A stretch of 64,000 bases of DNA from Desulfotomaculum nigrificans DSM 574 (GTDB lineage Bacteria > Bacillota > Desulfotomaculia > Desulfotomaculales > Desulfotomaculaceae): the NCBI RefSeq assembly GCF_000189755.2, contig NZ_KI912183.1, forward strand, positions 312,257 to 376,256, read 5' to 3'. Shown here in pieces: positions 1 to 64,000 of the stretch. Position numbers and translations under genes: made by a program. Each line of letters begins with the position of its first letter. Position 1 is the first letter of the stretch. The notes beneath the pieces were generated by a model. It saw only the letters and a list, made by a program, of their open reading frames with translations. It searched no databases and had not been told where the DNA came from.

Positions 1-1177
1 CTACCGGCCTAACCTGGGTATCAAACGAGTGATGCAGATAATTTTGTGGAACATCGAAACGGGATACAATCATATTTACGACTGTGACATCAAGGGCTTC
101 TTTGATAATATCCCGCACAAAAAGCTGATGAAAGTGCTTACCAAATATATCGCAGACGGAACAGTACTAGACATGATATGGGCTTGGCTCAAAGCCGGAT
201 ACATGGAAGAAGGCAAATTCCATCCTACAGATTCCGGCACTCCTCAGGGCGGCGTCATCAGTCCTTTGCTGGCAAATCTGTATCTCAACGAATTGGACTG
301 GACGCTGGAAGAACATGGGGTACGGTTTGTCAGGTATGCCGATGATTTTCTCTTGTTCGCCAAAAGTAAGGAAGATATTGAGAGAGCAGCTGAAGTAGCC
401 AAAACAACCCTAGATGAGTTAGGATTAGAAGTCTCCATAGAAAAGACACGATTCGTGGACTTTGACAAGGATGACTTTAATTTCGTTGGATTTAGCTTTA
501 AACATTGGAGAGAGCGCAAAAAGGATGGTCAGGCGTATTTCATTGTAAGGCCTACCGATGCCAATCTTAAAGATTTTAAAGCTAAGATAAAAGCCAAGAC
601 AAGAAAAACCCTGACATTAAACAAAGAGAAATGGCTGGAGCAGGTGAACCCGGTAATACGGGGCAAAATCAATTTCTTTCTTACTGTCTATCAGGCGATT
701 AAAGAGAATGAGAAGTACGGGCAAAAGAGCCGCTGTTTTCATAATTCCTTCGGCAAAGAATTGGAAGCCATTGATGCTTACACCCGACAACGATTAAGGG
801 TGGCAATGATCCATAACCATCCGACACAAAGAAAAGGGCACATCATGAAAACCAAATGGAATAACGAGTTCTTCGCTCGCATAGGACTAATTCCCTCTAT
901 GTGGCTCTACTACAGCAAGCAATTTGGCTACACCTTAGAACAATACATCCAGCGTATAACGAAAAAGGCCAAGACAAAACTGGAACGCAGAATACAGAGG
1001 GCAAAAGAAAAAGGCCGGGAGTATTATACTCCGGACCTGATTCGTAAAATGCGGTACGCTCAAAGAATGGCGAAATATACCTGACAATGTCAAATCACAC
1101 TTGGTAAGCCGTATGCCTTAGTAGGGCACGTACGGTTTGATGAGGGGGAAGCCAGGAAACTGGTTTCCCTACTCTAT
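1..1177 (+). mobile_element. Group II intron, 3' portion with domains V and VI
   Basis: The maturase gene is followed by a typical domain V hairpin at 1106-1138. It begins AAGCCGTATGCC, ends GGGCACGTACGGTTT, and the two arms pair around a short loop. A domain VI-like stem follows at 1139-1177, with arms GGGGGAAGCCAG and CTGGTTTCCCT. The intron should end close to 1177. The 5' half is outside the window. Confidence 0.85.
2..1084 (+). CDS. ltrA: Group II intron reverse transcriptase/maturase, 5' end outside window
   Basis: This is the intron-encoded protein that copies the intron RNA into DNA and helps it splice. The frame is open from base 2, so the N-terminus lies outside the window. Early residues read DCDIKGFFDNIPH, then TPQGGVISPLLANLYLNELD and the catalytic FVRYADDFLLF (YADD box), which are reverse-transcriptase blocks in the usual order. 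A basic maturase/X region follows. It ends just before intron domains V and VI, the normal place for such a gene. No canonical HNH (Cys-x-x-Cys) endonuclease tail is visible at the C-terminus. Family assignment is firm; the exact intron class is not. Confidence 0.93.
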   Translation, partial: YRPNLGIKRVMQIILWNIETGYNHIYDCDIKGFFDNIPHKKLMKVLTKYIADGTVLDMIWAWLKAGYMEEGKFHPTDSGTPQGGVISPLLANLYLNELDWTLEEHGVRFVRYADDFLLFAKSKEDIERAAEVAKTTLDELGLEVSIEKTRFVDFDKDDFNFVGFSFKHWRERKKDGQAYFIVRPTDANLKDFKAKIKAKTRKTLTLNKEKWLEQVNPVIRGKINFFLTVYQAIKENEKYGQKSRCFHNSFGKELEAIDAYTRQRLRVAMIHNHPTQRKGHIMKTKWNNEFFARIGLIPSMWLYYSKQFGYTLEQYIQRITKKAKTKLERRIQRAKEKGREYYTPDLIRKMRYAQRMAKYT

Positions 1178-1280
1178 TGCAAAATTTAGATTTGATCACA
1201 TTTTGACCACGATCACAACTACAATGGGTGCAGGTATATTGAAGCCTGCACCCACCCGAAAAATAATTGCCAATGGTAAG

Positions 1281-1529
1281 CTATGACATTTTAGTAATAT
1301 TGTCAGCTGTGATTTTACCGGAACCCTTAGGAACATAACTCTTGCAGCAGGTCGACATGCAGTTTCCGGCTTGAGACGGGGTAAGTTGACTTGCCATACT
1401 GGCGTCAATTCTATCAGGTTGCTGAGAACTAAACTGATCCGTAGCTACAAGTATCTCGTTAGCCTCACACTTGTTTCCTTGTGCCCAGTAGTGGCAGTCG
1501 TTCACAATACAGTGGATGTGTTGATTCAA
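1281..1529 (-). CDS. DUF1540 cysteine-rich small protein
   Basis: A protein of 82 residues with a cysteine pattern: a first motif CIVNDCHYWAQGNKC near residues 7-21 and a second region with CMSTCCKSYVP near residues 57-67. This is the DUF1540 signature, found in many spore-forming Firmicutes and thought to bind metal through the cysteines. The function is unknown. The start is a TTG at 1529 preceded by GAAAGGAGTAGG, a good ribosome site. It stands alone between the intron and the alcohol dehydrogenase. A hairpin at 1225-1254 lies just past its stop but lacks a clear T-run. Confidence 0.75.
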   Translation of the reverse strand: MNQHIHCIVNDCHYWAQGNKCEANEILVATDQFSSQQPDRIDASMASQLTPSQAGNCMSTCCKSYVPKGSGKITADNITKMS

Positions 1530-1625
1530 AGCTATCCTACTCCTTTCAATTAATATGTGGATACATCATTATAATTAGCCGAATGAGTTATTTTTATTAG
1601 CGGTAATTCCCCATATTTTTTATCA

Positions 1626-1653
1626 GGTGGACAAATTTTGTCCACCCTATTTT
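1626..1653. terminator. Rho-independent terminator-like hairpin
   Basis: Perfect stem GGTGGACAAA / TTTTGTCCACC at 1626-1646 followed by a T-rich run (CTATTTTTTGTTT). It insulates the alcohol dehydrogenase from upstream transcription. On the other strand the flanking run is also A/T rich, so it may work in both directions. Confidence 0.6.
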
Positions 1654-1739
1654 TTGTTTATTTATCATTTATAACAATTGCCAGAAGGTTTAGGCTATTA
1701 TAATAGAGAATAGTTGTTATAGAAATTAACCGTTGACTT

Positions 1740-2918
1740 ATGGGGGTAGGGGCCGTGCAGAAAAATTTGTTAACCATAAGTAAGTTTGTTGCCCCGGAAA
1801 TTATTTTTGGTCTGGGAGCACTAAGCCAGGTGGGGGAAAGTGCCGCCCGTCTGGGGATAAGGAAAGTATTTTTGGTTAGTGACCCGGGAGTTGTCAATGC
1901 CGGTTGGGTGGAAAAGGCCTTATCCTATCTGAAAGAGGTTGGTATCAGCGCGGTTGTCTGGTATAACTTAACCACTAACCCCAAGGATAGCGAAGTTGCC
2001 CAGGGGGTAAACCGTTACCTGGAAAGCGGTTGTGATGGTATTGTGGCTGTAGGTGGGGGAAGTCCCATCGATGCGGCCAAGGCCATCGCTATTTTAGCCA
2101 CCAACGGGGGGCAAATCAAAGACTACGAGGGAGTGAACAAAATAACCAGCCCGCTGCCGCCCATGGTGGTGGTGGCTACTACCGGAGGTTCGGGAGCCGA
2201 GGTATCCCAATTTTCCATGATTGTGGAAAAGGGCAGACGGGTAAAAATGGCCATTATTTCAAAGTCTTTAATTCCTGATATTGCCATTATTGACCCGCTG
2301 CTGTTACAAACTAAAAGCACTCGACTAACTGCTGCCACCGGGGTGGATGCTTTGAGTCACGCCATCGAGGCCTATGTGTCCCTGGCTGCAACTCCGCTCA
2401 CCGATGTACACGCCCTGGCGGCCATTAGATTAATTGCCTCAAATTTAAGAGAATCCGTGGCCTGTAAAACTAATTTAGAGGCCAAATCAGCCATGGCTAT
2501 GGCCAGCTTACAGGCTGGATTGGCTTTTTCCAATGCCATTTTGGGTGCTACCCACGCTATGACACACCAGGTGGACGGCCTGTTAGATTTACATCATGGT
2601 GAGACCAACGGCATTTTACTCCCCTATGTGATGGAGTTTAACCTAATCTCCTGTGGGGATAAATTTGTTCATATAGCTGATGCCATGGGGGTACAGACAA
2701 CCGGTTTAGGTAAATGGAAAGCCGCTGAAAAGGGAATTGCCGCGGTGCGCCGGTTATTTAGAGATGTTGGTATTCCGGAGAAACTGTCACAGGTGGGATT
2801 GAAGGAAGCACATATTAAAGAGCTAAGTGCCAATGCGCTACGGGATGCTTGCCTGGTAACCAATCCCCGGGATGCCGGGGTTGAGGAAATTGAGGCTTTA
2901 TATAAAAGGGCCTTGTAG
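1740..2918 (+). CDS. Iron-containing alcohol dehydrogenase
   Basis: A group III Fe-dependent NAD(P) alcohol dehydrogenase that interconverts alcohols and aldehydes in the cytoplasm. It has 392 residues, the normal family length. The nucleotide-binding motif GGGSPIDAAKAIA is near residues 101-113. The metal-binding region follows: DALSHAIEAY, then HAMTHQVDG and HHGETNGILLPYV. The ATG at 1740 has a weak ribosome site. An in-frame GTG at 1755 has GGGGGTAGGGG just upstream and could be the true start. It lies 14 bp before a sensor kinase and a sigma-54 activator, which suggests a shared transcript and a regulated alcohol or aldehyde pathway. The substrate cannot be read from sequence. Confidence 0.9.
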   Translation: MGVGAVQKNLLTISKFVAPEIIFGLGALSQVGESAARLGIRKVFLVSDPGVVNAGWVEKALSYLKEVGISAVVWYNLTTNPKDSEVAQGVNRYLESGCDGIVAVGGGSPIDAAKAIAILATNGGQIKDYEGVNKITSPLPPMVVVATTGGSGAEVSQFSMIVEKGRRVKMAIISKSLIPDIAIIDPLLLQTKSTRLTAATGVDALSHAIEAYVSLAATPLTDVHALAAIRLIASNLRESVACKTNLEAKSAMAMASLQAGLAFSNAILGATHAMTHQVDGLLDLHHGETNGILLPYVMEFNLISCGDKFVHIADAMGVQTTGLGKWKAAEKGIAAVRRLFRDVGIPEKLSQVGLKEAHIKELSANALRDACLVTNPRDAGVEEIEALYKRAL

Positions 2919-2932
2919 GGGGGAGAACCTCA

Positions 2933-4609
2933 GTGTTTGATGATAAAATAAGCATTATACGGAATTTAACCGGGGTTAACTCTTCTAAACTTAATTACTA
3001 CCTGGAAGTCCAGCGTTCCAACGAGCAAATAAAAATACAAATGAACCGCTTAGAAATTATTCACCAGCTGATTAAGGATATCAATATTGATATGTCCTTA
3101 TCAGATATAGTGGATCGAGTATACAGCAAGTTGCCCCAGGCCTTAACCTGTTCATTTTTGGGCCTGGCTTTAGTAAAGGATAATCAATTAACTATGACGG
3201 CAGCTATACCGGGTAATGGCAATATAGGGCAGCCGGTACCGGAAAGTTCGGTACTCTGGCGGGCTTACAGTAAATGCCAAAAGCTTTTATATAACTTTAA
3301 TCAAAGTTGTGAACCTGCCTGTGAATTACTTCCGGAGGAGGAGCCGGTGGCCGACTGGGGCCTGCGTTCGGTGGCCATTGTACCCTTAAGAGTGCGTCAT
3401 AAAGTAATCGGCGTATTGGTGGTGGGGGACCGGGGGGATGTTACCTATGGTGATTCTGAACTGATGTTCATTGAACAATTGGCTGACCAACTGGCCATTT
3501 GTATCGAGGATGCCAGTCTATACAAAGAGGTTTCCAAGGGTAAACAGGAATGGGAGGCCACCTTTAAGGCAGTACCGGATCCTATTTTTCTAATTGATAA
3601 AAATTTTAATGTACTGCGTCATAACCAGCATTATGTAGGGGAAGCTCCGGATTTGGATATACCGGTGCAAGAACAAAAATGCTACCGGATTTTATGGCAT
3701 AAAGATGCGCCCTGCGAGAACTGCCCGGTGGAAGAGGTATATCAAAGGGGCCGGGGCATCTACAAACAATTACAAAATGACGGCAGGGTCTTCGACAGCT
3801 TTTACTATCCCATGGTAGACCAGCACGGGGAGATTTATGCGGTCATCTTGCACCTAAAGGATGTTACCGAAAAGGTTAAAATGGAAGCCCAATTGGTAAA
3901 TTCCGCCAAACTGGTGGCCATTGGTGAAATGGCGGCCGGAGTAGCCCATGAACTCAATAGCCCTATGACGGTAATGATTGGTACCGCCCAAATGATGCAA
4001 AGGGATTTACCAAAGGATGATCCAAGGCATGAGTGGCTTGATGATATAATTAGTTGTGGCATGCGCTGCAAAAAAATAATTCAAAATCTACTCTCATTTT
4101 CCCGCCAGGGACAGTTTTCCGTGGCTGAAACCAATGTCAATGAGCAGGTGGAAAAGGTTTTAAGTTTGATTCATTACCAAATTAACCGTAACAATATTGA
4201 TATCAGAAAAAAGTTAGATCCTAGTCTACCTCATATTATGGCCAATGGCCATCAGCTGCAGCAGGTGATTATTAATTTACTGCTTAATGCCAGGGATGCC
4301 TTGGAAGAAACCTCAGGGCAGAAAAGCATAGTTATTACCACCTTCACCAGAAAGCAGCAGGATAAAGATTGGGTGGTGGTAGAGGTTAAGGATAACGGGC
4401 AGGGCATTGCACCGGAAAATCTGCAAAAGATTTTTAACCCTTTTTATACTAGTAAAGAGGCCAGTAAAGGCACCGGACTGGGACTTTCGGTAAGTTTAGG
4501 GATAGCCCAATCGCATGGGGGTACCATCGAGGTGGAAAGTGAGCTGGGAGTTGGTAGTACATTCAGACTTGTTCTACCGCAAATGGAGAATACAGGGGGC
4601 GAAACTTAA
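2933..4609 (+). CDS. Sensor histidine kinase (GAF-PAS-HisKA-HATPase)
   Basis: A 558-residue soluble kinase; no membrane segments are evident, so it probably senses a cytoplasmic signal. A GAF-like region (about 45-205) is followed by a PAS domain (about 210-315) with a cysteine cluster, CYRILWHKDAPCENCPVEEV. The dimerisation/phosphoacceptor box AAGVAHELNSPMTVMIG has the target His near residue 339. The ATPase domain carries INLLLNARDALEE, DNGQGI and GTGLGLS. The start is GTG with GGGGGGAGAA upstream. It overlaps the next gene by one base (TAATG), so the two are translationally coupled and form a kinase-regulator pair. The cysteines could bind a metal or Fe-S cluster; that is inference. Confidence 0.92.
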   Translation: MFDDKISIIRNLTGVNSSKLNYYLEVQRSNEQIKIQMNRLEIIHQLIKDINIDMSLSDIVDRVYSKLPQALTCSFLGLALVKDNQLTMTAAIPGNGNIGQPVPESSVLWRAYSKCQKLLYNFNQSCEPACELLPEEEPVADWGLRSVAIVPLRVRHKVIGVLVVGDRGDVTYGDSELMFIEQLADQLAICIEDASLYKEVSKGKQEWEATFKAVPDPIFLIDKNFNVLRHNQHYVGEAPDLDIPVQEQKCYRILWHKDAPCENCPVEEVYQRGRGIYKQLQNDGRVFDSFYYPMVDQHGEIYAVILHLKDVTEKVKMEAQLVNSAKLVAIGEMAAGVAHELNSPMTVMIGTAQMMQRDLPKDDPRHEWLDDIISCGMRCKKIIQNLLSFSRQGQFSVAETNVNEQVEKVLSLIHYQINRNNIDIRKKLDPSLPHIMANGHQLQQVIINLLLNARDALEETSGQKSIVITTFTRKQQDKDWVVVEVKDNGQGIAPENLQKIFNPFYTSKEASKGTGLGLSVSLGIAQSHGGTIEVESELGVGSTFRLVLPQMENTGGET

Positions 4610-6144
4610 TGATGGGTGAACCAAGCATCTTAATAATTGATGATGAGCAACCTGTAGGGACTTTTTTTACCCGGTTATTAAAATATAAGGGATACCGCAT
4701 TCATGTAGCCATCTCCGGCCGAGAAGCCCATGAACTAATCGCCCGGGAAACCTTTGATGTAGCTATGGTGGATCTTAAATTACCTGACGCTGACGGCTTG
4801 AGCCTGTTACAACATATTAAGTCGGTACAGCCGCAATGTGAAGTAATTATAATGACCGGCTACAGTACCACGCGAACTGCTGTTAAAGCCATTCAATACG
4901 GTGCCTTTGATTATATCGAAAAACCCTTTGATGATATTTCTTTAGTTGAGGAACTAATTGAGAAGGCTTTAAACTACAAGGCCGAATCCAGTCAGGAAAG
5001 CGGCACCTATAGCTGGAGTGAATTAGCCCAAAAAGTTGGTTTCATAGTTGGTCATACCCCTAAGATGATAAAATTAGTATCCATTGCTGAACGCATTGCC
5101 ACCAAGGATATAAACGTATTAATTCACGGTGAGACAGGAACCGGCAAAGAGGTGCTGGCCAGATTTGTTCATGCGGCCAGCCACCGGGCGGATAAACCAT
5201 TTTTGGCCATCAACTGTGGGGCTCTACCGGAGAACTTATTGGAAAGTGAATTATTTGGGCATGAAAAGGGATCCTTCACCGGTGCCAGTGTGCAGCGCAA
5301 AGGTATCTTTGAATTGGCCAACAATGGTACCTTGTTTCTTGATGAAATTGGTGAGGCCAGTCTGTCTATTCAAGTAAAACTGCTCCGGGTGTTGGAAACC
5401 GGAGAATTTTTACGGGTGGGTGGCGAAAAACCGGTTAAAACCAACGTTAGAATTATTGCGGCCACCAATGTGGATTTGGAAGAAGCCGTGGCCCAGAAGG
5501 CCTTTAGGGAGGACTTATTTTACCGGTTAGATGTGGTTCGGTTGCTACTGCCACCCTTAAGGGAACGTAAGGAAGATATTCCAGCTTTGGTGGAACACTT
5601 TATACAAAGATTTGCTGGCCAAAATACCGGGGCCAGGCCCAGTTTTTCACCGGAATGTATGGAAGCCATGGTCAACTATAACTGGCCGGGCAATATTCGT
5701 GAACTGGCCAATTCGGTGGAACAGGCCTTGGCTTTGTGTGACGGTAATACGGTGCTTTTGGAGCATTTATCCAGTAAAATTTCCGGACAAACGGATATTA
5801 TTTTAAAAAAAGAACCGGCTCCCATCGAAAGTGTATCCCAGTCAAACAATGGGGCGGATTTTCTCCTGTACCGGGAAAAAGATCTGGAATTAATGGATGA
5901 AAACAGCTTGGTGCAACTTTACCAACGGGTGGAAGGCTTGTACAGGTTGCTACAACGGGTAATGGGGAAGAAAGGTATCAGTAATGTATTTCCTGCCTCC
6001 ATCCAGGAGATAGAAGCCAGGGCCATTATGGAAACATTGGAATTTTACAATGGTAATGTCAGTATGAGTGCTCGGGCTTTGGGTATTGGTCGCAATACAC
6101 TTTACCGGAAAGCCAAGGAATATAACATAAATATTTCAGGTTAA
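4609..6144 (+). CDS. Sigma-54-dependent response regulator (NtrC/AtoC type)
   Basis: A 511-residue activator with three parts. The receiver domain has acidic residues in ILIIDDE and the phosphoacceptor Asp near 55 in MVDLKLPDADG. The AAA+ domain has Walker A GETGTGKE near residue 174 and the sigma-54-contacting loop GSFTGA near 221. The Fis-type helix-turn-helix at the C-terminus reads SMSARALGIGRNTLYRKAKE. It is the partner of the kinase just upstream. It should open promoters read by sigma-54 RNA polymerase. I found no convincing -24/-12 element in the neighbouring intergenic regions. A bidirectional terminator follows. Confidence 0.93.
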   Translation: MMGEPSILIIDDEQPVGTFFTRLLKYKGYRIHVAISGREAHELIARETFDVAMVDLKLPDADGLSLLQHIKSVQPQCEVIIMTGYSTTRTAVKAIQYGAFDYIEKPFDDISLVEELIEKALNYKAESSQESGTYSWSELAQKVGFIVGHTPKMIKLVSIAERIATKDINVLIHGETGTGKEVLARFVHAASHRADKPFLAINCGALPENLLESELFGHEKGSFTGASVQRKGIFELANNGTLFLDEIGEASLSIQVKLLRVLETGEFLRVGGEKPVKTNVRIIAATNVDLEEAVAQKAFREDLFYRLDVVRLLLPPLRERKEDIPALVEHFIQRFAGQNTGARPSFSPECMEAMVNYNWPGNIRELANSVEQALALCDGNTVLLEHLSSKISGQTDIILKKEPAPIESVSQSNNGADFLLYREKDLELMDENSLVQLYQRVEGLYRLLQRVMGKKGISNVFPASIQEIEARAIMETLEFYNGNVSMSARALGIGRNTLYRKAKEYNINISG

Positions 6145-6151
6145 GTAACGA

Positions 6152-6190
6152 AAGGCATGAGGGGTAGCCCATCATGCCTTATTTGTTTTC
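6152..6190. terminator. Bidirectional terminator between convergent genes
   Basis: Stem AAGGCATGA / TCATGCCTT (6152-6180), with T-rich DNA after it on the plus strand. It separates the plus-strand regulator from the minus-strand MoaD-like gene. Confidence 0.7.
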
Positions 6191-6487
6191 TTTTTTATTA
6201 CTTTCCATACCCACATCACCTACAATGCCCAGCATCACCCGGTAGGGACCCGGCACTCCGGGAGGAATCAGGGCCACCCGGTCACCTGGGTTAATGATAT
6301 GGGATAACCGCTCAACCTTGCCGTTGACAAAAATTCCTTCAACTTGTTCCTTTAGAATGTCAAGTTTAGCTAATAAATCTTCGCCGGTGATGCCTTCTCC
6401 GATTTCAACCTGTTCCGGAAAACCAAAACCCTTTTCTTTCATTACTTTTTGCAGACTGCCAAAACCACGCAACTCGATAGTACCCAA
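6179..6487 (-). CDS. MoaD/ThiS-like ubiquitin-fold protein without terminal Gly-Gly
   Basis: A 102-residue protein with the beta-grasp pattern of molybdopterin-synthase small subunits: an N-terminal strand, a central GEDLLAKL helix, IFVNGKVERL and GDRVALIPPGVPGPYRV. Classical MoaD and ThiS end in Gly-Gly, which carries the thiocarboxylate. Here the chain continues past PPGVPGPYRVMLG for about 19 residues and ends in a lysine-rich tail with no Gly-Gly. Ordinary sulfur transfer is therefore doubtful unless the tail is cleaved. The start is TTG at 6487 with GGGGAGTG upstream. It is convergent with the response regulator and divergent from the cofactor operon. Confidence 0.75.
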   Translation of the reverse strand: MGTIELRGFGSLQKVMKEKGFGFPEQVEIGEGITGEDLLAKLDILKEQVEGIFVNGKVERLSHIINPGDRVALIPPGVPGPYRVMLGIVGDVGMESNKKENK

Positions 6488-6505
6488 TAAATATCACTCC
6501 CCGTT

Positions 6506-6522
6506 AGGTTAACATGTAACCT
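6506..6522. promoter_or_regulatory. Short dyad upstream of the MoaD-like gene
   Basis: AGGTTAACATGTAACCT is a near-palindrome 19 bp upstream of the minus-strand MoaD-like start. It could be an operator. No known regulator consensus is matched. Confidence 0.3.
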
Positions 6523-6804
6523 TTATTTACCTGTATTGTACAGCAAAATTCAAGCCCATTGAAAATAAATTAATGATAATATTTTGTTCTTTTTTGAGAC
6601 AATTCTTACAGTGCTGGTTGCCGGGTATCAGGCGACGTGTAGGATAACCACAAGGGCAAGTCTAAAAATTTTAAGAATATATAAAAAAGAGAGGAAAATG
6701 TGCTTGAAAAGTGGAATATATTAATACGAATCATATAAGAGATCAGTCCTGTACTTGCCATCCATGGACAAATACTTGTAGTATAATAAATAGAGGTGAC
6801 GTAC

Positions 6805-7041
6805 ATGCAATTAGAATTAAGGGTGTATACGGGCCTGGAAAAGTATACCGGTACCCGCTACGGCGAGCTGATACAGGTAGAAATAGCCTCGGGCAGCACC
6901 ATCCGTGACCTGCTAAAAAAATATAACATACCGGAAAAAGAAGTCTTCAGCTCATTAGTGAATGGTTTGCATAAAACATTAGATACTGTTTTACAAGAAG
7001 GTGACCGGGTGGCCCTTTTCCCACCGGTGGGTGGCGGTTAG
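6805..7041 (+). CDS. MoaD/ThiS family sulfur-carrier protein
   Basis: A small beta-grasp protein ending PPVGGG, so it keeps the C-terminal Gly-Gly that is adenylated and thiocarboxylated by a MoeB-type enzyme. It then donates sulfur to the pterin precursor. The ATG at 6805 is preferred because GAGGTGA sits about 6 bp upstream; a GTG at 6796 is in frame but has no such site. Length is 78 residues, normal for MoaD. It heads the tungstate-transport and cofactor operon, and the MobB-MoeB fusion at the operon's end is the natural activating partner. Confidence 0.85.
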   Translation: MQLELRVYTGLEKYTGTRYGELIQVEIASGSTIRDLLKKYNIPEKEVFSSLVNGLHKTLDTVLQEGDRVALFPPVGGG

Positions 7042-7058
7042 AGAGAGTTTAACAGTGA

Positions 7059-7082
7059 GGGCAGAGGATAGTTCCTCTGCCC
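7059..7082 (+). other. Intergenic hairpin between moaD-like gene and tupB
   Basis: Perfect stem GGGCAGAGG / CCTCTGCCC with a 6-nt loop. There is no T-run, so it is not a standard terminator. It may adjust mRNA stability or the ratio of the carrier protein to the transporter. Confidence 0.4.
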
Positions 7083-7134
7083 CTATCAAAACAAGTCGTT
7101 ATGCTTAATTAAACATAATGGTGGTGGCTAGTTA

Positions 7135-7833
7135 GTGGAAGTATTTTGGCATGGATTAATTATGGCCATTAAACTTTTATTTAGCGGCGATAGAGAAATC
7201 CTGGAAATTGCCCTGTTAACCCTTAGGGTTTCTGGTACAGCCACACTGATTGCCGTCTTGATCGGAGTGCCGGTTGGTTTCTTCCTGGCCCTGACCTCTT
7301 TTCCTGGCCGAAACATGGTGGTCAGTGCCATTAACTTCGGTATGGGTTTGCCTCCGGTGGTGGTTGGTCTGGTGGTGTGGGTACTATTAAGCAGATATGG
7401 CCCCTTAGGAATTTTGGGCTTACTGTATACGCCCACAGCCATGATTATCGCCCAGGGGATCATCGCCTTTCCCATTGTGGCTGGTTTTACCCTGGCAGCC
7501 TTTCAACAACTGCATCCCAAACTGAAATTGCAAATATTATCCCTGGGTGCTTCCCGGGTGCAACTTCTCTGGTTAATGGCCAGAGAAGCTCGGCTGGGCC
7601 TGTTGGCCGCAGTGATGGCTGGTTTTGGGGGAGCTGTATCAGAGGTGGGTGCCTCCATGATGGTGGGGGGTAACTTGGTTGGTTCCACCAGGGTACTTAC
7701 CACCGCTACAGTACTGGCAGTAAATAAGGGAGACCAGGAACTGGGTATGGCCTTAAGTCTCATTCTTTTATTTTTAGCCTTTTCCGTTACAGTTGTGTTA
7801 ACAACTGCCCAGCAACGAGGGAGGTGTCCATAA
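7135..7833 (+). CDS. tupB: Tungstate-type ABC transporter permease
   Basis: Inner-membrane permease of 232 residues with about five hydrophobic segments. The EAA-type contact loop lies in ILSLGASRVQLLWLMAREAR, followed by a glycine-rich segment GGAVSEVGASMMVGGNL typical of TupB-like tungstate permeases. The start is GTG at 7135. It directly abuts the ATPase gene. The matching periplasmic binding protein (TupA) is not next to it, although tupA usually leads this operon. The cofactor genes downstream support a molybdate or tungstate substrate, with tungstate the better guess from family resemblance. Confidence 0.85.
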   Translation: MEVFWHGLIMAIKLLFSGDREILEIALLTLRVSGTATLIAVLIGVPVGFFLALTSFPGRNMVVSAINFGMGLPPVVVGLVVWVLLSRYGPLGILGLLYTPTAMIIAQGIIAFPIVAGFTLAAFQQLHPKLKLQILSLGASRVQLLWLMAREARLGLLAAVMAGFGGAVSEVGASMMVGGNLVGSTRVLTTATVLAVNKGDQELGMALSLILLFLAFSVTVVLTTAQQRGRCP

Positions 7834-8607
7834 GTGGCTGTTCTAGAGGCAGAAGATATAAAATTTATAAAAAACGGTCGGCTGATCCTGGATGTTGAAC
7901 ATTTCTCTTTACCGGCGGGTGAGGTGACTGCTCTTATTGGTGTCAACGGGGCAGGTAAGACATCTCTGATGCAAATCCTGGCTTTGCTGCAGCAACCCAC
8001 CTCCGGTCGAATATTTTTTAAGGGTCAACAGGTGCACAGAGGTAACCTGTTAAAGCTACGGCAGAAAATGGCCTTTGTTTTTCAGCAACCATTGTTGCTG
8101 GATATGAGTGTGAGGAAAAACATTGAAATTGGTCTGCGTTTTCGTAAGGTACCGAAAAAAGAAATGGATCGGCGGGTCCAGGAATGGTTAGAAAAACTGG
8201 GTATTTATCACTTGGCCGATGGGCCGGTGCGTTATCTCTCAGGGGGAGAGGCCCAAAGGGTAAGTATCGCCCGGGCCCTGGCCCTGGAGCCGGAGGTATT
8301 GTTTTTAGATGAGCCCTTCACGGGTTTGGACAGCCCCACCCGGGGTCAGTTGCTTTTAGATATTGCTAATCTTCTGCATGGTACGAAGATTGCAACTTTA
8401 TTTGTTACCCACGATTATGCCGAAATACCGTATCTGGCCCACCGTTTATCGGTATTGGATCATGGCAAGTTAATTCAAACCGGCACTCCCCAGGAAATAT
8501 ACCGGCAACCAAAGAACGAAACAGTGACCCGGTTACTTCAATGGCTCCCACTGAGAGGTGAGATGCAGGGGGGGAGAAGCAGGATAGAAAAGGAGGCCTT
8601 AGCATGA
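7834..8607 (+). CDS. tupC: Tungstate-type ABC transporter ATP-binding protein
   Basis: A 257-residue ABC ATPase. Walker A reads GVNGAGKTS near residue 37, the signature LSGGEAQR near 136, and Walker B EVLFLDEP. The C-terminus is short and lacks the molybdate-binding TOBE extension of ModC, which fits TupC. The GTG start immediately follows the tupB stop. Its own stop overlaps the moaA start (ATGA), so uptake of the oxyanion and synthesis of the pterin are on one coupled transcript. Confidence 0.87.
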   Translation: MAVLEAEDIKFIKNGRLILDVEHFSLPAGEVTALIGVNGAGKTSLMQILALLQQPTSGRIFFKGQQVHRGNLLKLRQKMAFVFQQPLLLDMSVRKNIEIGLRFRKVPKKEMDRRVQEWLEKLGIYHLADGPVRYLSGGEAQRVSIARALALEPEVLFLDEPFTGLDSPTRGQLLLDIANLLHGTKIATLFVTHDYAEIPYLAHRLSVLDHGKLIQTGTPQEIYRQPKNETVTRLLQWLPLRGEMQGGRSRIEKEALA

Positions 8608-9581
8608 TTGATACCTTTCAAAGAAATATTAATTACTTGAGAATATCAGTTACCGATCGTTGCAACCTCCGTTGTGTTTATTGTATGCCCCCCGAGGGAG
8701 TGAAACAGACCCCCCATTGGGAGATACTAAGCCTGGAGGAGTTTGGCCGGGTGGTAGATGCGGCCTCCGATATAGGGATTCGCAAAGTGCGCATTACCGG
8801 TGGGGAACCGCTGGTAAGGAAAAATATCATCGATTTATTCAGGTATATTGCCGCTAACCCGCTCATTGATGATATTTCTATTACCACCAACGGTATACTT
8901 TTTGCAGATATGGCCGCCGATTTAAAGAAGGCGGGTTTAAACAGAGTTAACTTTAGTTTGGATAGTCTAAACCCGCAAAACTTTAAAGATATCACCAGAC
9001 TAGGTAAGTTTGAAGATGTTTGGCGGGGCATTAATAAGGCCATTGAACTGGATTTGCATCCGGTTAAATTAAATGTGGTGGCTGTACGCGGCGTAAACGA
9101 CCAGGAGTTTACGGATTTTGCCAGGTTAAGCCGGGAAATGCCGCTGCACATCCGCTTTATTGAGTTAATGCCCATCGGCGAGTGTAACCCCTGGGCGGTA
9201 GGTAACTTTATATCTGCTAACGAAATCATGACCAGGCTCCGGGAGGAGTTTGGCCCCATGCAGGCAGAAATCAAAGTAACCGGCAGTGGCCCGGCTAAAT
9301 ACTTCCGTTTACCCGGGGCCAAAGGAACCATTGGCTTTATTACAGCCATCAGTGAACACTTTTGTGGTACTTGCAACAGGTTGAGACTGACGGCCAACGG
9401 TCAATTGCGGCCCTGCTTATACGCCAATAAAGAATTTGATTTAAAAACTCCCTTACGCAATGGCGCTGACAGGCAGGAACTGGCTAATTTAATTGTCCGG
9501 GCCATCCGTCAAAAGCCCCAGCAGCACCACATGGATCAGGGTTGGACTGACCGCAGGGTCATGAGTCAGATAGGAGGTTAA
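8604..9581 (+). CDS. moaA: GTP 3',8-cyclase (molybdenum cofactor biosynthesis protein A)
   Basis: A radical-SAM enzyme that starts pterin cofactor synthesis by converting GTP to the 3',8-cyclised intermediate. The N-terminal Fe-S cluster motif is CNLRCVYC (Cys 20, 24, 27). [10 protein letters not shown] binds SAM. The second cluster is provided by [10 protein letters not shown] and RPCL near the C-terminus. Length is 325 residues, as expected. Translation is coupled to tupC, and moaC follows 10 bp downstream. Confidence 0.96.
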
Positions 9582-9591
9582 CAAAAATTTT

Positions 9592-10086
9592 ATGTCCCAG
9601 TTTACCCATTTTGATGCCAGGGGCAATGCCCGCATGGTTGATATTACAGCTAAAAAAGACACTCACCGGGTGGCCGAGGTAAGAGGTGAAGTGGTTATGT
9701 CACCTACTACCCTGCAGTTAATTCAACAGGGTGGCATGACCAAAGGTGATGTACTGGGAGTAGCCAGGGTGGCCGGCATCATGGCGGCGAAAAGAACACC
9801 GGATTTAATTCCCATGGCCCACCCCATTATGATTACCGGCGTAAATGTGGATTTTAAATTTGCCCCGCCGGATCGGATTGAAATTAGAGCCATTGTTAAA
9901 ATTGACGGCAAAACCGGTGTGGAAATGGAAGCCCTCACGGCAGTGAGTGTGGCGGCCTTAACCATTTATGACATGTGCAAAGCAGTGGACAAGTCCATGC
10001 GCATCGAAAACATCCGCCTGGTACACAAAAGTGGCGGCAAAAGTGGCGATTTTATACGGGAGGGAGAACAACCATGGGAAAAATAG
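9592..10086 (+). CDS. moaC: Cyclic pyranopterin monophosphate synthase
   Basis: A 164-residue enzyme that works with MoaA to make cyclic pyranopterin monophosphate. Family motifs include [28 protein letters not shown] and [20 protein letters not shown], followed by [15 protein letters not shown] lies upstream of the ATG. It overlaps the MOSC gene by 13 bases. Confidence 0.96.
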
Positions 10087-10511
10087 TGGCAGTTTGCACC
10101 AGTCCTAGAAAGGGTATGAGAAAAAAGAATGTTGGGGAAGGTACTTTAATTGTGAACCACGGTTTTGAGGGAGATGCCCATGTGGGTAATTGGCACCGCC
10201 AGGTCAGCCTGCTGGCTATGGAAAGCATTGAAAAAATGCGACAAATGGGGCTGAATGTAGGACCCGGTGACTTTGCCGAAAACCTTACCACCGAAGGTAT
10301 CGACCTGGTTTCTTTACCGGTGGGGACTAAGCTAAAAATTGGTGACAGTGCGCTAGGGGAAGTTACTCAAATCGGTAAAGAATGTCATACCCGGTGTGCC
10401 ATTTACTACCAGGCCGGTGATTGTGTCATGCCCAAGGAGGGTATATTTATAAAAGTATTACAGGGTGGCAAGGTAAAGGTAGGGGACAACATTGAAGTAT
10501 TACCGGAATAA
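10074..10511 (+). CDS. MOSC domain protein
   Basis: A 145-residue MOSC (molybdenum cofactor sulfurase C-terminal-like) domain protein. The start is the ATG at 10074, with CGGGAGGGAGAAC upstream. Conserved features are [11 protein letters not shown] near the N-terminus, [17 protein letters not shown] in the centre and [18 protein letters not shown] near the C-terminus with conserved cysteines. Small MOSC proteins are usually found in Mo/W-cofactor operons and probably handle sulfur or cofactor transfer. The exact reaction is unknown. It overlaps both neighbours, so co-translation is likely. Confidence 0.88.
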
Positions 10512-11781
10512 TTATCATCCACCGGTGGTTTCACTGGTGGGCCGTTCCAATTCGGGGAAAACCACCTTTTTAGAGAAATTAATTAGAGAATTAAAGCAGC
10601 GGGGTTACCGGGTGGGCACGGTTAAACACCACCGGGGCACCTTTGAATTTGATATTGAGGGTAAAGATACCTGGCGTCACGCTCAGGCCGGGGCAGACAT
10701 GGTGGCCCTGGCCACGCCCACCGGCTTTGGTTTGGTGAAAAAACTTGCTCAGGAACTATCTCCGGAGGAAATAACCAGCTATATGCCCGGGGTGGACATC
10801 ATTATAGTAGAGGGCATGAAAAAAGGCAGCCAGCCTAAGATTGAGTTAGTTCGGTCGGCAGTTGCCGACGCGCCGGTTTGCCCGGTGGAGGAACTAATGG
10901 CGGTGGTGAGTGATCTACCTTTGTCATTAGGTTTGCCCCGGTTTGGCTTGGATGACTTCAAAGGAGTGGCTGATCTCATCGAAAATCAATTGATTAAATC
11001 CAGGGATACAGCACAGGGTAATGTTAGCAGCTTAAGGGAAGATCAACTGAAACGTTACCATCGTAATATTATGTTACCCGGTGTTGGTCAGGCAGGGCAG
11101 TTAAAGTTACTTAACTCATCTGTATTAGTGGTGGGTACAGGTGGCTTGGGGTCCCCGGTGGCCTATTATTTAGCCGCCGCCGGTATTGGTCGGCTGGGAT
11201 TAGCGGACGCGGATGTAGTGGATCTATCTAATTTACAGCGGCAAATCTTGCATACAACTGCTGACCTTAACCGGCTTAAAGTGGAATCAGCCAGGGAGAA
11301 GTTAAGCAAACTAAACCCCGACATTCAGATTGAAGTTTATCCTTTTCGGGTAACCAGAGATAATGTGGCAGATTTAGTGTGCCAATATGATCTGGTGGTG
11401 GACGCCACCGATAATTTTGCCACCCGGTATGTTCTTAATGAAGGCTGTATGGCCGCAGGAAAACCCTTTATTTATGGTGGTGTCTTGTCCATGGTGGGTC
11501 AGGTCATGACCATTCTACCGGGGAAGGGGCCCTGCTTCCGCTGTATCTTTAGGGAACCACCCAGCGAAGATGCGGTTAAGAGTACGGCAAATTATGGTAT
11601 TTTGGGCTCGGTGGCCGGTATCATCGGCTGCATTCAAGCCACTGAAGCCGTAAAATACCTACTGGGCCAGGGGGATTTACTGGTGGGTCGATTGTTAACC
11701 ATGGAAGGCATGTCAATGTTTTTTCAGGAGGTTGAAGTTAAGCGGGACCCCCATTGCCCCGATTGTGGCAAATTAGAATAG
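10492..11781 (+). CDS. MobB-MoeB (ThiF-type) fusion protein
   Basis: One uninterrupted frame of 429 residues joins two cofactor enzymes. The N-terminal ~170 residues are MobB-like, with the P-loop GRSNSGKTT (residues 17-25), a TVKHH motif and VEGMKKGSQPKIELVRS. MobB assists attachment of a nucleotide to the pterin. Residues ~180-429 are a MoeB/HesA/ThiF adenylating domain, with LKRYHRNIMLPGVG, GTGGLGSPVAYYLA, VDATDNFATRY and a zinc site CFRC / CPDC. This half should activate the Gly-Gly tail of a MoaD. The start is TTG at 10492, overlapping the MOSC gene. A strong terminator follows, so this closes the operon. Confidence 0.9.
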   Translation: MKYYRNNYHPPVVSLVGRSNSGKTTFLEKLIRELKQRGYRVGTVKHHRGTFEFDIEGKDTWRHAQAGADMVALATPTGFGLVKKLAQELSPEEITSYMPGVDIIIVEGMKKGSQPKIELVRSAVADAPVCPVEELMAVVSDLPLSLGLPRFGLDDFKGVADLIENQLIKSRDTAQGNVSSLREDQLKRYHRNIMLPGVGQAGQLKLLNSSVLVVGTGGLGSPVAYYLAAAGIGRLGLADADVVDLSNLQRQILHTTADLNRLKVESAREKLSKLNPDIQIEVYPFRVTRDNVADLVCQYDLVVDATDNFATRYVLNEGCMAAGKPFIYGGVLSMVGQVMTILPGKGPCFRCIFREPPSEDAVKSTANYGILGSVAGIIGCIQATEAVKYLLGQGDLLVGRLLTMEGMSMFFQEVEVKRDPHCPDCGKLE

Positions 11782-11800
11782 CTTCCCAAGCCGATGGAAA

Positions 11801-11832
11801 AACCCAGGAGCTGCCTGGGTTTATTTTTTTCC
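11801..11832 (+). terminator. Terminator of the cofactor operon
   Basis: Stem AACCCAGG / CCTGGGTT with a 5-nt loop, then TATTTTTTT. It sits 20 bp past the MobB-MoeB stop. Confidence 0.85.
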
Positions 11833-11841
11833 TATATTTCA

Positions 11842-12024
11842 CTACCGGTTCTGGGGCTCGATCCAGTAAACCATTTGACCAAAATCATCACAGAAAATCT
11901 CCAGCTTAGAGTCTTCTGGCTTAGATTTTTTCTCAATTTTTACCTGACTGTCATGTATCTTTTGCAGCACCACCAGTTCCAGAATAGAAGTAAGGTTTGC
12001 GCCTTTTTTCACTTTATTTAGCAT
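11842..12024 (-). CDS. Small conserved-looking protein of unknown function
   Basis: A 60-residue acidic/basic peptide starting MLNKVKKGANL. The start is supported by a strong ribosome site, CGGGAGGT, 6-7 bp upstream on the minus strand, and it ends just before the cofactor operon terminator. There is no membrane segment, signal peptide or cysteine pair of note (one Cys). I do not recognise it. The ribosome site is the main reason for calling it real. Confidence 0.5.
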   Translation of the reverse strand: MLNKVKKGANLTSILELVVLQKIHDSQVKIEKKSKPEDSKLEIFCDDFGQMVYWIEPQNR

Positions 12025-12163
12025 AAAAAAACCTCCCGGCCGATTCTTTTTCCTTTTTTCTTAACCAGATGTTAGCATAAGGATGATGGCAATACAAGGA
12101 GGAAGGCTAAAGAGCCACTAGCAAAAACATTGTGAATATTTTCATTTATCCAAGCCCACCTCA

Positions 12164-13351
12164 TTAGGTGGCGTGCTTATGTTCATATGGTTTATGCCTG
12201 AAGGTGACCAGCCCGGTTAGTAACAGCACGATACTATAGGCCACAAACAGACTGGGTAGATCATAAAACTCCACCCAGGCGCCACCAATTAAAGGGCCAA
12301 TTAAGTAGCCTAAAGAAAATGCACCGTTGTAAATGCCAAAGGCTACCCCGTAACTGCTGTCGTCTGAGCTTCCCCTCCGGGGCATCACTGAATCGGCTAA
12401 CAGGGGCATGGTGGGGGTTAGCATTAAGCCAAAGGTAATACCCATTAATCCCATAGTGATGGCCGAGGTAACCGCATTGGCGGCCAAGGTAATCAGGGGA
12501 ACCACCAGAGCGGTGGTCACCAGACCAATTTTAATTAGCCTAACCCGGCCCATATGATCGGATAGCTTGCCGATGACAGGAGCCGAAGAAACGTGGAATA
12601 AGGATATAACGCCAAATAACAGGCCAATTACGCCCGGGGAAGCAGCAAACTTATCCGCAAAGTAGCCGGGCAGCAGCGGATCAATAAACCCAAAGCCAAC
12701 GGAACCAATCAATACCATGGTGGAACCTTGCCAAACGCCCCTAATACGAAGGACTTCCAGCAGGGGGCGAGAAGATTTAGGCATTTTGACCGGGTTACTA
12801 TCCCCCGGAATCACCACCGCCACAAAAATAACTGCCAGTATGGCTAGTATGATACAAATTAAAAAGGGCAGGTGGTAACCACCAGCTTCGTACAATAACC
12901 CGCCGGCAGCCGGACCCACCAAAAAGCCAAAACCGCTGGCGGCGCTCATCAATCCCATTTTGCTACCCCTTTGTTCCGGGGGATATAGGTCGGCGATTAG
13001 TGCCGGGCAGGCGGTCCAAATTGCCCCGGCGGCAAAACCCTGCAGCAGACGGGTGATGATTAACCAAACAATGGATTTGGCCAGAGCAAAGCCAAGGGTG
13101 CTAAGGGAAATGGCCGCCAGCCCGAAAAACATAACCCGCTTACGTCCATAGCGATCTGATAAAATGCCCAGCGGAATAGTACCTACCAGTAGCGAGGCTG
13201 AATAGGCAGCAAAAATAACGCCCAGCACAAAAGACGAAGCCCCCAGGCTTTCACTGTATCCCGGTAAGATAGGGATGACGATGCCATAGATTAAAGTGTC
13301 AAGGAAAATGGCCAGTGCCACTGCACCAACTACCAGTTTGGGACGGATCAT
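12164..13351 (-). CDS. Major facilitator superfamily exporter (DHA1 type)
   Basis: A 395-residue transporter with about twelve hydrophobic segments. The cytoplasmic loop between segments 2 and 3 has the MFS signature GILSDRYGRKR, and segment 4 carries TRLLQGFAAGAIW. A second-half copy, GKLSDHMGRVR, marks the internal repeat. This type generally exports drugs or metabolites by proton antiport; the substrate is not readable. The start ATG overlaps the stop of the upstream EamA gene (TGATG), so the two transporters are co-expressed. Confidence 0.9.
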   Translation of the reverse strand: MIRPKLVVGAVALAIFLDTLIYGIVIPILPGYSESLGASSFVLGVIFAAYSASLLVGTIPLGILSDRYGRKRVMFFGLAAISLSTLGFALAKSIVWLIITRLLQGFAAGAIWTACPALIADLYPPEQRGSKMGLMSAASGFGFLVGPAAGGLLYEAGGYHLPFLICIILAILAVIFVAVVIPGDSNPVKMPKSSRPLLEVLRIRGVWQGSTMVLIGSVGFGFIDPLLPGYFADKFAASPGVIGLLFGVISLFHVSSAPVIGKLSDHMGRVRLIKIGLVTTALVVPLITLAANAVTSAITMGLMGITFGLMLTPTMPLLADSVMPRRGSSDDSSYGVAFGIYNGAFSLGYLIGPLIGGAWVEFYDLPSLFVAYSIVLLLTGLVTFRHKPYEHKHAT

Positions 13352-14253
13352 CAGTTATGTACCTCCGGTTCTTCTCTTTGCAACAACACCCCGCATAAAA
13401 TAATTATTCCCCCAACCACTTGCCAACCAGTCAGAGTTTCTCCTAATAACAGCCAACCCAATAATCCGGTGAAAGCCGGTTCCAGGGTACTGATAATGGC
13501 CGCCCGGGATGGTCCGATAATGGTTACCCCCTTAAATAAGGTACCCATGGCAATAACAGTGGTGACCACCGCCAAAACCAGCAGGGCTGCCCATGATTTG
13601 GCCGTCAAATGGAACTGTAATTCCCCCATGGTGTAGCCCAGCACCAGGAAAACAACCGCACAGGTACCAGTGATGTAAGTGTTAAATACAGGTACGGATA
13701 CTTGATCCAACAATTTACTGGAAAGAACCAGAAATAAGGCATTAAGTAAAGCGGCCAGTAAAGCCAGGACCACTCCCAGGGGTTGCAGGTTTTCGATGGG
13801 TTGTCCCAAAATAATCACACAGCCGGTCAAAGTAAGAATCAGGGCTAACCACTTTCGGCGGTGAAGTGGTTCTTTAAGAATGAAAAATGACAGTATTGAG
13901 GTGATGGTTGGGTAAACATATAAAAGAAGTATGGCTATGGCCGCCGGGATATACTTGAAGGAATTAAATAAGGCCAGCGCAATGGTCGCCTGACCGCCGA
14001 TAGCCAGAGCCAATACCGTCAAGGTTTGTTTAAGAGGTAATTTAATTGAAGTTTTAGTGATAATTAAAATTGCCCCAAAAAGCAGGGTAGCTAACAAGTA
14101 TCGAATGGTTAAGGCAGTAATCACAGTGGCCCCGCCCTGGTAAGAAATTTTAGCGGCCACAGCCTCCGTACTTAAACTGATGGTGGAGATAATTACTAAC
14201 AGAATGCCTATAAGCTGTCTGGACTTTACTTGAGATTTTTCCTTGACAGACAT
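13351..14253 (-). CDS. EamA/DMT-family transporter
   Basis: A ten-segment drug/metabolite transporter of about 300 residues, made of two EamA repeats. The ATG at 14253 is chosen because TAAGGAGAT lies 7 bp upstream. A longer frame reaches 14325 but has no comparable ribosome site. The second repeat has GPSRAAIISTLEPAFTGLLG, characteristic of the family. The likely role is export of a small metabolite. It is coupled to the MFS gene downstream. Confidence 0.9.
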   Translation of the reverse strand: MSVKEKSQVKSRQLIGILLVIISTISLSTEAVAAKISYQGGATVITALTIRYLLATLLFGAILIITKTSIKLPLKQTLTVLALAIGGQATIALALFNSFKYIPAAIAILLLYVYPTITSILSFFILKEPLHRRKWLALILTLTGCVIILGQPIENLQPLGVVLALLAALLNALFLVLSSKLLDQVSVPVFNTYITGTCAVVFLVLGYTMGELQFHLTAKSWAALLVLAVVTTVIAMGTLFKGVTIIGPSRAAIISTLEPAFTGLLGWLLLGETLTGWQVVGGIIILCGVLLQREEPEVHN

Positions 14254-14304
14254 TAAAATGATCTCCTTATATTTAATCACCTTTATAATATAGCCTCTGT
14301 TTAA

Positions 14305-14336
14305 CAAAAAAGAAATCCCTTTCAACTCAGGGATTT
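14305..14336 (-). terminator. Terminator after the proline-rich gene
   Basis: On the minus strand AAATCCCT / AGGGATTT with an 8-nt loop is followed by CTTTTTT. It ends transcription of the proline-rich gene before the transporter pair. Confidence 0.75.
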
Positions 14337-14348
14337 TTGCATTTAAGG

Positions 14349-14948
14349 TTAACCTAAAGTACGCTTATTTATTTTTATTACTGGTGGGCCCCATTTGGGG
14401 GCAATTTTATTTACCGGGGGCGGGGGAAAGGGAGGCATATTTACTTCTTCCCGTGGTGACACCGGCGGTGGGTGTGGCTCCGGTTGAGACGGAATCACGG
14501 GTGGTGGGGCTGCTCCCGGCTGCTCCGGCCCCGGGGCTGTTGGTACCTCTGGTGGCGGTGGTGGTTGGCCCGGCGGGGGAGGTGTCGGAGGTGCGGGTGT
14601 TGAAGGTGGTTGACCGTTAAATGGTGTCCCCGGAGATGGGCCGGGATTAAAATGCATTGGCGGCTTGGGTAAGTTTTCTCTTGGGTGTCTGGGTGCGTGT
14701 ACCACCGTAATACTGTTATAGATACGTTCATCCTCACTTACCAGTTGTCCGTTTTCATAACGGCGGTGCCGTACTTCCACCCGGGGAATATAGGCCGATA
14801 CCTCCGCGGGTACGCTAAGACTGGACAGACGACACAAACGAATACCCGCGCCCTCCACCACCAAATCAACATGATCGTTTTGATAGCAGCGGCAGGGGTC
14901 AGGGGTTGTCAGTTGACGTGTGGTTCGCATCAATTTATACTGAGCCAT
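14349..14948 (-). CDS. Proline-rich protein of unknown function
   Basis: About 199 residues, starting MAQYKLMRTT at 14948 where TTGGAGTGG precedes the ATG; an upstream in-frame ATG at 15005 has no such site. Residues 1-105 form a compact domain with PCRCYQNDH and a later Cys in RLCRL. Residues ~105-190 are a long low-complexity run of Pro with Gly, Gln, Glu and Ala, then a basic tail. No signal peptide is seen. Such tails can mediate protein-protein contact, for example in spore coats. That role is only a guess. It is divergent from the methyltransferase gene. Confidence 0.65.
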   Translation of the reverse strand: MAQYKLMRTTRQLTTPDPCRCYQNDHVDLVVEGAGIRLCRLSSLSVPAEVSAYIPRVEVRHRRYENGQLVSEDERIYNSITVVHAPRHPRENLPKPPMHFNPGPSPGTPFNGQPPSTPAPPTPPPPGQPPPPPEVPTAPGPEQPGAAPPPVIPSQPEPHPPPVSPREEVNMPPFPPPPVNKIAPKWGPPVIKINKRTLG

Positions 14949-15036
14949 GATAGCCACTCCAAGGCAAATTATTCCTCTAATGTAGGTTATGATAGTCTTA
15001 TGCATAAGGTTACATTATAAACGAGGTGTTTTAACT

Positions 15037-16425
15037 ATGGCTAAACTGACTCCGGTTAAGCCGGGGGATATTATTGAATTGGATGTGCACGGTTTGGGGC
15101 ATACAGGTGAAGGAGTGGGCAGGTACCAGGGTTTAGCAATTTTTGTACCGGGGGCCCTGCCCGACGAAAGGGTGCGGGCTGTAATTAGCCAGGTTAAAAA
15201 ATCCTATGCCAGGGGAAAGTTAATTGAAGTTGTAACCCGGACAACTGACAGAATCTTACCCCGGTGCCCTGCGGCTGCCGATTGTGGCGGCTGCCAGTTG
15301 CAACATTTGGATTACCAGGCTCAATTGACCCATAAAACTACCCTGGTTAAATCCGCCCTGACCCGTATAGGGGGACTTAATGATGTGCCGGTACGGCCAA
15401 CCATAGGTATGGAGTATCCATGGCATTACCGCAATAAAATTCATTTGCATGCAACCCAAAGTGCTGGCAGGATTAAATTAGGTTTTTTTGCCGAGGGAAC
15501 CCACCAACTGACGGCAGACATCAGTGAACAAAGCTGTCTGCTGGTAAACCAGGAAATCATTGAGGTTGTGGCCGCTGTAGAAGAATTGCTCAATAGCTTT
15601 AAAATAAAGTCTTATGATTGGGAGAGTAAGCAAGGGTTATTACGACACGTAATGATCCGCCGGGGGTATGCCACCGGCGAGATAATGGTGGTTTTAGTTA
15701 CCACGGCGGAAAATTGGCTTACAGAGCAGGAGTTGGCCCGGGAAATTGTAAACCGGCATCCCAGGGTGGTGTCGGTGATACGTAATATTAATACTAACCC
15801 CGGACGATTAATCCTGGGTCCCCAAAATCAAGTGCTGGCAGGAAAGGACAGCATTACCGACCGGCTTTGTGGTTTAAAATTCAAAATCTCCGCCGCCTCA
15901 TTTTATCAGGTTAACCCCCGGCAAACCGAAGTCTTATATAACAAGGCTCTGGAGTTTGCTAACCTTAAGGGAGATGAAACAGTTGTTGATGCCTACTGTG
16001 GTATAGGCACCATTGCCAGCTTGTTGGCCCGTCATGCTGGTAGTGTTATTGGTTTAGAAATCGTACCCGACGCGGTGACAGATGCCCGAGAGAATGCCAG
16101 GTTAAACAATCTATTTAATATTGAATTCTTCAATGGCTCCGTTGAAAGACTATTGCCGGAAATGGTGGCCCGGGGCTTAAGACCTGATCTGGTGGTACTG
16201 GACCCGCCGCGCAAGGGATGTGAAAAGGAAGTACTGGAAGCCATACTTAAAACGCAAGTACCCCGGGTGGTTTATGTTTCCTGTGACCCGGCCACCCTGG
16301 CCCGGGACCTGGGTATCCTGGCAGGGGCCGGATATGAGCCGGCAGAAGTACAACCGGTGGACATGTTTCCCTGGACCTGTCACGTTGAGTGCGTGGTTTG
16401 GCTCAAAAGAAAACACAGCCCATAA
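15037..16425 (+). CDS. rlmD: 23S rRNA (uracil-C5)-methyltransferase, RlmD/RumA family
   Basis: A 462-residue SAM-dependent enzyme that methylates a uracil at C5 in 23S rRNA. The ATG at 15037 has ACGAGGTG upstream. An N-terminal TRAM RNA-binding domain (about 5-65) is followed by an Fe-S cysteine motif RCPAAADCGGCQLQH. The SAM-binding fold has VVDAYCGIGTIASLLA. The catalytic nucleophile motif is VYVSCDPATLARDL and the Pro-rich loop is LDPPRKGCEKEVL. One Firmicute enzyme may serve both sites handled by RlmC and RlmD. A strong terminator overlaps its stop. Confidence 0.93.
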   Translation: MAKLTPVKPGDIIELDVHGLGHTGEGVGRYQGLAIFVPGALPDERVRAVISQVKKSYARGKLIEVVTRTTDRILPRCPAAADCGGCQLQHLDYQAQLTHKTTLVKSALTRIGGLNDVPVRPTIGMEYPWHYRNKIHLHATQSAGRIKLGFFAEGTHQLTADISEQSCLLVNQEIIEVVAAVEELLNSFKIKSYDWESKQGLLRHVMIRRGYATGEIMVVLVTTAENWLTEQELAREIVNRHPRVVSVIRNINTNPGRLILGPQNQVLAGKDSITDRLCGLKFKISAASFYQVNPRQTEVLYNKALEFANLKGDETVVDAYCGIGTIASLLARHAGSVIGLEIVPDAVTDARENARLNNLFNIEFFNGSVERLLPEMVARGLRPDLVVLDPPRKGCEKEVLEAILKTQVPRVVYVSCDPATLARDLGILAGAGYEPAEVQPVDMFPWTCHVECVVWLKRKHSP

Positions 16426-16458
16426 AGCCTTGCGCTGCAAGGCTTTATGGGCTTTTGG
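16419..16458 (+). terminator. Terminator of the rlmD-like gene
   Basis: Very long stem CCCATAAAGCCTTG / CAAGGCTTTATGGG starting inside the last codons, followed by CTTTTGG. Confidence 0.75.
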
Positions 16459-16713
16459 AAGGAATTGGATATGTTTCCGTGGGCGGGGGGAGAAAACGCC
16501 TGATTATTGTAAATATATGTCTAATAAGATAGAATATTGAAAGAAATAGATTGATAAGTTGTGTATTTGTCAACTCAAAATTTACCCATATGGCCATTAA
16601 AAATTCCCCCACCTACCTATAAAAAAAGGGGCACCACCTTAATCCATTCTATTTAGCTCCCCTAGAACTTTTGGAGAAAATACACGTATATGTTAGTATA
16701 GAAGTAGCGGGTA
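16459..16713. other. Intergenic DNA with an IS-end relic
   Basis: No gene is seen. TGTATTTGTCAACTCAAAATT at 16562-16582 recurs at 44892-44912 beside an istB fragment and looks like a terminal sequence of an IS21-type element. A C/A-rich stretch follows. Confidence 0.4.
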
Positions 16714-16876
16714 ATGAGAGTGACAAAAAATCAGTACAGTGATGAATTTAAAGAACAAATTGTAAAAGAATGTAAGGAGACAGGCAACGTAGCCTTAGTG
16801 GCCCGGAGACATGAGATAGCAACAACTACTATCCATACCTGGCTTAAAAAACAACGCCAAAGAGGTTCCGTAAAAC
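16714..16876 (+). pseudogene. IS3-type OrfA fragment, truncated by another IS
   Basis: The first ~54 residues are a transposase helix-turn-helix (YSDEFKEQIVKECKETGN, then TIHTWLKKQRQRGSVK). The frame then runs into the left terminal repeat of the next element at 16877 and stops at 16905. No OrfB follows. It is an older IS broken by insertion. Confidence 0.7.
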
Positions 16877-16944
16877 TGGCCCGTACCCCTTTTGATGGAC
16901 ATTAGAAACACAAGTATAATAGAAGTTGAAAGGGGTCATAAAAG

Positions 16945-17232
16945 ATGGCAAAGCAATATAGTTCAGAATTCAAAATGGAAGCCATTAAACGGGTAGAATC
17001 CTCTGAAGGTTCCATAGCCTCGGTTGCAAAAGAATTAGGTGTAAACACTAACACGCTACATGGTTGGTTAAAAAAATTTCGTGAGAAGCCTGACGTTCCC
17101 TTCCCAGGTAGTGGGAAATTAAGTACGGATGACGAGTTAATTAAAAAGCTTGAGCGCCAGATTCGGGATCTCCGGGAGGAAAATGAGATCTTAAAAAAGG
17201 CGGCAGCTTACTTCGCGAAGAACCTGAAGTAA
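16945..17232 (+). CDS. IS3-family transposase OrfA (copy A)
   Basis: A 95-residue DNA-binding subunit with a helix-turn-helix (SIASVAKELGVNTNTLHGWL) and a C-terminal leucine zipper (ERQIRDLREENEILKKAAAY). Near its end is the slippery run AAAAAAG. Shifting -1 there joins it to OrfB, the usual way IS3 elements make the full transposase. It is one substitution from the copy B protein (Thr/Pro after KLS). Confidence 0.9.
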   Translation: MAKQYSSEFKMEAIKRVESSEGSIASVAKELGVNTNTLHGWLKKFREKPDVPFPGSGKLSTDDELIKKLERQIRDLREENEILKKAAAYFAKNLK

Positions 17233-17273
17233 AGAGGTTTGAATTCATCAGAGCTAACCGCTGTAAATTCCGG

Positions 17274-17939
17274 GTGGCGAAGCTGTGCGAAATGCTTGGT
17301 GTTTCACGAAGTGGTTATTATGCATGGGAGAATCGCCCGAAAAGTACAAGAGACACAGAAAATGAAGTGCTCAAGGAAGAAATAAAGTCGATACATAAGA
17401 AGACAAAGCAAACCTATGGTTCTCGTAAAATTACCAAGGAACTCCGACGTAAAGGTAAATTGGTTAACCATAAGCGTGTAGAGCGACTTATGAAACAGGA
17501 AGGCTTGAGATCAAAGGTAGCTAAAAAATATAAGGCAACAACAAATTCAAACCATCACCTGCCAGTGGCGGAGAATATTTTAAACCGTCAGTTTTCAGCA
17601 GAAAAACCCAATATGAAAATGGTCAGCGACATAACCTATCTATGGACAGAAGAAGGCCGGCTTTATATAGCTGGGGTGATGGATTTATGTGGTCAAAAAA
17701 TAGTTGGGCTCTCAATGAGTGATAGAATGACGAAGGAGCTTGTTATCAACGCTCTGGATAGTGCCTGTAAACGGTATAGACCTGCCCCAGGGATGTTAAT
17801 TCACTCTGATCGTGGTAGCCAATATTGTTCAAACGACTATCAAAATTACCTTAAGAAGCGCGGTTTTATTTGCAGCATGTTCCGGAAAGGAAACTGCTGG
17901 GATAATGCCCCAATGGAAGCCACTATCCACAACAGGTAA
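17274..17939 (+). pseudogene. IS3-family transposase OrfB (copy A), C-terminus deleted
   Basis: The integrase-like catalytic subunit. The -1 frame from the slippery site runs into it at about 17200. It contains YGSRKITKELRRKG, then the DDE core with the first Asp in MVSDITYLWTEEG and the second in LIHSDRGSQY. It stops just before the Glu-containing FWGKMK helix, because the 260-bp deletion fuses APMEA to non-coding DNA. Without the catalytic Glu it should be inactive. Confidence 0.85.
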
Positions 17940-17969
17940 CCGCCGCCTGCGGTCGGAGCGAAGCGAAGA

Positions 17970-18072
17970 TTCTTGACTTCATGTGCTAGACTGAATAGAC
18001 CCGACCGAGGTAACCAGATTTTGGTGTATATCCGTCGGTCGGGTAATTTTAAATTAGCACATGGAGTCAAGA
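17970..18072 (+). other. Long nested hairpin in IS3 copy A 3' region
   Basis: The outer arms TTCTTGACTTCATGTGCTA and TAGCACATGGAGTCAAGAA pair with one mismatch, and the inner arms CCCGACCGA and TCGGTCGGG pair perfectly. Identical DNA lies in copy B at 33419-33521. The structure lies between OrfB and the right terminal repeat. Confidence 0.75.
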
Positions 18073-18310
18073 ACGGTGGCCAGGTTACTAACCAGACCAC
18101 TGCACATAATCAATATCTTGATAGGCTAACGAATATTAAGCAATTCTATGAAACAGGAAGCAATACTTGTGTTTTATGTGTCTATTTAACGGGGGACGCC
18201 GCAGAATGTCCGATAATATTTTAGAGAAAAATTTGAACGCTTTTAAAAGGTTGTCAGATGGATAATATGTTTTTTGCGGTAAGACATTGAGAAAGGGTAA
18301 GTGTAAAAGA

Positions 18311-18544
18311 ATGACTCAGAGAAGATTTAAGGTAATCCTCGAATGGAACGAAGACGGAGGATGATATACCGTAACAGTTCCCTTATTACCCGGATGTGTT
18401 ACCGAAGGGGATACCCTGCAGGAGGCACTCGATAACGCTCAAGAGGCTATTATAGGCTACCTGGAGGCATTAAAATTGAAAGGGCAACCGCTTCCTGAAA
18501 AGGATGCACCAATGTTCTTTGGGGAGGTTGAGGTTTCAGTATGA
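18311..18544 (+). pseudogene. HicB-like antitoxin gene with in-frame TGA
   Basis: The frame reads a HicB fold: FKVILEWNEDGG, stop, YTVTVPLLPGCVTEGDT, then LQEALDNAQEAIIGYLEALK. The stop at 18362-18364 is TGA where relatives usually have a Trp or another hydrophobic residue. The rest is intact for 60 further codons. HicB normally neutralises the HicA mRNA-cleaving toxin. Only a scrap that could come from hicA follows (an ATG at 18541 overlapping the HicB stop, closed after about 24 codons). Confidence 0.7.
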
Positions 18545-18577
18545 CCCCAGGGTTGCAGGTAAAAGCAGTGAATAAGA

Positions 18578-18802
18578 TTGAAGGACTTGAATTATTACAT
18601 GATTTTAAGTTATGAAATAAAAATAAGACAACTCACCGAGGAAGAAGGTGGCGGTTGGTTGGCGGAAATTCCTCTCCTTCCTGGGTGTATGTCTGATGGT
18701 GAAACTGTGGAAGAAGCCATGGCCAATATCAATGATGCAAAAAAATGTTGGATTAAAACATGTTTGGAACTGGGTATGGATATACCGGAACCTACAACCT
18801 AG
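18578..18802 (+). CDS. HicB-family antitoxin-like protein
   Basis: A 74-residue HicB-type partial RNase-H fold: YEIKIRQLTEEEGGGWLAEI, PLLPGCMSDGETVEEAMANI, then AKKCWIKTCLELGMDIPEP. Length and motifs match stand-alone HicB proteins. The start is a TTG at 18578 with no good ribosome site, so expression is uncertain. No HicA toxin is adjacent, making it an orphan next to the broken HicB. Confidence 0.7.
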   Translation: MKDLNYYMILSYEIKIRQLTEEEGGGWLAEIPLLPGCMSDGETVEEAMANINDAKKCWIKTCLELGMDIPEPTT

Positions 18803-18988
18803 GGAGAGAGTAACGCGAGAAACATAGACAGATAATATGTTTAACAGAATGATGATTTTAAACTATAAAGCATAGATATACCGTAGCGTCCGCTTTTCCG
18901 TAAGTGCTGTAATTTAAAAATAAAGGGTGATAATTTCATTGGCAGACAGAAACGATAATAAAAATGGTAAACCTTTATCTGCGGCCGA

Positions 18989-19324
18989 TCCACCCCGGGA
19001 AATAAACCATTTTACATTAACCAAAATTGCCCAGAGTGCGGAACAGAACTAGTATTAAGTAATTTGTTGCATAACTCTAATGAGAATGAGATTTGGTATG
19101 ACGAGTTTATGTGTCCGGTTTGCAAAGATGAAATTTATTTGGATTGGCCGGAAGAAGAATTTTTAAGTTTAAAAAAAGAAATCGAACAGTTGGTTCATGG
19201 CTTAAACGTTGACCCCAAGAAATTCAAATCAAAAGTCCCGCATCTAAAAGTGGTTGATGGGGTGGCTGTTATTAATCCCAAAGACTCTTTGCAAAAAAAA
19301 TGGTTTGAGAAATTTAAGAAGTAA
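18989..19324 (+). CDS. Two-CxxC zinc-ribbon-like protein, 5' end unclear
   Basis: From a TTG at 19064 this reads 86 residues, including MCPVCKDEIYLDWPEEE and an acidic/lysine-rich helix. In the same frame upstream is another pair, CPECGTELVLSN at 19028, making a CxxC...CxxC zinc ribbon. The frame stays open back to about 18989 without a normal start codon. The TTG at 18940 in another frame (starting LADRNDNKNG) may be the original start, separated by a frameshift. It is either a gene with an unusual start or a 5'-damaged one. Function unknown. Confidence 0.45.
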   Translation, partial: STPGNKPFYINQNCPECGTELVLSNLLHNSNENEIWYDEFMCPVCKDEIYLDWPEEEFLSLKKEIEQLVHGLNVDPKKFKSKVPHLKVVDGVAVINPKDSLQKKWFEKFKK

Positions 19325-19381
19325 CTACACGCCGCCTGTAGTGGCGGAGGCTTGGAGAACCTGTGGGCCAGTGGTTAAAAC

Positions 19382-19636
19382 ATGGCTGCAGATGAAGAAA
19401 GGCGGGTTTCAATCTTGGAATTTAGATTAGAGCCTCAAAACATTACTATAAGATAATATTATGAATGCACTCCTGAAAAAATAGAATTAATTGATGGCAT
19501 ATTATGTGGGGATAAAGATATAGCTAGAAAATTATTATCACTGCTTATTGTGAATTTCGGAGTACAAGAGGTTGTAAATATGATTCCCAAAGAGTTGATA
19601 GAACAGGCTATTTCAAAGTCGACCAAAGTAAGGTAG
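19382..19636 (+). pseudogene. Small gene with in-frame TAA
   Basis: An 85-codon frame starts ATG at 19382 and is interrupted by TAA after RLEPQNITIR. It then continues YYECTPEKIELIDGILCGD and DIARKLLSLLIVNFGVQEVV to the stop at 19634. The second half is well-formed protein, so a nonsense mutation is likely. I do not recognise the family. Confidence 0.45.
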
Positions 19637-19637
19637 A

Positions 19638-20225
19638 GTGGTTGTAACAGTGGGAAAATACTGTATGCCTAAAAATATATTCGCAACATACCATGCAGCC
19701 AAGCGTTATCTTGAACGCATTCTAGGTCTTAAGCCACCGATTTCATCCAGAAAAGTTGCCACGGCCAGACTCTTTTTAACGAAAGAATTAGGTAACCGGG
19801 TTTTAGATATATATTGTTGTCGCCATGATCAGGCTGTATACCGCATTGAGCTTACGTACAAAGGGATGCTTATTGTTTATGAACCTGAAACTAAACAAGT
19901 TATTACTATTACCTCTGATGGACGTAATAAGGAAAAGTTAAAAATGGAATTAGCTGTACCTATAAATTTCCGGTTAACTGGTGAAATAAGAAATTTTTTT
20001 AAAAAGGAGAGCTGGAGAAAATTTTACATTTGCAGATGGCCTGTAATCGGCCGCAGGGCCTGGGCGCTTATATTAGACGTAAATGGACATAGAATTGAGG
20101 TTAATTATGCAGAAAAGACAGTATACATGGAGCCGGGAACGACAAGAAGATTTCCTTTTGCATTAAACAAAAACGGGATGGGAAACAAAAAAGATTATAC
20201 CAGCCAGGAAGAGGTTGATTCTTGA
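19638..20225 (+). CDS. Hypothetical protein
   Basis: A 195-residue basic protein starting GTG right after the previous broken gene. It has no signal peptide or membrane segment. It begins with a basic helix (TYHAAKRYLERILGL), has a cysteine pair in DIYCCRHD and a beta-rich middle (YRIELTYKGMLIVYEPETKQ). No family is recognised. Its position in an accessory block and closeness to broken genes suggest mobile or defence-type cargo, but this is weak. Confidence 0.55.
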   Translation: MVVTVGKYCMPKNIFATYHAAKRYLERILGLKPPISSRKVATARLFLTKELGNRVLDIYCCRHDQAVYRIELTYKGMLIVYEPETKQVITITSDGRNKEKLKMELAVPINFRLTGEIRNFFKKESWRKFYICRWPVIGRRAWALILDVNGHRIEVNYAEKTVYMEPGTTRRFPFALNKNGMGNKKDYTSQEEVDS

Positions 20226-20670
20226 AATGTCTTTCGTTTCCCCCTGGTTTTACCTTCTTTTCGACCATAATCGACATGCTTAAACAAAGAATTTCTAAAA
20301 GATGGCCAGGTACTGGCCCTGCACCGGGAACTGAGGCAGGGCGAACAGGAACCGCAGACGCAGAGACAACAGCAGCAGGGACAGGGTTAAAAATAGCGAA
20401 GGGCCGGTGATGACTGTCGTCACTTCTGCACCTATACAGAGCCTCGGGAAATTGCTGTTAATATAGAAAATGGCAGTTTAAAAGAGCATATTGTTTTAGT
20501 AAAAATCAACGATGATGTTTCAAGGATAGAGCTAATATACAGTCAGGAAAAACACCCTCGGCAGAGTAAGCTGGGGTTTAATTTTTCTAAGGGGGTTGTG
20601 GTGAGGGTGAGATGTCATTTTCACAGTAGTTCGCAAATGTGCGGTTTTGTTTGTAAAATTCAGTGAAATA
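20226..20670. other. Decayed coding region
   Basis: Short open stretches exist in several frames without supported starts. One at about 20310-20394 reads QVLALHRELRQGEQEPQ with a Gln-rich tail; another from about 20420 reads AVNIENGSLKEHIVLVKIN in a frame lacking a start codon. A 62-codon frame at 20222-20410 overlaps these and is not convincing. I read this as the remains of one or two genes. Confidence 0.4.
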
Positions 20671-20680
20671 TGTTAATATC

Positions 20681-20711
20681 TAAAGTAAGATAGTTAGATA
20701 ATCTTACTTTA
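20681..20711 (+). promoter_or_regulatory. Inverted repeat upstream of the AbrB/PIN pair
   Basis: Perfect 11-bp arms TAAAGTAAGAT and ATCTTACTTTA separated by 9 bp. They end directly against the AGGAGG ribosome site of the antitoxin gene. Toxin-antitoxin operons usually repress themselves at such operators. As RNA the stem could also hide the ribosome site. Confidence 0.6.
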
Positions 20712-20727
20712 GGAGGAAGCCGAAGCT

Positions 20728-21015
20728 ATGGAAGTTAAAATTATTTCTAAGAATTATAGGCCAAAGAAGGTGAGAGTAAGGAGTAAAGGCCAATTTACAA
20801 TTCCCTTTGAGTTTAGAGAAAAGATTGGTATTCGGGAAGATACAGTTCTGGACGTTTACAACTTTGGCAAAGTTATTATCGCCACACCTGAAAAACCGGT
20901 GGTAAAAGAATTAGCTGCAGCAGTACGGGAAGGGATGGAGGAATATAAGGTAAACCTGGATGATTTACTGGCAGAACTGCGGGAGGGAAGGCATGAGTAC
21001 AGTAAAGAAGATTAA
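20728..21015 (+). CDS. AbrB/VapB-type antitoxin
   Basis: A 95-residue protein with an N-terminal swapped-hairpin AbrB domain (VRSKGQFTIPFEFREKIGI, then DTVLDVYNFGKVII) and an acidic C-terminal tail of the kind that wraps around a toxin. AGGAGG precedes the ATG. It overlaps the PIN gene by 23 bases, the classic order antitoxin-toxin. Confidence 0.87.
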   Translation: MEVKIISKNYRPKKVRVRSKGQFTIPFEFREKIGIREDTVLDVYNFGKVIIATPEKPVVKELAAAVREGMEEYKVNLDDLLAELREGRHEYSKED

Positions 21016-21418
21016 AGTTTTCTTTGACAGCAGCGTGTTGATTGCGGGTCTTGCCTCCCCCGACGGCGCATCAAATATGCTGCTTATTTTATGCGAAATG
21101 GGATTTATTACTCCTGTTATCTCAGAAAAAGTGGTAACTGAGGTTATCAGGAATATCGAAAAAAAACTGCCCCGGTGCCTTCCTTATTACCACAAGTTAT
21201 TTAAAACCCTTCCCTTTGAACTTGCAGACCCTACACCGGAATTTATTGCACTGGCACAAAAAATAATCAACGAAAAGGATGCAGACATCCTTTCCGCGGC
21301 AATGAATGCGGAGGTTCACTATTTGGTCAGCCTTGACAAACATTTTATCCATGTAGACCCATCAGCCCTGAATATTAAAATCTGCACCCCCGGTGAATTA
21401 TTGGAAAAAATTCAATAA
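20993..21418 (+). CDS. PIN-domain ribonuclease toxin (VapC-like)
   Basis: A 141-residue PIN nuclease. Acidic metal-binding residues are visible: Asp in VFFDSSVLIAG, Glu in KVVTEVIRN, Asp in NEKDADILSAA and Asp in VSLDKHF. The ATG at 20993 is chosen because CGGGAGGGAAGG lies just upstream. Such toxins cleave tRNA or rRNA when the antitoxin is lost. The core residues look complete. Confidence 0.87.
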   Translation: MSTVKKIKVFFDSSVLIAGLASPDGASNMLLILCEMGFITPVISEKVVTEVIRNIEKKLPRCLPYYHKLFKTLPFELADPTPEFIALAQKIINEKDADILSAAMNAEVHYLVSLDKHFIHVDPSALNIKICTPGELLEKIQ

Positions 21419-21505
21419 ATAACCTAAAGCAAGGAGAAAAACCGGGAGTGCCGCCTTTCTCCCCAGGTGTAAACGCTGGGGCTTCCGGCGGCGGTCTTAA
21501 AAAAG

Positions 21506-21573
21506 GTGGCCACCATACTGGGGCACTCAAACCTGGCCACAACAAAAGTTTATATAGAGCTGAGGTGCAAGGA
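21506..21573 (+). pseudogene. Tyrosine integrase C-terminal relic
   Basis: A 16-codon stretch reads VATILGHSNLATTKVY, the LGH...Y end of a phage-type integrase. It is out of frame with mcrB. A closely similar sequence occurs in the integrase relic at 54.1 kb. It suggests that the restriction system sits where an integrative element once ended. Confidence 0.6.
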
Positions 21574-21575
21574 TA

Positions 21576-24068
21576 ATGGAGTCAAATATCCAACCGAAAA
21601 GTTCTTTTGCCTGGACTTCATTTTACATGGAGTTTGCCGACAAGTTATTGCCGTATAAAAACAACCGCCCGCAGCTTCTTGAGCTGATCAAAGATGTCTT
21701 TGACAGTTCAGGCTTCCGCTATCCGTTTACGGAAAACGGCCAGCCTATTGACGACATTTGCCCGTTTACCGTATTCGGCTGCTTTAACAAAGGAATAACC
21801 AATGAAAACCGTATTGCCCTGATGAAAGGTATCGGCAGCAAACTTGGCGTTAAGGCTGCAGTACCGACAGAATTTGACGGCATTCCGGTATTGAATAACA
21901 TGAGGGCCTGGTTTTTCGGCTATAAAGCCGAGCGCAAGGAAGATGATATTTCCAACCTGTGGGATGTGTTTGAAGCCGGGATAAACTATGCAGACAACCC
22001 GTCGGAAGTCTCTAAGGCGGCATTTATAGCCTGTTACGACAAGGTTAGAATGCAGCTTGGGATCAAGTGGAATCTGACGATGGGGCTGTACTGGATACGC
22101 CCGTTTTCCTACTTAAACCTTGATGAACGGAACAGGAGCTACCTGACTCAAAATGATGCTCCCTATTACACGAGCATTGCCAGGATTTCTAATCTAAAGC
22201 AGCTTCCCGGGGCAAAAACCTATTTGGAGCTCATCGCTGCCTGCAAAGAAATCTTTGCAATAAGCGACATCCCGCATCACAGTTTTCCCGAGCTGTCCCA
22301 CGCGGCATGGACGATATCAACTTCAGGAGAGCAGAATAAAAAAAGCTCTTCTGCCAGCTTTCTGAAATGGTTTGCCCCTCTTATCAATGCCCTGAAAGAA
22401 TTGGGCGGCTCTGCGACCCCGGAACAGGCCCGCAAACAGATAATATCAGACTTGAACCTTCCGGATGAAATCATTAATGAAACACGCGGCAAAACGGCAG
22501 TAAAAAAATTTGACAACGAGGTTGCTTTTGCACGAAATTACTTGGCTTATGAAGGGTACATAGATAGTTCCGTCAGGGGTATCTGGTCCCTTACAGAAAA
22601 AGGGCGTTCTGCGCCTATGAACGATGAAATCGCCAGTGAAATATTTTTAAAATGGGCAGAGATTTTTAAAAAACGCCGTGAAAGTGCCGAAGATGTTTTT
22701 ATAAATGAGAGAAATACGAACGAGAAGCGATACTGGATTTATGCTCCCGGCAACAAATCTTCCAAATGGGAGGAGTTTTACTCCCAGGGAATCATGGGCA
22801 TCGGCTGGGACGAAATGGGCGACCTGAAACAGTATCCCAGCAAGGATGCCATGAAAACCAAAATGAAGGAACTGTACGGCGCGGAATATTCATATATGAA
22901 CTCGGCCCTGGCCACATGGCAGTTTGCCAATGTGATTCAAGCAGGCGATATCGTTTATGTCAAAAAAGGCATGCGTAAAGTTATCGGCCGCGGCATAGTT
23001 GAATCCGACTATATTTTTGATGACGGGCGCGAGGAGTATAAACATATCCGTAAAATTAAATGGACGCATAACGGGGAATGGGAACATCCGGGACAAGCCG
23101 TCATGAAAACCCTTACCGACATTACTCTCTACACCAATTACGTACATAAATTGGAAGCTCTTTTTATAGACGATGATTCTACAGATGTTCCGGAAGAAAA
23201 GGAAATTGTGTATGATCCTTACACCGAAGATGACTTCCTCAGTGAAGTTTTCATGGATGCGGGACGTTACAGCACATTGGTGAACTTATTGAAAAACAAG
23301 AAAAATATCATCCTGCAAGGCGCTCCCGGTGTCGGCAAGACTTTTGCCGCCAAAAGGCTGGCCTTTTCCATGATGGGGCAAAAAGACACAAGCCGGGTAA
23401 TGATGGTGCAATTCCATCAGAGTTACAGCTATGAAGATTTTATTATGGGCTTCCGCCCGTCCAAAGACGGATTTGAACTTACCCCCGGGCCTTTTTACCA
23501 GTTCTGTAAAGCTGCCCAGGATGACGACGAACGGGATTATTTCTTTATTATTGACGAGATCAACCGCGGCAATGTAAGCAAGATTTTCGGCGAGCTGCTT
23601 ATGCTGATTGAAAAGGAAAAGCGCGGCGAAAAACTGCGCCTGCTCTATTCCAACGAGTTATTTTCCGTTCCCCAAAATGTTTATATTATCGGCATGATGA
23701 ATACCGCAGACCGCAGCCTTGCCATAATCGACTACGCTCTGAGAAGAAGATTTGCTTTCTTTGAGCTTGAGCCTGCTTTTGACTCCGAAGGATTTCAAGC
23801 AATCATGCAGCAAGCAAACAATCCCAAGTTTAATGCCCTTGTGGAGCAAATCAAGGCTTTGAATGAATTCATCAGCAAGGATGAATCTCTTGGCAGCGGG
23901 TTCAGAATCGGCCACAGTTTTTTGTGTGCAAATGGGGAAATAACCGATGAATGGCTGGAAGCTGTTATTAAATACGAGCTCTTACCCCTTTTGAGCGAGT
24001 ATTGGTTTGATGAGCCATCCAAAGTCGAGCAGTGGACAAAAAGGCTGTGTGGTGCCTTAGATGATTAG
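21576..24068 (+). CDS. mcrB: McrB-type restriction NTPase with EVE-like domain
   Basis: An 830-residue motor/recognition subunit of a type IV restriction system. An unrecognised N-terminal region (~1-240) is followed by an Mrr-N-like winged helix (~258-355), a PUA/EVE-like domain (~385-520, starting YWIYAPGNKSSKWEEFYSQG), and the AAA+ domain. The latter has Walker A GAPGVGKT near 583, FFIIDEINRG and the McrB hallmark MNTADRSLAIIDYALRRRF. EVE domains bind modified cytosines, so it probably senses modified invading DNA; the specific base is unknown. It overlaps mcrC by 8 bases. No DNA methyltransferase is nearby, as expected for type IV. Confidence 0.9.
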   Translation: MESNIQPKSSFAWTSFYMEFADKLLPYKNNRPQLLELIKDVFDSSGFRYPFTENGQPIDDICPFTVFGCFNKGITNENRIALMKGIGSKLGVKAAVPTEFDGIPVLNNMRAWFFGYKAERKEDDISNLWDVFEAGINYADNPSEVSKAAFIACYDKVRMQLGIKWNLTMGLYWIRPFSYLNLDERNRSYLTQNDAPYYTSIARISNLKQLPGAKTYLELIAACKEIFAISDIPHHSFPELSHAAWTISTSGEQNKKSSSASFLKWFAPLINALKELGGSATPEQARKQIISDLNLPDEIINETRGKTAVKKFDNEVAFARNYLAYEGYIDSSVRGIWSLTEKGRSAPMNDEIASEIFLKWAEIFKKRRESAEDVFINERNTNEKRYWIYAPGNKSSKWEEFYSQGIMGIGWDEMGDLKQYPSKDAMKTKMKELYGAEYSYMNSALATWQFANVIQAGDIVYVKKGMRKVIGRGIVESDYIFDDGREEYKHIRKIKWTHNGEWEHPGQAVMKTLTDITLYTNYVHKLEALFIDDDSTDVPEEKEIVYDPYTEDDFLSEVFMDAGRYSTLVNLLKNKKNIILQGAPGVGKTFAAKRLAFSMMGQKDTSRVMMVQFHQSYSYEDFIMGFRPSKDGFELTPGPFYQFCKAAQDDDERDYFFIIDEINRGNVSKIFGELLMLIEKEKRGEKLRLLYSNELFSVPQNVYIIGMMNTADRSLAIIDYALRRRFAFFELEPAFDSEGFQAIMQQANNPKFNALVEQIKALNEFISKDESLGSGFRIGHSFLCANGEITDEWLEAVIKYELLPLLSEYWFDEPSKVEQWTKRLCGALDD

Positions 24069-25095
24069 AATTCAGAACATTTACTACATGCTTGCTTACG
24101 CCTTTCAAGTTTTAAATGAAGACGGCTATAAAAAGGTGGCAACCGAAGAATTCGCCCATGCCTCCGATTTATTTGCGGCGATTCTCGCCAAAGGCATTGC
24201 CAGCCAAATCAAAAGGGGCTTGAGCAGGGAGTATGTCAGCAAAACAGAGGCCATTAGCTCACCTGCCGGGAAAATCAATGTTTCCGCCTCTGTAAAGCAA
24301 AACTCCATGCTCAAAAAGCAACTGGTCTGCGATTATGATGAGTTTACAGAAAACGCTTATATGAATAAAATCCTCAAAACTACCGCAATGCTTTTAATTC
24401 GCTGCCCGGAAGTGTCTGTACCGCATAAAAAGTCTTTAAATAAAGCAATGCTCTATTTCAGCAATGTTGATGAGGTTGCCCCCCACAGGATTCAGTGGTC
24501 GGGCATCAGATATCACAGGAATAATGCCGCCTATAAAATGCTGCTGAATATCTGCTATTTGGTTATCGAAGGCATGCTTCTGACGGAGCAGGACGGTTCC
24601 CGGAAGCTGGCGCGCTATGTGGACGATCAGCACATGCACAGGCTTTACGAAAAATTTGTGCTGGAGTATTACCGCAGGCATTTCCCGCAATTTAATGCCT
24701 CGGCTGCCCATATTGACTGGGATGTCGACGGAGGCGAAATCGATTATTTGCCGTCTATGAAATCAGACATAACTCTCCGATACCAGGGTAAAACCCTCAT
24801 TATAGACACCAAATATTATGAGCACACGATGCAGACAAACAGCTTTTACAACAGCCGGACGCTCCATTCCCACAACATGTACCAGATTTTTACCTATGTA
24901 AAGAACATGGATGCCGCCAATTCCGGTAATGTAAGCGGCCTTTTGCTTTATGCCAAAACCGATGAAGAAATCGTACCGGACAGCGATTATCTGATTGGCG
25001 GCAACCGCATAAGTGTCAAAACCATCGACTTGAACACTGACTTTTCCAACATAGCCAAACAATTGAATGCTATAGCGGAAAGGCTGTTATTGTAG
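24061..25095 (+). CDS. mcrC: McrC-type restriction nuclease subunit
   Basis: A 344-residue partner of McrB. The N-terminus MIRIQNIYYMLAYAFQ is typical of McrC. The C-terminal PD-(D/E)xK nuclease core has Asp in SMKSDITLRYQG and the D-x-K in LIIDTKYYE. Translation is coupled to mcrB. Together they should cut modified DNA after GTP- or NTP-driven translocation. Confidence 0.9.
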   Translation: MIRIQNIYYMLAYAFQVLNEDGYKKVATEEFAHASDLFAAILAKGIASQIKRGLSREYVSKTEAISSPAGKINVSASVKQNSMLKKQLVCDYDEFTENAYMNKILKTTAMLLIRCPEVSVPHKKSLNKAMLYFSNVDEVAPHRIQWSGIRYHRNNAAYKMLLNICYLVIEGMLLTEQDGSRKLARYVDDQHMHRLYEKFVLEYYRRHFPQFNASAAHIDWDVDGGEIDYLPSMKSDITLRYQGKTLIIDTKYYEHTMQTNSFYNSRTLHSHNMYQIFTYVKNMDAANSGNVSGLLLYAKTDEEIVPDSDYLIGGNRISVKTIDLNTDFSNIAKQLNAIAERLLL

Positions 25096-25123
25096 AACTC
25101 GAGGATATAATAAGTTTTGTGTA

Positions 25124-25331
25124 GTGCGGCCGGGCAAGGTCGCTAATTCTAGTGGGTGTAAGCCCCACCAGGGTAATGCCTAACCAGCAGCCCTGTAGCT
25201 AGTTCTTGGAGACGTTCAGGCAACTGAAAGTTTTAAGCGTAGATCGGCAAAATAGCGGGCCGAAAGCGAAAGCTGAAGTGATTGAGCATCGAAAACGCCT
25301 TGTGATAACTGCTTGGAGGCGGTGATACGTG
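25124..25331 (+). ncRNA. Structured RNA fragment, possibly group II intron 5' domain
   Basis: The region opens with GTGCGGCC, matching the GTGYG start of group II introns, and contains hairpins such as GTGGGTGTAAGCCCCAC and CAGGGTAATGCC...AGCCCTG. A dense GA/GC-rich stretch follows (about 25243-25301). No maturase follows. It could instead be another mobile-element RNA, such as the leader RNA of an IscB-type element. I am sure only that it is structured and non-coding. Confidence 0.4.
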
Positions 25332-25416
25332 GCTTGATTTTTGATATTTGTAATCGTTTTGTAACTTGTGTGGTCTATAATAAAGCCACAAATTCAGTCA
25401 CAGGAGGGACCACGCA

Positions 25417-25695
25417 ATGAAAATCAACGTAATTGGCAATGTAAATAAGGAAGAAGTTGACTCTATAGTTAAGGAAGAAACTGAAAGGCTTGCAGCCAAA
25501 GGAAAAGAGGTTGCAACCATCGAAATAGCAGAAGTATCACCAGAGGAACTGGAGGTAAAGATCACCGCTAAATCTAACATAAAAAGGGTGCGGCGTATTA
25601 CTGGTTACTTAAGCACAATAGATAGATTCAATGATGCGAAGCAAGATGAGTTGGCAGATCGTGTAGTTCACAATTTCCCTGGCTGCCGTTGCTAA
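25417..25695 (+). CDS. Small NrdD C-terminal-like protein
   Basis: A 92-residue protein. The N-terminal half is a Lys/Glu-rich alpha/beta segment. The C-terminal half contains VRRITGYLSTIDRFNDAKQ, resembling the end of anaerobic ribonucleotide reductase (NrdD), followed by FPGCRC. The full enzyme is absent, so this is a stand-alone module or a relic kept as a gene. ACAGGAGGG precedes the ATG and a strong terminator follows, which favours a working gene. Function unknown. Confidence 0.65.
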   Translation: MKINVIGNVNKEEVDSIVKEETERLAAKGKEVATIEIAEVSPEELEVKITAKSNIKRVRRITGYLSTIDRFNDAKQDELADRVVHNFPGCRC

Positions 25696-25731
25696 TACTT
25701 AATTCGCCGAATAACAGGGATAAGACTGTCG

Positions 25732-25759
25732 GACAAAGGTAGTTGTCGGCAGTCTTTTT
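25732..25759 (+). terminator. Terminator, copy 1 of a repeated sequence
   Basis: AGACTGTCGGACAA / TTGTCGGCAGTCT pairs around AGGTAG, with a T-run after it. Nearly the same 36 bp occurs at 27814-27850. Confidence 0.8.
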
Positions 25760-25903
25760 ATACTTTAGCCGCCTTAAATTATGGACTTTTGTCCGGGGAG
25801 TCTTCGCACTTTATCAGCCCATAAAAAACTTGACTGCTATACAACCATAGTGTACTATTTAACTATAACACCAATACATTAATACAGTATAAGGAGAAAA
25901 AAA

Positions 25904-26701
25904 GTGAGAGGTTGGTTCATTTTATTGAAAAAAGAATACCGCATGGCCAGGACATCGGCCTTTGTCTTGCTAGCTATGCTTATTATTGCAGGGTTGTGGG
26001 TGCTGTACTTAAATCGGGGAAACATGGGAATTATTTTAGCGCCAGCATCACTGCTGATTATATTTGGTTTGTTTTACCCGGCACTGTTTATGTTGAAAAG
26101 TGTTTATAGCGAGTTAAAGAATACACCCCACCTGTGGCTCCACTGCCCCCAACCGGCTTGGATGCTATTATCAGCTAAATTAGTAATGGCTGTAGGTGTT
26201 ATGCTGGCTATTCTGGCAGTGGACGCTGTTTTTGTTTATACCATCATATTTAGCACTCCAGAAATCAACGCTATGGGAAAAATTGGTATATCCGCTGGCA
26301 ATCTGGCTTTATTTGTGACAGAAGTCGGGGTTTATGTGACCATCGCCACCATTGGGGTCAGCATCTACATGGCAGCTTGGAGTTCGCTCATGGCTGTGGC
26401 CACTGTTGGCAGCCGTCATGTGCTGGGCCGATTCAACTGGTTAGCAGGGCTTGGAGTCTTTTTAATTGCTACCTGGGGTATGGGTAAGCTGCACTCGTCA
26501 TGGCTCTATAAAACATTAACCAAATGGGGTGGTTTTAAGATTAAGCTTTTATCCTTAAATAAAGTTCTGCCTGCGGCAGCAAATGATAACCCCTTTGGCG
26601 GTTTGGAGCTATATGCAGGCGAGATTTTTGCAATTCTCATAGCAACTGTCAGTATATTTGCCCTGTCATCCTGGCTGATTGACAATAAAGTTGAGGTGTA
26701 A
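25904..26701 (+). CDS. ABC transporter permease-like membrane protein
   Basis: A 265-residue protein with about six hydrophobic segments and a cytoplasmic start (VRGWFILLKKEYRMAR), typical of one-piece ABC-2-like permeases. The GTG at 25904 has AAGGAGAAAA upstream. It is followed within 2 bp by a GntR regulator and then an ATPase, forming a self-regulated export or sensing cassette like ytr of Bacillus. The substrate is unknown. A dyad-like GTGTA...AACAC lies upstream near 25850 and could bind the regulator. Confidence 0.75.
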   Translation: MRGWFILLKKEYRMARTSAFVLLAMLIIAGLWVLYLNRGNMGIILAPASLLIIFGLFYPALFMLKSVYSELKNTPHLWLHCPQPAWMLLSAKLVMAVGVMLAILAVDAVFVYTIIFSTPEINAMGKIGISAGNLALFVTEVGVYVTIATIGVSIYMAAWSSLMAVATVGSRHVLGRFNWLAGLGVFLIATWGMGKLHSSWLYKTLTKWGGFKIKLLSLNKVLPAAANDNPFGGLELYAGEIFAILIATVSIFALSSWLIDNKVEV

Positions 26702-26703
26702 TT

Positions 26704-27069
26704 ATGGGGCACGATTTTCATACAAACCAACCTATCTATTTACAGATTATCCAGCGCCTTTGTCGGCAAATCATCCGGGGAGAGTTAGGGGCAGGGGATA
26801 AGCTGCCGTCCGTGCGAGAATTGGCAGTACAAATGGGGGTTAATCCAAACACTGTACAAAGGGTTTATAGTGAAATGGAACGATTACAAGTTGCTGAAAC
26901 AAAGCGAGGTTTGGGGACGTTTGTTACGGAAAAGGAAAGCCGGCTGAAGCAGCTAAGAGAAGAACTGATGACCGAACAAATCAGCAGCTTTATTAGTGAC
27001 ATGAAAGAGATGGGCTTTACAGCCTCTGAGATTGTAGAAGGGGTAAGAAAAACACTGGAACATGAATAG
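26704..27069 (+). CDS. GntR-family regulator, YtrA subfamily
   Basis: A 121-residue repressor. The winged-helix domain reads PIYLQIIQRLCRQIIRGEL, then PSVRELAVQMGVNPNTVQR and GLGTFVTE. The short C-terminal helix (about 45 residues) is characteristic of YtrA-type regulators, which control adjacent ABC transporters. It sits between the permease and the ATPase, all in one transcript. Confidence 0.9.
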   Translation: MGHDFHTNQPIYLQIIQRLCRQIIRGELGAGDKLPSVRELAVQMGVNPNTVQRVYSEMERLQVAETKRGLGTFVTEKESRLKQLREELMTEQISSFISDMKEMGFTASEIVEGVRKTLEHE

Positions 27070-27082
27070 GAGAGATGTCGTT

Positions 27083-27784
27083 ATGTCCGATTATATAGTG
27101 GAGTTTAATAATGTCACCAAGGAATATGTTAGACAGGTGGCTTTACAAAATATCAGTTTGAAACTGCCACGGGGCAAGTTAATTGGTTTGGTGGGACCTA
27201 ACGGCAGCGGCAAATCTACCATCTTAAAACTAATCGCCGGGTTGATTCGCCCCAGCAGAGGTTCCGTGAGGGTTAACGGACGGCAAGCTAACCGTATGCT
27301 TGCCTCTGAAATATCTTATCTTTCTGAATTAGATGTTCTTTACCCATTTTATACTGTTGCCGAAACCATAGACTTTAATGCCGGGTTGTTTAGAAATTTT
27401 GATATGGCAAAGGCCCGGGAGATGATGAGCTTTATGCAGCTGGATCCTGGTAAAAAGGTAAAAGATTTATCTAAGGGTAATAGGGGGAGACTAAAAATTA
27501 TTTTGTCCCTGGCCAGGCAAGTCCCTCTAATTTTAATGGATGAGCCCCTGTCCGGATTGGATCCCCTGGTACGGGATTCTATTATTCAGTCCTTGATATC
27601 ATACCTGGATTTAGAACAACAAACCGTCATTATGACGACCCACGAAGTAACGGAAGTGGAACCGATTCTGGATACAGTGGTGGCAATTCAGAATGGCCAG
27701 CTACGAGGTATGGCTGAAGTTGAGGAGATCCGGATGACACACGGCCAGAGCTTGGTGGAATGGATGAAACATAATTTAGCTTAA
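27083..27784 (+). CDS. ABC transporter ATP-binding protein
   Basis: A 233-residue ATPase. Walker A is GPNGSGKSTI and Walker B LILMDEPLSGLDP. The signature motif is atypical, LSKGNRGRLK instead of LSGGQ, as in many ABC-2-type ATPases. The ATG at 27083 is preferred, with AGGAGAG upstream; a start at 27062 overlaps the GntR stop but has no ribosome site. It works with the permease above. Confidence 0.9.
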   Translation: MSDYIVEFNNVTKEYVRQVALQNISLKLPRGKLIGLVGPNGSGKSTILKLIAGLIRPSRGSVRVNGRQANRMLASEISYLSELDVLYPFYTVAETIDFNAGLFRNFDMAKAREMMSFMQLDPGKKVKDLSKGNRGRLKIILSLARQVPLILMDEPLSGLDPLVRDSIIQSLISYLDLEQQTVIMTTHEVTEVEPILDTVVAIQNGQLRGMAEVEEIRMTHGQSLVEWMKHNLA

Positions 27785-27813
27785 CCGAAGTTTATCCCTT
27801 TTTGTTCAATCCT

Positions 27814-27850
27814 CAGACTGTCGACAAAGGTAGTTGTCGGCAGTCTTTTT
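27814..27850 (+). terminator. Terminator, copy 2 of a repeated sequence
   Basis: AGACTGTCGACAA / TTGTCGGCAGTCT, then TTTTTAT. It ends the permease-GntR-ATPase cassette. Similarity to copy 1 continues about 15 bp past the T-run. Confidence 0.85.
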
Positions 27851-28982
27851 ATGTTCATCCGCCCTAAATCAACCATTTATAGTAAAATATATGTAGAAAT
27901 ATGTAGAGGCGATGGACATGCTGTAGCTAATCACGACAACCAGCACTTACGTACATGCCAGCCAATGGGGAAAATCCTATTCACAAAAGCCAACCACTGT
28001 TAATACTGTTGAAAATAGGGAAAACCCCCATGCCACATCTTCTGTAGACAATAGGTGCTTAATTCATTAACCGACTGTACCGTGCTGGTGTTCTGCATCC
28101 GTTAGAATTCTAAGGTATACTCTCCTTTCTTGAATTTGCTTAGGTTTACTTTGGTAAACTGGTATACTTTTAGTACACCATATATATTGCAATGGTTTAG
28201 GCACTTTTGCAAGGTTTACTAGTTTAGTTTTGGTATACCTTCATGCGCCCCTTGACCAAGACGAATTGCCCCATCGCCCCGGGCGATGACCGCCATTACC
28301 ATACCGCCGACCCCGGTGGATGTAGTTAAGCTGCCATTACCAGCCTCACGCCATTTCCCTGCTCCGGTTTACAGAAAATAAACATATAGAATAAACATCC
28401 GTTTATTCCAGTAAGCGAACAGGTTTATAATTAACTTGTTAGTAAAAAGGGGTGCTAAGAAAAGAAAATGAGTGGAAAAATCCAGTAAAATCAACGGTTT
28501 CGGCCCATTTATAAATAAAAAGTGTAGTGGTACGTTTTAACGTTTCCTTGATTTACAAGGGTTCCCTGGCTTTTTATTTCAAACTTGAGTTATATTAAGC
28601 ACTGTCACTTATCTGTATTATACAATATAAAAGATTAAAATGATTTTTTGCAGCGCACTTTTAATTGAGCATTTTGCAAAATTACCTTTTTTACTTGGAA
28701 GCTAAAGCCTGAATAAACCCTTTAGCCTTTATTTTTTAGCTCAAGGATAAGTACAGAAAATAATTCCGAAAAAACTCCTAAAAATGGGCACACTAACAGA
28801 ATCTTCTGGATTTGATAGCGAAATTTTATCCACAGGTATCTAAGCTGCTTTCTTATTTGCTTGGGATGTTGCCAGTGCCCCAAGTAAAAGAACAACAAGG
28901 TTTATAACGAGGTGGCGTACTAGGTAAAAGTATCTTTTTATTTTCATGCGGAACAGTATTTTATATTTATGTTTAGGGAAAT
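27851..28982. other. Long intergenic region with a possible coding relic
   Basis: About 1.1 kb without a supported gene. On the minus strand near 28230-28372 a start-less frame reads TGVGGMVMAVIARGDGAIRL in GC-rich DNA, probably a gene fragment of unknown family. Around 28120-28245 GGTTTAC and GGTATAC words repeat in AT-rich DNA. The remainder is AT-rich and featureless to me. Confidence 0.4.
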
Positions 28983-29321
28983 TTATTCCTTCCCGGGATC
29001 GAAGTGCTCTGCTGCCCATTCAGACAAAGCGCCGAGAATCTTTATTAAACCTTCACACCGAGAGGTAAGAGAATACTCAACCCGTGGTGGAACCTCAGGG
29101 TATACCTTCTTGACAACTATTTTATTTTTCTCAAGTTCTTGTAAACGAGATGAAAGCGTTTTTGGACTAATTCCTTTCAGTGACTTCTGTAATTGAGCAA
29201 ATCTTTTAGTCCCACTAGAAAGTTCCCCTAAAATTAAAAGAGTCCACTTACCGCTAATAATTGAAAGAGCTTTTTCTAGCTGGACACAATTTTCGTTTTT
29301 CGGTTCACACTGATTATCCAT
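28983..29321 (-). CDS. HxlR-family transcriptional regulator
   Basis: A 112-residue winged-helix protein: ALSIISGKWTLLILGELSSG, RFAQLQKSLKGISPKTLSSR, then VPPRVEYSLT. Cysteines at CEPKNENC may be redox sensors, as in some HxlR proteins. It is divergent from the flavoprotein at 29441, and the 119-bp gap contains AT-rich dyads (repeats of TATAACTA/TAGTTAT). It probably controls both genes. Confidence 0.9.
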   Translation of the reverse strand: MDNQCEPKNENCVQLEKALSIISGKWTLLILGELSSGTKRFAQLQKSLKGISPKTLSSRLQELEKNKIVVKKVYPEVPPRVEYSLTSRCEGLIKILGALSEWAAEHFDPGKE

Positions 29322-29440
29322 TAACTTTCCTCCGGTATAGTAACTACAATAAATATAACTACTTCAATTTTTATAGTTATGGTGATATACTTACTTTAAC
29401 ATAAGCGTAACAAAATTTCAAACAGATGGAGGAATAACCA

Positions 29441-30091
29441 ATGAAAGTTCTTGCATTTAATGGAAGCCCGCGAAAGACTTGGAATACAGCCACACTGCTC
29501 AATAAGGCTTTGGAAGGGGCTGCATCACAAGGTGCTGAGACCGAATTGATTCATCTTTATGATCTCAACTACAAAGGCTGTATCAGCTGCTTTGCCTGTA
29601 AGACCAAAGGTGGCAAAAGCTATGGTAAGTGCCCAATACAAGACGATTTGGCACCAATCTTCAAAAAAGTGGAAGAAGCTGATGCAATTATCTTAGGGTC
29701 TCCTATTTTTTTTGGCAGGGTTACAGGTGAGATGGCATCATTTATGGACCGGTTAGTGTTTCAGTACCATGAATACAGTAATCCCCCTCGATCGCTTTTT
29801 CCGAAGAAAATCAATACCGGTTTTATTTATACAATGAATGTAACAGAAGAGATGGTAAAAACATTTGGTATAGATAAACATATTGAATTTAATGAATTTT
29901 TAATGCGAACGGCATTCGGGGCTTCTGAGTCGCTCCTTAGTTTTGATACGTACCAGTTTGATGATTACTCAAAGGTGGTTGCAACCGTGTTTGATGCTGA
30001 GGCGAAGGCCAAGAGAAGAACAGAAGTATTCCCCGTTGATTGTCAAAAAGCATTTGACATGGGAGTAAGATTTGCAACTGAAGTCATTTAA
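29441..30091 (+). CDS. NADPH-dependent FMN reductase / iron-sulfur flavoprotein family
   Basis: A 216-residue flavodoxin-fold protein. FNGSPRKTWNTATLL binds the FMN phosphate, GCISCFACK carries cysteines of the iron-sulfur flavoprotein type, and ILGSPIFFGRVTGEMASFMD is the second flavin loop. It probably reduces quinones or transfers electrons. GATGGAGGAATAACC precedes the ATG. It is divergently paired with the HxlR gene, an arrangement typical of electrophile or redox-stress responses. Confidence 0.87.
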   Translation: MKVLAFNGSPRKTWNTATLLNKALEGAASQGAETELIHLYDLNYKGCISCFACKTKGGKSYGKCPIQDDLAPIFKKVEEADAIILGSPIFFGRVTGEMASFMDRLVFQYHEYSNPPRSLFPKKINTGFIYTMNVTEEMVKTFGIDKHIEFNEFLMRTAFGASESLLSFDTYQFDDYSKVVATVFDAEAKAKRRTEVFPVDCQKAFDMGVRFATEVI

Positions 30092-30332
30092 TTACCTGAA
30101 TCCGTGAATTACTTTCAGGTAGCCCTTCAGATCATTAGTTTATGGTAAAATCTTTATTTTTAAGATTGTTGACTTTAACAAAGGTGACACCACATTGGTA
30201 TTAGCCTAAAATTGGCAATAACAATCTAAGCCACTCTTTAGGTGCAGATTCAGTATCTTCTTAGCCCCCTAACAATCTTGGACACCAAGACTCTTAAGAG
30301 TTAAAATAATGGTGTCGGGGGGAGATGAATAA

Positions 30333-30641
30333 ATGACCAGGAAAAAGTACACTATTGATTTTAAACAGCAAGTTATTCAGGAAGCCCTAGAAACAGGAAA
30401 TAATGCAGTATTAGCAAGGCGGTATGATTTGAATCCCAATATGGTTGGTCGTTGGGTTAGGGAACACAAAAAAGATAAACTTACCAAAACATCCGATGCT
30501 GAATTGGTTCAGGATTATAATCAGATTTCCAAGGAAAATGAACAACTCAAAAAGCTGCTCGGGGAAAAAGACCTTGAGATAGCTATTCTGAAAGATTTGA
30601 TAAAAAAGAAAAACCCTCACTTACTGACAAAATTGAAGTAG
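30333..30641 (+). CDS. IS3-family transposase OrfA
   Basis: A 102-residue protein with a helix-turn-helix (YTIDFKQQVIQEALETG, then NMVGRWVREHKK) and a leucine zipper (NEQLKKLLGEKDLEIAILK). A run of A residues near its end (AAAAAAGAAAAA) would permit the -1 shift to OrfB. Its partner is broken, so it has no transposition function alone. Confidence 0.85.
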   Translation: MTRKKYTIDFKQQVIQEALETGNNAVLARRYDLNPNMVGRWVREHKKDKLTKTSDAELVQDYNQISKENEQLKKLLGEKDLEIAILKDLIKKKNPHLLTKLK

Positions 30642-31206
30642 CAGAAAAGTGGATCTCTAGGGGTTATCCCATAGTTGTTGTACTCCGAATAGTTGGTGTA
30701 CCTCGGTCAACCTATTATTATCGAGTTAACCAACATAATACCCAGAGAAAAGTAAGTGGGGGCAGACCAATTCCTGGGTACTCTTATACAAAACAACAAA
30801 GCATAGTCAGTGATGACCAAATTAAAAAATGGTTGCTTCAATTTATTGAGAACGAAGGCTTTGCCTATGGTTATGTTAAACTGACCGTAGCATTAAGGAA
30901 AACATATGGCTTGGTTATTAATAAGAAAAAAGTATACCGGCTGTGCAAGGAGCTGAAAATTCTCCGGCCACAAAGAAAAAGAAGGTGAATGTGCCCAAAA
31001 GATTAGCCAAGAACCGCATTGTTACCAATTCAAACCAGTTATGGGAAACAGATTTGAAATATGGTTTTATAGCCGGTGAGCAGCGCTTTTTCTTCGTATT
31101 ATCCTATATTGATGTTTATGATAGGGAAATCGTAGGTTACCACATAGGTCTGCGTTGTGAAGGTAAAGATGCCGCCAGGACATTGCAGCAGGCTTTATGG
31201 AAGAGA
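30615..31206 (+). pseudogene. IS3-family transposase OrfB, frameshifted and truncated
   Basis: The -1 frame reads VAEKWISRGYPIVVVLRIVG, then GYVKLTVALRKTYG, up to LRPQRKRR followed by TGA at about 30987. The protein continues in another frame: LAKNRIVTNSNQLWETDLKY, then VLSYIDVYDREIVGYH. An indel in the AAAAAG run explains this. The coding ends near 31206 (LQQALWKR) before the second catalytic residue. Confidence 0.8.
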
Positions 31207-31973
31207 AAATTACTTAACAACTTATCGTACATTTTTAAATGTTGTATAGCTTGGTCAGTTATATCCTGTGCGACCTGTGAAATGATTGCAATCTCCGGGG
31301 TATTTTCCCGGCGTTTAGCGCACAATGCTTTAATTTTATCCGTAGTTACATGGCTTGGGTGGATCTTACACAGTTCAGTTATACTTTTCTCTACATCCGA
31401 AAGTGATGTCCCGTCCTTTATATATTGCATTAGCTCTATAAATTCTTTCTCTTTCTTGGTATAATAGGTTTCAAAGATTTGTTTAATTTTTTGGTCTGCC
31501 TGCTGCAAAGCCATACTACCGGCTAATGCACCAGGTTTTTTCTTTAATGTCTCCAGGTAGTGACTAAGTTCCAATCGCCACTCATGGCAGCCGGTAAGCC
31601 TGGCATGTTCAGCAATTTTTGCATCTTTGTAGAAGCAGCAGATTCGGCTGGAGTAGATTTTAACTATGACAAGTTCACCAACTAAATGATCAGGAATTGA
31701 GTAATGGTTTTGGTCTACCACAATGGTGGCATACTTGTCCACACGGGCATTTACTACACGGGCTGAATCAAACATTGGGGGTAAGGTTAACAGGTTGGCA
31801 CGTTCCTGCTCTAAACAAGCCAGTGCTGACTGTCCATCACGGGTATCTTGGGGCTTAGCATTTAGTTTATTACATATCTTCAACAGGTAATTATTGGCCT
31901 CGTCCAAGCTCTCGGATGTATCCTTGAATGCAAAGGCTTTACGGCGGATCACATCTACGCTACGCTCAACATG
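31207..31973 (-). pseudogene. istA: IS21-family istA, C-terminal half
   Basis: On the minus strand the frame begins KGHVERSVDVIRRKAFAFK and continues through VVDQNHYSIPDHLVGELVIV to IQHLKMYDKLLS. These are the C-terminal parts of an IstA transposase. The N-terminal half, ending NIRRGNEKG, is found at 38011-38800 on the plus strand. The break falls at the same AAAAAGGT in both. No istB follows. Confidence 0.85.
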
Positions 31974-32065
31974 ACCTTTTTAATGTAAAGCTTTACATTA
32001 AAAAGGTTATGGAAAGTGTATGATAATGTAAAGTAAGCCAGTAAAATTACCGGTTTTATTGGCAG
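31974..32065. repeat. RIT-type element right end with 34-bp palindrome
   Basis: 31974-32007 is a perfect palindrome with arms ACCTTTTTAATGTAAAG and CTTTACATTAAAAAGGT. It is followed by TATGGAAAGTGTATGATAATGTAAAGTAAG in two parts (TATGGAAAGT and GATAATGTAAAGTAAG). The latter matches the sequence right after the other istA half at 38800. I read it as the opposite terminus of the recombinase element at 38.8 kb. Confidence 0.6.
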
Positions 32066-32133
32066 TGGCCCGTACCCCTTTTGATGGACATTAGAAACAC
32101 AAGTATAATAGAAGTTGAAAGGGGTCATAAAAG

Positions 32134-32421
32134 ATGGCAAAGCAATATAGTTCAGAATTCAAAATGGAAGCCATTAAACGGGTAGAATCCTCTGAAGGTT
32201 CCATAGCCTCGGTTGCAAAAGAATTAGGTGTAAACACTAACACGCTACATGGTTGGTTAAAAAAATTTCGTGAGAAGCCTGACGTTCCCTTCCCAGGTAG
32301 CGGGAAATTAAGTCCAGATGACGAGTTAATTAAAAAGCTTGAGCGCCAGATTCGGGATCTCCGGGAGGAAAATGAGATCTTAAAAAAGGCGGCAGCTTAC
32401 TTCGCGAAGAACCTGAAGTAA
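32134..32421 (+). CDS. IS3-family transposase OrfA (copy B)
   Basis: A 95-residue helix-turn-helix plus leucine-zipper subunit, nearly identical to the 16945 copy. The slippery AAAAAAG lies at about 32378-32384. In the -1 frame LLREEPEVKRFEFIRAN leads into OrfB. Confidence 0.92.
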   Translation: MAKQYSSEFKMEAIKRVESSEGSIASVAKELGVNTNTLHGWLKKFREKPDVPFPGSGKLSPDDELIKKLERQIRDLREENEILKKAAAYFAKNLK

Positions 32422-32462
32422 AGAGGTTTGAATTCATCAGAGCTAACCGCTGTAAATTCCGG

Positions 32463-33284
32463 GTGGCGAAGCTGTGCGAAATGCTTGGTGTTTCACGAAG
32501 TGGTTATTATGCATGGGAGAATCGCCCGAAAAGTACAAGAGACACAGAAAATGAAGTGCTCAAGGAAGAAATAAAGTCGATACATAAGAAGACAAAGCAA
32601 ACCTATGGTTCTCGTAAAATTACCAAGGAACTCCGACGTAAAGGTAAATTGGTTAACCATAAGCGTGTAGAGCGACTTATGAAACAGGAAGGCTTGAGAT
32701 CAAAGATAGCTAAAAAATATAAGGCAACAACAAATTCAAACCATCACCTGCCAGTGGCGGAGAATATTTTAAACCGTCAGTTTTCAGCAGAAAAACCCAA
32801 TATGAAAATGGTCAGCGACATAACCTATCTATGGACAGAAGAAGGCTGGCTTTATATAGCTGGGGTGATGGATTTATGTGGTCAAAAAATAGTTGGGCTC
32901 TCAATGAGTGATAGAATGACGAAGGAGCTTGTTATCAACGCTCTGGATAGTGCCTGTAAACGGTATAGACCTGCCCCAGGGATGTTAATTCACTCTGATC
33001 GTGGTAGCCAATATTGTTCAAACGACTATCAAAATTACCTTAAGAAGCGCGGTTTTATTTGCAGCATGTCCCGGAAAGGAAACTGCTGGGATAATGCCCC
33101 AATGGAAGCTTTCTGGGGAAAAATGAAGTACGAGTGGCTCAATGGACAACGTTTTCTAACTCGTGAACAAGCTCGTGCCGCAGTATTTGAATATGTTGAG
33201 ATTTTTTATAACAGACAGCGATTACATGAGACTAATGGATATTTAACACCGGAGGAATATTACTCTGCAGCGATGGTAGCTTAA
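32463..33284 (+). CDS. IS3-family transposase OrfB (copy B)
   Basis: A complete catalytic subunit of 273 residues from the first ATG/GTG-type start, longer when made by -1 frameshifting from OrfA. All three DDE residues are present: Asp in MVSDITYLW, Asp in LIHSDRGSQY and Glu in APMEAFWGKMKYEWL. The end reads FYNRQRLHETNGYLTPEEYY. This is the only apparently functional transposase of its type in the window and could mobilise copy A. Confidence 0.92.
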   Translation: MAKLCEMLGVSRSGYYAWENRPKSTRDTENEVLKEEIKSIHKKTKQTYGSRKITKELRRKGKLVNHKRVERLMKQEGLRSKIAKKYKATTNSNHHLPVAENILNRQFSAEKPNMKMVSDITYLWTEEGWLYIAGVMDLCGQKIVGLSMSDRMTKELVINALDSACKRYRPAPGMLIHSDRGSQYCSNDYQNYLKKRGFICSMSRKGNCWDNAPMEAFWGKMKYEWLNGQRFLTREQARAAVFEYVEIFYNRQRLHETNGYLTPEEYYSAAMVA

Positions 33285-33418
33285 GGCATCAGAATTAATG
33301 AATACTTGTCATCGGACACTTCACAAAGATTATAAACAGGCGGTCTCCAGAGGGAGGGGAAAAATTCCCACTATCCACAACAGGTAACCGCCGCCTGCGG
33401 TCGGAGCGAAGCGAAGAT

Positions 33419-33521
33419 TCTTGACTTCATGTGCTAGACTGAATAGACCCGACCGAGGTAACCAGATTTTGGTGTATATCCGTCGGTCGGGTAATTTTAA
33501 ATTAGCACATGGAGTCAAGAA
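33419..33521 (+). other. Long nested hairpin in IS3 copy B 3' region
   Basis: Outer 19-nt arms (33419-33437 and 33503-33521) and inner arms CCCGACCGA (33449-33457) and TCGGTCGGG (33483-33491). It lies between OrfB and the right terminal repeat and is the same as in copy A. Confidence 0.75.
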
Positions 33522-33651
33522 CGGTGGCCAGGTTACTAACCAGACCACTGCACATAATCAATATCTTGATAGGCTAACGAATATTAAGCAATTCTATGAA
33601 ACAGGAAGCAATACTTGTGTTTTATGTGTCTATTTAACGGGGGACGCCGCA

Positions 33652-33780
33652 GTCTTCTTCACTATAATCCCTGATTCCGCTTTTATTACGGTTCACACGA
33701 GGTATCAGTCCGATGCGTTCATAATAGCGGAGTGTATCCTGTGGGATATCAAATTTTTCACTTACTTCTGTAATCGTCAT
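33652..33780 (-). pseudogene. MerR-family regulator, N-terminal fragment
   Basis: On the minus strand the gene starts at 33780 with a perfect AGGAGGTGA upstream and reads MTITEVSEKFDIPQDTLRYY, ERIGLIPRVNRNKSGIRDYS, then EED, where the IS ends. This is the first ~43 residues of a MerR winged helix of the AdhR type. The remainder, including the dimer helix, is gone. DNA binding by the fragment is unlikely without its dimerisation helix. Confidence 0.85.
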
Positions 33781-33814
33781 GTGGTTTCACCTCCTGATAT
33801 CCGCTATAATAACA

Positions 33815-33832
33815 CTTGGAGTTAACTCCAAG
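33815..33832 (-). promoter_or_regulatory. MerR-type operator/promoter of merR fragment
   Basis: Perfect palindrome CTTGGAGTTAACTCCAAG lies in a 19-bp spacer between TTGGCT (-35) and TATTAT (-10) on the minus strand. Long spacers with an internal palindrome are the hallmark of MerR-activated promoters. The same palindrome recurs at 36604. Confidence 0.75.
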
Positions 33833-33896
33833 CCAAGTCCTCTAAGAAAGAGAAATTCTTACTTACTTTCCAGTGTAACTTCATTGACCTATAAGA

Positions 33897-33938
33897 AAAG
33901 CTGAATGACAAACCACCTTGCGAGTCATCCAGCTTTTT
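33897..33938. terminator. Terminator downstream of the cupin gene
   Basis: AAAAGCTGAATGAC / GTCATCCAGCTTTTT with one mismatch. It is flanked by A-run and T-run, so it can serve both strands. Confidence 0.7.
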
Positions 33939-33952
33939 GTCTAAAACTAATG

Positions 33953-34369
33953 TTATTTTAAATTACTATACTCTTCATCTGTTACGGGTTCTAACCATTC
34001 GGCGTCTCCCTTTTGAGGATTTGTTGTTATTCCGATATGTGTAAACCAGCTATCCGGTGTAGCACCATGCCAGTGTTTTACAGCCGGATTGATCTTTACT
34101 ACATCCCCTGCGTGAAGCACCTGTACAGGCTTGCCTTCTTCCTGATAATATCCTTCGCCTCCTGTAATAAGCAGAATCTGCCCACCTGGATGTTTATGCC
34201 AATTATTTCTTGCGCCTGGCTCGAAAGTTACATTGTATATCGGGCAATTAAAGATGCTGTCATTAGAAACCAGCATTTCAATCCATGCTGTCCCAATAAA
34301 ATAGTCATTCGTAATTTTTTCACCTTTCGGGAAGATTACACTTTCACTTAAATTTTTTGATTTGTTCAT
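33953..34369 (-). CDS. Cupin-domain protein
   Basis: A 138-residue single-cupin protein. Motif 1 is WHKHPGGQILLITGGEGYYQ and motif 2 is GDVVKINPAVKHWHGA, giving His/Glu ligands for a metal ion. Such proteins occur with aldo/keto reductases and MerR regulators in stress loci. The reaction is unknown. TAAAGGAGAATAAAAC lies upstream. It is in the same orientation as the alcohol dehydrogenase further right. Confidence 0.88.
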   Translation of the reverse strand: MNKSKNLSESVIFPKGEKITNDYFIGTAWIEMLVSNDSIFNCPIYNVTFEPGARNNWHKHPGGQILLITGGEGYYQEEGKPVQVLHAGDVVKINPAVKHWHGATPDSWFTHIGITTNPQKGDAEWLEPVTDEEYSNLK

Positions 34370-34445
34370 GTTTTATTCTCCTTTAAATTAAATTTTTCTT
34401 TCTACTGAAATATTGGATGTCATTCCACCTAATTTACTACCGGCT

Positions 34446-34586
34446 TTACACTTGCAATTCAAACAAATCTTTAATATTCTTCTTTCTATACTTGCGTGCA
34501 ATGACCATGTGGATGCTCTGTTCGGCAAGATTTTTCGTATAAGGCACATGGAAATCATAGAGGAAAGCAGCAACGAATTTAGTTAA
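34446..34586 (-). pseudogene. IS66-type transposase fragment
   Basis: The minus-strand frame includes FLYDFHVPYTKNLAEQSIHM, the conserved C-terminal block of IS66-family transposases. Nothing else of the gene remains. It overlaps the 3' end of the cyclophilin-like gene by 8 bases. Confidence 0.6.
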
Positions 34587-35209
34587 TTTTTTCAATTGTA
34601 ACCGTAAAGTCACCGCGAATACTTGCAAGCTTTTCTATGCCAGATTCAATCTTACCCAATATAATAAGTCCATTTGCATAACCAAAATCTCTATAAAATA
34701 TAGCCAAATTTCCCCAAGGAGAGTAATAAGTGAAATCTCCAACTGAAGGATCACTGCCTGGTGGTGCATCTTCTGTAGATAATCTTTTTGCTAAACTACT
34801 AATTTTTTCGGTTCCTGCATAATCTTCTAATGTTAATGTTAATGGGAGTAATGTTAAAAAATCCCTGCTTGTTGGATTATCATACATTTTCACAATTACT
34901 TCCTCGTTGTCAAAAGTTAATTTTATTCTAACATCTTCCATAGCATCTAAACTCTCCTAGTTATCCTTAGTCTCACTGCTGCTTTCTGTACCTACCGAAG
35001 TGCTTTGGTCATTCGATTCATTTAGTGACACAGCTGGTTCCCTTTCAACAGGTTTACTATCCACTATTTCAGTTGGTGGACTTGCAGCCTCAGTTTCTGG
35101 CGGCGGGCTTTCGTTCTCTACATCAGCAGATTCGCTCTCAATAGGCATATACAAGCAGCGAGGGTGAAAGCCATCACCAAAGCAATTGCCAAAGATAACA
35201 TTTTTTCAT
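34579..35209 (-). pseudogene. Cyclophilin-like lipoprotein gene, broken
   Basis: Three pieces line up on the minus strand. First is a lipoprotein signal (MLSLAIALVMAFTLAAC, ATG at 35201, or MKK at 35209 after an A-run indel). Second is a Ser/Glu/Pro-rich linker in a different frame (35154-34957). Third is a cyclophilin-like domain from 34941, with YDNPTSRDFLTLLPLTLTLE and GDFTYYSPWGNLAIFYRDFG. A TAG stop five codons before the ATG at 34941 is in frame with the linker. So a frameshift and a nonsense codon split an exported protein. The last domain could still be translated alone. Confidence 0.7.
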
Positions 35210-35339
35210 CTTGTTTTTCTCCTATAAAAGTTTTGCATCTTTATTGTTAACCAGCAAAGACAGGTCAGTTCATCAATGGAGGCGTAGCAGAGCACATATC
35301 TTTGACAGGCTGCCTGTCTTTGCTTGAAAATTTTAATTT

Positions 35340-36512
35340 TTACTTGTAGGAAGCCTCATAGATGGCAACACAATCCTCAATGCTGAGTTCGCTTCTGTCG
35401 CACAGGAACAGTCCACCCATAGTTTCCTTTGCGTTTTTAGCCAGTGTTTCAAATTCTTCCGGCCTGATTCCATAATCGGACATCTTGAGGTCTGCAACTC
35501 CGCAATCTTCCTGTAATTTTACTAACATAGTAATAAAGTCCATCGGCTCTTTTGCATCTTCCATTCCCATAGCTTTAGCCATCTGAACAAATCTGTCATC
35601 ACATACATGCTTGTTAATGAGATGTGTGAAATATGCCTTGCTAATCATAATAAGGCCTGCTCCATGGGGAAGCTCCTGATGGTAGGCCGACATGGCATGT
35701 TCCAAGGAATGCTGGCTGGTAACAGCCCCTACACACATCACTACACCGGAAAGCGTATTGCCGAAAGCAACCTTTTCGCGAGCGTCAATGTTGTTTCCGT
35801 CTTTTACTGCTTTTGGAAGGTTTCGTGCTATATTTTCAATAGCAGTAATTGCATACATATCGCTCATAAGATTGGTGAATTTAGAAACATAGCCTTCTAC
35901 GCTATGAAACAGCGCATCAAAACCTTGATAAGCAGTATATTTCGGCGGCACAGTAAGCATAAGCTCGGGATCGACAATTGCTAAAACCGGAAACAGCTCG
36001 TCAATACCGCCGAACCCTATTTTTTCATTCTTGTCTTCATTCGTAACAACGCCCCATGGGTCAACTTCAGAGCCTGTACCTGCTGTAGTAGTAATTGCGA
36101 TTATAGGGAGCGGTTTATGTTCTATTGGCATTCCTTTTCCGCTTCCACCATGGACATAGTCCCAACAATCACCGTCATTCGTTGCCATAGTTGCAATAGC
36201 CTTTGATGCGTCCATAGTACTACCACCGCCCAATGCAACAATAAAATCGCAACCGTTTTCTCGTGCAAAGGCAGCGCCCGCCATAACCGTTGATTTCAAT
36301 GGATTTGGTTCTACCTTATCAAACACCACAAATTCTACTCCTGCTAATTTCAATTGTTCTTCAGTTCTTGCAAGGTATCCGTTTTCTTTAACAGATTTTC
36401 CCTTCGAAATAACAATCATAGCTTTTCTGCCAGGCATTTTTTGTGCATGCAAATTACTTAATTGGCCTGCTCCGAATAAAACCCTTGTAGGTATATACAT
36501 GTTAAAACTCAT
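35340..36512 (-). CDS. Iron-containing alcohol dehydrogenase (BDH-like)
   Basis: A 390-residue NAD(P)-dependent enzyme. NAD-binding motif ALGGGSTMDASKAIA is near residues 94-108. Metal ligands lie in GFDALFHSVEGYV, SLEHAMSAYHQELPHGAGL. It probably reduces aldehydes to alcohols. GGAGGG precedes the ATG. The promoter region contains a MerR-type palindrome identical to that of the truncated merR (36604-36621). It differs clearly from the alcohol dehydrogenase at 1740 and is not a recent duplicate. Confidence 0.92.
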   Translation of the reverse strand: MSFNMYIPTRVLFGAGQLSNLHAQKMPGRKAMIVISKGKSVKENGYLARTEEQLKLAGVEFVVFDKVEPNPLKSTVMAGAAFARENGCDFIVALGGGSTMDASKAIATMATNDGDCWDYVHGGSGKGMPIEHKPLPIIAITTTAGTGSEVDPWGVVTNEDKNEKIGFGGIDELFPVLAIVDPELMLTVPPKYTAYQGFDALFHSVEGYVSKFTNLMSDMYAITAIENIARNLPKAVKDGNNIDAREKVAFGNTLSGVVMCVGAVTSQHSLEHAMSAYHQELPHGAGLIMISKAYFTHLINKHVCDDRFVQMAKAMGMEDAKEPMDFITMLVKLQEDCGVADLKMSDYGIRPEEFETLAKNAKETMGGLFLCDRSELSIEDCVAIYEASYK

Positions 36513-36548
36513 ATTAAACCCTCCATTTTATAATTAGTATTTCATGAC

Positions 36549-36560
36549 AGAGTTAACTCT
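36549..36560. promoter_or_regulatory. Secondary short palindrome before the alcohol dehydrogenase
   Basis: AGAGTTAACTCT shares the GAGTTAACTC core of the 18-bp operators. It lies nearer the start codon and may be a second, weaker MerR site. Confidence 0.4.
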
Positions 36561-36603
36561 AATTAGTATTGTCATAGGATCACCTACACAGAACAGCTTA
36601 TCA

Positions 36604-36621
36604 CTTGGAGTTAACTCCAAG
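36604..36621 (-). promoter_or_regulatory. MerR-type operator/promoter of the alcohol dehydrogenase
   Basis: CTTGGAGTTAACTCCAAG lies in a 19-bp spacer between TTGACT (-35) and TAAGCT (-10), reading leftward to the dehydrogenase. Geometry and sequence match the site at 33815. Confidence 0.75.
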
Positions 36622-36639
36622 TCAAGCACTTTTAACAAA

Positions 36640-36671
36640 AAGGAGTGCAATTTTATTTAACTGCACTCCTT
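36640..36671. terminator. Terminator downstream of the aldo/keto reductase
   Basis: AAGGAGTGCA / TGCACTCCTT with a 12-nt AT-rich loop. It separates the reductase gene from the dehydrogenase promoter. Confidence 0.55.
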
Positions 36672-36991
36672 GCCTAAAAATAGTTAATAAGTTCGCAGTA
36701 TTCTACTATCATGCAATAACAAATTATTGTATGATGCATCTGCTGTTTGATACTTTTATCACCTATATATTTCTTTTAACCGGAAATCCATTTTTTATCA
36801 CCTTTTTTTCTTTCAAAACCCGCTCTAAAAATCCCCGGAAAGCCTTATCCCATGCGGCTTTCGGCACGTTTTATCAGAACTATGCACTCAACGTGCTTCG
36901 AGCGAAGAAAAGCGAGCAAAAGAAAACACATGATATGTTTCCTCATACCAAGTGTAAAATCACTTCTTCAAAATTTGAAATTATTATCCGG
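36672..36991. other. Intergenic region, no supported gene
   Basis: AT-rich DNA between the terminator hairpin and the reductase stop. A plus-strand frame through it (36605-37045) begins inside the operator and runs into the reductase on the other strand; its composition is unlike protein and I do not accept it. Confidence 0.4.
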
Positions 36992-38010
<1,019 letters not shown>

Positions 38011-38800
38011 ATGATCAAGTTGATTCAAAAACAAAATATACTCATCATGTATTACCGGGAGGGAAAGTCCCAGCGGGAAATTGCCAGATTGTTGGGTGTG
38101 GATCGAAAAACGGTCCGCAGATACATCAATAAATACGAAGAAAAGCGAAAGGAGTTGGAACAATCCTCTGGCCTAGTAGATCCCGGGGAACTAATTCAGG
38201 AAATTGTAGAACCCCCCAAGTATACCGTAGGAAACAGGCCCAAGCGGAAAGTTACTGAAGATATTCAAAGCCTAATAAAAAAACATTTGGATGAAAATGA
38301 ACAGAAACGGAGGAATGGCCAACATAAACAAGTTAAAAAAATAATTGATATTTATGAAGCCCTAGTGGAAGACAATATAGACATCAGCTATAGCAGCGTT
38401 AAACGAATTGTACGATCGCTGGAACAGAAAGCCAAAGAAGCCTTTATTAAAGAGTCTTACATACCGGGTGATGTCTGCGAGTTCGACTGGGGAGAAGTAA
38501 AACTGACAATTGGCGGAAAGCTCCAGATACTTCAAATGGCTGCATTTACATCTGCCTATGGTAATTACCGATATGCATATTTGTTTACTAAACAGAAAAC
38601 TGAATGTTTTCAGGAGGCACATGCCCGGTTCTTTCAAGAAGTAGGTGGGGTATACCAGACCCTAGTGTATGACAACATGAAGGTGGCTGTTAAACGATTT
38701 GTTGGCACAGAAAAAGAGCCCACTGAAGGATTGTTACAATTATCCATCTACTATGGCTTTCGTTACCGGTTTTGCAATATCCGTAGGGGTAATGAAAAAG
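38011..38800 (+). pseudogene. istA: IS21-family istA, N-terminal half
   Basis: About 263 residues: a helix-turn-helix (YREGKSQREIARLLGVDRKT), a linker, and the start of the integrase core (DVCEFDWGEVKL with the first Asp; VYQTLVYDNMKVAVKR with the second). Coding ends at NIRRGNEKG and continues into the terminal sequence of the RIT-type element. The missing half is at 31207-31973. Confidence 0.88.
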
Positions 38801-39182
38801 GTTATGGAAAGTATTAGATAATGTAAAGTAAGGCTGTAAAACACCTTGTAGCGCTGATCTATTTTATAGTTTTACTTTACATTATCATCCTCTATAGTTG
38901 ATTTAAGCAAGAATGCTTAAATCAATTAAGGAGGTCTAAGTAATGAAGGAAAAACAAATAACACTTGAGATGTTGACTGCTGATGTAGTCAAATATCTCC
39001 AAAAACTCTCATATTCCCATTCAAGAATCAATCAATATCGGTCTGCATGGCAAAGGATAGCTGTATTTATGAGGGATACTGATCAGCAGTATTACACTGC
39101 TACTGTTGGTGAGGCATGACCTTACCGCGATTTTATGGACACATAGAACGTGTGATACAATAAAATCACGGAGGTGTCCTAA

Positions 39183-39467
39183 ATGAGAACATTTGATAAA
39201 GAATACAAAATTATGGCAGTCAATCGTGTGAAGGCGGGGGAAAAGTCTGCCGCTGAGGTAGCCAGGGAACTAGATTTAAGTCCCACCACGCTATATGGGT
39301 GGATAAGGAAGTTCGGTAAACACGGCGAAAATGCCTTTCCCGGAAGCGGTCACCTGCACAAGGCTGACGATGAGTTGCGTAGGCTTCGTAAAGAAATTAT
39401 GGATCTGAAAGAGGAAAACGCCATCTTAAAAAAGGCGGCAGCCTACTTCGCCAAAAACCAGAAATAG
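39183..39467 (+). CDS. IS3-family transposase OrfA
   Basis: A 94-residue DNA-binding subunit: KSAAEVARELDLSPTTLYGW and a coiled coil ELRRLRKEIMDLKEENAILK. AAAAAAG near 39429 allows a -1 shift into OrfB, giving QKPEIERFRFMEAHRSE. AGGTGTCC lies upstream. It is related to but distinct from copies A and B. Confidence 0.92.
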   Translation: MRTFDKEYKIMAVNRVKAGEKSAAEVARELDLSPTTLYGWIRKFGKHGENAFPGSGHLHKADDELRRLRKEIMDLKEENAILKKAAAYFAKNQK

Positions 39468-39481
39468 AACGCTTTCGTTTC

Positions 39482-40318
39482 ATGGAGGCACACCGCTCCG
39501 AATTTCGGGTTGCGAAGATGGCTGAGGTGCTCCAGGTATCAAGGAGCGGTTTTTACGCATATTTAAGGCGACCCAAAAGCAATCGAGAAATAGAAAATGA
39601 GTTGCTGCTCGAAAAGATAAAGGCTATCTACAAGAAGAACCACGCTATATACGGATATCCTCGCATAACCAACGAACTAAAGAACGACGGCGCACCTAGC
39701 AAAAATCGTGTATACAGGCTGATGAGAAAAAACGGCATCAAATCAAAGACCGTAAAAAAATATAAGGCAACGACTAACTCAAATCATAACCTCCAGGTTG
39801 CTGAAAATCTGCTTAACCGCGAATTTACAGCAAATAAGCCAAATCAAAAGTGGGTAAGTGATATCACCTATGTTGCAACCGATGAAGGGTGGCTGTACCT
39901 CGCCGGTGTTATGGATTTGTGCGGCAGGCCAATCGTTGGCTTTGCCATGGCCGAGCACATGAGAAAGTCACTTGTCATAGAAGCCCTAAACCAGGCCATA
40001 GGCAGAACTGGTGCGAAAGAAGGGCTATTGGTACATTCCGATCGCGGTGTCCAATATGCCAGCAGAGAATATCAGGCCATACTAAATGAAAATAAATTTA
40101 TATGTAGCATGAGCCGCAAAGGGAACTGCTATGACAACGCTCCTATGGAATCATTCTGGGGCAAGCTCAAACAAGAGTGGTTGTACGGTAAGCGGTTTAA
40201 GACGCGGGCCGAAGCCAAGGCAGCCATATTTGAATATATCGAAGTCTTTTACAACCGACGGCGCATACATTCTAGCAACTGTTACAAAACACCGATGGAA
40301 GTTATAAAGGCAGCGTGA
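39482..40318 (+). CDS. IS3-family transposase OrfB
   Basis: A 278-residue DDE integrase-type subunit. Motifs: YGYPRITNELKNDG, first Asp in WVSDITYVATDEG, second in LVHSDRGVQY, Glu in APMESFWGKLKQEWL, and a C-terminal FYNRRRIHSSN. All catalytic residues are present, so the element may be active. Confidence 0.93.
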   Translation: MEAHRSEFRVAKMAEVLQVSRSGFYAYLRRPKSNREIENELLLEKIKAIYKKNHAIYGYPRITNELKNDGAPSKNRVYRLMRKNGIKSKTVKKYKATTNSNHNLQVAENLLNREFTANKPNQKWVSDITYVATDEGWLYLAGVMDLCGRPIVGFAMAEHMRKSLVIEALNQAIGRTGAKEGLLVHSDRGVQYASREYQAILNENKFICSMSRKGNCYDNAPMESFWGKLKQEWLYGKRFKTRAEAKAAIFEYIEVFYNRRRIHSSNCYKTPMEVIKAA

Positions 40319-40355
40319 TCGCTAAATGTTGGTGCATAAAACTAACCCTTGGTCG

Positions 40356-40464
40356 CCCTTGACATGGAGCCTCGCACCCGTGTTTCCAAGGGCCAAGGGC
40401 AACCCAGCTTCGCTTAGTGCCCCTTGCCATGAAAGGCTAACACGGGCATTCTCCATGTCAAGGG
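40356..40464 (+). other. Long nested hairpin in the IS3 element 3' region
   Basis: Outer arms CCCTTGACATGGAG and CTCCATGTCAAGGG pair perfectly; inner arms include CACCCGTGTT and AACACGGGC, and AAGGGCA with TGCCCCTT. It lies between OrfB and the right end, the same place as the hairpin of copies A and B, but the sequence is different. Confidence 0.7.
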
Positions 40465-41701
40465 TCTCCGCTATCGCTCCAATAAACGACCATGATCATA
40501 TATCAAGGTGGTACTCCGGCGAATTAAAAAGCCACCTTCACCTTAACATAACATACTAAATATTATATAATTAAGCAATTTTGTGAGACAGTTAGATATT
40601 GTGCGTTTTTAGTGTCTATTGATTCGGGGTAGGTTCAGCATTCATTTATCACCTCATTGGGACTAGAGCTTATGATGCTCTTGACCGCTGGGAAAAAGAT
40701 ATTATCCAGTGCGCCAACGTACTGACGGAATTCCTAGAGACTGGAACTGTAAAATTCAGGCGAAGTCAGAGATTTAGAGAACTGCATGGAGCTGTCGGAC
40801 AGACCATGTTATCCTACATTGAATACAGAAAATCTTATGGGCTTTCCCGGGAAACGGTCGAGGAATATAAAAGAAATTTCCAACATTTCCTTAATTACCT
40901 GAACGTTAATGGAATTACAACGTTAAATTTAATCAATCAGCATCTTCTTCTAAACTACGTCAACCAGCTGGGGTTCTTTACTCACTATACCAGGCATAGG
41001 AACTTGTCAGTCATCAAAGGATATCTCCGGTATCTTTACGACCAGGGACTAACAGAAACGGATTTTTCCCGGGTGATACCGAAGGATAAATACATCAAGC
41101 AGCCAAAACTTCCTTCCACGTATTCAAAAGAAGAAGTGAAAGCACTGTTAGCGGCAATTGACAGAAGTAGTCCAAAGGGAAAACGAGATTATGCTATGGT
41201 ACTAATCACCGCACTCTTGGGACTACGGGCATCCGATGTCTGTAACCTTACCTTTGAAAACATCCAATGGGAAAAGAACCTTATTGTTCTGAATCAACAG
41301 AAAACCCAAGTAAGAATAGAACTTCCCTTACTTTCCGAAGTTGGTGAAGCCATTATCGATTACCTAAAATATGGACGACCTAGTTCGGAGCTACCATACA
41401 TTTTCCTTCATGTTACATCCCCATATGACCGGTTAAACCGATCAACCCTCCACAGTATTGTATGCTTTTATCTTAGGAGAGCCGATATACACTACGAAAA
41501 ACAAAGGAAACATGGTCCCCATGCACTCCGCCATAGCCTGGCAGGAGTCCTGCTTGAGAAAAAGACACCTTTACCTGTCATTTCTGAAGTGCTCGGGCAT
41601 AAAAATACGGAAAGCACCCGGTTATATCTCAGGATCGATATGAATTCCCTGCGCCAGTGTGCCTTGGAAGTGCCACCTGTCTCTCACTCCTTTTATGAAA
41701 G

Positions 41702-42676
41702 GTGGTCTGGCAGATGAGCAGGTATCAGGGCATCTATGCCTCACTAATTGAGCAATATATTGATTTCAAAAGAAACTTGGGTTATAAGTTTAAAGATGCG
41801 GAAAGTGTCTATTACCTATTTGATCAGTTTACCATCCTTAACGGTGAAACCGAAATCGGCATCACGAAAGAACTCGCCAATAAATGGGCCGTAAAACGGC
41901 CTAATGAATCGGACAGTACTTGTTATAAAAGAGTCATGTATCTGATACAGTTTTCCTCCTTCCTGAATGATTCGGGATATCCTTCGTATATTTTAAGGCT
42001 ACCAAAGGCTTACAAAAGCACTTTTACGCCATATATTTTCTCCAGGGAGGAAATGAAGGCCATCTTCGAAGCCAGTGACCGGTTGAAAATAGATAACTCA
42101 ATGGATTCGGCAGTCAATGTAATTCCTGCAATTTTACGTATGCTGTATGGTACAGGAATCCGTATCGGTGAAGCAGTATCTTTAAAAGTAAAAGATGTAA
42201 ACCTGACTGAGAAATATATAATCATCCGACAAAGTAAAAATGGTATGGAGAGGATGATACCTTTTTCAGATTCACTTGCTGATGTTTGCAGGCAATACAG
42301 AAATTCGTTACAGGTCCTACAGGATCCTGAAGACTATTTTTTCGTGAAACGTAATGGACGAAGATGCAATCCAAAAGGTATCTATGAATGGTTTAGGAAG
42401 GTGCTCTGGGAAGCAGGCATTTCACATGGTGGGAAAAGGCAGGGTCCTCGCCTGCACGATCTCCGCCATGCATTTAGTGTACATTCTCTCACGGCAATGG
42501 CAGAATCAGGACTGGATCTGTATTATTCTCTTCCGATTCTCTCTGAATATTTGGGACATCAGTCCCTGGAAGCAACGGAAAAATATGTTAGGCTTACCTC
42601 TGAAATGTATCCAGGGCTTATTCATGATGTTAACAGTATCTGCGCTTATGCTTTTCCTGAGGTGGACTTGCCATGA
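41702..42676 (+). CDS. RIT recombinase B (tyrosine recombinase)
   Basis: A 324-residue tyrosine recombinase. Catalytic motifs: GTGIRIGEAVSLKVKDV (Arg), RLHDLRHAFSVHSL (His-x-x-Arg), LSEYLGHQSLEATEKY with His, and Tyr in EKYVRLT. It overlaps gene A by 16 bases and gene C by 4, as is typical of the coupled trio. It is intact, but both partners are damaged. Confidence 0.9.
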   Translation: MVWQMSRYQGIYASLIEQYIDFKRNLGYKFKDAESVYYLFDQFTILNGETEIGITKELANKWAVKRPNESDSTCYKRVMYLIQFSSFLNDSGYPSYILRLPKAYKSTFTPYIFSREEMKAIFEASDRLKIDNSMDSAVNVIPAILRMLYGTGIRIGEAVSLKVKDVNLTEKYIIIRQSKNGMERMIPFSDSLADVCRQYRNSLQVLQDPEDYFFVKRNGRRCNPKGIYEWFRKVLWEAGISHGGKRQGPRLHDLRHAFSVHSLTAMAESGLDLYYSLPILSEYLGHQSLEATEKYVRLTSEMYPGLIHDVNSICAYAFPEVDLP

Positions 42677-43107
42677 GACCTACTGATTTTTCGAAAAGCC
42701 TGACCGATTTCCTTACCTGTTATCTCCCCGGTGAAAAAGGAGCTAGTAAAAATACCATTGCTTCTTATAAAGATACGTTTATCCTCTTTCTCACATTCAT
42801 GAAGGATGAGAAAGGAATTTTAGCTGACAAAGTGATGCTAAAGCACGTAAATAAAGAAATCGTTGTGGATTTTCTGGATTGGATTGAAGAAAAACGGCAT
42901 TGCTGTGCAGCAACACGAAATGTACGACTTGCTGCTCTGCATTCATTCTTCCAGTACTTGCAGTACCAAAGCCCAGAAAATCTGCTGGAATGGCAGAGGA
43001 TACTATCCATTCCCGTAAAAAAGACGGAAAAGCCATCGATTAGTTATCTTTCATTGGAAGGTATTCGCTTACTTCTTGAACAACCGGACTGTTCGACACG
43101 TAACGTG
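42673..43107 (+). pseudogene. RIT recombinase C, 3'-truncated by IS110
   Basis: About 145 residues of the N-terminal DNA-binding half (LTDFLTCYLPGEKGASKNTI, RNVRLAALHSFFQYLQYQ, LSLEGIRLLLEQPDCSTRN). The catalytic half is missing. Foreign DNA beginning AGCATTCCTGTAATGAA follows, with a short readthrough to 43149. Confidence 0.85.
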
Positions 43108-43126
43108 AGCATTCCTGTAATGAAGA

Positions 43127-43237
43127 GTAGCTGCTTTGAGGAAAAATGAAAATCCTGGTATAAAGAATATAGCGGCCTAAAGCATTCGAAGATGCAAGCG
43201 CGGGCTCGCTAATTCTAAATACCAGGAGGTCAGCGAA
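43127..43237 (+). ncRNA. IS110 left-end structured region
   Basis: TCCTGGTAT and ATACCAGGA form a 9-bp inverted repeat around ~60 nt containing GCATTCGAAGATGC and GCGCGGGCTCGC. It is conserved in the 52-kb relic with compensable changes. It may be part of a bridge RNA or the transposase leader. Confidence 0.35.
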
Positions 43238-44509
43238 GTGAGATACTCTAAAGTTAAACAAATTCGGCCCAATACCTTGATTGTTGGAATAGATATTGCC
43301 AAACAAACACACTGGGCTCAAATAATGTTGCAAGGAAGGCTAATTGGAAAAGCTTTCTCTATACAGAATACCAGAGAAGGCTTCGAAAATCTAGTCAGAA
43401 CTCTCAAAGCTTACCAACAAAAATTAGGGGCCACTAACATTGTTGTTGGAATGGAACCTACCGGTCATTATTTTAAGCCGTTAGCCTATTATCTTCATGG
43501 CACAGGAATGTGTGAAGTGGTAATAGTAAATCCCTACCATGTAAATCGCAGCAAAGAACTTGATGACAACAGCCCGAGCAAGAATGATAGAAAAGACGCG
43601 CGTCTAATAGCCAAATTAATAAGCCAGGGGACATATTTTAACTTACCCCTGATCTTTAATACCTGGGCTGAACTCAGAACCGCTAACGCTAGCCGTATGC
43701 AGTTAACCCAAAAAAGATGGCAATTAAAATGTCAGCTGATAACAATACTGGATCAATATTTTCCCGAATTTCCCGATGTATTCAAAAATGTCCTGGGTAA
43801 AGGAGCAATGTACGTTCTAACTCACTGCCCCTTCCCTGTTGACATACTGGAATTAGGTGAGCAAACCCTGTGTGAAGGGCTAAGAGGAGCAACCCATAAC
43901 CGGGTAGGACAGAAAAGAGCCCAAAAATTATGGGAAGCAGCCCAAAATTCCATTGGTATTAAGGAAGGGGCAAAGGGAGCCAGGTTGCAGTTAAACCACC
44001 TGGTTGAAGAACTAAATCTTATCCACAAACAACTGGAAGAAACAGAAAAAATGATGTCCCAATTATTAAAGCAAACCGGTCTTGGTGATTACCTTACAAG
44101 CATTCCCGGCGTGGGGATGGTGACTGCGGCAGCTTTTTTAGCTGAGATAGGAAATCCGGACGAATACGAGAGTTACAAACAAATCCAAAAGAAAGCCGGA
44201 CTAAATCTAAAAGAAAATAGCTCTGGTAAGCACAAAGGTAAAACCACCATCAGCAAAAGAGGCAGACCGTCATTACGGCAATTGATGTACCAAATAGCCT
44301 ATGTATCGGTTGCCAAGAATGCTGAGATGAAAGCCTTCTACGAATACCTAAAAAACCGGAAAGAGAATCCGTTGGCCGGGAAACAGGCTTTAATAGCAGT
44401 TGCTGTTAAAATGATGAAAGTCATGTTGGCGGTTTGTAAAAACCGCAGCCATTACGATGGCAGTAAGGTGTGCAATCAAAACCTGGTAGTCAGAATGCAG
44501 GCTGCGTAG
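43238..44509 (+). CDS. IS110-family transposase (DEDD recombinase)
   Basis: A 423-residue protein. The N-terminal RuvC-like domain starts IVGIDIAKQTHWAQI with the first Asp, followed by VVGMEPTGHYFKPLAYYL (Glu) and KNDRKDARLIAKLI (two Asp). The C-terminal Tnp_20 domain has SIPGVGMVTAAAFLAEIG and the serine-bearing RGRPSLRQLMYQIAYV. It appears complete. CAGGAGGTC lies upstream of the GTG start. Confidence 0.93.
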   Translation: MRYSKVKQIRPNTLIVGIDIAKQTHWAQIMLQGRLIGKAFSIQNTREGFENLVRTLKAYQQKLGATNIVVGMEPTGHYFKPLAYYLHGTGMCEVVIVNPYHVNRSKELDDNSPSKNDRKDARLIAKLISQGTYFNLPLIFNTWAELRTANASRMQLTQKRWQLKCQLITILDQYFPEFPDVFKNVLGKGAMYVLTHCPFPVDILELGEQTLCEGLRGATHNRVGQKRAQKLWEAAQNSIGIKEGAKGARLQLNHLVEELNLIHKQLEETEKMMSQLLKQTGLGDYLTSIPGVGMVTAAAFLAEIGNPDEYESYKQIQKKAGLNLKENSSGKHKGKTTISKRGRPSLRQLMYQIAYVSVAKNAEMKAFYEYLKNRKENPLAGKQALIAVAVKMMKVMLAVCKNRSHYDGSKVCNQNLVVRMQAA

Positions 44510-44867
44510 GTACAAACCAAAGCAGTAAGCGAGTGAGCACGGAATCCTCCATCAGGGCAACCATTGGTTGACCCCGCAATTAAGACATAAGGCCACACTG
44601 GCTCCGGTAAGCCGAACGAAGGAATGTAGAGATCCCGCCAGGGGATACTCCGGGAGAAATGATAGGGTTGTGTTACGGAGAAAGAGACATACCGGTGGGC
44701 TGAACTATAGTCTACAAAACCGCCCATACTGTGGGTTTAAGTAGCATAACATATCATTCCAGAAATAAACATATTAGGTTATTTATAGAAAAATTATTGG
44801 CTTTTAAAAAATAAAAAACTGCGTTATCAAGAGATAGACGCAGATATTAATCAAAATATTGAGATAG
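44510..44867 (+). ncRNA. IS110 right-end non-coding region, candidate bridge RNA
   Basis: About 240 nt of GC-rich, structure-prone sequence (short stems such as CGGTAAGCCG and GGATACTCC...GGGAG) immediately follow the transposase, then AT-rich DNA to the right repeat. IS110 and IS1111 elements encode bridge RNAs in a non-coding end. No protein frame is convincing here. Confidence 0.4.
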
Positions 44868-45045
44868 CATTCCTGTAATGAAATAAACTGATGTATTTGT
44901 CAACTCAAAATTCCCCCACTTAACAACAAGAGTTATGCTTTCATTGAATTATCCACAGTTTTATGTTATCTCATTAATCATGACAATGCAAAGCATGATC
45001 GTGTCAATTTGAATACAGTATACACGAGGGGTTCTGCCTAATAAA

Positions 45046-45375
45046 TTAGGCCAATTGCTGCTTCTGCAACCACTCCTTTGTTTCTTTCATTCAATAGGAA
45101 TTCCCATTCATATTAATTATGTATGATTGATGTGTTAAACGGTCAATCATAGCTGCAGTCATAACCGGATCCCGGAATATTTCCCCCCATCGCTCAAAAG
45201 AAAGGTTTGTAGTGATAATAGTGTATTTTCTCCCAGCCCGAAGTGACAGGTGGGTAAACAACAGCTCCGAGCCCTCTTTGTCGAAGGAGATGTAGCCCAT
45301 CTCGTCCGCAATAACCAGGTCATATTTCTCAAATCTGTTTTGGAAGGCGCGTAATGTCTGTTGTAGATCGTAAAA
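45046..45375 (-). pseudogene. istB: IS21-family istB, C-terminal fragment
   Basis: The minus-strand frame reads LQQTLRAFQNRFEKYDLVIA, then DEMGYISFDKEGSELLFTHL and FERWGEIFRDPVMTAAMIDR to NGNSY. A TGA follows, after which MKETKEWLQKQQLA continues in the same frame to 45046; relatives have an Arg codon there, so CGA to TGA is likely. The P-loop half is missing. Confidence 0.8.
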
Positions 45376-45453
45376 AAGAATTGACCCCTGATTGTCAAGT
45401 AAAACTGACCCACCTTATGATAAAAATTCCCTCGAGAGGGGGAGGCAAAAGAG

Positions 45454-45800
45454 GTGGTAAGCATTTACAAATGGCAACGCATCAAACCACTGCATGCCCA
45501 AGGGGTCAGCATCAGGAAAATAGCTAAGATACTAAGTGTATCAAGAAATACCGTCAGAAAATACCTTAGAGATATTAATCCGCCACAGTTTAAAGCCAGG
45601 GAGTATGAAAAACAACTGGACAAGTACCGAGAAGAAATTCAAGACATGCTCGATAAGGGTTATATTGGCACAAGAATACACAAAGAACTGGTTCAAAAAG
45701 GCTATATGGGCTCACCATCCAGTGTACACCGCTATCTGCGGGCCTTTAAAGAAAATGATAAGGCCGCTAAATTAGCCACCACCCGGGTGGAAACCGGCCC
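45454..45800 (+). pseudogene. istA: IS21-family istA, N-terminal fragment (second type)
   Basis: About 116 residues: helix-turn-helix LHAQGVSIRKIAKILSVSRN and a second HTH-like segment IGTRIHKELVQKGYMGSPSS. It is a different IS21 element from the one at 38 kb. It is cut off where a 71-bp right-end copy of the copy A/B element begins. AGAGGTGG precedes the GTG start. Confidence 0.8.
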
Positions 45801-45871
45801 ATATTAAGCAATTCTATGAAACAGGAAGCAATACTCGTGTTTTATGTGTCTATTTAACGGGGGACGCCGCA
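45801..45871 (+). repeat. IS3 copy A/B right-end relic (third copy)
   Basis: 71 bp from ATATTAAGCAATTC to GGGGGACGCCGCA, one base different from copies A and B. Only the right terminus of the element remains. Confidence 0.8.
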
Positions 45872-46034
45872 GGTCCGGAGGGCTGCAGCATGAAGGCAGT
45901 AGATGAAGAAAAATTAAATGAAGCCTTTGTCAGGATGGTCCCCCGCCGATTATATAGATTTCTATAATCATGAACGACCACAATCTCGATTAAAAGGAAA
46001 CGCACCCATTGAATATCTCAATAAGTGCGCATAA
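45872..46034 (+). pseudogene. Recombinase and transposase scraps
   Basis: GPEGCSMKAVDEEKLNEAFV just after the IS end resembles the zinc-ribbon/C-terminal part of a large serine recombinase. From about 45940 another frame reads YIDFYNHERPQSRLKGNAPI and EYLNKCA, the C-terminus of an IS3-type OrfB. Both are fragments. Confidence 0.5.
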
Positions 46035-46112
46035 GGGAGCTTTTATTAGTATTGTCAACTTTTTGGGGCGAAGTTCTGTGTACAGGTGAGGACTATTTGA
46101 CGTTTACATATT

Positions 46113-46688
46113 TTATTTTGCTATTTTTTCTAGAAGCAAGGCCATATTTTCCCCGATAGATTTCATATTTTGCATACCTTCTGCATCTTTCTCAACTTCA
46201 CCAATTTCTTTTCCATAGACCATATTCCAGTAAGTTCCACCCACCAGATACATCTGCATGTAGTGTAAGAAATAATTCATCGTATTAAAAGCATGGATTG
46301 CTCCTCCTCGACGAACCGCCACAACAGCAGCTCCCACCTTGTGCTTAAAAAGTGCATTATTAGCACTTGCTACCATGCCTACTCTTTCTAAAAATGCTTT
46401 CATGTTGGCTGAGACATCGCCAAAATATACTGGTGAACCTAAGATAATGCCATCTGCTTCGATCATTTTGGCAATACACTTATTTATAATATCATTTTGA
46501 AAGACACATTGATTATTTTGATTTTTAAAACATCCCCCACAGCCGATACAACCCTGGATATTATTACCGGCCAGCTGTATCATTTCTGTTTCTATACCTT
46601 TCTTTTTTAATTCATCGAAAACACGTCCAATGATAATAGCAGTATTGCCATCCTTACGTGCACTTCCATTAATACCTATTACTTTCAA
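46113..46688 (-). CDS. Iron-sulfur flavoprotein / NAD(P)H-dependent FMN reductase family
   Basis: A 191-residue flavodoxin-fold protein. GINGSARKDGNTAIII binds FMN, GCIGCGGCFKNQNNQC is the cysteine motif that binds an Fe-S cluster in Isf-type proteins, and ILGSPVYFGDVSANMKAFLE is the second flavin loop. It transfers electrons or reduces small electrophiles. The start is TTG at 46688 with AGGAGG upstream. It lies between element fragments and seems intact. Confidence 0.87.
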   Translation of the reverse strand: MKVIGINGSARKDGNTAIIIGRVFDELKKKGIETEMIQLAGNNIQGCIGCGGCFKNQNNQCVFQNDIINKCIAKMIEADGIILGSPVYFGDVSANMKAFLERVGMVASANNALFKHKVGAAVVAVRRGGAIHAFNTMNYFLHYMQMYLVGGTYWNMVYGKEIGEVEKDAEGMQNMKSIGENMALLLEKIAK

Positions 46689-46959
46689 TGCAAAAACCTC
46701 CTAATTTTAATATACATGTTAATTTACTTGAGTAGATTCTTCTGAAAAACCAGCTTGTAAATGTAATCGCAGTCGGCCTGTTCACTGTGAAGTCCAAATC
46801 CTTGGAATTCCTTTTATTTAAGTACAGGCCAATAAACGGTTCGTTTTTCAGGGGGGAATCTAAGTAGTTGAACAAGTTAACTTTATTCTAACTTTATTTT
46901 TATTAACTTGAATAATATAGATTAAACATATAGGATATAACTATAGGTTATATCTAAAG

Positions 46960-47440
46960 ATGGAGGTTAAAACAGCTTCCAAAATACATCCGATAAAAAC
47001 TGCTGGCGGTCATCGTCGGTATGACGAAAGCGAACTGCTTGCTGTTATCGGTAAAACTGTAGAAATTAAAGGAAATCGTTGTGCTATATATGCCAGAGTT
47101 TCTACTAAAAAACAGGCTGACAACGGGAACTTAATCCGGCAATTGGAGCGATTGCAAGGAGTCGCCAAGCGCAGGAAATATGCTGTAGTTGCAGAGTATC
47201 AGGAAGTTGCCTCCGGGTTAAACGAAAACCGTAAAGAACTCAGCAAGCTATTAAAAAAATTATCGCCGGTGGTCAAGTAAATATTGTTCTCATAGAATAC
47301 CGTGACCGTTTAGCCCGTTTTGGTTACAAGTATCTCAAAGAATTTTGCCGACAATTTAACGTGGTTATCGAAGAAGTAGATGACCGGCCCAATAAATAAC
47401 CGCAAGAAGAACTGGTAGAAGACATGATAGCCATAGTAAC
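46960..47440 (+). pseudogene. tnpA: IS607 TnpA serine recombinase, broken
   Basis: It begins within the helix-turn-helix (IHPIKTAGGHRRYDESELL), then CAIYARVSTKKQADNGNLIR with the catalytic Ser. After LSKLLKKLS the frame shifts; the continuation reads NIVLIEYRDRLARFGYKYLK, then a TAA after DRPNK, then MIAIVTGFSARLYGKR. So it lacks part of the DNA-binding domain and has one frameshift and one in-frame stop. Confidence 0.8.
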
Positions 47441-48485
47441 CGGTTTTTCAGCCAGACTTTACGGAAAACGCGTCGGTAGAGTGGCAAAAAAGCTGGTGCA
47501 GGTCAAGTTTAACCTCAACTCCCGCCAGGCCAACGATGCGGTGTATGATGCCCAAAGCACCATCAAAAGCCAATATGAATTGGTAAAGTTACATTACGCC
47601 AATGCCCTGGCCAAAGTAGAGTTTACCCAAAAGCGAATAACTAAAGCCAAATCGTCCAAGAAAAAAGCCAACCTGCAAAAACGACTGGAAAAGGAACAGA
47701 GGAAGCTGGCAGACTGGCAAAAACACCTGGAAGCCAAGACCTTTCCGACAATAGTTTTCGGAGGAAAGAGACTGTTTCTGGAAAGGTGTAAGGGCAATAT
47801 CACCCGGGAAGAGTGGCAGGAAGCAAGAAGCAACCGTTACCTGTCCCGGGGAGACAAAACCAAGGGCGGCAACTTGAATACACGATTATACGAAGTTGAT
47901 GGTCAAATCTATCTTGATATAGCAGCGGAACAGGTGCCGACGGAGAAATCTGTCAGATATAACCGGATTACAGTGCTGGTCTAATTGGCTCATAAACCCT
48001 CAAAAAAAACAAGAAAAATCAATGGTCGAAACTACCGGCAGATGGTTTTGGACTACCTTAAAACAGGTGGCTCCTACCAAGTAGAAATAATTCATAAGGA
48101 CGGCAGGTACTATATTCATGTCACCATCGAAGAAGATATGCCGGATCCCTATCATGCCCACGGTGCTGTTGGGGGGCAAAAGAAACAGGCGGTGCCCTGG
48201 CAGTAGAAGATAGGAATTCTGAAATACCAGCACCAGTACGGATTATCAAACCACCAGGCAGCAGCCTTAGTGATAGCCCGGAGGGGTCTGGGGTTTGACT
48301 ATGAAAGAGTTCCTAAACGGTTGGTAGACAGGTTTATTAAAGCAAAAGAAGGCTTTAGAAAGTTAAATAACTGGCAGCAGTGGTCTGCTGTCAAGAAAGC
48401 AATATTAAAACAGCTAAAGAAGAAAGGAGTGAACAGCCTGGTTTCCTGGCAGGTTCACCGGAAAGAACTGTTAGGTGTAGGGTAA
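47441..48485 (+). pseudogene. tnpB: IS607 TnpB RNA-guided nuclease, broken
   Basis: Fragments of a TnpB in several frames. 47472-47984 includes QKRLEKEQRKLADWQKHLEA and TIVFGGKRLFLERCKGNITR. 47985-48206 includes GSYQVEIIHKDGRYYIHVTI. 48220-48485 includes HQAAALVIARRGLGFDYERV. The central RuvC catalytic segment, which should follow HGAVGG, is missing. It cannot cut DNA. Confidence 0.8.
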
Positions 48486-48735
48486 GACCCTATTCTCATA
48501 AGTTTGCGTTATGGCAGCAGTACACGCTGTGAAAGGCTGCTGTCAAAAGTTAACTACCGAGGCAAGGGTAACACCCTTTCCGGGCCGGACGGACAGCATA
48601 AGCTGACGGCGGTGAACCGCAAGGTAAACCACCCGGAACATAAGCGAGAGCTTATGGCCCGGCAGTTGAATCCTGTGACACTGCCGCCCGTTAGTCGGAC
48701 GGGTGAAAAACTTACGCTATATTTTAAGTAAGTAT
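48486..48735 (+). ncRNA. Candidate omega-RNA / right end of the IS607 element
   Basis: Non-coding, GC-rich and repeat-rich DNA after the TnpB stop, with stems such as CATAAGC...GCTTATG and CCGCCCGTTAGTCGGACGGG-type arms. TnpB guide RNAs are encoded at exactly this place. The precise 3' boundary (guide junction) is unclear; the element seems to end near 48735. Confidence 0.5.
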
Positions 48736-48762
48736 GCGTAAGTTTTAGAAACCAGGTACCTT

Positions 48763-49617
48763 ATGCTAAGCATAGAACAAATTAAGTATTTTTTAGCAAT
48801 CGTAGAATATGGAAGTTTAAATAAAGCCTCACAATATCTGTATATCTCGCAACCCGCGCTTACTAAACAATTGGGGCTATTGGAAAAATCCTTGGGCTGT
48901 TCCCTGTTATTAAGAACTCCAACCGGAATAAAACTTACACCTGCCGGTAGATATTTCTATGAACGTTGTAATTTAATAATGGAAACAATAAACGAAACAA
49001 TAAAGCAGATAAAATCATTTGATAAAGAAAATGTTATCAAAATTGGCGGTCTGCCAAATTTAATAACATATTTTTTGCCTAAATATATCGAGAAGCTTAA
49101 AATGATGAATTATGAAGTTTATATAGAAGCTATGCATACTAATTCTCAGCTGATCAACAGTGTAAAGAATGACTTTTTAAATATTGCTTTTGTATCTGAT
49201 GCTGTACAAGAATCGGATATTGCTATTTTTCCATTAGTAGTAGAGCCATTTTTCGTGGTTATGTCAGCATCTCACCCTATGGTTAAAACTGAAGAAATTG
49301 ATTTTTTATCTATAGTAAAGGAAAAGTTAATATTATATAAAGACCCCTGCCCTATAAGGGCTGCTATTCGCAATCATTGCAGCTTTATGGGTGTTACACC
49401 AAATATAACACTTGAATTGGAACTAACTGAGTCATTAATTAATTATGTAGAAAAGGGATTTGGCATAACCATAGTACCTAAAATGGTAGCAGATAGTATG
49501 AGCAACCAAGGAGTTATAGCACGAGAAATAAAAAAATTCCCTCTGCACAGAGTTGTATCTGCTGTATTGAAAAAGGATTGCGTGTCTTCCTATAAATCGC
49601 TCCTGTTTGATATTTAA
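48763..49617 (+). CDS. LysR-family transcriptional regulator
   Basis: A 284-residue regulator. The N-terminal winged helix reads YFLAIVEYGSLNKASQYLYI, SQPALTKQLGLLEKSLGCSL and LTPAGRYFYE. The inducer-binding domain follows, with the usual GFGITIVPKMVAD near residue 230. It may have lost a few C-terminal residues to the adjacent istB relic. No divergent target gene is next to it because an IS607 relic abuts its 5' side, so its target is unknown. Confidence 0.87.
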   Translation: MLSIEQIKYFLAIVEYGSLNKASQYLYISQPALTKQLGLLEKSLGCSLLLRTPTGIKLTPAGRYFYERCNLIMETINETIKQIKSFDKENVIKIGGLPNLITYFLPKYIEKLKMMNYEVYIEAMHTNSQLINSVKNDFLNIAFVSDAVQESDIAIFPLVVEPFFVVMSASHPMVKTEEIDFLSIVKEKLILYKDPCPIRAAIRNHCSFMGVTPNITLELELTESLINYVEKGFGITIVPKMVADSMSNQGVIAREIKKFPLHRVVSAVLKKDCVSSYKSLLFDI

Positions 49618-49659
49618 ACAATCCCAGTTTAATAGCCAGAAACCGTGTTGTAACTAATT

Positions 49660-50096
49660 CAAACCAGAGGTATATGTCACCGGCTGGCGCAGTAGGTACC
49701 GGCAAAACACATCTGGCCATAGCCTTAGGGGGTTGAGGCCTGTCGGAAGGGAAAAATTGTACGTTTCTTTCGTGTATCCGACTTGGTGAGTGTGCTACAA
49801 CAGAAACATGCCGAAGGTACCCTGACCAAATTCCGTAAAGAATTACTGAAAGCAGACTTATTAATACTGGACGAACTAGGGTGCGTACCATTTCATCAGA
49901 CCGGGTCGGAATTACTTTTCCATGTCATCGCCGTTTGCTATGAACGCCAGAGTGTAATAGTGACTTCCAACCTAGAGTTTGGACAATGGGCAGCATTTTT
50001 GGTGATACAAAATTAACAGCCGCCCTAGTTGACAGGTTGGTACACCACGCCCATATTTTAGCCTTCAGCGGAGATAGATACCGCTTGCGGCATTGA
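49660..50096 (+). pseudogene. istB: IS21-family istB with two frameshifts
   Basis: Reading across two frame changes gives GAVGTGKTHLAIALG (Walker A), then ACRKGKIVRFFRVSDLVSVL, ADLLILDELGCVPFHQTGSE (Walker B) and AALVDRLVHHAHILAFSGDR. An extra G near 49728 and a lost G near 49988 break the frame. Upstream, a 12-codon scrap ARNRVVTNSNQ matches the IS3 OrfB at 31 kb, so this junction is a composite of two IS types. Confidence 0.85.
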
Positions 50097-50225
50097 AGGC
50101 GGGGGTTGAGGTAAGGGAGGTTTTATTGTAAAGATAGGGCAAGAAAAATGGAGAAAAACCAAGAATATTCTTGAAAAAATCAAAAAATAGTAAAATTTCA
50201 TATAACAGTACAATAAATAAGTTTT

Positions 50226-50254
50226 TTGTACATTTTTATGTGATAATTTTATAT
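50226..50254 (+). promoter_or_regulatory. Candidate promoter of the riboswitch transcript
   Basis: TTGTAC and TTATAT separated by 17 bp; transcription would begin about 6 bp before the riboswitch. Confidence 0.45.
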
Positions 50255-50267
50255 GTGAAATTAGATG

Positions 50268-50355
50268 TATATTGGGCAAACCCGTCGAAAGGCGGTGGCG
50301 CAAAGCCAAGGGCCTAAGGAGTAAAGAAATTCTATGGCAGCCGGTTGCAGCAAAG
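50268..50355 (+). ncRNA. Cyclic di-GMP-I (GEMM-I) riboswitch
   Basis: It carries the GEMM-I core: GGGCAAACCCGTCGAAAGGC with the GAAA tetraloop, GGCGCAAAGCC, GGGCCTAA, and the second arm TATGGCAGCCGGTTGC. The tetraloop and receptor parts and the AAAGCC...CCTAA joining segments are all present. It is followed by a terminator and then the GGDEF/HD-GYP gene. Confidence 0.9.
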
Positions 50356-50360
50356 AAATA

Positions 50361-50386
50361 CTCTATGCTTCTGGCATAGAGTTTTT
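50361..50386 (+). terminator. Riboswitch-linked terminator
   Basis: CTCTATGC / GGCATAGAG with a short loop and TTTTTT. It sits 5 bp after the riboswitch and 65 bp before the start codon, so it is probably the ligand-controlled expression platform. Confidence 0.85.
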
Positions 50387-50451
50387 TAATATACGAGTTG
50401 TCAAGGTTAGACAGCTTCTGGTGCAAAGCCCAGACGGGAGGTGTGGTTAAT

Positions 50452-52278
50452 ATGGAAGAAATAAAAACTATGGAAGAACATAAGCTTTTGCAACGGCTAC
50501 ACGCCACGTTCATCGAACATACCGCCGTCATGCTCCTCATCGAGCCTATAACCGGCAAAATCGTAGAAGCCAATCCTGCCGTCTGTACTTTTTACGGCTA
50601 TACCAGGGAAGAAATCTTAAACATGCATATTCAGGACATCAACATGCTGCCCAAGGAAGAAGTAGAAAGACGGCGGCTCATGCCCTTAAAGGAAAAACAA
50701 AGGTATTTTGTTTTCCCGCATCGTTTAAAGAGCGGGGAAATCAGGCTGGTTGATGTTTATTCCTGCCCTGTAACTTATAGCGGAGAAAAATTGCTTTTTT
50801 CCATCATTTTCGATGTTACGGACCGGGAGAAGTATAAAGTAGAACTATACCGGGAAAAAGAACTGCTGCGTACCACCCTCCTTTCCATCGGCGACGGAGT
50901 AGTCACCACCGACCAAACAGGCAGAATAACATCAATGAATAAAGTGAGCGAAGAGATTACAGGCTGGAATGAAGAAGAAGCAAAAGGCAGACTTTTTTCA
51001 GAGGTTTTCAAACTAGTCAACGAAGCTACCGGGGAAGAGATTGAAGAACCAGTAGCTAAAGCGCTCCGGACGGGAAAAACTATCGGCTTGGCTAATCATA
51101 CAGCTTTAATTAGCAAAGACGGGCGTAAGATACCAATAGCCTACAGCGCTGCTCCCATCAAAGACGAAAAAGGGCAAACTTTCGGTGTGGTCATGGTTTT
51201 CCGTGATGTTACCCGGGAAAAAGAACAGCAGGAGAAAATCCTCTACTTAAGCCACCATGATTCCCTGACGGGACTATTCAACCGCCGGTTTATGGAAGAA
51301 CAAATCAAGCGGCTGGATATGTCCCGGGAACTGTCTCTTACAGTAATTATGGGCGATGTCAACGGGCTGAAACTGGTTAACAATGTCTTCGGCCACGAAG
51401 ACGGGGACAAGCTCCTTAAAAAAGCGGCAGAGACAATAAAGGAAAGCTGCCGGAAAGAAGACATCATCGCCCGCTGGGGAGGGGACGAATTTCTTATCCT
51501 CATGCCCCGGACTTCCGCCAAAACCGCAGAAGAAATCATTGAACGGATTAAAAACAGGTGTTTGAAGGATAGCGACGGACCCGTGCAACTTAGCATAGCC
51601 ATGGGTTATGCGGTGAAGACAAAAGCATCAGAAAGCCTCTGGCAAATTGTGAAAGAAGCAGAGGAATGGATGTACCGTCATAAGCTTCTTGAGAGCAAAA
51701 GCTACCATAATGGCATTATCAATACCCTGCTTGCCACCCTGTTTGCCAAAAGCATGGAAACGGAGGAACATGCCGAACGTTTGAAAAACTACTGCCTTAC
51801 AATAGACAGAGAAATGGGACTTTCTGTAAAAGAACTGGGCGAGCTGGCTTTATTAGCTGTGCTGCATGACATTGGAAAAGTAGGTATTAAAGAAAGTGTC
51901 TTACAAAAGCCCGGACCTTTGACTGCTGCAGAATGGGAGGAGATGAAAAAGCATCCCGAAATCGGCTACCGTATCGCCCGAAACATTCCGGAACTTTCGG
52001 CTGTGGCCGAATACATCCTCGCTCATCATGAGCGTTGGGACGGTAAAGGCTATCCGAGAGGTTTAAAAGGCGAAGAAATCCCCTTACTCTGCCGTATTCT
52101 GGCTGTGGCAGACGCTTATGACGCCATGACCAATGATAGGACATACCGGAAAGCGCTGAGCAGGGAAGAAGCAATTGCTGAGATAAAAAGAAATGCGGGA
52201 ACCCAGTTTGAGCCAATAGTTGCAGACGTTTTTTTAAACATAATAGCAAAGGAAAATATATTAAAAGCATTCCTGTAA
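50452..52278 (+). CDS. PAS-PAS-GGDEF-HD-GYP cyclic di-GMP turnover protein
   Basis: A 608-residue cytoplasmic protein. Two PAS domains (~15-265) precede a GGDEF domain with intact RWGGDEF near 341-347 and an HD-GYP domain with VLHDIGKVGIKE near 470 and HHERWDGKGYPRGLKGEEIP. GGDEF makes and HD-GYP degrades c-di-GMP, so it could do both, with PAS input choosing. The ATG at 50452 has GGGAGGTGTGG upstream. It is controlled by a c-di-GMP riboswitch. The last residues (LKAFL) come from the IS110 relic that abuts it, so the native C-terminus may be trimmed slightly. Confidence 0.93.
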   Translation: MEEIKTMEEHKLLQRLHATFIEHTAVMLLIEPITGKIVEANPAVCTFYGYTREEILNMHIQDINMLPKEEVERRRLMPLKEKQRYFVFPHRLKSGEIRLVDVYSCPVTYSGEKLLFSIIFDVTDREKYKVELYREKELLRTTLLSIGDGVVTTDQTGRITSMNKVSEEITGWNEEEAKGRLFSEVFKLVNEATGEEIEEPVAKALRTGKTIGLANHTALISKDGRKIPIAYSAAPIKDEKGQTFGVVMVFRDVTREKEQQEKILYLSHHDSLTGLFNRRFMEEQIKRLDMSRELSLTVIMGDVNGLKLVNNVFGHEDGDKLLKKAAETIKESCRKEDIIARWGGDEFLILMPRTSAKTAEEIIERIKNRCLKDSDGPVQLSIAMGYAVKTKASESLWQIVKEAEEWMYRHKLLESKSYHNGIINTLLATLFAKSMETEEHAERLKNYCLTIDREMGLSVKELGELALLAVLHDIGKVGIKESVLQKPGPLTAAEWEEMKKHPEIGYRIARNIPELSAVAEYILAHHERWDGKGYPRGLKGEEIPLLCRILAVADAYDAMTNDRTYRKALSREEAIAEIKRNAGTQFEPIVADVFLNIIAKENILKAFL

Positions 52279-52945
52279 TGAAGAGTAGCTGCTTTGAGGG
52301 AAAATGAAAATCCTGGTATAAAGAATACAGCGGCCTAAAGTATTCAAAGATGCAAGCGCGGGCTCGCTAATTCTAAATACCAGGAGGTCAGCAAAATGAA
52401 ATACTCTAAAGTTAAACAAATTCAGTCCAATACCTTGATTGTCGGAATTGATATTGCCAAACAAATACACTGGGCTCAAATAATGTTGCAAGGAAGGCTA
52501 ATTGGAAAAGCTTTCTCTATACAAAATACCAGAGAAGGCTTCGAAAATCTAGTCACTACCCTCAAAGCTTACCAACAAAATTAGGGGCCACTAACATTGT
52601 TGTTGGAATGGAACCTATCTGCCATTACTTTAAGCCGTTGGCCTATATTTTAACTTACCCCTGATCTTTAATATCTGGGCTGAACTCAGAACCGCTAACG
52701 TTAGCCGTATGCAGTTAACCCATCTGGTTGAAGAACTTAATCTTATCCACAAACAACTAGAAGAAACAGAAAAAATGATGTCCCAGTTATTAAAGCAAAC
52801 TGGTCTTGGTAATTACCTTACAAGCATTCCCGGGGTGGGGATGGTGACTGCGGCAGCTTTTTTTAGCTGAGATAGGAAATCCAGACGAATACGAGAGTTA
52901 CAAACAAATCCAAAAGAAAGCAGGGCTAAATCTAAAAGAAAATAG
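52266..52945 (+). pseudogene. IS110-family element relic, internally deleted
   Basis: It shares the left 17-bp repeat and leader with the full copy at 43.1 kb. The transposase begins KYSKVKQIQSNTLIVGIDIA and then breaks: a frameshift after LKAYQQN, a deletion from LAY to the YFNLPL region, another deletion to HLVEELNLIHKQ, and an extra T in the AAAFLAEIG codons. It ends near 52945. It cannot be active. Confidence 0.88.
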
Positions 52946-53235
52946 CCTGGGTGGTGCACCAAGCGACTTCGCAGAGGATCCGTTTTAGATAGGTGTTGCC
53001 GTGGGTGGTGCGAGTGGACTTTTTTTTCCGCACTTTCATTATTGCCTGGACTTAAGCCCGCCCAGGAACAGATGTGATACGTTATATACAGGCTGCCAAT
53101 AAACCCCAGTGCTTTCCATAGCCACATACCGGCAGTTCTCCGCTTCTAGCCAAGCTTTCAGTTCATCAAGTCCGGCCAGAAGGGTGGAAAAGGTACGACT
53201 TGGGAACAGCACGGGTTTCCAAAAAGCTAACAAAA
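52946..53235 (-). pseudogene. Second IS110-type transposase relic
   Basis: On the minus strand FPSRTFSTLLAGLDELKAWL and YVAMESTGVYWQPVYN are the N-terminal half of another IS110 transposase. They are fused after a deletion to a C-terminal piece with SWAGLSPGNNESA. It is unrelated in detail to the 43-kb element. Confidence 0.7.
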
Positions 53236-53339
53236 TATGCTAAAAATGGGTGTTGTGTGCAACAGAATGTTATAATCCGCCCCAAATTCATAACTATAAG
53301 TTATTTGTAATATGATAAGTTATTATGATAAGATAACAT

Positions 53340-53435
53340 GGGGAGAACGGGGAAGGTCCCCCCACGGGCTGCAAACCCGCTGGCCTGCCTTTGGTCCAGG
53401 TGGGAGTTCGGTTCGATTCCGACTTCTTCCCTCCA
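53340..53435 (+). tRNA. Selenocysteine-tRNA-like tRNA with Cys anticodon GCA
   Basis: 96 nt ending in encoded CCA. The acceptor stem is 8 bp (GGGGAGAA with TTCTTCCC). A one-base linker leads to a D arm GGGG-AAGGT-CCCC, and the anticodon loop is CTGCAAA (GCA, Cys). There is a long variable arm, and a T arm of 4 bp (TCGG/CCGA) around TTCGATT plus a bulged T and one more pair. The 8-bp acceptor, long variable arm and missing base between stems are tRNA-Sec features. The discriminator base is T, a cysteine identity element, not G. The best reading is a minor tRNA-Cys of the modified 8/4 type. Confidence 0.82.
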
Positions 53436-53444
53436 AATATAGAT

Positions 53445-53520
53445 GGGTCATTAGCTCAATTGGTAGAGCAGGCGACTCTTAATCGTCAGGTTGGGGGTTC
53501 GATTCCCTCATGGCCCACCA
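53445..53520 (+). tRNA. tRNA-Lys (CTT)
   Basis: A 76-nt standard cloverleaf. Acceptor GGGTCAT / ATGGCCC, D arm AGCTCAATTGGTAGAGC, anticodon loop CTCTTAA (CTT, Lys), T arm GGGGGTTCGATTCCCTC, CCA encoded. An integrase relic lies about 0.5 kb downstream, so the gene may once have been an integration site. Confidence 0.95.
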
Positions 53521-53523
53521 ATT

Positions 53524-53549
53524 ACCGGGATGAACCCGGTGTTTTTTTT
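53524..53549 (+). terminator. Terminator of the tRNA pair
   Basis: ACCGGG / CCCGGT with a short loop, then GTTTTTTTT, 4 bp after the tRNA-Lys CCA. Confidence 0.88.
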
Positions 53550-53611
53550 GCACATTTTTTAGCTATAATGCATCCCCAACTTCCGGTAGTACCGTTATAT
53601 TTCTCAGGTTT

Positions 53612-54040
53612 TTACCCAGCCTTACGCCTTTTTTGTTTTTTGACTTCTTGCGCCACCTGAGTTACTTCGGCCTGCTCACATGCCCCCGTTGAATGGCACC
53701 CACGTTCCTTGGCCTCCCTAGGGCAAGACTTTCTCTCCTGCCTGGTAACGGCGCACCAATTAGCAGGATAATAAAGTGTTTCAATAGCCCAACCCTTATG
53801 CGGAGAAACAAATACATATCCATTATCCCGGATACAAGTACGGCACAATTCCCCTTTTTGGCCATTTTCCATCAGAGCGAAATAAGTAACGTCTTTTGGT
53901 TTTCCGCAAAGCGTGCACTTGGGGCTACCTTTGACCACCGGGTCAAATTCTTCTTTAACTAGCTTTTTAGGTTGCACATTATCTGTCTTTTCTGCTAAAT
54001 GTAATTCCATTTGTTGTGCCAATTTAAATTCATCATCCAT
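53612..54040 (-). CDS. Cysteine-rich putative zinc-binding protein
   Basis: A 142-residue protein. The central part has CTLCGKPKDVTYFALMENGQ and ELCRTCIRD, a CxxC...CxxC zinc-ribbon-like pair. More cysteines follow (WCAVTRQERKSC, GCHSTGACEQ). The C-terminus is lysine-rich. No known family. It starts at 54040 with CAAGGGGGG upstream. It sits beside an integrase relic and could be cargo of a former integrative element. Confidence 0.6.
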   Translation of the reverse strand: MDDEFKLAQQMELHLAEKTDNVQPKKLVKEEFDPVVKGSPKCTLCGKPKDVTYFALMENGQKGELCRTCIRDNGYVFVSPHKGWAIETLYYPANWCAVTRQERKSCPREAKERGCHSTGACEQAEVTQVAQEVKKQKRRKAG

Positions 54041-54056
54041 GCAAAAACCCCCCTTG

Positions 54057-54480
54057 GATTATACCTCTGCTTGCTCCAGTGCGGCAGCCATAGTCTTTTC
54101 ATCAGGTAAAGTATAAACTTTTGTTGTAGACAGGTTTGAGTGCCCCAGTATAGTGGCCACCGTTACCAGATCAACATTAGAACGAACCAAATTAGTGGCG
54201 CAAGTATGTCTGAATATATGGTAATAATTCTAGTCTGGCAAAGTGGCCCAGGTTCTCTATAACTTTCGAGACCTGGCTTTTAGAAATATATCCACCAAAA
54301 CGGCCGGGGAAAAGATAGTTATTATTAATCCCCTTCTTCTCCTGTTCAGCCAGCCAATCAAAGACTGCTTTTCTGGCTTCGGGCGGTACCGGTACTTTTC
54401 TTACTTTCCTCCCTTACCAGTGATGGTCATAAAACGTGCCGTTAACCCAAGTCTAGTTGAGGAATTTCTAGAGTGATAAG
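54057..54480 (-). pseudogene. Tyrosine integrase, C-terminal relic
   Basis: On the minus strand RKVRKVPVPPEARKAVFDWL and NNNYLFPGRFGGYISKSQVS precede a frameshift near 54230. Then IFRHTCATNLVRSNVDLVTV, ATILGHSNLSTTKVYTLPDE follows with the His-x-x-Arg, LGH and Tyr motifs. The N-terminal half is absent. VATILGHSNL-x-TTKVY is the same block as in the relic before mcrB. Confidence 0.8.
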
Positions 54481-54647
54481 CTCATTTGATATTTTTTAAA
54501 TTATTATACTAAATTGTATGACAAAAGTAAACTATAGAATTAAAGTTTTTATAGAATTATAGGTTTAAGAAACTGATTAACTTTACATACTATAAATATT
54601 AAAGTAATATAGTCTAAAAGAATATCAGTCTGAAAGGATGGGTTTTT

Positions 54648-54899
54648 ATGGCACAAGTATTTTTTCCACAGGATTCTATAACAGTACCCGCATCATGCCC
54701 ACCCCACCCCCCTGGGACGGAATATAAAATTTCTATTGGAATTGAGATGTGGGATAACAAACCCGTAAGGGGTCTCAAAATTCAAATGGTTTATAACGGG
54801 AAGGTTTCCGGGCGGCGCAGCCCTACTTTCCCAACTGCGGAGGATTATAGAAGGGTACATGAGGCTATAGAGGAATTGCTTAAAAAAAATCCATTATAA
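54648..54899 (+). CDS. Small hypothetical protein
   Basis: An 83-residue protein starting MAQVFFPQDSITVPASCPPH. It has a proline/histidine-rich N-terminus, a beta-rich middle (YKISIGIEMWDNKPVRGLKI) and a helical end. GAAAGGATGGG precedes the ATG. No family is recognised. It precedes the broken Fic gene. Confidence 0.5.
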   Translation: MAQVFFPQDSITVPASCPPHPPGTEYKISIGIEMWDNKPVRGLKIQMVYNGKVSGRRSPTFPTAEDYRRVHEAIEELLKKNPL

Positions 54900-54927
54900 T
54901 AGGAAGTCATAAGGAGTGTCCTAGGTC

Positions 54928-55672
54928 TTTGAAGTTGATAGACTTAAAGAAAAGCTGGATAAACAAAGGCCCTTGTATCCTGACTTAATGGCTACCATCG
55001 CCCAAAAATTCCGGGAGGACTGGACCTACAATACCAATGCTGTTGAGAGCAACACCATGACCTTGCAGGAGACTGCGTTTTTTCTGCGGGAAGGCTTGAC
55101 CGTCAAAGGCCGCACCCTAAAGGAACATTTGGAGATGGTCAATCATGCTGAGGCTGTAGACTTTCTGCAAGAAGCCATCAAACACCGGGACTTGACCGAA
55201 GGACTAATAAAAGAATTTCACGCTATGCTTTTCTCTGGTATCAAGACCATGGCAGGGGGTAGTCACTGTTGTGACCGGGGCCTATAAAACCAAAGATAAT
55301 CACGTACTAACTGCCAGCGGTCAAATCCATCACTACGCAGCGGCCACCCAGGTTCCTGCTGGAATGGAGAATCTTATCAATTGGTACAATGACAGCAAGG
55401 CGAAAATGCACCCCATCGAATTAGCTGCTCTCTTTCATCACCGGTTTGTTGCTATCCACCATTTTCCCGATAGGAACGGTAGGGTAAGCCGGTTGTGCAT
55501 GAACTATATCCTAATGAAGAACGGATACCCTCAAGCCATCATCCGCAAAGAGAACCGGTGGGACTATTACACGGCACTGGAGGAAGCGGATAACAATAAG
55601 CCGGAAGCGTTTGTGCAGTTAGTAGCTGATGAGGTTAAGCACAGTTTGGAACTAATGTTAACGGAGATATAG
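54928..55672 (+). pseudogene. Fic-family protein gene, frameshifted
   Basis: The first part reads VDRLKEKLDKQRPLYPDLMA and YNTNAVESNTMTLQETAFFL, with the usual Fic N-terminal helices. After SGIKTMAGG the frame changes in a G-run at about 55255. The rest (VVTVVTGAYKTKDNHVLTAS) includes the Fic core HHRFVAIHHFPDRNGRVSRL. That motif has Arg where HPFxDGNGR has its first Gly. The frame opens just after a TAG without a clear start. Fic enzymes AMPylate proteins; this one should not be functional. Confidence 0.8.
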
Positions 55673-55899
55673 AAAGTGCAAAAGCGGAGCAATAAAGATT
55701 AGAAGTCTCCGGTAAAGTGGGTTGGTTAGGGAAGAGGCGCGGCTGACAATCTTTGAATAGCACTAGCTGAGTCGTTATTGAAATCCTTGACCCATTTGTA
55801 TAGGGTTTTTTCATTAAGTCCAAGGTCTGTCCATCAAATCGGGTACATTTCAATTTGACCTGACACCGAAAAAATCAACAGTCTGAGAGGCGATAAAAA
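55673..55899. other. Intergenic region with an IS3 OrfA scrap
   Basis: On the minus strand at about 55735-55835 LGLNEKTLYKWVKDFNND resembles the helix-turn-helix of an IS3-type OrfA. No other feature is seen. Confidence 0.4.
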
Positions 55900-58326
55900 T
55901 TGCCAGTAGAAAATATGCAAAAAAGGAAAAGAATACTGCTGGTAGAAGACAGCCGCTTAACTGCTATGGTTGTAGCTGGGCTTCTGAATAAAAACGGATA
56001 TGAGACGGAGACTGCCGTTACAGGAGAAGAAGCGGTGCAAAAGATAAGCGGCGGTTCGTTGCCGGACCTGGTTCTCATGGATATCGAATTGGCGGGGGAA
56101 ATGGACGGAATAGATGCCGCCCGCAGAATACTTAAATCCCGGGATATTCCCGTTGTATTTCTCACCGCTAACACATCCGGGGAAATTATTGATAAAATAA
56201 AAGAGGTTAAGGCTTATGGGTTCGTGCTAAAAGATACGGACAAAGCTGCATTGCTATCCACAGTGGAAATGGCTTTGAAACTTCATGAAGCAAATACCCA
56301 TGCCAGAATGTTTGAGCGGCTTTTTGAAAACTCCCTGAATGAACTTTATATTTTTCATCCGAAGTCCTTAAAATATGTTGCTGTAAACCGCGCTGCCAGA
56401 AAAAACCTGGGATATACCATCGAAGAACTGAACACCATGATTCCTCTCGACCTCAAACCAGAATTTGACATAGAGAGTTTCCAAAAAATCCTTAACCCAC
56501 TGGTCAGCGGGGAACAGGAGCAGGTCTTATTTAACACAGTACACCGCCGGAAGGACGGTTCCCTGTATCCTGTGGAAATAAATTTACAGCTTTTCGATTA
56601 CGGGGGAGAAAAATTATGTCTGGCCTTGGTTGTTGACCTGACTGAACGCAGAGCGATGGAAGAGGAGCTTAAAGAAAAGAAAACGACATTAAGCGCCATT
56701 ATGGGCTCAGTCCGGGACGCCATTGTCATGCTTGACGGGCAGGGAAACGTCATTTTTTGGAACCCGGCAGCGGAACAGCTCTTCGGCTACTCCCGGGAAG
56801 AAATCCTGGGAAAGGATCTGCACCGGCTGGTGGTGCCGGACGAATGCCTTTACCAGGCTTATAATAAGGCTTTTAAGCATTTTCAGTTAACCGGGGAAGG
56901 GAAGGCCGTAGGGAAAACGATGGAATTGAAAACTAAACATAAAGACGGGCGGGAGCTTGATGTGGAGCTTTCACTGTCTGCTTTGCGGTTCAGGAATGCC
57001 TGGCATGCGGTGGGAATTGTGCGTGACATCAGCGAACGCAAACAGGCACAGGAGGAACTTGAAAACAGCCGGAAACAATATTTGGAATTAGCCGAAAATG
57101 CCCCGATTGGGATTTTAAAATGTGATCGAGAAGGAAATATTATTTATGTTAATCAAAAAACATTAGAAATGCTTGGTTCCCCAAGTATTGAGGAAACAAA
57201 AAAGATTAATCTCTTAACTTTCCCCTTATTGGTCAGATATGGTCTTTCTAGAAAACTGGAAGAATGTTTACAAAATAATAAGCCCGGCACATATGAAATG
57301 AATTATGAATCCAAATGGGGCAAGAAAGTATGGCTGCGAGTCCATATTAAACCGCAGGTAGATAGAAATACGGTGATAGGTGCTCAGATAATTATTGATG
57401 ATATAACTGAAAGAAAACAGCTGGAAGAGGTAAACAGGCGGAAAGAAGAAAGGTTTCGCCTGATGCTGGAGGGCATTCCCAATCCGGCCTGGCTTGTTTC
57501 AAGGAAGCGCCGTATTCTGGCACAGAATAAAGCGGCGTCGGCATTATTTGGGACAAAAGTCGGTGATTATTGCTGGGAAAGAGTACTTGGCGGGGGAAAC
57601 CTGCCTGATGAATACAGGAAGGCATATGAAAAAAAAGGCTCACCGCTGCCCGGCACGAAATGCTACTTCTGCCGTGGAGACGAAGCCTTGGCCGGAAACG
57701 AACCGCTAAACAGCGAAGTGGAGCTGGGGGGTAATATATGGGATATGTGGTGGATTCCGTTGGGAGAGGATGTCTATCTTCATTATGCTACTGATGTCAC
57801 CAGGTACAAAAAAATAGAAGAGGAACTTCGCCAATTATCCGTAACAGATGTTTTAACAAACGCCTATAACCGCCGCTATTTTACGCAAAAACTGGAAGAA
57901 GAAATAGAGCGCGCCAAACGGGCAGACAGAAAGTTTTCCCTGATAATCCTGGACATAGACCGCTTTAAGAGCATCAATGACCGTTTTGGCCATAACGCTG
58001 GTGATTTAGTTCTTAAAAGCATAGCAGAATTGATTAAGAACAGGATCCGCAAAATAGATACCCTGGCCCGCTGGGGCGGGGAGGAATTTGTTATACTTCT
58101 GCCGGATACAACGGTAAAAAATGCGGCCCGTTTAGCGGAAGAACTGCGGGAAAGTCTAAGCCAAATGGATATACCGGGCGTGGGTCATGTAACGGCCAGT
58201 TTCGGAGTTGCCGGTTACTGTCCGGGGGACATGGTAGATACATTGGTGAATAAGGCAGACAACATGATGTATGAGGCAAAGGCTGCCGGCAGGAATTGTG
58301 TGCGGTATATGAATGAATGTGAATAG
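55900..58326 (+). CDS. REC-multi-PAS-GGDEF response regulator (diguanylate cyclase)
   Basis: An 808-residue protein. The receiver domain (~1-125) has ILLVEDSRLTAMVVAGLLNK and Asp near 60 in VLMDIELAG. Four or so PAS domains follow (about 135-650), the last with a cysteine-bearing loop (YCWERVLGGG, KCYFCRGDEA). The GGDEF domain has RWGGEEFVILLP near 725, active-site GGEEF form. It makes c-di-GMP in response to phosphorylation and PAS signals. The TTG start at 55900 has GAGAGGCG about 7 bp upstream; an ATG at 55915 is the alternative. No kinase gene is adjacent. Confidence 0.92.
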   Translation: MPVENMQKRKRILLVEDSRLTAMVVAGLLNKNGYETETAVTGEEAVQKISGGSLPDLVLMDIELAGEMDGIDAARRILKSRDIPVVFLTANTSGEIIDKIKEVKAYGFVLKDTDKAALLSTVEMALKLHEANTHARMFERLFENSLNELYIFHPKSLKYVAVNRAARKNLGYTIEELNTMIPLDLKPEFDIESFQKILNPLVSGEQEQVLFNTVHRRKDGSLYPVEINLQLFDYGGEKLCLALVVDLTERRAMEEELKEKKTTLSAIMGSVRDAIVMLDGQGNVIFWNPAAEQLFGYSREEILGKDLHRLVVPDECLYQAYNKAFKHFQLTGEGKAVGKTMELKTKHKDGRELDVELSLSALRFRNAWHAVGIVRDISERKQAQEELENSRKQYLELAENAPIGILKCDREGNIIYVNQKTLEMLGSPSIEETKKINLLTFPLLVRYGLSRKLEECLQNNKPGTYEMNYESKWGKKVWLRVHIKPQVDRNTVIGAQIIIDDITERKQLEEVNRRKEERFRLMLEGIPNPAWLVSRKRRILAQNKAASALFGTKVGDYCWERVLGGGNLPDEYRKAYEKKGSPLPGTKCYFCRGDEALAGNEPLNSEVELGGNIWDMWWIPLGEDVYLHYATDVTRYKKIEEELRQLSVTDVLTNAYNRRYFTQKLEEEIERAKRADRKFSLIILDIDRFKSINDRFGHNAGDLVLKSIAELIKNRIRKIDTLARWGGEEFVILLPDTTVKNAARLAEELRESLSQMDIPGVGHVTASFGVAGYCPGDMVDTLVNKADNMMYEAKAAGRNCVRYMNECE

Positions 58327-58481
58327 CTATTAAGATTAGCGGCCCTGGGGTAACCTGGGGTTTAATTTTGTTAGACGGAAAAGAGGCAAAATAATCATGG
58401 GTGACAATTATGAACGATTATTAAAGCGGCCGATTAAATAGCCTGGAAAACCGCCCTTGGATGGCAAATTGATTTGCGACC

Positions 58482-58880
58482 CTACACTCTCAGCTTTTTA
58501 CTCATATAAGGAAGAATAGTCTTTATAAGTTTTTTGAATAACTCTAATTCTTTTGGAGAACATTTGCTAAGTAAATTATTTATCTCTTTGACTTTATTAT
58601 AGTTACATGCTTCATAAACAATCTGAGATTCATTAACATTGCCTGCATTTTGATAATCTTTTCCGAAAATAAGGTAATCCAAAGAAACATGCAAGCAGTT
58701 GACAATTTTAACCAAAACAGGCAGACTCATTTGCCTCTCTCCCCGTTCCAATTGCCCCACATAGTAGTTTGAAAGGCCTATGATTTCTGCAAATTCTTCC
58801 CTTGAAAGGCCAAGTTTTTCCCTTTCTTCCCGTATTCGCTGCCCGATGGTTTTGTTATCTATCTCAACTTTATTCTCCAT
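58482..58880 (-). CDS. XRE-family transcriptional regulator
   Basis: A 132-residue protein: helix-turn-helix IGQRIREEREKLGLSREEFA, EIIGLSNYYVGQLERGERQM (residues ~12-70), then a helical C-terminal region that probably dimerises. This layout resembles SinR-like and developmental XRE regulators. It is divergent from a Spo0E-like gene, so a role in sporulation or biofilm timing is possible but inferred. Confidence 0.9.
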   Translation of the reverse strand: MENKVEIDNKTIGQRIREEREKLGLSREEFAEIIGLSNYYVGQLERGERQMSLPVLVKIVNCLHVSLDYLIFGKDYQNAGNVNESQIVYEACNYNKVKEINNLLSKCSPKELELFKKLIKTILPYMSKKLRV

Positions 58881-59021
58881 TTTTATTCACTCCCTACTTT
58901 AAGATACTTTATCGAACTTTAAACAGTATCTGAATTTGCAACATGCTTGTATTTAGTATTTGCAATAGGCCAATATATAATGTAAAATTATGTCTATGAT
59001 TATTCATGAGGAGTGTAGAGA

Positions 59022-59180
59022 GTGATAAAAAATAAAATAGAAACAGCAAGAAATATCCTTAATAATGCGGCTAAAATGAATATGAGCAAAGATATTCTCC
59101 TGAAAATAAGTCAAAAAGTGGATAAATATATTGTTGAGTATTATCGGAAAAATGGGGGCCAAAAGAGTGGTGTAGATTAA
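59022..59180 (+). CDS. Spo0E-like aspartyl-phosphate phosphatase
   Basis: A 52-residue peptide starting GTG at 59022 with ATGAGGAG 8 bp upstream. It reads IETARNILNNAAKMNMSKDI, then LLKISQKVDKYIVEYYRKNG. The LLKISQKVDKYI part matches the S-Q-x-(L/V)-D signature of the Spo0E family, two-helix proteins that dephosphorylate Spo0A and delay sporulation. It points to a spore former. Confidence 0.8.
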   Translation: MIKNKIETARNILNNAAKMNMSKDILLKISQKVDKYIVEYYRKNGGQKSGVD

Positions 59181-59487
59181 GGAAAATATTTATAAATAAG
59201 CTATATTATTTTCTAGCCCTCAAAGCCCAGCAGGAATTCGGTCCGGATGTTAGTCACCAACCGGTGGTAAACTAAGGTCCGAGGGTGTGACTTCCAGAAA
59301 AGAAAAACAGAAATAGCTGAAGTAACGAAAAACCGACCTTTGAGTTGGTTTTTCTATTTAAATATGACAAAAGGCTTAATAAATGATTAAAGAATAGTGC
59401 AAAGAAAGGAATTTAATAATGAAAGAGAGAAATGAAGAATTACTTCAAAGGAAGTCAATCTTAATTCTTGATAGAGGGGGTTTAAAA
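59181..59487. other. Non-coding region with hairpins and a terminator
   Basis: 59214-59300 holds a GC-richer stretch with TTAGTCACCA...TGGTAAACTAA and CGGTCCGG...GGTCCGAGGG-type pairings; I cannot assign a known RNA. A terminator lies at 59327-59354 (GAAAAACCGAC / GTTGGTTTTTC). Confidence 0.45.
59327..59354 (+). terminator. Terminator after the Spo0E-like gene
   Basis: GAAAAACCGAC / GTTGGTTTTTC around CTTTGA, then TATTTAAAT. Symmetric A and T runs make it usable on both strands. Confidence 0.75.
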
Positions 59488-60021
59488 ATGGAATTAAAAG
59501 GGAGTAAAACTGAAGCCAATCTAAAAGCTGCCTTTGCAGGAGAAAGTCAAGCCCGCAACAAATACACCTACTGGGCCAGCGCAGCCAAGAAGGAAGGCTA
59601 TGAGCAAATCGCCGGCATTTTTTTGGAGACTGCTGATAATGAAAAAGAGCATGCCAAAAGATTATTTAAATTTCTCAATGGTATAACCGATACCAAAACT
59701 CATTTAAAAGAAGCCGCTGCCGGGGAGAACTATGAATATACCAATATGTATGTTGAGTTTGAAAAGATAGCCCGGGAAGAGGGCTTTGATGAAATTGCCG
59801 ATGTATTCCGGGAAATTGGGGAAGTGGAAGCCGAACATGAAAAGCGCTTCTTGGCTCTCTTGAAAAATATTGAAGAGGGCAAAGTATTTAAACGGGATCA
59901 AGAAGTTAAATGGAAGTGCCGTAACTGCGGTTATGTTCACGTCGGTAAAGAAGCTCCTGAGGTATGTCCCGCCTGTGCCCATCCCCAGGCATACTATGAA
60001 TTGCTCTGTGAAAATTATTAA
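59488..60021 (+). CDS. Rubrerythrin
   Basis: A 177-residue peroxide-reducing protein of anaerobes. The ferritin-like domain carries diiron ligands in [42 protein letters not shown] and [10 protein letters not shown]. The C-terminal rubredoxin site is [20 protein letters not shown]. The ATG at 59488 has AGAGGGGG upstream; an upstream in-frame ATG at 59419 would add 23 residues not seen in the family. A terminator follows. Confidence 0.95.
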
Positions 60022-60023
60022 AA

Positions 60024-60058
60024 ACATGAAGGCCGGTTTTTTCCGGTCTTTATGTTTT
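60024..60058 (+). terminator. Terminator of rubrerythrin
   Basis: ACATGAAGGCCGG / CCGGTCTTTATGT around a T-run loop, followed by TTTATAC. Confidence 0.7.
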
Positions 60059-60147
60059 ATACAGGTATTTTCAGGGCCGTGCAGTGGCAAACCGTTGACA
60101 GATGTGATAAAATCCTGTCGTAACGAAAATTCAGGAGTGATAGAGTA

Positions 60148-61248
60148 ATGTCAACGAACCTTACCAGTGGAATTATTGGTCTGCCGATGGTAGGAAAAAC
60201 TACCATCTTTAATTTGCTTACTAATTCTGATCAAGAAATATCCAACTTTTTTAGCGGGAAAACAGAAACCATAACTGCTTCAGCTAAAGTCCCGGACAAG
60301 CGTATTAATTTTTTGGCCGACATGTACAAGCCCCGTAAGACAACTTATGCCCAGATCCAGTTTAGTGAAGTTCCCGGTTTAGTTAAGGGGGCCAGTGAGG
60401 GCAAGGGTGTAGGGAACCAATTTTTAAGCGCTATTCGTAATGTTGATTTGCTGGTACATGTGGTACGGGCCTTTAAAAACCCGGATGTACCTCATGTGGA
60501 AGATACAATTAATCCCCTGCGAGATATAGAAACCATTGCCGTAGAGATTTTGCTGGCTGACATGGATTTGGTGGAAAAACGTATTCAGCGCATCCAGTCA
60601 GGTAAAAAAATCACCAAAGAAAATGCCTTTGAATTGGAAGTATTAAAAAAATGTTTGGCCGCCCTAGAAGAGGAAGTTCCCATCAGCAGCCTGGGGCTTT
60701 CCGAAGAAGAGAAACTTACCCTGAGAAACTATGCCTTCCTGACGGAGAAGCCAATGATGCTGGTAATTAATATTGACGAAGATCAGTTCCGTGAGGGAAC
60801 TTATCCCGGTAAGGAAGAGGTTGAGAAATACGCAGCAGACAGAGGAATTGCTTTAATTGAAATTTGTGGGCGGATGGAAATGGAGATTAATCAATTGCCT
60901 GAAGAAGACCGGGCATTATTTATGGAAGACCTTGGTATTTCTGAGCCTGGCATTGATCGATTGGCCAGGGCAGTATATGACTATTTAGGGTTAATTTCCT
61001 TCTTAACAGCCGGTGAAGATGAGGTAAGGGCCTGGACTATTAAGCGTAATACCGATGCCAAAAAGGCAGCGGGGAAAATACACTCCGATATTGAACGTGG
61101 CTTCATCCGGGCCGAAGTGATAGCCTTTGAGGATTTGGTCGCTGCGGGGAATATGGTTAAAGCCAGGGAAAAGGGATTGATACGCCTGGAAGGAAAAGAT
61201 TATATTGTGCAAGACGGAGACATTATTAATTTTAGATTTAACGTATAA
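60148..61248 (+). CDS. ychF: Ribosome-associated ATPase YchF/OLA1
   Basis: A 366-residue Obg-family NTPase. The P-loop is GLPMVGKTTIFN, switch region FSEVPGLVKGASEGKGVGNQ, and the base-recognition position (VINIDE) departs from the GTPase NKxD, as in YchF, which prefers ATP. A coiled-coil insertion (KRIQRIQSGKKITKENAFEL) and a C-terminal TGS domain (AWTIKRNTDAKKAAGKIHSD, then IVQDGDIINFRF) complete it. CAGGAGTG precedes the ATG. It links to translation and stress responses. Confidence 0.95.
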   Translation: MSTNLTSGIIGLPMVGKTTIFNLLTNSDQEISNFFSGKTETITASAKVPDKRINFLADMYKPRKTTYAQIQFSEVPGLVKGASEGKGVGNQFLSAIRNVDLLVHVVRAFKNPDVPHVEDTINPLRDIETIAVEILLADMDLVEKRIQRIQSGKKITKENAFELEVLKKCLAALEEEVPISSLGLSEEEKLTLRNYAFLTEKPMMLVINIDEDQFREGTYPGKEEVEKYAADRGIALIEICGRMEMEINQLPEEDRALFMEDLGISEPGIDRLARAVYDYLGLISFLTAGEDEVRAWTIKRNTDAKKAAGKIHSDIERGFIRAEVIAFEDLVAAGNMVKAREKGLIRLEGKDYIVQDGDIINFRFNV

Positions 61249-61252
61249 AAGT

Positions 61253-61288
61253 GGATACCTGAAGGATTTAGTTCTTCAGGTATCTCCT
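61253..61288 (+). terminator. Terminator of ychF
   Basis: GATACCTGAA / TTCAGGTATC with a short loop, followed by TCCTTTT. Confidence 0.78.
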
Positions 61289-61399
61289 TTTATTTAAGTA
61301 AGTCTCATTGCGCTTATATGGCCCGGCTTTTGGTTGTCTGTTATATTGTGTTAAAATAACTTAAAAAATTTTTCAAGAGAAACACAGGAGTAGATTATC

Positions 61400-62677
61400 T
61401 TGGGTACCAATTATGATGTTGTAATCGTGGGCGGGGGACCCGCCGGTATGATGGCGGCAGCCAGTGCCGCCGCCCATGGGGCTTCGGTGCAGTTGCTGGA
61501 AAAAAACGATCAGTTGGGTAGGAAGATGCTGATTACCGGCGGAGGCAGATGTAATTTAACTAACCGGGCTGACGTTGCTGAAATGGTGGCCAACATACCG
61601 GGTAACGGTAAGTTTGTTTATAGCAGTTTACATCGTTTTTCCGGGCAGGACTTAAGAAATTTCTTCAAACGGCTGGGGCTTGCCACCAAGGTTGAGGATC
61701 ATGGCCGGGTATTTCCAATAAGTGATAAAGCCCAGGATGTGGTCAACGCCTTAACTAAACACCTGCACCAATTGGGAGTAAGGATTAGCTTGGGTACCGG
61801 GGTAACTTCTCTAATGGTCGAAAACAACCATTGCCGGGGAGTAATGGTCGGCGAAACTGTTATCAGGGCTAAAGCAGTGGTGCTGGCCACCGGAGGTGTT
61901 TCCTATCCCAGGACCGGCAGTACCGGGGAAGGACACAAAATGGCCGAGAGGGTTGGCCATCATGTGACTAAGCTTTTTCCTGCTGCCGTAGCAATAACCT
62001 GTACTGACCCATGGATTGTGCAGAGGGAAGTCCAGGGTTTATCCCTGGCTAATGTAAATATTACTGTTTTTAACAGCCGGGATAAACGGTTAGCCACCGA
62101 AACCGGAGATATTATTTTTACCCACTGGGGCCTGTCGGGTCCAGGGGCTTTACGGGTAGGCCGGGCGGTGGCTCTGGAACGACAAAGGGAACCGGATGCT
62201 CCCATTAGGGGTGCCCTGGACTTATTTCCCACCCGGTCAAGTGAGGAACTGGCCCGGGAGTTAGGGAAAATAGCCCAGGCGGCTCCTAAGAAGTCGGTAA
62301 AAAACCTGCTAACAATGCTGGTGCCTGAACGTTTGGTTAAGGTATTGCTGGAACTGGCGGGGATGCCGCCGGAAACGCCGGGTGGACCGCTTAATAAAAC
62401 CCAGCTGGCTAAACTAGCTGATTTGCTAAAAGCTCTGCCTGTACATATTAAAGGAACCAGACCCATAGAGGAGGCCACTGTTACCGGTGGCGGTGTTAAT
62501 ATTAAGGAAATTGACCCCCGCACCATGGGCTCCAAATTAATCAGAGGTTTATTTTTTGCCGGTGAAATTTTGGACGTAGATGCCCATACCGGTGGCTTTA
62601 ACATGCAGGTGGCTTTTAGTACCGGTTATGTGGCAGGTGAAGCGGCAGCTTTGTTTGTTAAAGAAACACTTGACTAA
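61400..62677 (+). CDS. NAD(P)/FAD-dependent oxidoreductase, HI0933/YhiN family
   Basis: A 425-residue flavoprotein. The N-terminal FAD motif is VVIVGGGPAGMMAAASAAAH, followed by GRKMLITGGGRCNLTN, a hallmark of the HI0933 family, and a C-terminal GLFFAGEILDVDAHTGGFNM. The family includes BaiN-type reductases, but the physiological substrate is usually unknown. The TTG start has CACAGGAG 9 bp upstream. It stands alone between a terminator and the SAM riboswitch. Confidence 0.92.
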   Translation: MGTNYDVVIVGGGPAGMMAAASAAAHGASVQLLEKNDQLGRKMLITGGGRCNLTNRADVAEMVANIPGNGKFVYSSLHRFSGQDLRNFFKRLGLATKVEDHGRVFPISDKAQDVVNALTKHLHQLGVRISLGTGVTSLMVENNHCRGVMVGETVIRAKAVVLATGGVSYPRTGSTGEGHKMAERVGHHVTKLFPAAVAITCTDPWIVQREVQGLSLANVNITVFNSRDKRLATETGDIIFTHWGLSGPGALRVGRAVALERQREPDAPIRGALDLFPTRSSEELARELGKIAQAAPKKSVKNLLTMLVPERLVKVLLELAGMPPETPGGPLNKTQLAKLADLLKALPVHIKGTRPIEEATVTGGGVNIKEIDPRTMGSKLIRGLFFAGEILDVDAHTGGFNMQVAFSTGYVAGEAAALFVKETLD

Positions 62678-62729
62678 TGGGGACGGATTATTGTACATTA
62701 CCATTATTAATAAAATAAAAGTGGCGGAA

Positions 62730-62838
62730 TTACTTTATCAAGAGTGGTGGAGGGACTGGCCCTATGAAACCCGGCAACCGGCCAATGACTTGGCGGCGGT
62801 GCCAACTCCTGCGGGACAATGATGTCCGAAAGATGAGG
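62730..62838 (+). ncRNA. SAM-I (S-box) riboswitch
   Basis: Hallmarks in order: CTTTATCAAGAGTGGTGGAG, GGGACTGGCCCTATGAAACC, CGGCAACCGGCC, GGTGCCAACTCCTGCGGG and GAAAGATGAGG. These are P1 to P4 and the kink-turn of the S-box. It precedes a terminator and the methionine synthase genes, so transcription stops when S-adenosylmethionine is plentiful. Confidence 0.95.
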
Positions 62839-62859
62839 TGCGCCATGGATGTTAAGCTC

Positions 62860-62892
62860 CTGACGCCCTGTGGTGTTGGGTGTTTTTATTTT
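62860..62892 (+). terminator. S-box terminator
   Basis: ACGCCC / GGGTGT with a 9-nt loop, followed by TTTTATTTTTT, just before the ribosome site GGAGGT. Confidence 0.8.
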
Positions 62893-62906
62893 TTGGAGGT
62901 TTTTGG

Positions 62907-63560
62907 ATGCTGTTACCACAGGTACCTGTATCACTAAAATATGAGCAAGTTTTAAGGTATTTAGGCCATGGTAACCAATCATTTTCCGGAAAACCGGACC
63001 GCTTTATTACTGAAACTATCACCCGAGGCAGGGCTTTACTTCACCCCGCTGCGGTGGTGGCGGACATGTATCCACATGAACAGGAAGTTTGGCCGCAAAG
63101 ACTATTAAAATGTTGTCTTAAGGCCAGCGTGGTGGCGGTAACTGTGGGGGAAACTATTGAACAGGAAACCAACCGGTTATTTCAAATAGGAGAAACTGCG
63201 GCGGCGGTGATACTGGATGCGGTAGCCACAGCCGGAGTAGAGGCGGCAGCCGATTGGGTGGTGCATATTTTGGCCCAACAGAACAGGGGGCGTGGTTTAT
63301 TTGCCACCCCCAGGTATGGCCCCGGGTATGGGGGACTGGCGATGGAGTATCTGCCGACACTGTATGAACTGGCAGGGGCACAGCAAATTGGTATTACTTT
63401 TAATCAATTTTACCAGATGACACCGGTAAAAACCCTGCTCTTTGTAGTTGGCTGGAGTATCAATAAATATGACCACCGGTCCAATTGTGACTGGTGCAGT
63501 AAAAAGGATTGTCAATTTCGTAAGATATGGGAGGAAGGAGAAGATCAAGGTGTCCTTTAA
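62907..63560 (+). CDS. Methionine synthase reactivation-domain protein
   Basis: A 217-residue protein resembling the C-terminal activation domain of cobalamin-dependent MetH, which binds SAM and re-methylates oxidised cobalamin. Visible segments are ETITRGRALLHPAAVVADMY, VTVGETIEQETNRL and RYGPGYGGLAMEYLPTLYEL. The C-terminus has SNCDWCSKKDCQFRK, a cysteine cluster probably binding metal. ATG at 62907 has GGAGGT upstream. It overlaps metH, so in this organism the domain is a separate subunit, as in other Clostridia. Confidence 0.87.
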   Translation: MLLPQVPVSLKYEQVLRYLGHGNQSFSGKPDRFITETITRGRALLHPAAVVADMYPHEQEVWPQRLLKCCLKASVVAVTVGETIEQETNRLFQIGETAAAVILDAVATAGVEAAADWVVHILAQQNRGRGLFATPRYGPGYGGLAMEYLPTLYELAGAQQIGITFNQFYQMTPVKTLLFVVGWSINKYDHRSNCDWCSKKDCQFRKIWEEGEDQGVL

Positions 63561-64000
63561 AGATAGGGTAAGGAAGGAAGTTTTAGTAATTGACGGCGCC
63601 ATGGGTACACTGCTGCAGCAACGAGGTTTACCGCCGGGCTGGTGTCCGGAGGAATGGAATGTAAGCCATCCTGAGGTGGTTAAAGAAATACATAAATTAT
63701 ATTTAAATGTGGGGGCAGATATTATAACCACCAACACCTTTGGGGCCATTAAAGCAAAACTGGCGGATTATGGTATGCAAGACCGGGTAAAAGAATTTAA
63801 CCTGGCCGCTGTACGGTTGGCCCAAGAAGTGGCCCACCCAGTAGGGGCTATGGTGGCAGGATCAGTGGGTCCCCTGGGTAAATTTTTGCAACCTTTAGGC
63901 CCCCTGACCTTTGATGAGGTGTACCGGCAGTTTTTAGAACAATGCCAGGCATTGGTGGAGGCCGGGGTGGATCTGATTATCCTGGAAACCTTCGGGGACA
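63550..64000 (+). CDS. metH: Cobalamin-dependent methionine synthase, N-terminal part
   Basis: The frame begins GTG at 63550 with GGAGGAAGGAG upstream and runs off the window. It reads VLVIDGAMGTLLQQRGL, then IITTNTFGAIKAKLADYG and GSVGPLGKFLQPLGPLTFDE. These are the homocysteine-binding (beta/alpha)8 barrel of MetH; the zinc-binding cysteines lie beyond the edge. It transfers a methyl group from cobalamin to homocysteine. It is controlled by the S-box upstream. Confidence 0.92.
   Translation, partial: MSFKDRVRKEVLVIDGAMGTLLQQRGLPPGWCPEEWNVSHPEVVKEIHKLYLNVGADIITTNTFGAIKAKLADYGMQDRVKEFNLAAVRLAQEVAHPVGAMVAGSVGPLGKFLQPLGPLTFDEVYRQFLEQCQALVEAGVDLIILETFGD

Follow-up and report, generated by a model that had tools for sequence, protein, structure and literature searches.

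The genome of Desulfotomaculum nigrificans DSM 574 carries, at positions 53340-53435 on the forward strand of the window (the whole stretch of 64,000 nucleotides that was analysed, which sits in a single contig of 3.05 Mb), a tRNA gene of 96 nt that combines the frame of a selenocysteine (Sec) tRNA with the identity elements of a cysteine tRNA, namely the anticodon GCA and the discriminator U73, and that ends in an encoded CCA. It is of a known kind, the published class of selC* tRNA-Cys or tRNA-ReCys, which is reported in related sulfate-reducing bacteria to replace Sec with cysteine, and it probably recodes Sec UGA codons with cysteine by way of SelB. What is added here is the spread of such genes, their partnership with SelB, the presence of two forms in one genome, and the promoters of such genes. 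The names tRNA-ReCys and tRNA-ReSec are presumably those used for these genes by Vargas-Rodriguez in 2018; either that work or that of Mukai in 2017 reportedly surveyed them.

Structure of the tRNA and its detection

Direct reading of the bases, all on the forward strand, gives an acceptor stem of eight pairs, one of them G-U (53340-53347 with 53424-53431), a single linker base, C53348, leading to the D arm (53349-53361), an anticodon loop CTGCAAA (53369-53375) with the anticodon at 53371-53373, a long variable arm of seven pairs (53384-53404), a T arm (53406-53423) whose five pairs are interrupted on the 5' strand by one bulged U (53408), the discriminator at 53432 and CCA at 53433-53435. A sequence-only reading of this DNA had described the Sec-like frame, that is the eight-pair acceptor stem, the one base before the D stem and the long variable arm, together with GCA and U73 as cysteine identity elements; the frame is real by base reading and covariation alike, and the identity elements are read directly. 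The anticodon loop is of the ordinary sort, retaining U33 and A37, and the two outermost pairs of the anticodon stem are both mismatched. These two mismatches and a differing D loop, seen in comparison with the other copy of the gene in the genome, had suggested that the window copy is a decaying duplicate, an idea that was dropped because the same form of the anticodon stem recurs in relatives (L041, L043, L046, L050, L112 and L115).

It is in the T stem that the first description needs amendment. The stem runs G-C, U-A, bulged U, C-G, G-C and G-C, so that the bulge stands as proposed and five pairs are counted around it in place of the proposed four. The 3' strand from the T loop to U73 measures 13 nt in all 72 members of the class (those read in the wider search described below), and with five T pairs this length makes '8/5 plus a bulge' a better fit to the letters than '8/4 plus a bulge'. 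In 68 of the 72 a T stem with the bulge makes a better fit than one without, and the bulged base there is C in 55, G in 6, A in 5 and U in 2, U being the base in the window copy. The outer two T pairs hardly vary, and covariation therefore cannot confirm them.

Detection of the gene by general means is uneven. A search that hid overlapping matches of the same clan aligned the Rfam model of tRNA-Sec, RF01852, to 53340-53431; the score there, 43.1 bits (E 7.1e-7), falls slightly short of the gathering threshold of 47. The general tRNA model RF00005, searched genome-wide with E allowed up to 0.1, returned 65 matches and none at this tRNA, and ARAGORN, whose only call in the window is the neighbouring tRNA-Lys, misses it as well. 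The folding energy is no better than that of shuffles (z -0.18, with 81 of 200 shuffles folding as well), compared with z -3.01 for the second copy of the genome (299168-299264). Since the folding energy of the window tRNA is ordinary for its composition, the case must be carried by comparison.

Conservation and covariation

The two copies found in the genome served to build a model, which was run against ten genomes of the family and 113 of the class. Filtering was stricter in the class and phylum searches, and the gene may therefore still be present in genomes without a match (19 of the 113 in the class). All ten family genomes hold a ReCys gene, in one or two copies each. Across the class there are matches, selC included, in 94 of the 113 genomes, and all 126 of these matches were read, yielding 72 ReCys genes in 64 genomes, nine UCA genes in nine other genomes, and 45 selC genes. 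U73 is present in every one of the 72 ReCys genes and GCA in 70, the other two (L141 of G031 and L149 of G027) having ACA in its place. U33 is replaced in six of the 72, in six families, by C in L119, L124, L136, L154 and L173 and by A in L151.

Covariation was read from an alignment of 70 relatives, comprising 63 of the 72 class genes and seven named ones with identical rows counted once; those left out are mostly close copies (L045, L127, L129, L131, L141, which has ACA, L147, L152, L165 and L172). Of the 33 named stretches gathered for comparison as a whole, 27 were used, the other six being duplicates of whole-genome loci. In the alignment the pairing proposed is seen in 94.5% of cells as against 81.2% in shuffles, changes on both sides occur at 22 of the 31 pairs, and pairing drops to 46 to 63% when the partner is slid by one to three columns. 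Covariation gives its best support to the predicted acceptor, D and variable arms, with changes on both sides at 6/8 acceptor pairs (the eighth included), 4/5 pairs of the D stem and 6/7 of the variable arm. The eighth acceptor pair is A-U in 57 relatives, G-C in six and U-A in five, with gaps in two. Pairing is poor at the top of the anticodon stem, where the outermost model pair forms in only 6/70 and the next is unpaired in 20/70. The alternative against which the fold had been set, the 7/5 cloverleaf of an ordinary tRNA-Cys, does not describe the gene: the eighth pair covaries, the variable arm has seven pairs, and the general tRNA model, at E up to 0.1, has no match there. A tRNA that a standard gene finder misses is thereby confirmed as real and conserved.

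Relation to known tRNA classes

The available text of one review (PMC7609411, citing Mukai 2017) describes selC* tRNA-Cys with GCA, U73 and a bulge in the T stem from Firmicutes and other phyla, and together with the available text of a second source (PMC11415595) it places the class in Firmicutes, D. nigrificans included. The link to published minor cysteine tRNAs that the sequence-only reading had drawn is thus borne out. The window gene shares with this class the Sec-like frame, the eight-pair acceptor stem, the long variable arm, the T-stem bulge, GCA and U73, and it lies in a genome with selC, SelB and an ordinary tRNA-Cys. It differs in that the review, in its available text, names an A at 51a and a short T stem, whereas the window copy has a bulged U (the class mostly C) and a T stem of five pairs rather than four, and in that its genome holds two forms. 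The same text describes selC*-selB*-cysS* operons in Desulfobacterales and Syntrophobacterales, whose tRNA is of the same class but has UCA where the window tRNA has GCA; a second selB or cysS over the cut-off was found in none of the ten family genomes.

Other relatives of this architecture stand further off. With canonical tRNA-Sec (selC, RF01852) the window tRNA shares the eight-pair acceptor stem, the long variable arm and its Rfam similarity, but it has GCA rather than UCA, U73 rather than G73, a single base before the D stem and the bulge, its 43.1 bits fall short of the gathering score, and it is 57% identical to the best of the 13 selC rows compared. The UCA genes, which resemble tRNA-ReSec, have the same backbone and are found, within the class, in nine genomes that belong to a single family, where UCA goes with A73 or G73; none of these nine genomes has a ReCys match. 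Allo-tRNAs, with their serine identity and an acceptor branch of 12 bp arranged as 8/4 or 9/3, differ from the window tRNA in its U73, its GCA and the 3' strand of 13 nt common to the 72 class members. U73 speaks against serine identity.

The host genome and the reading of UGA

The host genome contains three of the genes for which the sequence-only reading had advised a search, namely a standard tRNA-Cys, selC and selB. A true selC, with the anticodon UCA, lies at 417772-417865 of the genome, one SelB and one CysRS (cysS) exceed the cut-off, and an ordinary tRNA-Cys of 68.6 bits is present elsewhere, so the window gene is not the only tRNA-Cys of the genome. A second ordinary tRNA-Cys (L063:7317-7388, minus strand), in a partly repeated tRNA cluster, looks damaged, with 31.5 bits and no CCA. 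Each of the genome's two FdhA genes contains a single in-frame TGA, and in the one that was read a SECIS-like hairpin with GGTCT in its loop comes after this codon. A GGTCT loop after TGA is found also in four of the five FdhA genes read in relatives. In the fifth relative (G004) FdhA has TGC (L255) and the GGTCT loop is lost, while SelB, a selC match and the ReCys gene are kept, and the persistence of ReCys there counts against a recoding role.

The FdhA comparison bears on one alternative in particular. SelB might deliver tRNA-ReCys to cysteine codons accompanied by a SECIS, as the cysteine counterpart of the sense-codon Sec insertion at UGC/UGU that is known elsewhere according to the available text of PMC8124441, and both the pairing of GCA with UGC/UGU and the association with SelB described below would suit such a scheme. 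The TGC gene of G004, however, the one cysteine-codon FdhA looked at, lacks the GGTCT loop that all five TGA genes read possess, and the UCA variants in relatives point to UGA, which together make delivery to cysteine codons quite improbable.

The association with SelB is itself a matter of comparison. SelB is present in all ten family genomes and in 63 of the 64 ReCys genomes of the class, against a background of 109/113, and the only class ReCys genome without a SelB match (G110) is 57% complete. SelB being near universal in the class, the association was tested on, and rests on, 398 genomes sampled from the phylum, in each of which only ten candidates were scored. In that sample SelB accompanies the gene in 29 of the 29 genomes with a ReCys gene read, from 13 families, as against 258 of all 398 (Fisher p about 2e-6, computed ignoring relatedness); 15 of the 29 fall inside the class and 14 outside it. 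Another 47 sample genomes have best matches of at most 70.3 bits, of which one was read and is selC, and as these genomes are largely unread the 29 is a lower bound. An RF01852 match above 60 bits stands at a site apart from the ReCys gene in 61 of the 64 class ReCys genomes (anticodons read in part), and the three ReCys genomes without one are at most 72% complete.

These data also weigh on another alternative, that the tRNA is an ordinary elongator which, its shape notwithstanding, serves UGC/UGU as an extra supply of Cys-tRNA. GCA matches these codons, the window copy keeps U33 and A37, and the gene recurs in one or two copies in each of the ten family genomes searched; yet an ordinary tRNA-Cys is already there, a relative is reported, in the available text of PMC11415595, not to use EF-Tu for such a tRNA, and an ordinary role would not need the SelB that is present in every one of the 29 phylum-sample genomes where the gene was read. 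An elongator role is accordingly judged unlikely.

The preferred reading remains recoding of Sec UGA with cysteine. The class is published, and a D. nigrificans relative is reported, in that same available text (PMC11415595), to decode UGA as cysteine through SelB and not EF-Tu, which makes a Cys-for-Sec recoding tRNA the best reading of the window gene; of the functions that the sequence-only reading had offered, it is the suppressor that is favoured. By analogy with the reports on this relative, CysRS would most likely charge tRNA-ReCys with cysteine through GCA and U73, and the eight-pair acceptor stem and bulged T stem would hinder EF-Tu and suit SelB, which would in turn bring Cys-tRNA to UGA codons with a SECIS hairpin, for example that of FdhA. 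We infer further that selenoproteins would be finished with cysteine when Sec-tRNA is short, a rescue role under selenium shortage. The role in decoding has one imperfect side. Decoding tRNAs almost always keep U33, and the loss of U33 in six of the 72 ReCys genes, with ACA in two, fits such a role imperfectly.

Two forms of the gene and their surroundings

The window copy is followed, after a gap of 9 nt, by a tRNA-Lys (CTT) at 53445-53520 (+), called by ARAGORN, and then by an intrinsic-terminator-like stem-loop with a T-run at 53523-53541 (+). That the two tRNAs are transcribed together, as stated earlier, is likely in view of the short gap and the one terminator-like hairpin that comes after tRNA-Lys. 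Elsewhere in the window there is a c-di-GMP-I riboswitch (50265-50352) directly before a PAS-GGDEF-HD gene (50398-52278), a SAM riboswitch (62732-62839, 88.2 bits) that precedes an ORF (62880-63560) matching no Pfam family, two matches to group II introns (25159-25328 and 1104-1177), and a Fic-family gene (54973-55672) that appears as a pair of overlapping ORFs, each in its own frame, with the Fic match confined to the second.

The second tRNA of the same type in this genome (299168-299264 of the genome; L003:1497-1593, minus strand) stands behind tRNA-Leu(CAA) and has a terminator-like hairpin and T-run of its own downstream. The two copies are identical in 80 of 97 aligned columns, and the window copy is closer to genes of relatives, nearest among them L041 of G004 (94%) and L113, L110, L115, L112, L050 and L043 (92 to 93%), than to the other copy of its own genome, which groups with a form that is confined to its genus among the genes read. 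A tRNA-Lys(CTT) lies at most 600 nt after a ReCys gene in eight class genomes (this one, G002, G004, G024, G027, G031, G032 and G044), and a degenerate tRNA occupies the Lys position in G025. Desulforamulus aquiferis and Desulfoscipio geothermicus likewise have two genes each. In a tree of 92 sequences (72 ReCys, 7 UCA and 13 selC) support is modest, at 0.67 to 0.89 among the clades listed, and the Lys-linked genes split into two groups, so that the tree does not date the duplication. Word searches of the available literature beyond the two primary papers turned up neither a genome with two forms nor sigma-H-type promoters of these genes.

Promoters and the possibility of regulated expression

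Ahead of the window gene a likely promoter, TTGTAA and TAAGAT separated by 18 nt (53305-53334, +), was recognised by conservation and ends five bases before the tRNA, with an extended -10 TATG at 53324-53327. A scan with consensus promoters listed one site, compared with 0.9 expected, which is no evidence, and this promoter was not that site. An extended -10 at most 26 nt from the tRNA precedes 18 of the 72 ReCys genes as against 1.7 in shuffles, and it is mildly enriched elsewhere (4/45 selC genes against 0.65, and 3/27 ordinary tRNAs of the genome against 0.41). A palindrome over the -35 region of the Lys-linked copies, seen by eye in AT-rich DNA, was uneven between loci and is not claimed.

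A different kind of promoter may serve a number of the relatives. The two boxes of a sigma-H promoter are spaced by 11 or 12 nt. Their consensus is RNAGGAWWW and RNNGAAT in the available text of PMC8510167. Sites agreeing at 12 or 13 of the 13 positions lie 9 to 43 nt before 23 of the 72 ReCys genes, against 0.78 in shuffles, a post hoc count in that the pattern was noticed by eye before counting and the exact consensus was looked up only after that. At the same score no site precedes any of the 45 selC genes (0.12 in shuffles), and 1.15% of 80-nt stretches reach it in the relatives' own DNA of AT >=60%. Pattern searches found 8/72 ReCys genes with a strict and 18/72 with a loose pattern, and none among the nine UCA genes or the 27 ordinary tRNAs of the D. 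nigrificans genome. The 23 genes, for example L149, L164, L139, L153 and L119, come from eight families whose members share descent. A sigma-H gene is present in all 23 of their genomes and in 106 of the 113 of the class, a near universality on account of which its presence in the 23 says little. No sigma-H-like site scoring at least 11 was found before the window gene or in its family. Seven genomes have several copies. In four of them, all of family f4 (G024, G026, G027 and G031), an extended -10 precedes one copy and a sigma-H-like site another, and in three of the four it is the copy with the extended -10 that is linked to tRNA-Lys. It is possible, if doubtful, that ReCys constitutes a regulated cysteine channel for selenoproteins with divided labour, in which a copy under a housekeeping promoter, the kind found in the window, would be joined in several lineages by a sigma-H copy that comes into play when growth slows.

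The sigma-H-like sites also touch on the remaining alternative, that the tRNA donates no cysteine at the ribosome and acts as a regulator or decoy, binding SelB (or SelA) to tune Sec insertion or signalling the supply of cysteine. Such sites in 23 of the 72 genes suggest regulated expression in relatives, and six genes, each from a different family, have lost U33, whereas none has lost U73. Strict U73 and near-strict GCA nevertheless argue for charging, UGA decoding is reported for the relative in the available text of PMC11415595, and in the window copy the anticodon loop is ordinary and no sigma-H-like site reaches a score of 11; the chance that it is such a regulator or decoy is very slim. 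The co-occurrence with SelB and the split between promoters predict that cysteine would appear at SECIS-bearing UGA codons under selenium limitation, and that expression in the relatives would depend on sigma-H. If the class works as reported, D. nigrificans and its relatives would possess a built-in route by which selenoproteins are finished with cysteine, and UGA would stand for either of two amino acids, depending on which is supplied.
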